A stretch of 33,401 nucleotides of DNA from Nitrospira sp. Lineage in GTDB: Bacteria; Nitrospirota; Nitrospiria; Nitrospirales; Nitrospiraceae. The stretch is from positions 25,758-59,158 of the forward strand of contig SWDN01000002.1 in the NCBI GenBank assembly GCA_005116775.1, given 5' to 3'. Positions 1 to 33,401 of the stretch are shown piece by piece (positions within the stretch are counted from its first letter, which is position 1; each line of letters opens with the position of its first letter). Below the pieces are notes generated by a model. It was not told the origin of the DNA, searched no databases, and saw only the letters and a program-made list of their open reading frames with translations. Made by a program: the position numbers and the translations under genes.

Positions 1-2
1 TC

Positions 3-1085
3 AAAGGACAGCGCGCGTTCGATGCGGCGGTATCGTTGGCGGCGACACTGGCGAAGCAGGACTATCTGGTGACGTTCGGTATCAAGCCGATCCGTCCCGA
101 AACTGGCTATGGATACATCAAACCCAACCGAAAAGTGACGTTAGAAAAACAAGGTGCACTCAAGGGACATCCTGTCAGCCGATTCGTTGAAAAACCCAAT
201 GCGGCTAAAGCCGCGCAATATCTCAAGGCCGGAGACTACTACTGGAACAGCGGCATGTTCATTTGGCGCGCCGCAGCCATCCTTGATCAAATCAGGCTCC
301 ATCAACCCGTTCTTTTTCGAGGCATCGAGATGATCAGTCAATTGATGCAGGCGGGGGCGAGCAGGCAGGCCATCGACGATGCCTACCGGACGCTGACGCC
401 GGTCTCAATCGATACGGGCGTCATGGAACGATCGAAGAAAGCCGCGATTGTGCCGGTGTCATTTCAATGGTCTGACGTCGGGAGTTGGGGAAGTTTGGAT
501 GAGGTGGCGCCCAAGGATAAGGCCGGCAATGTCGTGGTCGGACGTGTGGTCGATGTCGGTAGCCGTCGATCGATCATCTACGGGGATCGCCGGCTTGTGG
601 CGACGATCGGACTGACCGACATGGTGGTGGTCGATACGCCGGACGCCACATTAGTCTGTCCAAAATCCCGCGCTCAGGAAGTGAAGCAGTTGGTCGACAT
701 TCTCAAGAAGCAGAACGCGCCGGAACATCTGGAGCATCTGACCGTACATCGGCCCTGGGGGTCCTATACGATCCTGGAAGAAGGACCTGGCTATAAAGTA
801 AAGCGCGTGACCGTAAAGCCAGGAGGGCGGCTCTCGTTACAGATGCACCATCGACGGAGTGAACATTGGGTCGTGATTGCCGGAACGGCGCGGGTGACTA
901 GAGGCACTGAGGTGTTCGATCTCAAGATCGGCCATAGCACAGAAATTCCTGTCGAAACCCGTCACAGACTGGAAAACCCCGGTCAAGAAGCGCTGCATAT
1001 CATTGAAGTGCAAAACGGGCCGTATCTTGGGGAGGACGATATCGTCCGGTTTCAGGATGATTATGGGCGAAACGTCAAACAGTGA
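3..1085 (+). CDS. manC: Mannose-1-phosphate guanylyltransferase / mannose-6-phosphate isomerase, 5'-truncated by window edge
   Basis: This enzyme makes GDP-mannose from mannose-1-phosphate and GTP in the cytoplasm; the long form also carries a type II phosphomannose isomerase cupin. The frame is open from base 3, so the N-terminal nucleotide-binding loop lies outside the window and any start seen here is artificial. The FVEKP sugar-nucleotide motif is near nt 183-197, followed by YWNSGMF. The C-terminal cupin starts at RPWGSY (about nt 750) and contains the metal-binding QMHHRRSEHW stretch (about nt 841-870). It precedes a phosphomannomutase by 76 nt, which fits a mannose-activation operon for exopolysaccharide or LPS. 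The stop codon lies inside a hairpin repeat. Family assignment is firm; which sugar product dominates is not visible. Confidence 0.93.
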   Translation, partial: KGQRAFDAAVSLAATLAKQDYLVTFGIKPIRPETGYGYIKPNRKVTLEKQGALKGHPVSRFVEKPNAAKAAQYLKAGDYYWNSGMFIWRAAAILDQIRLHQPVLFRGIEMISQLMQAGASRQAIDDAYRTLTPVSIDTGVMERSKKAAIVPVSFQWSDVGSWGSLDEVAPKDKAGNVVVGRVVDVGSRRSIIYGDRRLVATIGLTDMVVVDTPDATLVCPKSRAQEVKQLVDILKKQNAPEHLEHLTVHRPWGSYTILEEGPGYKVKRVTVKPGGRLSLQMHHRRSEHWVVIAGTARVTRGTEVFDLKIGHSTEIPVETRHRLENPGQEALHIIEVQNGPYLGEDDIVRFQDDYGRNVKQ

Positions 1086-1150
1086 TGCGCGATGTGGTGG
1101 GATATTCTCTGTCCCGCATGACTGATCACTCATCACGCATCACTCGTCAC
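1082..1150. repeat. Intergenic hairpin with 7-bp periodic array
   Basis: Five consecutive heptamers of the type NNNTCAC (for example TCATCAC, GCATCAC) run from 1116 to 1150. The sequence gtgatgcgcgatg at 1082-1094 pairs with catcacgcatcac at 1131-1143 with one mismatch, giving a 13-bp stem. The stem includes the stop codon of the upstream gene, and the array ends directly before the ribosome binding site aggag of the next gene. It belongs to the same period-7 family as the arrays near 8074, 11671, 21073 and 27023. Confidence 0.7.
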
Positions 1151-1161
1151 AGGAGTTAGGA

Positions 1162-2562
1162 ATGGGTTTATTCCGCGAATACGATTTGCGCGGCATCGTA
1201 GGCCAGGAACTCACCGATTCGATTGCGGAACGGGTAGGCCGCGCCTATAGCACGTATGTGAAAGATCGCGGGGTGAAGACCATCTCAGTTGGGCGAGATG
1301 GCCGATTGAGTTCACCCGGGCTTCACAAGGCTCTCGTGCAGGGGCTCCTTGCCGGTGGATTGAATGTCGTGGATATCGGTATTTGTCCCTCGCCGCTCGT
1401 GTATTTCTCCCTGTTTCAGCTCCCGGTTGACGGAGGCATTATGATCACCGGGAGTCACAATGCAGCCGAATACAATGGATTTAAGATCTGCATCGGGAAA
1501 GACGCGATTCATGGAGAGGAGATCCAGGCGCTTCGAGCGGTGATGGAGGCCGGTTCTTTCGTGTTTGGAGCTGGGCAGTTGTCGGAGCACCCCATCATTC
1601 CCGACTACCTGGCCTATATCGAGAAAAGCTTCAGTCACGTCAATGCCAAGCGCCTCCATGTCGTGATCGATTGTGGAAATGGGGTGGCGGCGTTGGTGGC
1701 CAAACAGGCGTTGGAGCTTCTCGGCTGTCATGTCACAGGGCTCTATTGCGATCTCGACGGGAGATTTCCGAACCACCACCCCGACCCCACGGTGTTAGAG
1801 AATCTCGACGATCTAATTCAGTCCGTCAAGCAACATAAAGCCGATGTCGGGATCGGCTACGATGGAGATGCTGATCGCATTGGGACCATCGATGAACAGG
1901 GCAATGTGTTATGGGGCGATCGCCTCATGGTAGTCTACGCGCGCGATATTCTGGCGGCCAAGCCGGGGAGCACCATCATTTCAGAGGTCAAGTCCTCCCA
2001 GAGCCTCTATGATGATATTGCGAAGCGGGGAGGGCGACCAATCATGTGGAAAACCGGTCACTCCTTGATCAAGGCGAAGATGAAGAGCGAGCAGGCCGTC
2101 TTGGCAGGAGAAATGTCCGGGCACATGTTTTTTGCCGATCGGTACTTTGGGTATGATGACGCGATTTATGCCTCGTGCAGGCTGGTGGAAATTCTAGCCA
2201 AGACCACTCGTCCACTGTCCGCATTGGTGGCAGATCTTCCGAAGACCTCCGTCACCCCTGAGATTAGGGTAGACGTGTCGGACACCATAAAATTTGGTTT
2301 GGTCAGGCATGTGCAGGAACGGCTGGCAGACTGCATGAAGACTCGGAAGGAGCTTGGTCCTGCCAAGCTGGTGGTGCGTGATGTCGTCACCATTGATGGG
2401 GTGCGTGCCATCTTCGAGGATGGGTGGGGCCTGATCCGAGCGTCGAATACCCAGCCGGCCCTTGTCTTACGGTTTGAAGCCGCTTCGCCGGAGCAATTAG
2501 CCAAAATTCGCGCAGTCATTGAGGGCGAATTGGCAGCGGCCAAACAATCCCTTGGCTGCTAA
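1162..2562 (+). CDS. manB: Phosphomannomutase/phosphoglucomutase (alpha-D-phosphohexomutase)
   Basis: This cytoplasmic mutase interconverts hexose-6-phosphate and hexose-1-phosphate and supplies mannose-1-phosphate to the preceding gene product. At 466 aa it has the full family length. The phosphoserine loop ITGSHN places the catalytic serine at Ser98. The magnesium loop reads DGDADR (residues 234-239) where many relatives have DGDGDR. The sugar-specificity loop GEMSGH is at 316-321 and the C-terminal phosphate-binding loop RASNTQP begins at Arg426, close to the RASNT form of AlgC. The ATG is preceded by aggag at suitable spacing. Its position after the manC-type gene favours mannose use, but AlgC-like enzymes act on glucose too. 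Confidence 0.93.
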   Translation: MGLFREYDLRGIVGQELTDSIAERVGRAYSTYVKDRGVKTISVGRDGRLSSPGLHKALVQGLLAGGLNVVDIGICPSPLVYFSLFQLPVDGGIMITGSHNAAEYNGFKICIGKDAIHGEEIQALRAVMEAGSFVFGAGQLSEHPIIPDYLAYIEKSFSHVNAKRLHVVIDCGNGVAALVAKQALELLGCHVTGLYCDLDGRFPNHHPDPTVLENLDDLIQSVKQHKADVGIGYDGDADRIGTIDEQGNVLWGDRLMVVYARDILAAKPGSTIISEVKSSQSLYDDIAKRGGRPIMWKTGHSLIKAKMKSEQAVLAGEMSGHMFFADRYFGYDDAIYASCRLVEILAKTTRPLSALVADLPKTSVTPEIRVDVSDTIKFGLVRHVQERLADCMKTRKELGPAKLVVRDVVTIDGVRAIFEDGWGLIRASNTQPALVLRFEAASPEQLAKIRAVIEGELAAAKQSLGC

Positions 2563-2688
2563 GCAGGATACTGAAAAGTCCACCAGCGGCGTTCTCGGCT
2601 CATCGAAATCCTCAACTTACCTCTGAGGGTCCGTCTCCGGTTTCGATTCGACCGCGGCCTTGCTGAACGGCCTTTTTGAGCATCCTGC
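2563..2688. repeat. 126-bp interspersed element with imperfect 20-bp terminal inverted repeats
   Basis: The left end gcaggatactgaaaagtcc matches the inverted right end ggcctttttgagcatcctgc with about three mismatches and one length difference. The element begins right after the phosphomannomutase stop codon. Its right part has ggcc, a 9-nt loop, ggcc and then five T (2656-2677), which could act as a factor-independent terminator. I remember very similar sequences scattered in Nitrospira genomes, but could not check copy number. The element encodes no credible protein, so a MITE-like or REP-like nature is likely. Confidence 0.65.
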
Positions 2689-2734
2689 GGGATACGTTCT
2701 TTTTCTGTGCCATCCCCCCCCAAGCTTACCTCAA

Positions 2735-3568
2735 ATGACTGCTTCTCAACCGATACAGCTTCATTCACGATGCGTTGTATCGCTTCATGCTCTTCTTTTG
2801 CGCACGTGGCTCATACGCCTGATAGTGAGTGCCATGAGCGGTGCGGTTTCTTGGGCTGAGACCGGCGAACTCCCTGCAGCGCGATTCTTCCACGTCGGCG
2901 AACAGCTCACCTACGAGATTTCCTGGATGAATATCACTGCGGGCACGGCTGTGATGGCTGTCCGTGATGCTGGAATGGATGGGGAGCGCCCTGTGGCGAA
3001 ATTAGTCACCACGGCGCAATCGAGTCCTTTCGTCACCAAATTCTTTCCCGTGGATAACCGAATCGAATCGATCGTAGATCCCGCCACGCTGCTTCCGGAG
3101 CATTTGAACTTCAGGCGGCGAGAAGGGAAGAAGAAAGAAGACTTCGAGTACACATTTCATCAGAAAGAGGGAAGGATCACAGTTGTCAAAGGCGGGACGA
3201 CTGAAACATTGGAGATGCCGACGGGCACCCAAGACGTCATCTCTTGTCTCTATTATGCGCGTAGCACATTATCGTTCCAGCCTGGCTCATCTCTGACGAT
3301 GAATGTGTATTACGATAAAAAGAACCGCAAACTGGATGTACAGGTCGAGGAGATCGAGACGGTCAGTGGTCCGTGGGGGGAAGTTGAAACGGTTCGTGTG
3401 TTGGTGATCATGCCATTTCAAGGTCTCTTCCTCAACCAGGGCAACATCCGGGTATGGTTTACCAACGACGATCGGCGCATTCCGATTCGCATGAAGGCGA
3501 AAGTCATCATTGGGTCGATTGTGGCTGACCTCGTCAGCGGATGGCCGGTGTCTTCACCAGCGCAATGA
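2735..3568 (+). CDS. DUF3108-family exported protein
   Basis: This 277-aa protein (from the ATG at 2735) has a hydrophobic N-terminal stretch ending in a plausible signal-peptidase site (VSWA before ETGE), followed by a beta-rich domain. Features of the domain include GEQLTYEISW, AGTAVM and a late VRVWF/IPIRMKAKV pattern typical of DUF3108 proteins, which are predicted periplasmic or envelope proteins of unknown function. The open frame extends upstream into the interspersed repeat, so starts before 2735 are unlikely; an ATG at 2834 directly before the hydrophobic part is an alternative. No strong ribosome binding site decides between them. The neighbouring fbp gene begins about 60 nt downstream. 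Confidence 0.75.
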   Translation: MTASQPIQLHSRCVVSLHALLLRTWLIRLIVSAMSGAVSWAETGELPAARFFHVGEQLTYEISWMNITAGTAVMAVRDAGMDGERPVAKLVTTAQSSPFVTKFFPVDNRIESIVDPATLLPEHLNFRRREGKKKEDFEYTFHQKEGRITVVKGGTTETLEMPTGTQDVISCLYYARSTLSFQPGSSLTMNVYYDKKNRKLDVQVEEIETVSGPWGEVETVRVLVIMPFQGLFLNQGNIRVWFTNDDRRIPIRMKAKVIIGSIVADLVSGWPVSSPAQ

Positions 3569-3626
3569 GGGAACTAGCCTTTCGTTGCCCACTCAGTTCA
3601 AAACGGTTATACTCGCATCTATCATC

Positions 3627-4634
3627 ATGGGACAGTTTCCTCTTACATTAAGCAGATTTATCGGCCAGAATCAGGCGGTCTCCCCAGGAACCGCTGGGGA
3701 ATTTTCCAGTCTTCTCAGTCAGATCGGCCTGGTTGGGAAACTCATTGCGCAGGATCTGAGACATGCCGGTTTGATCGATATCCTGGGAACGACAGGTGAG
3801 ATCAATGTGCAGGGGGAGACAGTCAAGAAACTGGATGAGATTGCGAACGAGACGTTTCTCAAGGTATTTCACCAAAGCGAACTTGTGTGCGCATTGGCGT
3901 CTGAAGAGATGGAAAAGCCGGCTCTGTTTCCGGAGAATTGGCCACAGGCCCAGTACATGGTGCTCTTCGACCCTCTTGATGGCTCATCGAACACGGACTG
4001 CAACATGCCGCTCGGCACCATTTTTTCCGTTGTGAAGTCCGAGCGTAAAGACCGGATGCCGACCGCAGATAACCTCGTTCGCAAGGGAACAGAGCAGGTA
4101 GCCGCCGGGTATCTCCTCTATGGGTCAAGCACCATGCTGGTCTATACGGTTGGACAAGGAGTCCATGGGTTTACATTGGAGCCAAGCATCGGCGAGTATC
4201 TGCTCTCCCATGAGCAGATACAGATTCCGGTTCGAGGCAAGGTCTATGGTGTGAACGAAGGGAATTATCATAAGTGGCCAGGGGGAACGCAACAGTATAT
4301 CGACAGTCTGAAAGTCAAGGACACAGCGACTGGGCGTCCCTACAGTGTGCGCTACTCCGGCTGTCTGGTGGCCGATGTGCATCGGATTCTCATCGGGGGA
4401 GGCATTTATCTCTATCCCGGTGAGCTGGACAAGCCGGAGGGTAAGCTTCGGCTGTTGTACGAAGCCAATCCGTTGGCGTGGGTCGTGGAGCAGGCCGGCG
4501 GGAAGGCCAGCACGGGGACCTCGCGCATTTTGGACGTGGAAGCGAAGCAGTTGCATCAGCGGGTGCCGTTGATTATTGGAAGCCCGGACGACGTTCAGGA
4601 CGCAGAGGAGTTCATTCAAGGCAGACGGATGTAA
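3627..4634 (+). CDS. fbp: Class I fructose-1,6-bisphosphatase
   Basis: The enzyme hydrolyses fructose-1,6-bisphosphate to fructose-6-phosphate, the committed step of gluconeogenesis. From the ATG at 3627 it is 335 aa, the usual family length. The metal-binding motif FDPLDGSSN begins at Phe114. A substrate-binding segment VRYSGCLVADVHRIL and the C-terminal LLYEANPLAWVVEQAGG are both characteristic. The open frame extends further upstream, but that part overlaps the DUF3108 gene and has no family similarity. No clear Shine-Dalgarno sequence precedes 3627. The aldolase lies 124 nt downstream on the same strand, so the two consecutive gluconeogenic steps are adjacent, fitting an autotroph that builds sugars from C3 units. 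Confidence 0.95.
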   Translation: MGQFPLTLSRFIGQNQAVSPGTAGEFSSLLSQIGLVGKLIAQDLRHAGLIDILGTTGEINVQGETVKKLDEIANETFLKVFHQSELVCALASEEMEKPALFPENWPQAQYMVLFDPLDGSSNTDCNMPLGTIFSVVKSERKDRMPTADNLVRKGTEQVAAGYLLYGSSTMLVYTVGQGVHGFTLEPSIGEYLLSHEQIQIPVRGKVYGVNEGNYHKWPGGTQQYIDSLKVKDTATGRPYSVRYSGCLVADVHRILIGGGIYLYPGELDKPEGKLRLLYEANPLAWVVEQAGGKASTGTSRILDVEAKQLHQRVPLIIGSPDDVQDAEEFIQGRRM

Positions 4635-4645
4635 TCTCAGGCAGA

Positions 4646-4713
4646 TAGGCTGAAGGTGTTCAGGCTGAAGTGTTCGGATCTCTGTCCTTAGCCCTACAAT
4701 CCTTCAGCCTGAA
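4646..4713. repeat. Tandem 14-bp repeat and 12-bp perfect inverted repeat downstream of fbp
   Basis: Two near-identical units built around aggctgaaggtgtt occur in tandem at about 4646-4674. The second contains ttcaggctgaag (4659-4670), which is perfectly complementary to cttcagcctgaa at 4702-4713, leaving a 31-nt loop. No T-run follows, so a role as a factor-independent terminator is not obvious. mRNA stabilisation or a mobile repeat are alternatives. Confidence 0.6.
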
Positions 4714-4758
4714 TAGCTACTAGCGGATACCGTTTCGCGAACCCAGAGGAGGAGAGAC

Positions 4759-5682
4759 ATGGCTGATCGAGTACAGGAGATTCTCAGCTGGTACGGCAGC
4801 GACAATGCGGGAACAAGAACGAATATCGCTCGTCTGTTGCGCCACGGAAAATTGGCGGGAACTGGTAAGCTGGTAATCTTGCCGGTCGACCAAGGATTCG
4901 AACATGGCCCAGCTCGGAGCTTTGCGCCGAATCCAGGGGGATATAATCCGCACTACCACTTTCAATTGGCTATCGATGCCGGCTGCAATGCCTATGCGGC
5001 TCCATTGGGATTTCTCGAAGCTGGCGCCGCCGAATTCGCGGGCCGGATTCCGCTGATCCTGAAGTTGAACAATCACGATGTGCTGCACGACGAGAAAGAC
5101 CCCTTGCCCTCGGTCACCGGTAGTGTGAGAGACGCGCTCCGGCTTGGTTGTTCAGCGGTTGGATTTACGATCTATCCAGGGTCATCGCACTGTAACGCCA
5201 TGTATCAACAACTGCGCGCGATTGCAGAGGAGGCCAAAGACTCCGGCTTGGCGGTCGTCGTATGGTCGTATCCACGTGGTTCGGTGCTGAGTAAGGAAGG
5301 GGAAACCGCGATCGATGTGGTGGCCTATGCGGCGCATATTGCAGCCGAGCTCGGCGCGCATGTCATTAAGGTCAAGCTCCCCACTGCGCATCTTGAGCAG
5401 GCTGCGGCCAAAAAAGTGTACGAATCGTCCAAGATTCCGATTGCGACCCTGGCGGAGCGAGTCAAACATGTGGTGCAGAGCTCGTTCGATGGACGCCGGA
5501 TCGTCATTTTCTCCGGAGGGGCCAAGAGCGAAGACCAGCATGTCTTTGAGGAAGCGCGTGCCATTCGTGACGGCGGCGGGTTCGGGTCCATCATCGGGCG
5601 GAATTCGTTCCAACGGCCTCGCGCGGAGGCGATCAAGTTTCTCCAGACCATTATGGGGATCTATTCCGGCGACATTCTCTGA
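4759..5682 (+). CDS. fba: Class I fructose-bisphosphate aldolase, archaeal/DhnA type
   Basis: This cytoplasmic Schiff-base aldolase joins dihydroxyacetone phosphate and glyceraldehyde-3-phosphate, or cleaves the product in glycolysis. At 307 aa it matches the DhnA/FbaB family. The PVDQGFEHGP motif carries a conserved acidic residue at Asp44. The later stretch HVIKVKLPT contains the presumed Schiff-base lysine, most likely Lys204 (Lys206 is adjacent). GFTIYPGS and VVWSYPRGS are further family segments. The start is fixed by a strong gaggaggag ribosome binding site before the ATG. It follows fbp, which indicates a gluconeogenic role. Confidence 0.93.
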   Translation: MADRVQEILSWYGSDNAGTRTNIARLLRHGKLAGTGKLVILPVDQGFEHGPARSFAPNPGGYNPHYHFQLAIDAGCNAYAAPLGFLEAGAAEFAGRIPLILKLNNHDVLHDEKDPLPSVTGSVRDALRLGCSAVGFTIYPGSSHCNAMYQQLRAIAEEAKDSGLAVVVWSYPRGSVLSKEGETAIDVVAYAAHIAAELGAHVIKVKLPTAHLEQAAAKKVYESSKIPIATLAERVKHVVQSSFDGRRIVIFSGGAKSEDQHVFEEARAIRDGGGFGSIIGRNSFQRPRAEAIKFLQTIMGIYSGDIL

Positions 5683-5748
5683 TGCGCCACAATACAGCGA
5701 AGTCTATGACCTGTTTGGACCACAAGGGATGAAGAGCAAGGATCACCT

Positions 5749-7272
5749 ATGAAACTCGTGCGATCAGGGCTCGTTCCGCTGGCGTTGATCACTGGAGGGA
5801 TTATCATTGGCATTGTGGTGGCGTCCAACATGGATTGGTTGCCGTCCGGCACGGCCGGACCTGAACCGATTCCAAACCCCATTGTGCGTCCAGTTGCCAC
5901 TGCGCCACAGTTGCCGATGGGTGGCGGTGGGGGGAACGCCAAGAACTTCGTCGAGATCGCCAAATCAGTGAAGCCGGCGGTCGTCAACATTGCGGCCACG
6001 CGAAGCGGAAAATCCGGAGATAGTCCGCACGGGTCGCCGCTCGATGATCCGTTTTTTCGCAAGTTTTTCGGCGATGAACTGTTCAAACGCGATGCGCCTC
6101 AACGAGAGCCGAAAGAGCGCGGCCAGGGGTCCGGGGTCATTGTGGAGTCCAACGGGTTAATCGTCACCAACAATCATGTCGTGAACAAGGCCGACGACAT
6201 TCGCGTCTTTTTGTCCGACAAGCGGGAATTTAAGGGCAAGCTGATCGGCACCGACGCGAAAACGGATATTGCGATTGTGAAAATCGAAGCGACCGGGCTG
6301 CCCACCATTCCCTGGGCCGACTCCGATCAACTGGAGGTCGGGGAGTATGTGTTGGCTGTGGGGAGTCCGTTCGGACTTACCCAGACCGTGACCATGGGGA
6401 TTGTCAGCGCAGTCGGGCGGGCCAGCATGGGTATTGCCGAGTATGAAGACTTCATCCAAACCGATGCGGCGATCAATCCTGGAAATTCAGGAGGCGCGCT
6501 CGTCAATGTGCGAGGCGAATTGGTCGGAATCAATACGGCGATCTTCAGTCAGAGCGGCGGCAGCATGGGCATCGGGTTCGCGGTGCCGAGCAATTTGTCG
6601 CGCGCCATCATGGATCAGTTGGTCCGGACGGGCAAGGTCGTTCGTGGCTGGCTCGGTGTCGCCATTCAAGACTTGACTCCTGAGTTGGCCACGCAGTTCG
6701 GGATCACCGACACGAAGGGTGTGCTGGTTAGCGATGTGATGGCGGAGAGTCCTGCCAAGAAGGCGGGATTTGAGCGCGCAGATGTCATTGTCGAATATGA
6801 CAGCAAGTCGATGGACTCGCCGACGCATTTGCGGAATGCCGTGGCACAGACTCCCATCGGGAAGAAGGTCTCGGTCAAGCTGATTCGAGACAAGAAGCCC
6901 AAAACGATCGAAGTGATGATTGTGGAGCAGCCGAAATCGTTAGGGCAGCCCAGCGCAGAGGAGAACAGGGAGTCGGCGGTATCGACAGGTGTCCTTTCGG
7001 ATCTTGAGGTCCGTGAACTCAACGACGAATTGACTGCCCGGTATGGATTGAAGACCTCTGATCGTGGCGTGGTGGTCATCTCCGTCAAGTCAGGAAGCAC
7101 GGCGGAGGAAATGGGTGTGCGTGAAGGCGATGTGATTCTCGAAGTCAATCGTAAGGCGGTGAGCTCGCTCAAGTCCTATGAACAAGCCGCTTCAGGCCTT
7201 GCCAAAGATCAAGCGGTTCTCTTGTTGCTTAAGCGGAAAGGCCAGGCGATCTATCTCACGCTGAGGCCGTGA
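5749..7272 (+). CDS. degQ: Do/HtrA-type periplasmic serine protease with two PDZ domains
   Basis: This envelope quality-control protease degrades or refolds misfolded exported proteins. It is 507 aa, with an N-terminal hydrophobic segment (about residues 7-25) serving as signal peptide or membrane anchor and a Pro/Gly-rich linker. The trypsin-like domain has the catalytic triad His143 (TNNHVV), Asp173 (KTDIAIVKI) and Ser247 (GNSGGALV), with spacings of 30 and 74 residues close to those of DegP. Two PDZ domains follow, roughly 290-385 and 415-505. DegP and DegQ subtypes cannot be separated from sequence alone. It sits between the aldolase and ispD on the same strand, and its terminator region is a 9-bp periodic repeat. 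Confidence 0.95.
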   Translation: MKLVRSGLVPLALITGGIIIGIVVASNMDWLPSGTAGPEPIPNPIVRPVATAPQLPMGGGGGNAKNFVEIAKSVKPAVVNIAATRSGKSGDSPHGSPLDDPFFRKFFGDELFKRDAPQREPKERGQGSGVIVESNGLIVTNNHVVNKADDIRVFLSDKREFKGKLIGTDAKTDIAIVKIEATGLPTIPWADSDQLEVGEYVLAVGSPFGLTQTVTMGIVSAVGRASMGIAEYEDFIQTDAAINPGNSGGALVNVRGELVGINTAIFSQSGGSMGIGFAVPSNLSRAIMDQLVRTGKVVRGWLGVAIQDLTPELATQFGITDTKGVLVSDVMAESPAKKAGFERADVIVEYDSKSMDSPTHLRNAVAQTPIGKKVSVKLIRDKKPKTIEVMIVEQPKSLGQPSAEENRESAVSTGVLSDLEVRELNDELTARYGLKTSDRGVVVISVKSGSTAEEMGVREGDVILEVNRKAVSSLKSYEQAASGLAKDQAVLLLLKRKGQAIYLTLRP

Positions 7273-7282
7273 TCGGCTCAAG

Positions 7283-7336
7283 TTCATTTGGTCTATCTGG
7301 TCTGTTCGGTCTGTCTCGTGTGTTTGGTTGAATGAG
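7283..7336. repeat. 9-bp periodic intergenic array between degQ and ispD
   Basis: Successive nonamers resembling TCTRTYTGG (for example tctatctgg at 7292, tctgttcgg at 7301, tgtgtttgg at 7319) fill the gap. The segment gtctatctggt (7291-7301) is the exact inverse complement of accagatagac just after the ispD start codon, so a hairpin could cover the ispD translation start. Confidence 0.65.
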
Positions 7337-7344
7337 CTAATCGG

Positions 7345-8073
7345 ATGAACCAGATAGACGCTTTTCCTCGTCAGGTTCCGTTGGTGGTGGCGCTTGTGCC
7401 TGCGGCTGGCCGCGGGCTTCGGATGGGTGGTTCCATCCCTAAACAATTTCTGTCGTTGGGTGGTGAGCCACTCATCGTTCAGTCGTTGCGGACATTGCAA
7501 GCCGCTCCCGATGTCGACCAAGTTGTCCTTGCCGTTCCCCTTGCGGACATCGAATACTGTGAAAAAGAGATCGTCTCGCGGCATCGATTCACCAAAGTGT
7601 CGAATGTGGTGGAGGGCGGCGCAGAGCGCCAAGATTCAGTGCGGCACGCCCTCGCACAGGTCCATCCGGACACAGAGATTGTGCTCATTCACGATGCCGT
7701 GCGTCCGTTTATGACGCAAGGGATGATCAGAGAGGTTGTGGCAGCGGCGAGGAAAGAGGGCGCGGCGATTATTGCGCTTCCGATGCGGGACACCGTGAAA
7801 CAGGTACGGGCAGATGGAACCATTGAACGAACGGTCGATCGCGCCCCCTTGTGGCTGGCCCAAACACCTCAGGCCTTTCGGCGGGATTGGATCGTGGCTG
7901 CCCACAAGAAAGCGCATGACGAGGGGATTCGAGCCACCGACGACGCATTTTTGGTCGAATGGTCGGGGCATCCCGTTGCAGTAGTGGAGGGGAGTGGAGA
8001 GAACATCAAAGTGACGAGGCCTGAAGATTTAGTGATTGGCGAGGCGATTCTGGCAGCGAGAAAGGGACGTTAA
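7345..8073 (+). CDS. ispD: 2-C-methyl-D-erythritol 4-phosphate cytidylyltransferase
   Basis: IspD transfers CMP from CTP to methylerythritol phosphate in the MEP isoprenoid pathway. The 242-aa length is normal. The CTP-binding loop PAAGRGLRMGG is at residues 19-29, with PKQF at 33-36. HDAVRP and the C-terminal ENIKVTRPEDL are conserved family signatures. The chosen ATG gives a short N-terminal extension (MNQID) that is encoded by the edge of the 9-bp repeat, so the original start may have differed slightly; no strong ribosome binding site is seen. ispF follows 89 nt downstream. Confidence 0.95.
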   Translation: MNQIDAFPRQVPLVVALVPAAGRGLRMGGSIPKQFLSLGGEPLIVQSLRTLQAAPDVDQVVLAVPLADIEYCEKEIVSRHRFTKVSNVVEGGAERQDSVRHALAQVHPDTEIVLIHDAVRPFMTQGMIREVVAAARKEGAAIIALPMRDTVKQVRADGTIERTVDRAPLWLAQTPQAFRRDWIVAAHKKAHDEGIRATDDAFLVEWSGHPVAVVEGSGENIKVTRPEDLVIGEAILAARKGR

Positions 8074-8148
8074 ACGTGAACCGTTCAACGTGAATCGCGA
8101 AATGGAACATGTCTCACAGAATTAGAACGATTGACGTTTACGATTAAC
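8074..8148. repeat. 7-bp periodic arrays in inverted orientation between ispD and ispF
   Basis: Heptamers related to ACGTGAA occupy 8074-8101, with acgtgaa at 8074 and again at 8088. Complementary-type units (acgattg, acgttta) occupy about 8128-8148. The two halves can pair imperfectly to form a hairpin. The array starts at the ispD stop codon and ends just before the gaggag ribosome binding site of ispF. Confidence 0.6.
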
Positions 8149-8162
8149 GAGGAGCGACGCGT

Positions 8163-8609
8163 ATGCGCATCGGCTGTGGCTATGACATCCATCCACTGGG
8201 GCCTGGGCGAAAACTGATCCTCGGCGGGATTGAGGTGCCTCATAGCAAAGGTTTGTTGGGACATTCCGATTCTGATGCCTTGGTCCATGCCCTCTGCGAT
8301 GCGCTCCTCGGCGCGATGGGTGAAGGAGATTTGGGCCGGCACTATCCCAGCTCCGATCAGCGCTTCAAGGACATTTCGAGTTTGAAACTCCTGGAGGATG
8401 TCGTGGGAAAGATGCGGGGGAAGGGGTATCGGATTATGAACGTCGACACGGTCATTATCGCGCAGTCCCCTCGGCTCAGTTCGTATTTGACCGCCATGCA
8501 GAAGCAGATGGCTCAGGTCCTTGGGGTCGATCCGGACCTCGTCAACGTCAAGGTCAAGAGTGGAGAAGGAATCGGCATGATCGGTCGGCGGGATTACGAT
8601 CGGCGATAA
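8163..8609 (+). CDS. ispF: 2-C-methyl-D-erythritol 2,4-cyclodiphosphate synthase with damaged C-terminus
   Basis: IspF cyclises CDP-methylerythritol phosphate in the MEP pathway. The zinc ligands Asp8, His10 and His42 are present (YDIHP and GHSDSDALVH), and the protein is recognisable through GEGIGMIGR at residues 136-144. After that the family expects a GEGI-like end and a final beta strand; here the frame continues only as RDYDRR and stops. The DNA from about 8587 instead reads, in another frame, as the 3' part of a serine acetyltransferase gene. The final roughly ten residues are therefore missing or replaced. The start is supported by gaggag upstream. Whether this copy works is uncertain, and an assembly join could produce the same picture. 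Confidence 0.85.
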   Translation: MRIGCGYDIHPLGPGRKLILGGIEVPHSKGLLGHSDSDALVHALCDALLGAMGEGDLGRHYPSSDQRFKDISSLKLLEDVVGKMRGKGYRIMNVDTVIIAQSPRLSSYLTAMQKQMAQVLGVDPDLVNVKVKSGEGIGMIGRRDYDRR

Positions 8610-8838
8610 TGTGAAGATCGGCGCCAATTCAGTCGTGCTCAAGAATGTCGCAGCCAACTCCACCGTGATCGGTGTGCCGGCCCGCGTCATTAAGACGCAA
8701 GGCGAGCGATTGCCAGATGCCACGATGGACCACAGTAACCTGCCGGACCCCGTCAGCGACCGGCTCTTCGCGCTTGAGCAGGAGTTGATCGAACTGCGCA
8801 AGAAGCTGGAGAACCAAGACTCCCCTCGCCTGTTTTAG
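8590..8838 (+). pseudogene. cysE: Serine O-acetyltransferase, 3' remnant fused to ispF
   Basis: The frame reads GGITIGDNVKIGANSVV, then NSTVIGVPARVI, which is the left-handed beta-helix end of a hexapeptide-repeat serine acetyltransferase, followed by a charged C-terminal tail (LFALEQELIELRKKLE). The N-terminal helical domain and most of the catalytic repeat, around 150-200 residues, are absent. The fragment begins exactly where ispF loses similarity, near nt 8590. A GTG at 8611 could start a 75-aa product, but no ribosome binding site supports it. CysE would normally acetylate serine for cysteine synthesis. Confidence 0.75.
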
Positions 8839-8842
8839 CTGG

Positions 8843-8884
8843 GCTGGTTCATCTGGATCAATCAAATAAACTAGACAAACCAGT
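8843..8884. repeat. 9-bp periodic hairpin repeat after the cysE remnant
   Basis: The gap contains ctggttcatctgg and, inverted, ctagacaaaccag with 9-nt spacing between similar words, matching the nonamer family at 7283 and 11601. Confidence 0.45.
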
Positions 8885-8922
8885 GCGCGGCTTGTCCGTT
8901 ATAAGTATGGGAGATGGAATGG

Positions 8923-8948
8923 CCCTGCAGCCCGTACGGGCCGCAGGG
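8923..8948. terminator. 26-bp near-perfect palindrome between convergent genes
   Basis: The sequence ccctgcagcccgt followed by acgggccgcaggg is self-complementary except for one mismatched pair. It lies between the plus-strand cysE remnant and the minus-strand PsiF-repeat gene, so it could serve as a shared terminator hairpin. A T-run is lacking on either side, so the function is uncertain. Confidence 0.4.
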
Positions 8949-8956
8949 AGAGAGTC

Positions 8957-9292
8957 TTAGCTGGAGAGGCAGGTGCTCATAAATGTCTTACGCTCATCGC
9001 CCTTGAGTTTCTTCGCGCCGGCTTCTTTGTTGCACGTCTTCATCTTGTTCTGCTGACTGCTCTGCGCTGTCCCACCCGCCGCCTTCGCTGCTTTCTCCGG
9101 CTTTGCGGAGAGGCATTCTTTCATAAACGCCTTCCGTTGATCGCCCTTTCCTTCACCCAATCCTTTGTCGTTGGCTTCTGCGTTACAGGTCTTCATCTTA
9201 TTTTGCTGAGCTGGTGCCGCCAATGCAAACGGCGCGACGCACAGCCCAGATAGAAAGAGGGAGATCACCACGATGCCGGCTGTCTTTGTCAT
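8957..9292 (-). CDS. Secreted PsiF-repeat protein
   Basis: This 111-aa protein has a clear signal peptide (hydrophobic core VVISLFLSGLCV, cleavage after FALA). Two copies of a PsiF repeat follow, each running NKMKTCN, then KG or GDxRKxFM, then CLS, with two cysteines per repeat that could form a disulphide. The copies are separated by a Lys/Ala-rich linker. PsiF is named for phosphate starvation induction in Escherichia coli, but its function is unknown. The ATG at 9292 was chosen because aaaggag lies seven bases upstream; an ATG two codons earlier would be too close to it. The gene follows truA on the minus strand. Confidence 0.8.
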   Translation of the reverse strand: MTKTAGIVVISLFLSGLCVAPFALAAPAQQNKMKTCNAEANDKGLGEGKGDQRKAFMKECLSAKPEKAAKAAGGTAQSSQQNKMKTCNKEAGAKKLKGDERKTFMSTCLSS

Positions 9293-9432
9293 ACGCATCT
9301 CCTTTGGTGAGAGTGATGGGTAGAGGAATGGGCGCAGCATAGCAAATCTTCTCTGTCCTGTCTCTGGGAACATAAGGCGCATTTTTGAAGCAGTTGGAAA
9401 TTCAGTCTCGCGCGTTTGCGGCAGGCTGATTC

Positions 9433-9449
9433 AATAGCATCCTGCTATT
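9433..9449 (-). terminator. Small perfect hairpin at the truA stop codon
   Basis: On the minus strand aatagca, a 3-nt loop and tgctatt form a perfect 7-bp stem that includes the truA stop codon. No U-run follows, so termination is only a possibility. Confidence 0.3.
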
Positions 9450-10185
9450 CGCCGTAGTCTACGCGCATAAGACAAAGTCCATGAGCCGGGGCAGTCTGGC
9501 CTGCCGCAGACCGATCCTGAGCCCTCAAGACCTCTATGAGATTGTCTGGAGTCCGTTTGCCCAACCCCACTTCGACCACCGTTCCTACTATGGCGCGGAC
9601 CATGTGTTTCAGGAACCGGTCGGCGTAGGCTTCGATGCGGATTTCTTCGCCTTGGCGTAGAACAGCGAGTCGTTGCAGATGGCAGATGGGATTGTCGTTG
9701 TCTGTGAGACTGCCTTCGAATGAGGAGAAGTCCTGTGATCCGAGCAGTGTTGAAGCGGCCTGTTGCATGGCAGATTCATCCAGTGGTTTGAAGATGTGCC
9801 AAACAAATGCGCGATCGATGGTGGGACGAGTTGAGCGAGGGAGAATTCGATAGGTGTAGAGCTTGCCTCGCGCATCGTGTTGGGCATGAAAGCGGTCGGC
9901 CATGATTGTCGAGGACAGCACGGCAATGTCTTTCGGCAGCACGGCATTGAGCGCCCGCATCCAGTTGGGCGCGGGCCAATCCAGTTCTGTGCGAAAACTT
10001 GCGACTTGTCCGCGGGCATGCACGCCGGAGTCTGTGCGGCCTGCTCCGACGATGGAGACTTCGGCCTGGCTGACCTGCTGGATGGCTCGTTCGATGGCTT
10101 CCTGGATTGTAAGGCGATCGGGTTGGCGCTGCCACCCTGCGTAGCAGGTTCCGTCGTACTCTAAGACTAACTTGACCGTAGGCAT
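9445..10185 (-). CDS. truA: tRNA pseudouridine(38-40) synthase
   Basis: TruA isomerises uridines 38-40 in the anticodon arm of many tRNAs. From the ATG at 10185 the protein is 246 aa, as usual. The catalytic aspartate is Asp52 in GAGRTDSGVHARGQV. The N-terminal LEYDGTCYAGWQRQP and the C-terminal FLKHMVRAIVGT segments are family hallmarks. The open frame extends upstream into the amidase gene, but the added part has no TruA similarity, so the inner start is preferred. The amidase gene ends 28 nt upstream on the same strand, suggesting co-transcription. Confidence 0.95.
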   Translation of the reverse strand: MPTVKLVLEYDGTCYAGWQRQPDRLTIQEAIERAIQQVSQAEVSIVGAGRTDSGVHARGQVASFRTELDWPAPNWMRALNAVLPKDIAVLSSTIMADRFHAQHDARGKLYTYRILPRSTRPTIDRAFVWHIFKPLDESAMQQAASTLLGSQDFSSFEGSLTDNDNPICHLQRLAVLRQGEEIRIEAYADRFLKHMVRAIVGTVVEVGLGKRTPDNLIEVLRAQDRSAAGQTAPAHGLCLMRVDYGE

Positions 10186-10213
10186 CGATCTGGAGGGTCG
10201 ATCAATATGGGGC

Positions 10214-11497
10214 TCATCTGGCAACGGACCGCGTAGAAGCGAGAAAGGACTTGATGCCTTCCATGAGCGCTTCTGCCACGCGTGTGGTGAAGCGGGTGCT
10301 TCGGAGCAGATCTTCTTCGTTAGGGTTCGAGATAAAGGCGATTTCAGCCAGGATGCTGGGCATGCTGGTAAAGCGGAGCACATAGAATGGCGCGGTTTTC
10401 ACTCCGTGGTCCGACAAGTCATAGTGGCCGTTCAAGTGGGTGACCATGGCTTCTTTGGCGGTCCAGGCAAGTTCGAGGGATTCCTCGATCTTCTTCGCCG
10501 TCAGGAGATCGGCGACGAGATATTCCCATCCCACGCCGGTGCTGCTGAGCGGGGTTCCATTTTCGCGAGCCGCTACTTCGAGCGCCCGTTGATCCTTGGC
10601 CTCTCCGAAGTGATAGATTTCAATTCCCTTCACGGAGCGTTGTGGGTGGGAGTTGACATGGATCGACACGAAAAGATCTGCTCCCTGTCCATTCGCAAAC
10701 TTCGCCCGGTCTTCCAGCTCGATGAACTCGTCCCGTTCACGGGTCATGAGCACACGGACTCCCTGCTGCCGGCTCAAGAGATCGCGGAGTTTCAACGCCA
10801 CCTTCAAGGTAATGTCTTTTTCCTCAGTCCCACGGTATCCGCGCGCGCCAGGATCTTTCCCGCCGTGCCCCGGATCGAGCACGATGGTCGTAAAGGATTT
10901 GGCTCGCGGTTGGGCAGGTTGCGGAGGAGTGGGGAGTGACGGTGCGAGTCCGGGCGGTGATTCAATAGGCGGAGCGGTCAGAGGCTCACTTGGAGGCACC
11001 ACATCGATGACAAGCCGTGGAGGGTCGGAAAGCGTGAGCCATTTATAGCGTGTGAATGAACCAGTCGGCAAGGAGATATGGACAGATCGTTCAGATGGCT
11101 GGCTAATGACAAACGGTTTGGCAATCCTGCCGGCTGAAAGTTTCGCCTTGGCAGAGGGGCTTAAAATAGTGTTGGGAATCTCGATGGTCACTCCATCGGC
11201 CTGGAACTGAGGATGTTTGCTGGGGCGGACCTGTGCGTCGAGATCGAGCACGAGCCTCGTCAATCCCGGTGAGCTGGCGGTTCGGAGGTTCTGAATAGTC
11301 GTCAGGCCGAGAGGAGTGGGGACCATGCGTATAGGGGAGGTGCGAGACCGTTTGGGCTTGGCTGGAGGTTCCTGATTGGCCGCACTCGTTGCGGCATATG
11401 CCTGACCGGCGTGAAGCGGCATGAGGGCATGCCAAGAGAGGCTGAACAGTCCGAACAGGAACGTGAGAGACAGGATGCGCATTAGAGCTGATTGCAT
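10214..11497 (-). CDS. amiC: N-acetylmuramoyl-L-alanine amidase with AMIN domain
   Basis: This periplasmic zinc amidase cleaves the bond between muramic acid and the peptide and helps daughter cells separate. The 427-aa protein has a signal peptide (ending near GQAYA), an AMIN domain (about residues 55-150; beta-rich, thought to localise the enzyme to septum or wall), a Pro-rich linker, and an Amidase_3 domain. Zinc ligands and catalytic residues are visible in DPGHGG, GTEEKD, VSIHVNS and the late LAEIAFISN. The ATG at 11497 or the one five codons later could start translation; neither has a clear ribosome binding site. It is upstream of truA and preceded by repeat-rich DNA. Confidence 0.93.
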   Translation of the reverse strand: MQSALMRILSLTFLFGLFSLSWHALMPLHAGQAYAATSAANQEPPAKPKRSRTSPIRMVPTPLGLTTIQNLRTASSPGLTRLVLDLDAQVRPSKHPQFQADGVTIEIPNTILSPSAKAKLSAGRIAKPFVISQPSERSVHISLPTGSFTRYKWLTLSDPPRLVIDVVPPSEPLTAPPIESPPGLAPSLPTPPQPAQPRAKSFTTIVLDPGHGGKDPGARGYRGTEEKDITLKVALKLRDLLSRQQGVRVLMTRERDEFIELEDRAKFANGQGADLFVSIHVNSHPQRSVKGIEIYHFGEAKDQRALEVAARENGTPLSSTGVGWEYLVADLLTAKKIEESLELAWTAKEAMVTHLNGHYDLSDHGVKTAPFYVLRFTSMPSILAEIAFISNPNEEDLLRSTRFTTRVAEALMEGIKSFLASTRSVAR

Positions 11498-11600
11498 GGG
11501 TATGTGCAGTGTGTGATAGGGCGGAATGGGCTCTAGAGTTTTTTCTCAGATGCGTGCGCCATTGTCAAGAGGATCGGCCATACTGGTTGGCGTAGGTGTT

Positions 11601-11658
11601 CTGGTTTGTTTGGTTCATTTGGTCGAACGAAAGTAACCAAATGACTCAAGCAAACCAG
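11601..11658. repeat. Hairpin with 23-bp arms, nonamer family
   Basis: The left arm begins ctggtttgtttggttcattt and the right arm ends accaaatgactcaagcaaac cag; the arms pair with about three mismatches over 23 bp. Within each arm the word TGGTT or its complement recurs every 9 nt. Confidence 0.7.
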
Positions 11659-11670
11659 GGCAACCAGTTT

Positions 11671-11700
11671 CTCGCCTCTCGCCCCTCTCGCTTGTCGCAC
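11671..11700. repeat. Short 7-bp periodic array
   Basis: Four adjacent heptamers of the type CTCGCCT run through the block. It belongs to the period-7 family seen near 1116, 21101 and 27030, though with a C-rich variant. Confidence 0.5.
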
Positions 11701-11739
11701 GCCGATTGACAGGCAGCGGTGTGAACAGTAAGGTCCAAT

Positions 11740-11804
11740 CTTGTTCGTTTGGTTTTTGATTGAACGAAACTAACCAAATGAACTAAAGCAACGAAACAAA
11801 TCTG
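11740..11804. repeat. Second nonamer hairpin upstream of the NYN gene
   Basis: gttcgtttggttt and taaccaaatgaac form an imperfect inverted pair (11 of 13), with further 9-nt spaced AAxC words to 11804. It is a diverged copy of the 11601 hairpin 140 nt away. Confidence 0.55.
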
Positions 11805-11820
11805 GCTTGCACTGTTGATC

Positions 11821-12354
11821 ATGGCACTTCATTTGATCGTGGATGGGTATAATCTCTTGGCGTTGACCGGTCGGATCGGCGCAGGGACGAGCTTGCATTC
11901 CGAGGTGGCGCGCGAGTCTTTCCTGCGCGATCTGGCATCGTATCGTCAACGTAAATCCCATGCGATCACAGTAGTTTTTGACGGATGGCAGCAAGGGTGG
12001 GGCACAGAGCAGCGGGAGCATCGGCTGGGCCTCGAGATTATTTTCTCTCGACGGGGGGAAAAAGCCGATCAAGTGATTCAACGTCTGGCTGCCGAATTTG
12101 GATCTGCCTGCGCGGTGGTGAGCTCCGATCGTGAAATTATCAATGTGGCGACAGCGCAAGGGGCCTTCGTCATGAAGGCTCAGGAGTTTATCGGGAAATT
12201 GCAGGGGTCGCCAAGCGCGACTCGTGCGTCTCTCCACAAAGAGTTGGATACAGGCGAGGATGTTCGACCGAAGCGAGGTCCGGAGAAGCGAGGGAATCCA
12301 CGGAAGTTACCCAAGGCGCTGCGGCAGCGCAACCGGCAGCTCAAGCGATTTTGA
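11821..12354 (+). CDS. NYN-domain (YacP-like) ribonuclease
   Basis: The 177-aa protein matches the YacP/NYN family, PIN-like nucleases implicated in RNA processing in Bacillus. The acidic residues of the fold appear in LIVDGYNLL (N-terminus), VVFDGW, GEKADQVI and VVSSDREI. The C-terminal tail is basic (PKRGPEKRG, QRNRQLKRF), suggesting RNA binding. The ATG at 11821 directly precedes the VDGYN motif; a TTG two codons earlier is less likely. The last 14 nt overlap the end of a convergent tatD remnant. Substrate is unknown. Confidence 0.85.
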   Translation: MALHLIVDGYNLLALTGRIGAGTSLHSEVARESFLRDLASYRQRKSHAITVVFDGWQQGWGTEQREHRLGLEIIFSRRGEKADQVIQRLAAEFGSACAVVSSDREIINVATAQGAFVMKAQEFIGKLQGSPSATRASLHKELDTGEDVRPKRGPEKRGNPRKLPKALRQRNRQLKRF

Positions 12355-12496
12355 ACAGTCGTTTCGCGTTTTCGGTCGTAATGCGTTTGATGCGGTCGAC
12401 CGACATGCCCGGCTCACCCGCATGAAGCTCCGCCAGCTTATGCGCGACGAAGGACACGTAGGCTGGTTCGTTTCGTCTGCCCCGATAGGGGACCAA
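12341..12496 (-). pseudogene. tatD: TatD-family metal-dependent hydrolase, 3' remnant
   Basis: Reading leftward from about 12496, the protein LVPYRGRRNEPAYV, then FVAHKLAEL and ITTENAKRLF is the C-terminal end of a TatD-type deoxyribonuclease, roughly 52 residues. The preceding 200 residues with the metal ligands are absent: upstream of 12496 the DNA belongs to an opposite-strand TonB-like gene. An ATG at 12556 would give a 71-aa frame, but its first 20 residues have no TatD similarity. The remnant converges on, and overlaps, the NYN gene. Confidence 0.7.
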
Positions 12497-12823
12497 GAAG
12501 ATGTGCTTGAGTTGCCTGAGGTCCATGTCCATGGCCTGTCGCTCAATAAGGATCAACAGCTTGGGCCGGTTCCAAAATCCACGCCCTGGCCAGCTATTCC
12601 ATCAGCCTTGGACGGTAAGGGGCTGGACGATTGGATGAAGGCACGCATGTTGGTCTCCAAGCATGCGACGGTGACGGTCGTGGTGTTGGAACCGGCCAAG
12701 CACAGGGAACTGACGATCGCAGGCATGGCTGCGTTGAATAAATGGACATTCGATCCCCAAATGAAAGGTGATGAGCCGATCGATGGGGAACTCACCGTGC
12801 GAATCCACTTCCGCACACGCTAA
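12497..12823 (+). pseudogene. TonB C-terminal-domain protein, 3' remnant
   Basis: From about 12497 the plus-strand frame reads ELPEVHVHG and ends with ALNKWTFDPQMKG, then GELTVRIHF, the shape of a TonB C-terminal domain (a final helix followed by the AL..W.F.P and V.V.F strands). TonB-type proteins transmit inner-membrane energy to outer-membrane receptors or act as envelope adaptors. The expected N-terminal membrane anchor and Pro-rich linker are missing, because the DNA switches to the opposite-strand tatD remnant at about 12495. No start codon with a ribosome binding site is present in the remaining part. Confidence 0.65.
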
Positions 12824-12840
12824 TCGCTGGCCCTACGTGC

Positions 12841-12866
12841 GAGTCAGATGAACCAGCCAGACCATT
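12841..12866. repeat. Short nonamer-type repeat upstream of the PAP2 gene
   Basis: The words agatgaacc, agccagacc follow the same 9-nt rhythm as the repeats near 7283 and 11601. Only two to three units are present, so this is a weak match. Confidence 0.35.
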
Positions 12867-12926
12867 TTCTGCCGTTTTGACGGTTGGAGATTGACGAATG
12901 ACGGGCGACGCTTTATCGTCAATCCC

Positions 12927-13478
12927 ATGAGTGTGGATGAATCGCTCCTTCGCGCTATCAATCGGTTCGCCGGCCAATCTGACTGGATCGATGGATTGGC
13001 GCTCGGTCTCTCCAATTCAAGCCTGTTGTGGGTGCCCGGTATCTTGCTGACCAGTTTTTGGCTGTGGCTATCGTGGCGCGAGGCGTTGCTGGGAGCCCCG
13101 GTATTGGCCGCGTCCATCGGTTTGTTAGATTTCGTCGGAGCGCGGATCAAAGATCTTGCGGCTCGCCCGCGGCCCTGTATGGCGTTCCCGGACATCCATC
13201 AGATCGAGGCCTGCGGCAAGACCTTCGGGTTTCCCTCGAACCACGCCATCAACACCGCGACGGCTGCGGCATTTTTTCAGGTGCTCTATCCGCGATCAGG
13301 CTGGGTCAGCTGGCCGTTGGTTGGACTGATCGGACTCTCTCGTGTGTATATCGGAGCCCACTACGTCACGGATGTGCTCGGAGGGTGGGTGATTGGTGGC
13401 TTGTTCGGAGCCGGAGCCGCATGGCTGCTTCTTCGCTATTCTCGTGTCCGTTCTTCAATGGCCACTCCCACGGCTTAA
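12927..13478 (+). CDS. PAP2-family membrane phosphatase
   Basis: This 183-aa integral membrane protein has the three phosphatase signatures of the PAP2 superfamily: KDLAARPRP, PSNHA and SRVYIGAHYVTDVLGG. Hydrophobic segments surround these motifs, giving about five membrane spans. Members dephosphorylate lipid phosphates such as undecaprenyl pyrophosphate, phosphatidic acid or phosphatidylglycerol phosphate; the substrate here is not decidable. The ATG at 12927 was chosen as the first methionine before the conserved region; no good ribosome binding site was seen. Its end overlaps the convergent CobW-type gene by 4 nt. Confidence 0.88.
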   Translation: MSVDESLLRAINRFAGQSDWIDGLALGLSNSSLLWVPGILLTSFWLWLSWREALLGAPVLAASIGLLDFVGARIKDLAARPRPCMAFPDIHQIEACGKTFGFPSNHAINTATAAAFFQVLYPRSGWVSWPLVGLIGLSRVYIGAHYVTDVLGGWVIGGLFGAGAAWLLLRYSRVRSSMATPTA

Positions 13479-14449
13479 CTTCCAGCGCTTTCACATCCTT
13501 CCAGACAACGTAACAGTTCTGCCTGACAGCGCTCCTGGTCGTAGCCTCGTCCAATCAACACGATTGCATGGCTCGGTTCATCGAGCAATGTGATCGGAGT
13601 AATGGTCGCGTTGCCAGGCGGGGCATATTGAAATTCCTGGAGCTCCGGCCCCTTGGCGAAGCGGAAGAAGCCTTTCGCCCGTTCAAGTTCAGGGGGGAGA
13701 GTTTTCATCCAGCTCAGGAATCGTACAAGGTTCAACGGGCCTGGCAGCCGAACCGTCGTCGCGATGGGATGATACGATGCTCGTGTTTTCGTCGCGGACG
13801 AACGAGGAACACCGAATTCCACATTTACGGTCGGCGTCGGCGACATACGGGCGATTGGTTCGAGCAGCGAGGAGGGATCGACCTTGGCATGGCTGGTTTC
13901 CCAGATTCGCGCATAGGGATTCTGGTCGGTGATCGAGGCCTTGAACGCTTCCCAATGTCCCGGAACATAGAGGTCCCGTTTATTGAGTATGAGTTCGTCG
14001 GCGCAGCGAATTGCCTGCCGGGTGACGAATCCACCCATACTTTCCCTGTCTGTGGGGATCGGATGCAGAAGGGCGATGACCTTCTCTAAGTGTGTGAGCC
14101 GTGCGGTGTAGAGATCGGTCACGCCGTCGATGACTTCAGCTGGATCGGCCATACCCGAGCATTCGAGAACGACCACGTCAGACTCATAATCCCGCACCAG
14201 TTGGGCGATCCCCCAGGATAAATCCTCTTTCGTGTCGCAACAGACGCAGCCTCCGGCGAGGTTCATCACTTGTTCCGCGATGGTGCCGGCGCGGGGGCCG
14301 TCGATGCTCACCTCGCCCGCCTCGTTCATCAACACACCAGCTCGTTTACCCTGACCTTTCCAATGTTCGAGCAGCCTCATCAACAGCGTAGTTTTTCCCG
14401 CACCAAGGGAGCCGCAGAGAACATAAAAGGGAATCGGGGAGGTGGACAT
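13475..14449 (-). CDS. CobW/G3E-family P-loop GTPase
   Basis: The 324-aa protein has a Walker A loop GSLGAGKTT (residues 13-21), a GGCVCCD motif giving the metal-binding cysteines Cys68, Cys70 and Cys71, and a nucleotide base motif NKRD. These define the G3E family of GTPases that deliver metals such as zinc, cobalt or nickel to target proteins. The second domain (about 240-320) is the usual CobW C-terminal domain. Which metal is handled is unknown. A cation exporter gene lies immediately upstream on the same strand, so a metal-homeostasis pair is plausible but unproven. Confidence 0.88.
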   Translation of the reverse strand: MSTSPIPFYVLCGSLGAGKTTLLMRLLEHWKGQGKRAGVLMNEAGEVSIDGPRAGTIAEQVMNLAGGCVCCDTKEDLSWGIAQLVRDYESDVVVLECSGMADPAEVIDGVTDLYTARLTHLEKVIALLHPIPTDRESMGGFVTRQAIRCADELILNKRDLYVPGHWEAFKASITDQNPYARIWETSHAKVDPSSLLEPIARMSPTPTVNVEFGVPRSSATKTRASYHPIATTVRLPGPLNLVRFLSWMKTLPPELERAKGFFRFAKGPELQEFQYAPPGNATITPITLLDEPSHAIVLIGRGYDQERCQAELLRCLEGCESAGS

Positions 14450-14537
14450 TGTCTCAATCTACATTATCCATGAACAATTATGCAGCACATCGAATCACGC
14501 CTCTCGCTCGGCTCGCTTTTGCGCAAGCCTCGTACAC

Positions 14538-15482
14538 TCAGTGGTGTGCATGTTCGAGTTTCTCATCCTGATGCTGCTGTGCCAGCGTGGTGAGATCGCA
14601 GTGGATTTCGTCGTGGTGGCAACAGTCGGTTCCCATTTGAATCGTCAGATGCTTGATGCCGAAATCTGCGCTCACTTTGGCTCGGATGGTGTGCAGTAAA
14701 TGATTGGTCATTGCCGAATCGTCTCCATCGACGAGGATATGACAGGTCATCATAATCAACCGAGGTTCGACCGCCCAGATATGGAGGTCGTGGACGTTTT
14801 TCACGCCGGGGATCGCTTCGATGGTCGCAGCCACGTGTGAGGCGCTGATCTTCGGTGGGGTCGATTCCAACAAGACGTCGAGTGACTCTTTAAACAGTGG
14901 CCACGCTCCTTTGGCGATGACCGCGACGACCAGCAAGCTGACCAGAGGATCGAGGATGGTCCATCCGGTGAGTAAGATGGCTCCGCCGCTGATCACGACG
15001 CCCAGGGATACCCAGGCATCGCCGAGCATGTGCCAAAAAGCGCTGCGTATATTGAGATCGTCCTTGGCTCCATGCTGGAGCAGGAGCGCGATACTCAGAT
15101 TGGCCACGAAACTCAGGGCGGCGATTGCCATGACCCAGCCGCCGTCCACCGGGATAGGCTGCAGCAGCCGCTTGAATCCCACGAACGCGATGCCGAGAGC
15201 CGTGAGTAACAGGATGAATGAGTTCAAAAATGCGGCAATAATGCCGGCACGGTGATATCCGAATGTTCTGGCCTCTGTAGCAGGCCTGGCTGTGAGGATA
15301 TGGGCGTAAAGGGCAAGGAAGAGCGCGCCTTGATCGACGAAGTTATGACCCGCATCGCTCATGAGCCCAATGCTATCGAGTACCCATCCGCCGATGAATT
15401 CCGCGACGATGATCGCCGCATTCAGTCCCAATGAGAGGTACAGACGGCTTCGGAGATGCTCATAGGATGCGAGAGAGGTCAT
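14538..15482 (-). CDS. Cation diffusion facilitator metal exporter (CzcD/ZitB-like)
   Basis: The 314-aa protein has six hydrophobic segments and both metal-site motifs of the CDF family: SDAGHNFVDQ in the second helix and HMLGDAWVS in the fifth. The cytoplasmic C-terminal domain contains HDLHIW and ends in a histidine/cysteine-rich tail (CCHHDEIHCD, EHAHH). Such exporters move zinc, and sometimes cobalt or cadmium, out of the cell in exchange for protons. The length and HxxxD pattern point to the zinc-transporting CzcD group. It reads toward the CobW-type gene with an 88-nt gap. Confidence 0.92.
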   Translation of the reverse strand: MTSLASYEHLRSRLYLSLGLNAAIIVAEFIGGWVLDSIGLMSDAGHNFVDQGALFLALYAHILTARPATEARTFGYHRAGIIAAFLNSFILLLTALGIAFVGFKRLLQPIPVDGGWVMAIAALSFVANLSIALLLQHGAKDDLNIRSAFWHMLGDAWVSLGVVISGGAILLTGWTILDPLVSLLVVAVIAKGAWPLFKESLDVLLESTPPKISASHVAATIEAIPGVKNVHDLHIWAVEPRLIMMTCHILVDGDDSAMTNHLLHTIRAKVSADFGIKHLTIQMGTDCCHHDEIHCDLTTLAQQHQDEKLEHAHH

Positions 15483-15539
15483 AGCTAATAGTGTCGCATG
15501 TGAGAGCTAAGGCGGCAAGCGTTCCGGAGACTTTTTGGA

Positions 15540-16403
15540 TCAGCGAGGATCGCTTTTCTGGTGTGGGTGGAGGCGCTCGCTGAGCACGGGATACTTGGCT
15601 TGGCTCATCCCAAAGTTTCCGCCAACTGAATCAGCCGCGATCACGCGGAGGGCGATTCCGTCCGGCGCGTCGTTCGGAAGGGGAACGAAGAACGGGGCTT
15701 CGAACGTGGCCTGCTCTCCGCTGTAGAACATTTGAAGTCGTTCAAGCACACGATCGCCGATCATCAATTCGCCGTAGATGCGGATCTTCCGGGAGTCCCA
15801 GTCTCCATGCGGACGAACCAGCGCTCCGGACAACGTTCGGATTGAGGCGCGCAGGATCACGTCGTCTTTAGCAATCAGGGCCTCGCCCGGTTTCGGATGT
15901 TCGATCTGGATAATATAGCCGTAAAGATGAAGGACAATTCCATCGTTGGTCATGTCTTGTCCGGGAATGAGCCACACCGTTGTCGAGGCTCGTTGGGACG
16001 ATGCCGAGTAGGCGAGTGGCCCTTCGGCGGTCACTTCAATCAGCGTGGGCTGGAGCAAATCGAAGGTTGTGGTAAAGGCTGCCGCCGGCCGGGAGCTATA
16101 GCGAGGCTCTTCCATGAGGCGCGGCGTTCTCATGATTTGGTTTTGGTCGCCGGCCTCGCCTTGTTGAATGCCGGTGGCCAGGATCTGTTTGGTGGCCACG
16201 TCGGTGATCGTCACGCGAGCGCCGCCGACATTTTTGCCCAGGACCATCGAGCCGTTTGCCACGACGCGAACGAGAATGGTCGTCGGTTTAGGATCGTTGA
16301 GGTGAAGGTCTGGAGAAAGTCCCTCTGTGACAGGTGCCGCAAGGCAAGGAACTGGGATGAGGCATGCAGCAAGCGCTACCGTTAGCCTCATGCAGTGGGT
16401 CAT
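15540..16403 (-). CDS. Hypothetical exported protein
   Basis: I do not recognise a named family. The 287-aa protein starts with a signal peptide (LTVALAACLIPVPCLAA). The mature part looks beta-rich, with alternating hydrophobic residues and phrases such as GGARVTITDV and LIEVTAEGPL, compatible with immunoglobulin-like or carboxypeptidase-regulatory-like folds. A periplasmic or surface location is expected. Its ATG overlaps the metG stop codon (ATGA), which implies translation coupled to metG. An ATG four codons in is an alternative start. The C-terminus is basic and histidine-containing (LHPHQKSDPR). Confidence 0.75.
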   Translation of the reverse strand: MTHCMRLTVALAACLIPVPCLAAPVTEGLSPDLHLNDPKPTTILVRVVANGSMVLGKNVGGARVTITDVATKQILATGIQQGEAGDQNQIMRTPRLMEEPRYSSRPAAAFTTTFDLLQPTLIEVTAEGPLAYSASSQRASTTVWLIPGQDMTNDGIVLHLYGYIIQIEHPKPGEALIAKDDVILRASIRTLSGALVRPHGDWDSRKIRIYGELMIGDRVLERLQMFYSGEQATFEAPFFVPLPNDAPDGIALRVIAADSVGGNFGMSQAKYPVLSERLHPHQKSDPR

Positions 16404-17953
16404 TTCACTTTCGTGCCCGGTTCGACGTCTTCCAAGAGCGTGACGAGGCCTCGGACTTCGCTGTCGCCTGCCGCGAGAACCATGCCCTGCGATTCGATGC
16501 CCATCAACTTCGCCGGTTTCAAATTGGCAACGATGACGATGGTTTTTCCGATCAAGGCTTCTGGCTCATACTTCTTGCCGATGCCGGCGACGATTTGACG
16601 TTGTTCGGCTCCAACCGCGACTTGAAGCTTGAGGAGCTTCTCAGATTTCGGCACACGTTCGGCACTGAGGACTTTCGCAGTCTTGAGCTGAACCTTCATG
16701 AACTCGTCGATGGTGATCTGGGCTGGTGCCGCGGGCGTTGGTGTTGCAGGGGCTGGTGTTTGTGGAGCTGTAGTTGTCGGTACTGGTGTAGCAGCCGTCG
16801 GTTGCGGGGGAGTTGGTGTATCGCTCACGGTCTTGGCTCCTTGTGGTTTTGATTCAATACGAGGGAAGAGGCTGCCGCCTTTGCTAATTAAGATACCTGT
16901 AGCGCCAGTAATAGCGGTGCCAATAAGGCCTATTGTGCGATCCCTTTCTGTTGCCTCCTGCGCTATGAATTGATCACGCCATTCGAACGATGCTGGCGGC
17001 ACTGCTTTTGAAAAGTCGATTGCGAGGCCGAGTTGATCCGCCATGTCTGAGGCGGTCTTGGGCATGTACGGATAAATGAGGACAGATAAAAGGCGAAGGG
17101 CTTTCCACGCTGTGTTCAGGACAGTTCTTAGGCGCGGTTGGTCTTCCGAATTCTTTGCTAGTTTCCAAGGTGCCGCTTTATCAATGTATTCGTCACACAG
17201 GCCGATTAGCTCCCAGATTGCCTGGAGATTTTCTCGAAAGGCGAGTGCGCTGAATCCCTGATCGATTCGTTCAGGGAGGCTTATCGCTGTTGCGGCGATC
17301 CGGATTTCGAGTTCGGGAAGGGCTGGAGTGCCAGCTGCTGGAATGGTGCCGTTGGCGAATCGCTCAATCATGGTGAGGGTACGACTGAGAAGATTCCCAA
17401 TTCCGTTCGCCAGGTCACTATTAATATTGATGACCATCGCGGATTGTGAAAAGTCGCCGTCTTGTCCAAAGGGCACTTCTCGTAATAAGAAATACCGGAA
17501 CGCATCAGCGCCGAACGCATCGACCATCTTGTTTGGATCGACGACGTTGCCGCGACTCTTCGACATCTTCTCTCCATCGACGGTCCACCATCCGTGGGCG
17601 AAGATAGTATCTGGGAGTGGTAGGTCGAGGGCCATTAACATGGTGGACCAATAGACGGCGTGAGTGGTGAGGATATCCTTGCCGACCAGATGGACATTCG
17701 CGGGCCAGAATTGATTGAACGACGGTTTTTTCGGAAGGTACTCCAATGCGGAAACATAATTCACGAGTGCGTCGAACCAGACATAGGTGACATAGTCTTT
17801 ATCGAACGGCAGTTCGATTCCCCACGAGAGACGCGATTTGGGTCGGGAGATCGACAGGTCGCCAAGCTTCTGGGTGGTCAAGAATCCCAGGACTTCATTG
17901 CGGCGTGATTCAGGGCGGATGAAGTTTGGATGTTGCTTGATGTGGTTCCGGTG
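16400..17953 (-). pseudogene. metG: Methionyl-tRNA synthetase lacking its N-terminal catalytic half
   Basis: From about 17953 the frame reads HIKQHPNFIRPESRRNEV, then WFDALVNYVSALEY and the KMSKS loop (nt 17555-17569), followed by the anticodon-binding helical domain. A Pro/Thr/Ala-rich linker leads to the C-terminal tRNA-binding (EMAP-like) domain ending LLEDVEPGTKVK. The first 200 or so residues, with the HIGH motif and zinc insertion, are missing; instead the sequence joins the 5' end of holB. An ATG at 17980 opens the frame artificially. MetRS is essential, so a second copy, an assembly fault or strain mixture must be considered. Confidence 0.85.
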
Positions 17954-18116
17954 GCCGTTCGCAGTTGAGCGCTTGCGCAAGGCGAATGGCCGTCAACCGT
18001 TTCCCGATCGCGTCCTCACCATGGAAGAGATAGGCGTGAGCGAGGCGCTCATGGGTGACGGCGGATTGTAACAATGCGATGGATTGTTGGTGGCCGATAC
18101 AGTCGCGAAAGGGCAT
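17945..18116 (-). pseudogene. holB: DNA polymerase III delta' subunit, 5' remnant
   Basis: The first 55 residues are typical of HolB: an initial IGHQQSIALLQ, then LAHAYLFHGEDAIGKR in place of the Walker A loop and LAQALNCERPPEP. The clamp-loader subunit would normally be around 300 residues or more. After about nt 17955 the DNA continues as the middle of metG in another frame, so the HolB frame ends with about a dozen unrelated residues. The ATG at 18116 begins one base after the tmk stop codon, the common tmk-holB arrangement. Confidence 0.75.
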
Positions 18117-18117
18117 G

Positions 18118-18783
18118 CTATCTCCGGCGGCGTTGTCGAGCGATCCAGCCTACCACGATCTCGGTGAGCTCGTCCTGGACTTCCTGCGCAGGCCGGTTCG
18201 CGTTCACAATCCTCATGCGGCCTGGTTCTTCGGCGGCGAGCGCCAGAAATCCTCGACGCACCTTTCGGTGGAACCGTTCCGTTTCCCTGTCCAGTCGGTT
18301 CTGTTCGCCACGATCAGATCGCCGTCTGGCGAGGCCTATTGATACCGGGAGGTCGAGTACGAGGGTCAGATCCGGTGTGAGTCCGCCGGTGGCGATGTCG
18401 TTGGCCGCTCGCAGCCATTGGAGATCGAGCCCGCGTGCGAATCCTTGATAGGCGAACGTCGAATCGGAAAACCGGTCGCAGAGCACCACGGCGCCTTGTT
18501 GCAACGCCGGCAGGATACGATGCGTGACATGCTGACATCTCGCAGCGAGAATCAGCAGTGCTTCGGTTTGAGGTGCGACTGGTTCATGGGACGATGCCGT
18601 GAGGAGGATGTGTCGGATTGCTTCGGCGGTCGCCGTGCCGCCTGGCTCCCTGGTTTGGAGTATGCGGTGCCCAGCCTGAATCAGCACCTGCGCGAGGTGA
18701 CTGATCTGGGTGCTTTTCCCGCTGCCTTCGATCCCCTCCAGGGTAATGAAGAGGCCAGGGATCTGCGATTTCTTTCTCCCCAT
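18118..18783 (-). CDS. tmk: Thymidylate kinase
   Basis: Tmk phosphorylates dTMP to dTDP for DNA synthesis. From the ATG at 18783 it is 221 aa. The P-loop is LEGIEGSGKST (residues 15-25), followed by TREPGG and the substrate motif DRFSDSTFAYQG. The LID region has the arginine-rich RRRSDRG. The open frame extends upstream, but the added residues lack similarity, and the inner start gives the standard N-terminus. holB follows with a single base between the genes. Confidence 0.95.
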   Translation of the reverse strand: MGRKKSQIPGLFITLEGIEGSGKSTQISHLAQVLIQAGHRILQTREPGGTATAEAIRHILLTASSHEPVAPQTEALLILAARCQHVTHRILPALQQGAVVLCDRFSDSTFAYQGFARGLDLQWLRAANDIATGGLTPDLTLVLDLPVSIGLARRRSDRGEQNRLDRETERFHRKVRRGFLALAAEEPGRMRIVNANRPAQEVQDELTEIVVGWIARQRRRR

Positions 18784-18914
18784 CGTTAAGGTCTCATCGC
18801 GGTGAAGAAAACGCGCGGGATGGTATTCCAAGTTATTGAAAATAGCAAGAAAAGGCTTGCGAGGATTTCGGAATTCTCTGTATGATGACACCCGACATCT
18901 ACCCGCACATGTGT

Positions 18915-19583
18915 ATGCTGAAAACCTTGCTAAAGCGTTACTTTCTGACGGGTTTGCTCGTCATTATTCCCATCTGGGGAACGATCCTTATTTTAAAGGC
19001 GTTGTTTGTGGCAGTCGATGGGATTCTTGGGGATCTTCTGGTTCGGTTGGTGCCAAGCCATTATGTGCCGGGGCTGGGAATTCTGACGTTAATCGTCTTG
19101 GTCTTTACAGTCGGGTTGCTTGCCACGAACTTTATAGGCCGGCAAATCGTAAAGTGGTGGGAGGAATTGTTGAATCGTGTGCCGCTTGTCCGGGGGATCT
19201 ACTCGACATTAAAATCCATGATGGATATTTTGTCGTTCACGGATCGTGCGTCATACAACCGCGTCGTGATGATTCAATTTCCCAAAAATGGCCACTATTG
19301 TCTTGCCTTCGTGACGGGCGTGACCAAAGCGGACGCGCAAGAACTTGTGCAGGAGCCGCTGATCCATGTGTATGTGCCGACGTCGCCCAATCCGACGTCG
19401 GGGTATTTTCTGTTGGTGCCGGAACATGAAGTCACGTCCGTCGATATCAGTGTAGAAGAAGCGATGAAGCTCATCGTCTCAGGTGGGCTCTGCTCACCGT
19501 CCACGTCGCTGGCGTCGGCTGTGACGGCCGCTGCGAAGTGGAGCGAGGTCAAACAGCCTGAAACGGGAGTACCAATCGGATGA
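18915..19583 (+). CDS. DUF502-family membrane protein
   Basis: The protein is about 222 aa. Two hydrophobic helices (FLTGLLVIIPIWGTILIL and ILTLIVLVFTVGLLA) flank a short loop, and a soluble domain follows with the family phrases RVPLVRGIYSTLKSM, VVMIQFP and PTSPNPTSGYFLLVP. DUF502 proteins are conserved in many bacteria and plants, but have no agreed biochemical role. The start at 18915 matches the usual family N-terminus (LKTLLKRYFLTG); an ATG at 18882 is possible and neither has a clear ribosome binding site. Its stop overlaps the glmU ATG, implying coupling. Confidence 0.85.
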   Translation: MLKTLLKRYFLTGLLVIIPIWGTILILKALFVAVDGILGDLLVRLVPSHYVPGLGILTLIVLVFTVGLLATNFIGRQIVKWWEELLNRVPLVRGIYSTLKSMMDILSFTDRASYNRVVMIQFPKNGHYCLAFVTGVTKADAQELVQEPLIHVYVPTSPNPTSGYFLLVPEHEVTSVDISVEEAMKLIVSGGLCSPSTSLASAVTAAAKWSEVKQPETGVPIG

Positions 19584-21184
19584 ATCGTTCACGAGCGAGG
19601 GAGGTCTCGGCGGTGAAGAAGCCGGTCAATTCAGATCAGCAGGGGAAGGTCGCCGGCCTTGCGGTGGTTGTCATGGCTGCCGGGCTTGGTAAGCGCATGC
19701 GCTCAAAACAGGCGAAGGTGCTGCATCGGGTGGCCGGCCAGGAGATGGTGCTCTATTCAGTGAGGCTCGGACTGCGCCTCGCCGGGGATCGTGTGGCTGT
19801 TGTTGTGGGGCATCAGGCCGATTTGGTTCGCCAAGCGATTGTCCGTGCGACATCAGGCAAGAGCGACGGCTCTCCCGTTGCGATAGTCGAACAACAGGAA
19901 CAATTGGGTACGGGGCATGCGGTGTTGCAGAGCCGTCCGGTCTTCGCGGTAGGCAAGCGGGGTGCCCCATCCAGGTATCTCATTCTGAACGGCGATACGC
20001 CGCTACTGCAGGAAAAGACTGTGCGCGAACTCCTTCGCGTTCATGAGGCGGAACGCGCGACTGTGACCATTTTGACCGCGATGCTCGAAGATGCAAGCGG
20101 GTATGGACGGGTTGTGCGCGCGCACTCAGTCGAGCGTGGCGTTTCTCGCATCGTCGAAGACCGTGACGCCAACACGGAAGAACGAGCGATCCATGAAATC
20201 AATGTGGGCACCTATGTGGTCGACGGGGAATTTCTCTTCAACGCCTTGGAGAAGCTCGATCCCAGCAACGCGCAAGGGGAATATTATTTGACGGAGATCG
20301 TGCATCTTGCGGCGGAACAAGGACGTCGGGTGGCCGCTGTGACGCTCGATAATCCCGATGAAGGCCTTGGCGTCAATACGCGCCGGCAGCTTGCCGAAGC
20401 AGAACGAGTGGTTCGGCAACAAATCCGGGACCGGTGGCTGGATGCCGGGGTGACGATGATCGATCCAGCCTCAACCTGGATCGATGCCACAGTGACGATT
20501 GGGAAAGACACGGTTCTGTATCCCAACGTGACACTAGAAGGCACGACGGTTATTGGAGAGGATTGTGTGCTCCGTTCCTCTACCCGGCTGACAAATTGTA
20601 CTCTCGGCAACGGTGTTGAGATTCTCGATCATTGTGTCTTTGCCGACTCCCAGATTGAGGACAGCGCGCACCTGGGTCCGTTTGTCCATCTGCGGCCCGG
20701 TGTGGTGGTGCGGAAGAGGGCCAAGGTCGGGAACTTTGTGGAAATGAAAAAAACCGATCTGGGCGAAGGATCGAAGGCGAACCATCTGAGTTACCTCGGG
20801 GACACAACGATTGGGAAAGGGGTCAACATCGGCGCCGGCACGATCACATGTAATTACGATGGTGTGCGAAAGTATCAGACGGTGATCGGGGACGGGGTCT
20901 TTCTCGGCAGCGATACGCAGTTGATCGCACCAGTGACAGTGGGGGCGGGAGCGATCATTGCAGCCGGTACCACCGTCACGGAAGATGTGCCGGCAGACGC
21001 CTTGGTGATCGGCCGGGTGCCTCAAGTGAATCGCGCGGGATGGGCTACGCGCCGGCGAGCCCTGCAAGCCAGCGTGAATCGTGAAACAACATCCACTCGC
21101 CTCACGCCTTACGCCTCACGCCTTACGAAGAAACAACCGCTGGTTTCAAAGGCTAAGCCAGTGAAGAACCGTAGTAGGAGCTAA
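19580..21184 (+). CDS. glmU: Bifunctional UDP-GlcNAc pyrophosphorylase / glucosamine-1-phosphate acetyltransferase
   Basis: GlmU performs the last two steps to UDP-N-acetylglucosamine, the precursor of peptidoglycan and LPS. The N-terminal uridyltransferase has the nucleotide loop LAVVVMAAGLGKRM (residues 27-40) and GTGHAVLQS. The C-terminal left-handed beta-helix has the catalytic histidine His402 in NHLSYLGD and the acetyl-CoA-binding CNYDG region. At 534 aa it is long: the N-terminus carries about 24 extra residues and the C-terminus a basic tail. The ATG at 19580 overlaps the preceding stop; a GTG at 19613, preceded by gggagg, could be the true start. Part of the tail is encoded by a 7-bp repeat. 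Confidence 0.95.
   Translation: MNRSRAREVSAVKKPVNSDQQGKVAGLAVVVMAAGLGKRMRSKQAKVLHRVAGQEMVLYSVRLGLRLAGDRVAVVVGHQADLVRQAIVRATSGKSDGSPVAIVEQQEQLGTGHAVLQSRPVFAVGKRGAPSRYLILNGDTPLLQEKTVRELLRVHEAERATVTILTAMLEDASGYGRVVRAHSVERGVSRIVEDRDANTEERAIHEINVGTYVVDGEFLFNALEKLDPSNAQGEYYLTEIVHLAAEQGRRVAAVTLDNPDEGLGVNTRRQLAEAERVVRQQIRDRWLDAGVTMIDPASTWIDATVTIGKDTVLYPNVTLEGTTVIGEDCVLRSSTRLTNCTLGNGVEILDHCVFADSQIEDSAHLGPFVHLRPGVVVRKRAKVGNFVEMKKTDLGEGSKANHLSYLGDTTIGKGVNIGAGTITCNYDGVRKYQTVIGDGVFLGSDTQLIAPVTVGAGAIIAAGTTVTEDVPADALVIGRVPQVNRAGWATRRRALQASVNRETTSTRLTPYASRLTKKQPLVSKAKPVKNRSRS
21073..21128. repeat. 7-bp periodic array inside the glmU 3' end
   Basis: Units ctcacgc and cttacgc alternate without interruption from 21101, flanked on the left by the complementary words cgtgaat and cgtgaaa. 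The block can fold on itself. It is translated in the glmU frame as TRLTPYASRL, which has no counterpart in the enzyme family. Confidence 0.75.
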
Positions 21185-21188
21185 AAAT

Positions 21189-23018
21189 ATGTGTGGAATC
21201 GTCGGGTACGTGGGCGATCAGCAGACGGTGCCGATTCTGATCGGCGGTCTTGCCAAGCTGGAGTATCGAGGCTACGACTCAGCCGGCGTTGCGGTACTGC
21301 AAGGCGAGAAAATTGAAGTCCGGCGTAGTGTTGGAAAATTGGCTAATCTTCAGAAGTCGCTTAAGGAAAAAGATCTCAAGGGTACGGTGGGAATCGGCCA
21401 TACGCGATGGGCGACCCATGGGAAACCCTCGGAGCAAAACGCTCACCCGCACCGCTCGAAAGGCTGCGTGCTCGTGCACAACGGCATCATTGAAAACTAT
21501 CAGCCGTTGAAACAGCAATTGGAGAAAGAGGGCTACACGTTTCGCTCAGAGACAGACACGGAAGTGGTGGCGCATCTGATCGATAAATATCTCGAACAGG
21601 GTATGAAGCTGGCCGAAGCGGTGCGATCTGCCACGAAGGATGTGCGAGGGAGCTATGCGCTCGCCGTCATTTCTGAGCGGGAGCCGGGCACGATGATCGC
21701 AGCGCGCTCTGGATGCCCGTTGGTCGTGGGCACAACCGCCAAGGCGTCTTTCGTTGCGTCAGATGTCATGGCCATGCTCGCCCATACCCGTGATGTGACC
21801 TACCTCGAAGAAGGCGATGTCGCGGTCGTCACCGCAACGGACATCTCTTTCACCGATACTGAGGGCCGTTCTGTCAAGCGGAAGGCAGCGAAGATCACCT
21901 GGGATGCGGCAGCGGCGGAAAAGAGTGGATTCCCCCACTTCATGCTGAAGGAAATTCACGAACAACCGCAGACGATTCTCGACACGATGCGCGGGCGCTA
22001 TTCCTACGAGAGCGGCGAAGCGGATCTGCCGGATATCGGATTGACGCCGAAAGAGTTTGCGGCAGTCGGGCGGATCTGGATCGTGGCCTGCGGCACATCG
22101 TGGCACGCGGGGCTTGTTGGAAAGTATCTGCTGGAGGAGATGGTTCGTACGCCGGTGCAAGTCGATATCGGCAGCGAATTCCGTTACCGGAATCCATTGG
22201 TCGGGAAAGACGATCTTTTTATCACGATCTCGCAGTCCGGCGAGACGGCGGATACGCTGGCCGCTGCGCGTGAAGCCAAGGAAAAAGGCGCGCGTGTCGT
22301 GTCGATCGTGAACGTGGTGGGCAGCACTCTGGCTCGCGAATCGGACGGCGCACTCTATACACATTGCGGGCCTGAAATCGGCGTCGCCTCGACGAAAGCC
22401 TTCACCGCGCAGCTGACGGCGCTGTATATGCTGGCATTGCATTTGGGCCGCGTGCGCGGAACCCTGTCTGTCGCAGACGGCAAGGCCTGGCTTGATCGCC
22501 TCGTGAGGCTTCCGGTATTGGTCGAACGAGTGCTCGGTCGCGAGGCGGAGATTGTCGCGATTGCCAAGCGGTATTACAAGAAACGGAACTTTTTATTCCT
22601 CGGTCGCGGCATCAACTTTCCCATTGCCCTCGAAGGCGCGTTGAAGTTGAAAGAAGTGTCCTATATCCATGCGGAAGGTTATGCCGCAGGAGAGATGAAA
22701 CACGGTCCGATCGCGCTCATCGACAAGGATATGCCGGTGGTCGTGTTGGCGCCGAAGGATCGATTGTATGAAAAGACGGTAAGCAATCTGATGGAAGTGA
22801 AAGCCCGGCATGCGCCGGTCATCGCGTTCGTGGCAGAAGGCGAGCGGGAGTTAGGGAGGATCGCCGACGCGGTATTCACGATTCCCGATACCCATCCGTT
22901 GCTCTCGCCTATTTTGTTTACGATCCCCTTGCAGCTTCTGGCGTATCATATTGCGGTCCTGCGCGGTGCGGATGTGGATCAGCCGCGGAATTTAGCCAAA
23001 AGCGTCACGGTCGAATGA
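21189..23018 (+). CDS. glmS: Glutamine-fructose-6-phosphate aminotransferase (isomerising)
   Basis: GlmS makes glucosamine-6-phosphate from fructose-6-phosphate and glutamine, opening hexosamine synthesis. The 609-aa protein begins MCGIVGY, so Cys2 becomes the N-terminal nucleophile of the glutaminase domain. Conserved GHTRWATHG, HNGIIENY and ETDTEV are present. Two SIS sugar-binding domains follow (SQSGETADT and a later equivalent), and the protein ends with DQPRNLAKSVTVE. The ribosome binding site taggag lies at the end of glmU, four bases separate the genes, and no space exists for a glmS ribozyme. With glmU it forms a UDP-GlcNAc operon. Confidence 0.97.
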   Translation: MCGIVGYVGDQQTVPILIGGLAKLEYRGYDSAGVAVLQGEKIEVRRSVGKLANLQKSLKEKDLKGTVGIGHTRWATHGKPSEQNAHPHRSKGCVLVHNGIIENYQPLKQQLEKEGYTFRSETDTEVVAHLIDKYLEQGMKLAEAVRSATKDVRGSYALAVISEREPGTMIAARSGCPLVVGTTAKASFVASDVMAMLAHTRDVTYLEEGDVAVVTATDISFTDTEGRSVKRKAAKITWDAAAAEKSGFPHFMLKEIHEQPQTILDTMRGRYSYESGEADLPDIGLTPKEFAAVGRIWIVACGTSWHAGLVGKYLLEEMVRTPVQVDIGSEFRYRNPLVGKDDLFITISQSGETADTLAAAREAKEKGARVVSIVNVVGSTLARESDGALYTHCGPEIGVASTKAFTAQLTALYMLALHLGRVRGTLSVADGKAWLDRLVRLPVLVERVLGREAEIVAIAKRYYKKRNFLFLGRGINFPIALEGALKLKEVSYIHAEGYAAGEMKHGPIALIDKDMPVVVLAPKDRLYEKTVSNLMEVKARHAPVIAFVAEGERELGRIADAVFTIPDTHPLLSPILFTIPLQLLAYHIAVLRGADVDQPRNLAKSVTVE

Positions 23019-23257
23019 GGGGTGGCTGTGGGCTTTCTTGCTCGTAGTATAAATTGAAAATACAAACCCTGCCGGGCCCATCAAATCTTCATTCCGAATA
23101 CGTTTCTCTTACATAGTATAAACGTGTGCCCTCTGGGCACAATTCGTGGCATCCACAAGGGAAACATGTGCGATGCATCAGATGTTCTAAGGATGTTGGG
23201 CGAGCGTTAGGGGAGGGCTGCCTTTTAGTGGGCAGTACCACTATGTTTGCATGTGCG
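23019..23257. other. Convergent intergenic region, AT-rich centre
   Basis: The gap separates convergent glmS and wecB. The word tagtataaa occurs twice, about 70 nt apart (near 23046 and 23115), in a locally AT-rich patch. A small hairpin gtgcc-ctctg-ggcac lies at 23126-23140 without a T-run. No gene is supported. Confidence 0.45.
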
Positions 23258-24358
23258 CTATTTCTGGGTGAGTAATCGTTCCAGATGCCCGACAATCCGC
23301 TCTGCGGCCTTGCCGTCCCATTTAGGAGGAATCGCACCTTTCTTCCACTGCCCTGCCATGAGCCGTGCTAGCGCCGGAGGGAGCTTGCACGGATCGGTCC
23401 CAATGAGTTCGTTCGTCCCGATCGTGATGGTCTCCGGTCGTTCGGTGTTGTCGCGCAGGGTCAAGCAGGGTACGCCAAGCACCGTGGTTTCCTCGGTGAT
23501 GCCACCGGAGTCGGTAATGACCCCGCGGGCATGTTTCACCAGATAGTTGAACTCAAGGTAGCCCAGCGGGTCGACATAATTCAGCTGCGGTGTCCTGTTA
23601 TCGAGATCACGAAGATTCTTTGCGGTTCGCGGATGGACGGGAAACACCACCGGCAAACCGCGCGTGCCTTCGGCTATTGCACGGAGTAGCTGAAGTAACT
23701 GATGCTCACCATCTACATTCGCCGGTCGATGCAGGGTGACGACAAAATATTTTCCGGGTTCAAGCGAGAGCGATTCCCAACAGGCAGGCGGACGCAAGTG
23801 AGGGAGTTGCTTGAGCAGGGTGTCAATCATCGTATTGCCGACGAAAAAGATTCGGTCGTCCGTGACACCTGAGCGCCGCAGATTGTCATTCGCGGTTTCG
23901 CTGGTGGTGAAAAACCAGTTTGTGATGGCGTCGGTCACCACTCGGTTTATTTCCTCCGGCATGGTCCAGTCGCCTGAGCGTATGCCGCCCTCCACATGCG
24001 CCACCGGTATTCCCAATTTACGGGCGGCGATGGAACAAGCCATGGTTGAGGTCACGTCTCCCACGACCAGACAGAGGTCGCTCTTCTGCTTCAGCAGGAC
24101 CTTCTCGTAGTTCACCATGATGGCAGCGGTCTGCTCAGCCTGGCTGCCAGAGCCGACTTCTAGATTGATGTCGGGATCGGGGATACCGAGCTCCTCGAAG
24201 AAACTGCCGGACATGGCGCGGTCGTAATGTTGGCCTGTATGGATCAGGCGAAAGCGTAACATGCTGCCCCGCGTCTTGGCCGCGTTCAGCGCGTCGATGA
24301 TGGGCGCAATCTTCATAAAGTTGGGCCGCGCTCCGGCGATCAGATCAATCTGCTTCAT
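23258..24358 (-). CDS. wecB: UDP-N-acetylglucosamine 2-epimerase (non-hydrolysing)
   Basis: The enzyme interconverts UDP-GlcNAc and UDP-ManNAc for surface polysaccharides. The 366-aa length is typical. Family segments include GARPNFMKIAPI at the N-terminus, VVGDVTSTMA, HVEGGIRSGD, FPVHPRT and the UDP-binding TDSGGITEETTVLGVPCLTLR with RPET following. It draws on the product of the convergent glmU/glmS genes, so its position may be functional, although it is transcribed separately. The ATG at 24358 gives a standard N-terminus. Confidence 0.95.
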   Translation of the reverse strand: MKQIDLIAGARPNFMKIAPIIDALNAAKTRGSMLRFRLIHTGQHYDRAMSGSFFEELGIPDPDINLEVGSGSQAEQTAAIMVNYEKVLLKQKSDLCLVVGDVTSTMACSIAARKLGIPVAHVEGGIRSGDWTMPEEINRVVTDAITNWFFTTSETANDNLRRSGVTDDRIFFVGNTMIDTLLKQLPHLRPPACWESLSLEPGKYFVVTLHRPANVDGEHQLLQLLRAIAEGTRGLPVVFPVHPRTAKNLRDLDNRTPQLNYVDPLGYLEFNYLVKHARGVITDSGGITEETTVLGVPCLTLRDNTERPETITIGTNELIGTDPCKLPPALARLMAGQWKKGAIPPKWDGKAAERIVGHLERLLTQK

Positions 24359-24878
24359 GGCTTGGCCTCAATAGGGATGAATACATAATGGATGGCGCAC
24401 CCTGCCCTCTTGAAGGGAGACAGCCGTAGATGGTGATGGCGGGTCTCAGGTGAGGGGATGCGCAGCCTGTTCATGGAAAACGTAACCGAATTGTGTCTAT
24501 TTCACAACTGAGAAACGTGTTCAGTCATCGGGTGTTATCACAGCCGGCTCTGCTCCGTCGGTATGCCGACGCGGCATGGATAGCCCACTCGCCCTTGACC
24601 TTTATCGCGGCGCGGTTGTCTCGTATGAAATAGGCATTGAGCGTGGCCCTGCCAATGACGACAGGTCGTGACCCTCACAGGAAAATTTCATGATGCTTTG
24701 AGGAGCTGCCAGCCTTGCCCTTATGGGTGTGTTCGTCATGATTTCCTCCAGAATTTCCCTGGAGTGTCTATGGGTTCCGTGATAATCTGACCCAAACATG
24801 TGATGAGGAAAATGGTGATTATGAGGGATTCTGTAGAGGCAGTGATGGTGAACGTTGTCGAAGAGGGAAGGGTGCGAG
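24359..24878. other. 520-nt divergent region between wecB and gatC
   Basis: This gap should contain promoters for wecB (minus) and the gat operon (plus), but no promoter with correct spacing could be chosen. It holds one possible small minus-strand gene (24602-24739) and a short hairpin (24746-24764). No other gene or RNA was recognised. Confidence 0.5.
24602..24739 (-). CDS. Possible 45-aa small protein
   Basis: A short minus-strand frame begins with an ATG at 24739, preceded at normal spacing by ggagg. The product (MTNTPIRARLAAPQS, ending SYETTAPR) has no recognisable domain, signal peptide or membrane segment. Its ribosome binding site lies in one arm of a 6-bp stem (ctccag/ctggag, 24746-24764), which could hinder translation. 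Support rests on the ribosome binding site alone, so it may not be a gene. Confidence 0.3.
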   Translation of the reverse strand: MTNTPIRARLAAPQSIMKFSCEGHDLSSLAGPRSMPISYETTAPR

Positions 24879-25181
24879 ATGGACATGACGAAACAGGACG
24901 TTGAAAAAGTTGCGAAACTGGCTCGACTTGCGTTGACGGATATTGAGAAGGCGGCGTTTACGAAACAGTTAAGCCAGATCCTCACGCATGTGGAGACATT
25001 GAAACAATATGACACGACAGGCGTCGAGCCGACAGCGACGGTGCTGGGGCAAGTCAATGTGTTTCGCCCTGATATTGTGAAGCCATCTCTGCCCATCGAT
25101 CGTGCGGTGGTGAATGCGCCGGAGTCGGCTGACGGGTTTTTTGTAGTTCCAAAAATTATTGAAGATCGACAACCCAATTAA
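24879..25181 (+). CDS. gatC: Asp/Glu-tRNA amidotransferase subunit C
   Basis: GatC is the small scaffold subunit of the GatCAB complex, which converts Glu-tRNA(Gln) or Asp-tRNA(Asn) to the amidated form. From the ATG at 24879 it is 100 aa. Family features are the N-terminal VEKVAKLARLALTDIEK helix and the C-terminal LRPD-like VFRPDIV with an ESADGFFVVPKII end. The chosen start lies after gagggaaggg; a TTG at 24855 is less likely. It opens the gat operon, with panD 15 nt downstream. Confidence 0.93.
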   Translation: MDMTKQDVEKVAKLARLALTDIEKAAFTKQLSQILTHVETLKQYDTTGVEPTATVLGQVNVFRPDIVKPSLPIDRAVVNAPESADGFFVVPKIIEDRQPN

Positions 25182-25196
25182 ATAAACGAGGTTCAA

Positions 25197-25562
25197 ATGT
25201 TCAGGCAAATGTTGCGGTCGAAAATCCATCGAGCTACGGTGACGGAGTCCTGCCTCGACTATGAAGGTAGTCTGACGATTGACGAAGACCTGATGGATGC
25301 AGCGGGGATTTTGCCCTATGAGGCGATCGTCTGTTCCAACTTGAATAACGGCGAACGGTTCATGACCTATGCCATGGCGGGCACGAGGGGCGCAGGCGAG
25401 ATCATCCTGAATGGGCCGACTGCGCGGAAAGGCGCAGTTCGCGATCAGATTATCATCTTCTGCTACGAGTATTATTCAGATGAAGAAATCAAACGGCATG
25501 CTCCCAAGATCATCCAAGTGGACGGGAAGAACAGAATCGTGGCCGGGAAGACGAAACACTGA
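25197..25562 (+). CDS. panD: Aspartate 1-decarboxylase
   Basis: PanD decarboxylates aspartate to beta-alanine for pantothenate and coenzyme A. The 121-aa proenzyme has the self-cleavage site exactly at Gly24-Ser25 (YEGSLTID), where Ser25 becomes the pyruvoyl cofactor. The usual Lys9 (RSKIH) is present, as is the NGERFMTYA segment and the [14 protein letters not shown] motif. The gene sits between gatC and gatA, and its stop codon overlaps the gatA start codon by one base, so the two are probably translationally coupled. The C-terminal tail is slightly extended and basic. Confidence 0.95.
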
Positions 25563-27028
25563 TGTCGCTTCATAGACTCTCGCTCTACGATCTTCATGAG
25601 AAGTTCACGTCCGGCGAAGTCACGGCTACAGAGATCGTGCGTGCCTATGGATTGCGGATCGGCCAGGTCGAGTCCAAAGTGAAGGCCTATATCACGCAGG
25701 CCAAAGATGCGGCAGTTGCGCAAGCTGGTGCGCTCGATGCCTCTTTAAAAGGGTGGCGCAAGACATCGCCGATGATGGGCATGCCGTTGGCGATCAAAGA
25801 CAATATCTGTACTGAGGGAATGCTCACCACCTGCGCATCCCACATGCTTGGGAACTTCGTTCCGCCATACGATGCGACGGTGATTGCCAAGCTGCGCGCG
25901 CAGGGGTATCTGCTGCTTGGGAAGACCAATCTCGATGAATTTGCGATGGGCTCATCAACCGAGAACTCCGCCGTTGGACCCAGCCGCAATCCCTGGAATC
26001 TGCAGTGTGTGCCTGGCGGGTCCAGCGGAGGATCGGCAGCGGCTGTCGCAGCCGACGAATGTGCCGCAGCGTTGGGGTCTGATACGGGCGGGTCGATCCG
26101 TCAGCCTGCGGCGTTTTGCGGGGTAGTGGGTCTCAAGCCGACCTATGGGCGGGTCTCTCGGTACGGGTTGATCGCCTTTGCTTCCTCGCTCGATCAAATC
26201 GGGCCGATCACAAAAGATGTGAAGGATGCCGCCTTCCTCCTCGGCGCCATTGCCGGCCACGATCCGTTGGATTCGACATCGGCCGATGTTCCGGTGCCGG
26301 ACTATCTGAAGGCGCTCAAGAAGAAAGATCTCAAAAAACTGAAAGTCGGTGTGCCGGTCGAGTTTTTTGCGGAAGGGCTGGACCCTGAAGTGGAGCAGGC
26401 AGTGCGGGCGGCGATTCAGGAACTGAAAGCGCTCGGTGGGGAAATCAAGGAAATTCAGTTGCCGAGGACAGATGCAGCGGTCGCCATCTACTATGTGATT
26501 GCTACGGCCGAAGCCAGCTCAAACCTGGCCCGTTATGACGGAGTAAAGTTCGGACTTCGTGCCAAAGAGACCAAAGACCTGCTCGAGTTGTATATGAAGA
26601 CGCGGCAGGAAGGGTTCGGACCGGAAGTGAAGCGTCGGATCATGCTAGGGACGTACGTTCTCAGCGCCGGGTATTATGATGCCTATTACGGCAAGGCGCA
26701 GGCGGTGAGAACTTTGATTCGCCAAGACTTCGAGGCGGCGTTTCAGGAGGTCGATCTCATCGTGACGCCCGTGACACCCACGCCGGCGTTCAAGTTTGGA
26801 GCGAAGGGCGACAACCCGCTTCAGATGTACCTGTCGGACATATTCACCATTTCGGCCAACCTCGCCGGTGTGCCGGCGATCTCGTTGCCCTGTGGGTTCA
26901 GCCAAGAGGGACTTCCCATTGGATTGCAGCTGATCGGCCGTCCCTTTGAAGAAGAGACGCTCTTGCGAGCGGCCTATGCCTATGAACAGAGCACGCAATG
27001 GCGGGCCAAGAAGCCGATGATACGGTGA
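25562..27028 (+). CDS. gatA: Asp/Glu-tRNA amidotransferase subunit A
   Basis: GatA is the amidase subunit that frees ammonia from glutamine for GatB. The 488-aa protein has the amidase-signature catalytic triad Lys79 (AIKDN), Ser154 ([11 protein letters not shown]) and Ser178 ([12 protein letters not shown]), at the same numbering as the Staphylococcus enzyme. The C-terminal [17 protein letters not shown] is conserved. Its start overlaps the panD stop codon. The stop codon lies in the first unit of a 7-bp repeat array. Confidence 0.97.
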
Positions 27029-27064
27029 AACGTGAGGCGTGAAGGGTGAGGGGTAAAGGGTTAG
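27023..27064. repeat. 7-bp periodic array at the gatA stop codon
   Basis: Six heptamers related to GCGTGAA or GGGTGAG (for example acgtgag at 27030, gcgtgaa at 27037) run without a break and include the gatA stop codon in the first unit. The array ends nine bases before the next gene's start region. It is the reverse-complement form of the arrays in glmU and after manC. Confidence 0.75.
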
Positions 27065-27077
27065 CCGGAGGAAGAAT

Positions 27078-27485
27078 ATGACCATCGTCGAAATGGCTGC
27101 GATTCTTGTGGCGGTCACGTTTGTCGTGTTAGTAGGCTTTCTCGTGCCCGTGATGATTCAAGTTCGCAAAACCGTGGCGGAGTCTGAACAGCTTCTGGCC
27201 AAAATGAACCATGATCTGCCGCCGTTGATCAGCGAGCTTAAAGGGGTGAGCCGCAACGTGAACGATCTGACCGAACAAGCCCGCCTGGGAGTTGAGCATG
27301 CTGCGGTCCTCTTGCATGCAGTCGGAGAAGTGGGGGAATCGGTACAGCACGTCCATGAGGTGGTGAAGGGATCGAGCGGGTCGATGTTGGCGAATGTGGC
27401 GAGTGTAGTAGCCGGAGTGAAGGCTGCAACCAAAGTCATGAAGGAACGGTTCCGAGAAGATGGAGGGCATCACAATGGCGGATGA
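27078..27485 (+). CDS. DUF948-family membrane-anchored protein
   Basis: The 135-aa protein has one N-terminal membrane helix (about residues 5-25) followed by a long helical region rich in Leu, Val, Glu and Asn (VAESEQLLAKMNHDL, SRNVNDLTEQAR), probably coiled coil. This matches DUF948, a family of general-stress-like membrane proteins with no known activity. The YtxH-like gene overlaps its 3' end by 11 nt. Such DUF948-YtxH pairs are known from stress operons in Bacillus (ytxG/ytxH). An aggagga-like site precedes the ATG. Confidence 0.8.
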   Translation: MTIVEMAAILVAVTFVVLVGFLVPVMIQVRKTVAESEQLLAKMNHDLPPLISELKGVSRNVNDLTEQARLGVEHAAVLLHAVGEVGESVQHVHEVVKGSSGSMLANVASVVAGVKAATKVMKERFREDGGHHNGG

Positions 27486-27795
27486 TCGCGGTTCCTCATC
27501 AGCAGGGGTCTTACTCGCATTCTTGAGCGGTGCGGCGCTAGGAGCGGTGGCGGCGCTATTGCTGGCTCCACAGACCGGGCGCGAATCGCGCGAGCAGTTG
27601 CGTGGGTATGCCCGTCGGGCAGAGGGTGATCTGCGCGATTTGGCAGGCCGCGCGGGAGAAACGTTCGAAGAAGTCGTGGGAGAGGGGAAGGAATTTGTGG
27701 ACTCGAAGAAAGCGGTCCTACGCGAAGCGTTTGATGCCGGTCGTGAGGCGATGCGACGCGAGCGTGACCGGTTGCATGAAGAGGATCGTGGCTAA
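27475..27795 (+). CDS. YtxH-domain protein
   Basis: This 106-aa protein has an N-terminal hydrophobic, glycine/alanine-rich helix (VLLAFLSGAALGAVAALLLAP) followed by the signature PQTGRESREQL and a charged amphipathic helix. YtxH proteins are small membrane-associated proteins linked to stress responses. The ATG at 27475 is selected because ggaggg lies seven bases upstream; it overlaps the end of the DUF948 gene. gatB begins four bases after its stop, so the pair appears to belong to the gat operon. Confidence 0.82.
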   Translation: MADDRGSSSAGVLLAFLSGAALGAVAALLLAPQTGRESREQLRGYARRAEGDLRDLAGRAGETFEEVVGEGKEFVDSKKAVLREAFDAGREAMRRERDRLHEEDRG

Positions 27796-27798
27796 ACG

Positions 27799-29229
27799 AT
27801 GATCTACGAAGTTGTCATCGGCGTGGAGGTCCATGCGCAGCTACGGACGCAGTCCAAGCTATTTTGCGGCTGCGGGACGGTGTTTGGGCTCACGGCCAAT
27901 AGTCAGACCTGTCCCTTGTGCTTGGGGCTTCCTGGCTCGTTGCCGGTGCTGAATCGGACAGCGGTCGAGATGGCCGTACGCGCGGGGCTGGCGTTGAATT
28001 GCACGATTGCGGCGACCAATCTTTTTGCGCGGAAAAACTACTTCTATCCGGATCTACCCAAGGGCTATCAGATTTCTCAATACGAGGCGCCGATTTGTGA
28101 GCATGGGTGGATCGAAATTGCGACGAGTGAGGGCAGGCGGCGTGTCCGTATCCGCCGCGCCCACCTGGAAGAAGACGCAGGGAAGAGTGTCCACGTTGCC
28201 GGCGCTAATGGGAGTCGTGTTGATTTGAATCGGGCGGGAACTCCGCTGCTGGAAATCGTGACGGAGCCAGACTTACGGTCGGCCGATGAAGTCGTGGCCT
28301 ATTTGAAGGGCCTCCGCGATGTGCTCATGTATCTCGAAGTCTGCGACGGCAATATGGATGAAGGGAGTTTTCGTTGCGAGCCGAATCTCTCGCTCCGTCC
28401 GTTGGGCCAGAAAGAGTTCGGGACTAAGGTCGAACTCAAGAACATCAATTCATTCAAGTTCGTCAAAGATGCCATCGAATACGAGATCAAACGCCAGACG
28501 AAGGTGTTGAGCGAGGGCGGAAAGATCAACCAGGAGACCAGGCTTTGGAACCTCGATCGCGGCGAAACGGCGGTGATGCGCTCCAAGGAAGAGGCGCACG
28601 ACTATCGCTACTTCCCCGACCCAGATCTGGTGCCGCTCAAGCTGGAGAAGGAATGGATCGAGGGATGTCGTAAGCAGGTGACTGAGTTGCCTGCGGCTAG
28701 GCTGCAGCGATTTGTCAGTCAGTGGGCTCTGTCTGAGTATGATGCCGGTGTGTTGACGGCGTCGAAGGCAGTGGCCGACTACTTCGAATCCTGTGTGACG
28801 TTGTTCAATCAGCCCAAGACGGTGAGCAATTGGGTGATGGGCGAACTCACCAGGGAGTTGAATAACTCAGGGACCGACGCGAGTGCCTCTCCGGTCTCGC
28901 CTGAGCGGCTCGTTAACCTGCTGCAGATGGTCGACAAAGGCACGGTCAGTTTGAAAGTCGCGCGCGAGATTTTTCCGGAAGTCTATAGTAGTGGGAAGAC
29001 ACCGGAACAGATCGTTCAAGAGAAGGGGCTCGTGCAAGTATCCGACGAAGGGGCACTCGATACCATCATTGGTGACGTGCTTGCCAAAAACCAGATGCAA
29101 GTGGCGCAGTTCAAAGAGGGCAAGCAGCAGGTGCTTGGATTCCTGGTTGGGCAGGTGATGAAGGCGAGTGGCGGCAAGGCGAATCCTGGGAAGGTGAATG
29201 AGTTATTGAAGAAGAGGTTGGCGGGATGA
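27799..29229 (+). CDS. gatB: Asp/Glu-tRNA amidotransferase subunit B
   Basis: GatB activates the mischarged tRNA by phosphorylation and completes transamidation. The 476-aa protein begins [13 protein letters not shown], the family hallmark. A zinc site is formed by Cys23, Cys25, Cys38 and Cys41. Further motifs are [19 protein letters not shown] and EDAGKS. The C-terminal GatB/YqeY tail domain covers roughly the last 150 residues. The last codons and the stop lie inside a 95-bp palindromic element. Having gatB after gatC, panD and gatA completes the complex in one operon. Confidence 0.97.
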
Positions 29230-29317
29230 GGCTGAGTGCCTTCGTTGCTCGCGGAACGCGCACGATGAGACTGTGCTCGTCCGACGCGCGCAGTCGAAGG
29301 CAACCCAGCCTCATCCC
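29223..29317. repeat. 95-bp palindromic element overlapping the gatB stop
   Basis: The left arm gggatgaggctgagtgccttcg pairs with the right arm cgaaggcaacccagcctcatccc with few mismatches. The inner part repeats the words tgctcg and acgcgc in partial symmetry. The stop codon of gatB falls in the left arm. The structure could end transcription or protect the mRNA, and I remember comparable palindromes in Nitrospira genomes without being able to confirm it. Confidence 0.65.
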
Positions 29318-29385
29318 TTGAAGGTGTAGGAGAGTAAGAGTGCTGAATCGGTCAAGAGGGGTGAGTGCGGATACTGTCGCCGACC

Positions 29386-29443
29386 AGCCCGTCCGTCCTC
29401 GCACCCCGCCAGGTGTAGGGACCTCGCTGCGGGCGTACGGGCT
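29386..29443. repeat. Imperfect hairpin upstream of the zinc-ribbon gene
   Basis: agcccgtccgtcctc at 29386-29400 pairs imperfectly with gcgggcgtacgggct at 29429-29443. It shares the core cgtacggg with the palindrome at 8923. The rest of the 29318-29503 gap shows no gene. Confidence 0.4.
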
Positions 29444-29503
29444 CCCAGGTTGGCGCTACCCGCGCTTAGAGGTTAAGAGAAGATCAGGAAAGGAAGCTAT
29501 CAT

Positions 29504-29740
29504 ATGAGTAAAAAGTGGCGTGCGGTACCGAAAGATCTGCTTTCTATTCTTGCATGGAATCCCAATAAGCCAACAAAGTTGAATCCGGAACGGCTTCACT
29601 GTCAACGATGCGGATCAACTGTCTTTCAAGTCGTAAAAGAAAAAAGACCCTACAAGCACAAGAGTAAGCAAGCCAACAGGAAGAGACACACGATGGTGTG
29701 CGTCTCGTGTCTAAAGAATGCTGCCTTTTTTAAAGCATAG
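29504..29740 (+). CDS. Hypothetical small zinc-ribbon protein
   Basis: This 78-aa protein is not assigned to a named family. Two CxxC pairs, Cys33/Cys36 (CQRC) and Cys66/Cys69 (CVSC), suggest a zinc ribbon, and the region between them is very basic (KEKRPYKHKSKQANRKR), suggesting nucleic-acid binding. The ATG is preceded by aggaaagga at a reasonable distance. It lies on the same strand between the gat operon and the toxin-antitoxin pair. Its codon use looks more AT-rich than its neighbours, which hints at acquisition. Confidence 0.6.
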   Translation: MSKKWRAVPKDLLSILAWNPNKPTKLNPERLHCQRCGSTVFQVVKEKRPYKHKSKQANRKRHTMVCVSCLKNAAFFKA

Positions 29741-29757
29741 ACTAGAGGTGAAGCGCT

Positions 29758-29832
29758 ATGAGCGCGATTCGAAAGATCATGGGGCGGCAGATTGTCGATT
29801 CGCAGGGAAGTCTGATCGTCGAGGAGGAATGA
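29758..29832 (+). pseudogene. Remnant of an enolase 5' end (24 codons)
   Basis: The short frame MSAIRKIMGRQIVDSQGSL ends with EEE and a stop. It matches the first 24 residues of the enolase that starts at 30353 at 15 positions (MSAIR, GRQI, DS, G). It has its own agaggtg ribosome binding site. The stop overlaps the region before the antitoxin start, and gaggagga inside it serves as the antitoxin's ribosome binding site. The likely origin is the original enolase start, separated from the gene by the inserted toxin-antitoxin pair. It could also function as a leader peptide. Confidence 0.7.
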
Positions 29833-29833
29833 T

Positions 29834-30052
29834 ATGGCAGCGACCGTGGCCAGAATGACCAAACATGAACTGAAGGAAATTATCGAATCGACGGTCGAAC
29901 AGAAACTGCTGGAGCTATTGGGCGATCCCGACCAAGATCTTGTGCTGAAGAAGGCAGTCAAGGGTCGGTTACTTCGTCAACGAAAAGCCGTAGCCTCAGG
30001 TCAACGTGGTGAGTCGTTGTCCGTGATTGTGAAGCGGTTGGGACTTAGCTGA
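29834..30052 (+). CDS. Antitoxin of a RelE/ParE-type toxin-antitoxin pair
   Basis: The 72-aa protein is mostly helical, with an N-terminal TKHELKEIIESTVEQKLLELLGDPD segment in pieces typical of short antitoxins (ELKEII, LLELLGDPD) and a C-terminal VIVKRLGLS. It would bind and neutralise the toxin encoded three bases downstream and may repress the operon. I identify it mainly by position and general form, not by a definite DNA-binding motif. The start has gaggagga directly upstream. Confidence 0.75.
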   Translation: MAATVARMTKHELKEIIESTVEQKLLELLGDPDQDLVLKKAVKGRLLRQRKAVASGQRGESLSVIVKRLGLS

Positions 30053-30055
30053 GAT

Positions 30056-30319
30056 ATGTATCATGTTCGTCTTCTGGACTCGGCCACGAAGGAATTGGGC
30101 AAACTCGATAAGTCAGTGGCTAGGAGGATTGTCGAGCGAGTCAATTGGCTGGCAGAGAATCTTAAGCGTGTCCAGCCAAAAACTCTCACGGGAGACCTTG
30201 AAGGGTTGTTCAAATTACGTGTTGGCGACTATCGCGTAATCTACGAATTGATTCACAATGAACAGATAATCATCGTTCATGGGATTGGTCATCGGCGGGA
30301 GATTTATCGGAAGGGATAG
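30056..30319 (+). CDS. RelE/ParE-superfamily toxin
   Basis: The 87-aa protein shows the RelE-fold pattern: LLDSATKELGKLDKSV at the N-terminus, then LTGDLEGLFKLRVGDYRVIYEL and a final IIIVHGIGHRREIYRKG. The GLxKLRVGDYRVIYE and GHRREIY segments are characteristic of RelE toxins that cut mRNA on ribosomes, though ParE relatives poison gyrase. The conserved arginine in the RVGDYR segment and the terminal HRREIY residues are present, so an active toxin is likely. It follows its antitoxin by three bases and precedes enolase by 33 nt. Confidence 0.88.
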   Translation: MYHVRLLDSATKELGKLDKSVARRIVERVNWLAENLKRVQPKTLTGDLEGLFKLRVGDYRVIYELIHNEQIIIVHGIGHRREIYRKG

Positions 30320-30349
30320 TGGCAGCAGTCCATATAGAGGATGGAGTAA

Positions 30350-31632
<1,283 letters not shown>

Positions 31633-31648
31633 GGACGAGCGAGCGACG

Positions 31649-31999
31649 ATGATCATTAAGCAGAATCGTGGACGGCAGTGGCTTGATTGGCAGCGCCGTA
31701 TGGTGACAGGCGCGCACTATATTGGAGTGAGCGTGTGCCTGCTGCTGCTCATCGTCTTGGTCTTTGGCGACATGGGTCTGCCGCGCTATTTCTCTATGCG
31801 TGAACAAGTCCAACAGCTGGGCATTGATCTCCAAGAGCTTCAACGGACGACCCGCACGCTTCGAGAAGGGATTGATGGCTTGGAGCACGATCCTGCGAAA
31901 GTCGAACGGTTGGCGCGGGAGCAGCTCGGCTACGTGCGCAAAGGTGAAACCGTGTATCAATTGATTCCATCGTCACCACAGGAGCGGCCACGTCCGTGA
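31649..31999 (+). CDS. FtsB/DivIC-like septum formation protein
   Basis: The 116-aa protein has a cytoplasmic basic N-terminus (KQNRGRQWLDWQRR), one membrane helix (about residues 25-44, VSVCLLLLIVLVFGDMG) and a periplasmic coiled coil (MREQVQQLGIDLQELQRTTRTL) followed by the typical GIDGLEHDPAKVERLAREQLGYVRKGE in pieces. This matches FtsB/DivIC, which joins FtsL and FtsQ in the divisome. The ATG at 31649 gives a normal N-terminus; upstream codons lie within enolase. It comes right after eno, an arrangement common in many bacteria. Confidence 0.88.
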   Translation: MIIKQNRGRQWLDWQRRMVTGAHYIGVSVCLLLLIVLVFGDMGLPRYFSMREQVQQLGIDLQELQRTTRTLREGIDGLEHDPAKVERLAREQLGYVRKGETVYQLIPSSPQERPRP

Positions 32000-32003
32000 C
32001 ACC

Positions 32004-32888
32004 ATGAAGTTTGGCACAGTGGCGATCATTGGACGGCCGAACGTCGGTAAGTCGACCTTGCTCAATCGATTGCTTGAGCAGAAGATTGCGATCGTGTCGG
32101 ACAAGCCGCAAACGACAAGGACGAGAATTCTTGGAGTGGTGCATGCGCCTGGCGCGCAGATTGCGCTGCTCGATACGCCAGGGTTGCATAAACCGCAACA
32201 TCTGCTGAATCGTCGCATGGTCCGCACCACGGTCGATGTGCTGGACGAGGCGGATATCGTGTATGTGTTGATGGACACGACCAGTTTGCCCGGTCCAGGC
32301 GATCTCTTGGTTCTTGACCATGTGAAAGGAGCGGTGAGGAAGCGCCCGCGCCCAATCATTCTCGTGTTGAACAAGGTGGACCTGGTCAATAAGCTGAAGT
32401 TGCTGCCGGTGATGGAAACCTATGCCAGGTTATTCGGATGGACGGATGTCGTGCCGGTATCGGCTGAAACCGGCGATAATGTCGATCGGCTGTTGTCTGT
32501 CACTGTGGGGCATCTATCGGAGGGGGATGCGGCCTATGATGCAGACACCGTCACCGATCAGTCGATGCGGACCTTGGCAGCCGAGATGATTCGCGAGAAG
32601 ATTTTATGCCAGACCTATGAAGAGGTGCCGTATTCGGTTGCCGTGGAGATCGACGAATTTGTCGAGGAGGGGAAGCTGGCCCGCATCAGCGCAACAGTGT
32701 TGGTCGAACGAGAGTCGCATAAGGCGATCGTCATCGGGAAGCATGGAGAGAAGCTCAAAGCGGTTGGGACTGAGGCGCGACGTGACATGGAACAGATCTT
32801 TGGCATGAAAGTGTTTCTGCAGTTGTGGGTGAAAGTGCGGGAGGCATGGCGAGAAGACGAGCATGCGCTCACGGAGTTAGGGTATTAA
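32004..32888 (+). CDS. era: GTPase Era
   Basis: Era binds 16S rRNA near its 3' end and assists 30S ribosome maturation. The 294-aa protein has the G1 loop GRPNVGKST (residues 10-18), a G2/G3 region with DTPGLH, the G4 motif NKVD and a C-terminal KH domain (GKHGEKLKAVG) ending in VFLQLWVKV. The ATG at 32004 gives the standard N-terminus. It follows the FtsB-like gene by four bases and is followed closely by mgtE. Confidence 0.97.
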   Translation: MKFGTVAIIGRPNVGKSTLLNRLLEQKIAIVSDKPQTTRTRILGVVHAPGAQIALLDTPGLHKPQHLLNRRMVRTTVDVLDEADIVYVLMDTTSLPGPGDLLVLDHVKGAVRKRPRPIILVLNKVDLVNKLKLLPVMETYARLFGWTDVVPVSAETGDNVDRLLSVTVGHLSEGDAAYDADTVTDQSMRTLAAEMIREKILCQTYEEVPYSVAVEIDEFVEEGKLARISATVLVERESHKAIVIGKHGEKLKAVGTEARRDMEQIFGMKVFLQLWVKVREAWREDEHALTELGY

Positions 32889-32898
32889 CAGGATCGTG

Positions 32899-33401
32899 AT
32901 GCAGCCGACAGAACGTATGACAGAATTGAATCCAGGGGATTCGCATCCTCGCCCAGGAGATAAAGACCTCCTCCGCGAGGCGTTGCGCGACCAGGCCGAT
33001 CGAGGCCGGACCAAATCCGACATCGTGCTGTTGTCGGTACAACGGTTGCTGCACCGAGGTGCGATCACCAATCTTGCGAAGATGCTGAGCAGGATGCATC
33101 AGGCCGATGTGGCGCGAGTCATTACGCATCTGTCGTCCCCCAAGGAAAAACGTGAAGTCTTCGAACTGGTGCGAGGCGAGTCAAAGCGAGGGCAGGTGCT
33201 TAGCGAACTCGACAGCGATAGCATCAATCAGGTGCTGGCGGACCTGCTGCACTCGGATATTGCCTGGTTGATCAAAGACCTCGGCCCAGACGATGCAGCC
33301 TACCTCCTTGGGGTCCTGCCAGAAGAACGGGCCAAAGAGATTCTCTCGCTGATGCGAGAAGAGGACTCCACGGAAGTTGCCGACCTGCTGAAGTATCCAA
33401 A
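32899..33401 (+). CDS. mgtE: Magnesium transporter MgtE, N-terminal part, cut by window end
   Basis: The available 167 residues match the cytoplasmic MgtE_N superhelical domain, with repeated helices such as LLHRGAITNLAKML, DVARVITHLSSPKEKREVFEL and DAAYLLGVLPEERAKEIL. The CBS pair and membrane part expected downstream lie outside the window. The domain senses magnesium and closes the channel. The ATG at 32899 is preceded by cagga; a GTG one codon before and an ATG at 32917 are alternatives. Confidence 0.9.
   Translation, partial: MQPTERMTELNPGDSHPRPGDKDLLREALRDQADRGRTKSDIVLLSVQRLLHRGAITNLAKMLSRMHQADVARVITHLSSPKEKREVFELVRGESKRGQVLSELDSDSINQVLADLLHSDIAWLIKDLGPDDAAYLLGVLPEERAKEILSLMREEDSTEVADLLKYP

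Follow-up and report, generated by a model that had tools for sequence, protein, structure and literature searches.

A miniature IS5-type element that can target stop codons and may provide mRNA 3′ hairpins in Nitrospira

The window examined in this study, a stretch of 33,401 nucleotides from a Nitrospira genome, carries a 126-bp imperfect palindrome directly behind the stop codon of a gene of the phosphoglucomutase/phosphomannomutase family. This placement raises the question of whether the repeat is a mobile element that landed at the end of a gene, a ready-made 3′ end that the gene has come to use, or both. The original prediction regarded it as a terminal-inverted-repeat element with a built-in terminator, and its location at 2563-2688, immediately after a stop, is correct: the open reading frame at 1162-2562 ends with TAA at 2560-2562 and the element begins at 2563. 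The explanation that we favour overall, with a probability of roughly 0.8, is an IS5-type MITE whose YTAR target can be a stop codon, and whose hairpin orientation may have been retained by selection. The features of the locus, all on the plus strand, are as follows.

1162..2562, +, upstream gene, phosphoglucomutase/phosphomannomutase family (Pfam PGM_PMM domains I-IV, open reading frame); its stop codon is the insertion point
2559..2562, +, YTAR target CTAA (sequence, orthologous sites); the stop codon TAA of the upstream gene occupies 2560-2562
2563..2688, +, imperfect palindrome of 126 bp, a hairpin of class A that makes up the left part of the complete MITE (fold, copies, alignment of 107 copies with pair counts)
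2564..2583, +, left end of the element, which is the 5′ arm of the hairpin; consensus CAGGATGCTGAAAAAGTCCG
2669..2688, +, 3′ arm of the hairpin, including the T run 2673-2677; this arm is internal and does not form the right terminus of the mobile unit
2689..2765, +, expected tail and right end (TTTTTCCGCAGCCTG in intact copies), decayed in the window; limits estimated from intact copies and orthologous sites in relatives
2735..3568, +, downstream gene, DUF3108 protein; likely start ATG 2735, which would lie within the decayed tail

The NCBIfam matches of the upstream gene fall below the curated cut-offs, and the downstream DUF3108 reading frame as listed starts at a TTG within the element. 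The imperfect inverted-repeat ends are borne out, reading GCAGGATACTGAAAAG.. and, as the reverse complement, GCAGGATGCTCAAAAAG.. in the window copy. A covariance model trained on 23 copies, including that in the window (23 of 30 loci, with partial, masked or odd loci left out), finds 2563-2688 and nothing else in the window, and Rfam 15 gives 0 matches in the window at gathering score. A candidate second copy at 24894 lies inside an open reading frame, presumably GatC, and was taken as a chance match. Elsewhere, at 7290-7328, an 18-bp tandem GGTCTATCTCGTCTGTTC lies shortly 3′ of the stop of the open reading frame at 5749-7272; GTTTGGT/GTCTG-rich repeats resembling it occur at like places in loci L188, L091 and L154, and together these are perhaps another repeat class at gene 3′ ends.

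The palindrome is clearly not a single-copy sequence. In the window's own genome (2.67 Mb in 53 contigs, 70% complete), a BLAST search with the 126 bp returned 42 rows, the best non-self match having 89% identity over positions 1-126. The covariance model gave 102 rows at E≤1, about 20 of which are the other strand of the same palindrome, and the pattern CAGGMTGCTGAAAA with at most 2 mismatches occurs 229 times versus 20 times for its reversed control. Structure-aware covariance searches found matches at E≤0.001 in all 21 genomes of relatives, with 78 to at least 150 rows in each of the 13 same-genus genomes and 1 to 72 rows in each of the eight genomes from other genera in the order. Carriage by plasmids or phages was considered and discarded, as neither collection yielded a match at E≤1e-5. 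Some copies in the own genome are left ends without a recognised right arm (C9:61034, C23:94489, C34:104576, C34:171665 and C50:2608, which are loci L089, L091, L097, L099 and L101, a masked stretch covering part of the site in L089), and some such copies break off at the centre of the palindrome (L101, L094). They could be explained by deletion of the missing half, by different cores or by a process acting on one side only.

The prediction that these 126 bp form a repeated inverted-repeat element holds, but they are not the whole unit. We abandoned the palindrome as a complete mobile unit, along with the TA duplication of an IS630-type element suggested by the ‘TA’ before the left end, once a distal right end and YTAR tetramers had emerged. 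The full unit measures about 200 bp and reads YTAR-CAGGATGCTGAAAAAG..hairpin..~77 bp tail..TTTTTCCGCAGCCTG-YTAR, such that the palindrome is its inner conserved part and the true right end lies some 77 bp beyond it. The two ends of the palindrome are themselves unequal in most pairs (left ..GCTGAAAA, right, as the complement, ..GCTCAAAA), with few exceptions, such as two pairs that carry the right type on both sides. The looser tail of about 77 bp and then the second end, TTTTTCCGCAGNCTG, were recognised in 13 of 88 units at up to 3 substitutions.

A pattern for the right end, TTTTCCGCAGNCTGCTAR, was searched in 13 genomes, nine of them from the 13 same-genus ones. It occurs at 53 places in 8 of the 13 (8/9 same-genus genomes and 0/4 others), and its reversed control at 0. 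Of 28 distinct places in the retrieved loci, 23 have a left end 130 to 343 bp ahead of the right end, and the tetramers on both sides are identical by eye in 12 of these 23, the right one being CTAR by construction of the pattern. These units are short, multicopy and leave no room for a transposase gene, their terminal repeats are imperfect (CAGGATGCTGAAAA / CAGGCTGCGGAAAA), and YTAR is duplicated at the two loci for which empty sites are available. No distal right-end motif occurs within 130 bp of the window copy at up to 3 substitutions. With its right end unrecognisable and no related transposase found in its own, 70%-complete genome, the window copy is probably old and immobile.

Various cores occur between the ends of the unit: the class A hairpin seen in the window, a class B core (GGGGTAGCTGGGACGATCCCCGTGCTCG..), inserted modules and further types. 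Palindrome lengths of, for example, 95, 126-128, 168-173, 183, 203-225 and 421 bp were encountered. At C23:506933-507063 in the own genome (L095, L151), like ends surround a different hairpin, GTTCGACAAGCTCACCACGAA..TTCGCCCTGAGCTTGTCGAAGGG. At varying points within or beside the hairpin, L053, L057, L068, L072, L085, L086 and other loci contain modules such as TTCTCACCCGCCCAACCC..GGCGCGCC, as if small repeats had become nested by insertion. In the relative G005 (L155), a full unit directly adjoins an older class A copy, with one CTAG common to both.

How the element inserts can be read from sites at which relatives lack it. We joined the flanks of two copies, searched 21 genomes across the join, and evaluated the results by eye. 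The copy in G004 reads CGCTAG|CAGG..CCTG|CTAGCCGATGAAACC, with CTAG on either side of the element. The orthologous site has one CTAG, closely followed by the next start codon, in G006, the window's genome, G002, G012, G001 and G005, whereas it holds CTAA in G008 and other letters in G009 and G010; none of these nine carries the element. The second copy, in G001 (CTAA/CTAA), is missing from the eight relatives that were aligned. Comparison with empty orthologues thus reveals exact insertion with a 4-bp YTAR duplication at both sites, and at the G004 site this occurred within a stop codon that stays a stop codon. Since TAR is part of YTAR, insertion can hit a stop codon directly, and the duplication then re-creates that stop. 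YTAR is also the published duplication motif of IS5 elements, according to the part of PMC10359306 drawn on here. At the window site, one additional G (2563) separates CTAA from CAGG; in G008 and G012 the tetramer adjoins CAGG directly.

A potential driver of this family was found in G008, where locus L180 has both ends 1.3 kb apart, enclosing a transposase of 363 amino acids. This protein matches NCBIfam NF033581 (IS5 family) at 267.4 bits, against a cut-off of 140, as well as Pfam DUF772 and DDE_Tnp_1. Among the best 80 of 381 database matches, its relatives come from Candidatus Nitrospira defluvii and other Nitrospira records, at 72-86% identity, with more distant relatives in other phyla. 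The statement in the original prediction that similar elements exist in Nitrospira is supported in that insertion sequences with the same ends occur in Nitrospira records. Their ends, inspected in 23 of 80 loci, read CAGGCTGCGGAAAAAC and like sequences and are flanked by YTAR-type tetramers, identical on both sides by eye in 13 of 20 cases. The right end of the element at L153 (complement CAGGCTGCGGAAAAACTGTTGTG) is identical, over 23/23 terminal bases, to the end that precedes the L180 transposase. An autonomous partner is accordingly at hand in the IS5-family element L180/L206 and its Nitrospira relatives, with an IS5-type DDE transposase and YTAR-type tetramers. A transposase with matching ends, REP-associated or other, had been named as something to look for; the IS5-family DDE enzyme answers to the second description, and no REP-associated one with both ends was found among 14 Y1 loci.

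At E≤1e-20, 2 of the 21 genomes contain a transposase of the L180 type; the DUF772 domain turned up in 3 of the 13 genomes searched for it, nine of which are same-genus ones. Neither was found in the window's genome or in G001, which is 99% complete, and thus the family has either outlived its driver in some of the genomes that bear the element or the driver there was not found. Judged from its ends, target and partner, the element is almost certainly a MITE of IS5 type with YTAR as its target.

The history of the window site itself was followed by an orthologue search in 21 genomes. An element with differing cores resides at the same stop codon in G008, G002, G012, G010, G009, G006 and G011, and G013, from another family, has the end motif at the equivalent site, at a contig end. 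At this site no element was found in G001, G005, G003, G016, G020, G017 and G014, and in G004, G007, G015, G018 and G019 the search reached only a distant paralogue of the upstream gene. Three of the carriers, G012, G010 and G009, group closely as sisters in the protein tree (99/99 for this trio), yet the core is of class A in G012, of class A with an internal insertion in G010 and of class B in G009. We read these differing cores as a sign that copies may exchange their cores at a fixed insertion, the alternative being separate insertions into a favoured site. In G008 (L183), an old right end seems to supply the first codons of the downstream gene, and in G011 (L190) the upstream reading frame ends inside the element.

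The placement behind a stop codon that was noted for the window copy recurs across the family. We assembled a set of 133 copies, from which copies near locus ends, with N runs or with identical sequences had been dropped, and in which the copies from relatives are mostly top-scoring ones. Under a simple exact-stop rule, which demands a stop codon exactly in the tetramer and an open frame no shorter than 80 codons, the left end lies on a stop in 54 of the 133 copies and the right end in 3 of 32. When copies are selected by their right end, the corresponding values are 13/23 and 5/28 (p 0.007). Gene calls, which relied on a home-made codon model rather than an annotation pipeline, find, in 78 of the 133, a gene that runs towards the left end and has its stop no more than 12 bp away. 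The right end or arm is at a stop in 20, both sides being so in 10 of them, which gives 68 copies with the left side only and 10 with the right side only (p 1e-11). A wide window on the right side shrinks this bias to 62 versus 25 (p 9e-5), and at the same 28 right-end loci the gene calls put the left end at a stop 12 times and the right end twice. A replication-strand bias behind the orientation is unsupported, as copies away from stops and between co-directional genes run 9 with and 9 against the direction of the element, although these numbers are small.

The stop-codon position in the window can be read first of all as an expression of YTAR target specificity, and the question is whether anything beyond this is needed. 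A purely selfish MITE, for which YTAR targeting and the purging of harmful insertions would suffice and the bias would come from oriented insertion at gene 3′ ends, is a somewhat improbable account, despite several observations in its favour. YTAR contains stop codons, and the own-genome stretches examined hold 1060 YTAR sites, 82 of which are stops and 491 of which lie in coding sequence. The orientation bias is also similar among the 32 copies with a recognised right end (15 versus 4), which could mean that insertion itself is biased. However, full-length insertion sequences of the same family lie on stops with 7/63 and 7/67 of their two ends under the exact-stop rule, and thus are without orientation bias; these ends were tested in 69 of 80 loci, and the sample comes mostly from other phyla. 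Control YTAR sites in their flanks are stops in 71 of 1134 cases. The 54/133 for left ends of the element exceeds the values for the insertion-sequence ends, and it also exceeds the 82/569 share of stops among non-coding and stop sites in the own genome, a share that is itself inflated since the stretches were chosen around copies. The pairing of the hairpin arms, moreover, is kept. Target choice explains part of the pattern, and another factor, unseen in the insertion sequences, keeps or places the hairpin side next to the gene.

Selection for a function of the hairpin at the 3′ end might be this factor, a proposal to which we give even odds on the sequence evidence. The 126 nucleotides have a predicted fold of -43.5 kcal/mol with a z score of -2.62, and 1 of 200 shuffled sequences was as good. 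In a MAFFT alignment of 107 of 123 reference copies (16 were omitted), 94.8% of cells are paired versus at most 44.3% in slid controls. Both sides have changed in 20 of 35 pairs, against a shuffled mean of 9.3, and there are 143 double-sided change cells against 30 after shuffling; in none of five measures did any of 500 shuffles attain the observed value. These pair-change counts are inflated by relatedness and gene conversion, and the relatives' copies were found with a structure-aware model.

Intrinsic termination by a GC stem and T run, usable in both directions, is a putative function of the hairpin that we consider doubtful. The GGCC stem followed by five T of the original prediction is present as letters (GGCC at 2656-2659 and 2669-2672, T run at 2673-2677), but in the predicted fold the two arms pair with each other rather than GGCC with GGCC, which sets the T run opposite the A run of the left end as its pairing partner. 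A simple terminator scan of 2300-3000 did not report the element site. Across the family, a hairpin followed by T4 or more is present in 92 of 107 copies in each direction, TTTTT is found in 69 of 107, and a terminator role of MITEs is deemed conceivable, with pneumococcal SPRITE named, in the part of a review used here (PMC10969869). However, G occurs within the T run in 21 of the 107 copies and C lies opposite it in the A run in 19 of these 21, as judged by eye, which means that pairing is kept at the cost of the T run. The hairpins are similarly stable on both strands by folding, and hence hairpin quality alone does not explain the orientation bias. In E. coli, as reported in the section of PMC4824070 consulted, a terminator only a few bp after a stop codon is almost fully repressed and is most active at distances above about 30 bp; in the element, the 5′ arm starts at the stop, and the T run is about 110 nt downstream. 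The sacrifice of the T run to pairing, the likeness of both directions and the repression near a stop described in that section all favour a structured 3′ end over a plain terminator. The paired changes, also those inside the A/T tract, speak for a structure whose pairing may matter more at the mRNA 3′ end than its T run.

The same paired changes could instead stem from templated repair of the palindrome (quasipalindrome correction) or from conversion between copies, without any selection on RNA. The exchange of cores at one fixed site between close sisters makes conversion likely as a process. As the source of the paired changes it seems unlikely, in that a G-G mismatch beside the A/T tract (left GCTG, right TTTTTGAG) has stayed uncorrected in nearly all copies.

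The favoured explanation, an IS5-type MITE whose orientation is retained by selection, then involves the following steps. The MITE would have been spread in trans by an IS5-family transposase, as the shared ends and target suggest. It inserts at YTAR and duplicates these 4 bp, and where the target is the gene's own stop (CTAG, CTAA, TTAG) the gene keeps a stop, which makes such sites harmless landing places. The orientation bias may then mainly represent retention by selection, with the hairpin right after the stop likely stabilizing or defining the mRNA 3′ end and perhaps terminating transcription.

Several known systems share parts of this arrangement. The Nitrospira IS5-family insertion sequences (NF033581 type, about 1.32 kb) resemble the MITE in their ends (CAGG..TGC.GAAAA), in YTAR and in the 4-bp duplication, but they encode a transposase, are without the 126-bp hairpin and show no orientation bias at stops. 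REP/BIME palindromes are associated with RAYT transposases, and the EFAR repeats of Enterococcus are bidirectional terminators. Like the Nitrospira element, these are palindromes after genes with a possible role at mRNA 3′ ends; the Nitrospira element differs in its length of about 200 bp, its 4-bp duplication and its DDE-type partner. Mobilization by a REP-associated (Y1) transposase, as for REP or similar palindromes, would fit the palindromic form, intergenic position, many copies and short motif 5′ of the hairpin, but this origin is highly improbable and was rejected, because Y1_Tnp has no match in the window's genome or in 12 of the 21 genomes (including the element-rich G001, G004, G009 and G011), the 14 Y1 loci contained 3 weak matches to one end and none to both, and YTAR is duplicated with an IS5-type partner at hand.

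Correia elements of Neisseria duplicate TA upon insertion. As portrayed in the part of PMC10969869 drawn on, they too are short multicopy MITEs that form a transcript hairpin and possibly affect mRNA processing, whereas their sequence is different and they reside mostly upstream of genes rather than mostly after stops in one orientation. The pneumococcal SPRITE, BOX and RUP elements, together with ERIC, are comparable in the same part of that review with respect to repeat-borne terminator-like or 3′-end hairpins and nested elements; they are likened here by description, and oriented placement at stop codons is unmentioned in that part. The IS5-type MITE is thus already known as a kind, and the stop-codon target, one-sided orientation and exchanged cores make the present family a variant for which we found no description. 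A search of the open-access literature by titles and the beginnings of abstracts yielded no paper describing the element.

Tentatively, the family could represent a genus-wide takeover of a stop-targeting mobile element as the ready-made 3′ end of many genes, held in one orientation, with its fold kept by compensatory change and its cores exchanged at fixed sites while the ends stay constant. A target motif that contains TAA and TAG turns stop codons into safe harbours for a transposon, and the Nitrospira family offers a clear and testable case in which junctions, empty sites, orientation bias and a same-family insertion-sequence control can all be read from sequence. It also carries a warning for annotation, as reading frames can run into or out of such elements (L190, L183). 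The many copies constitute a large natural set of hairpins with graded T runs that would be useful for measuring what matters at bacterial mRNA ends, and they may illustrate how a family of this type can become the mRNA 3′ ends of its host.
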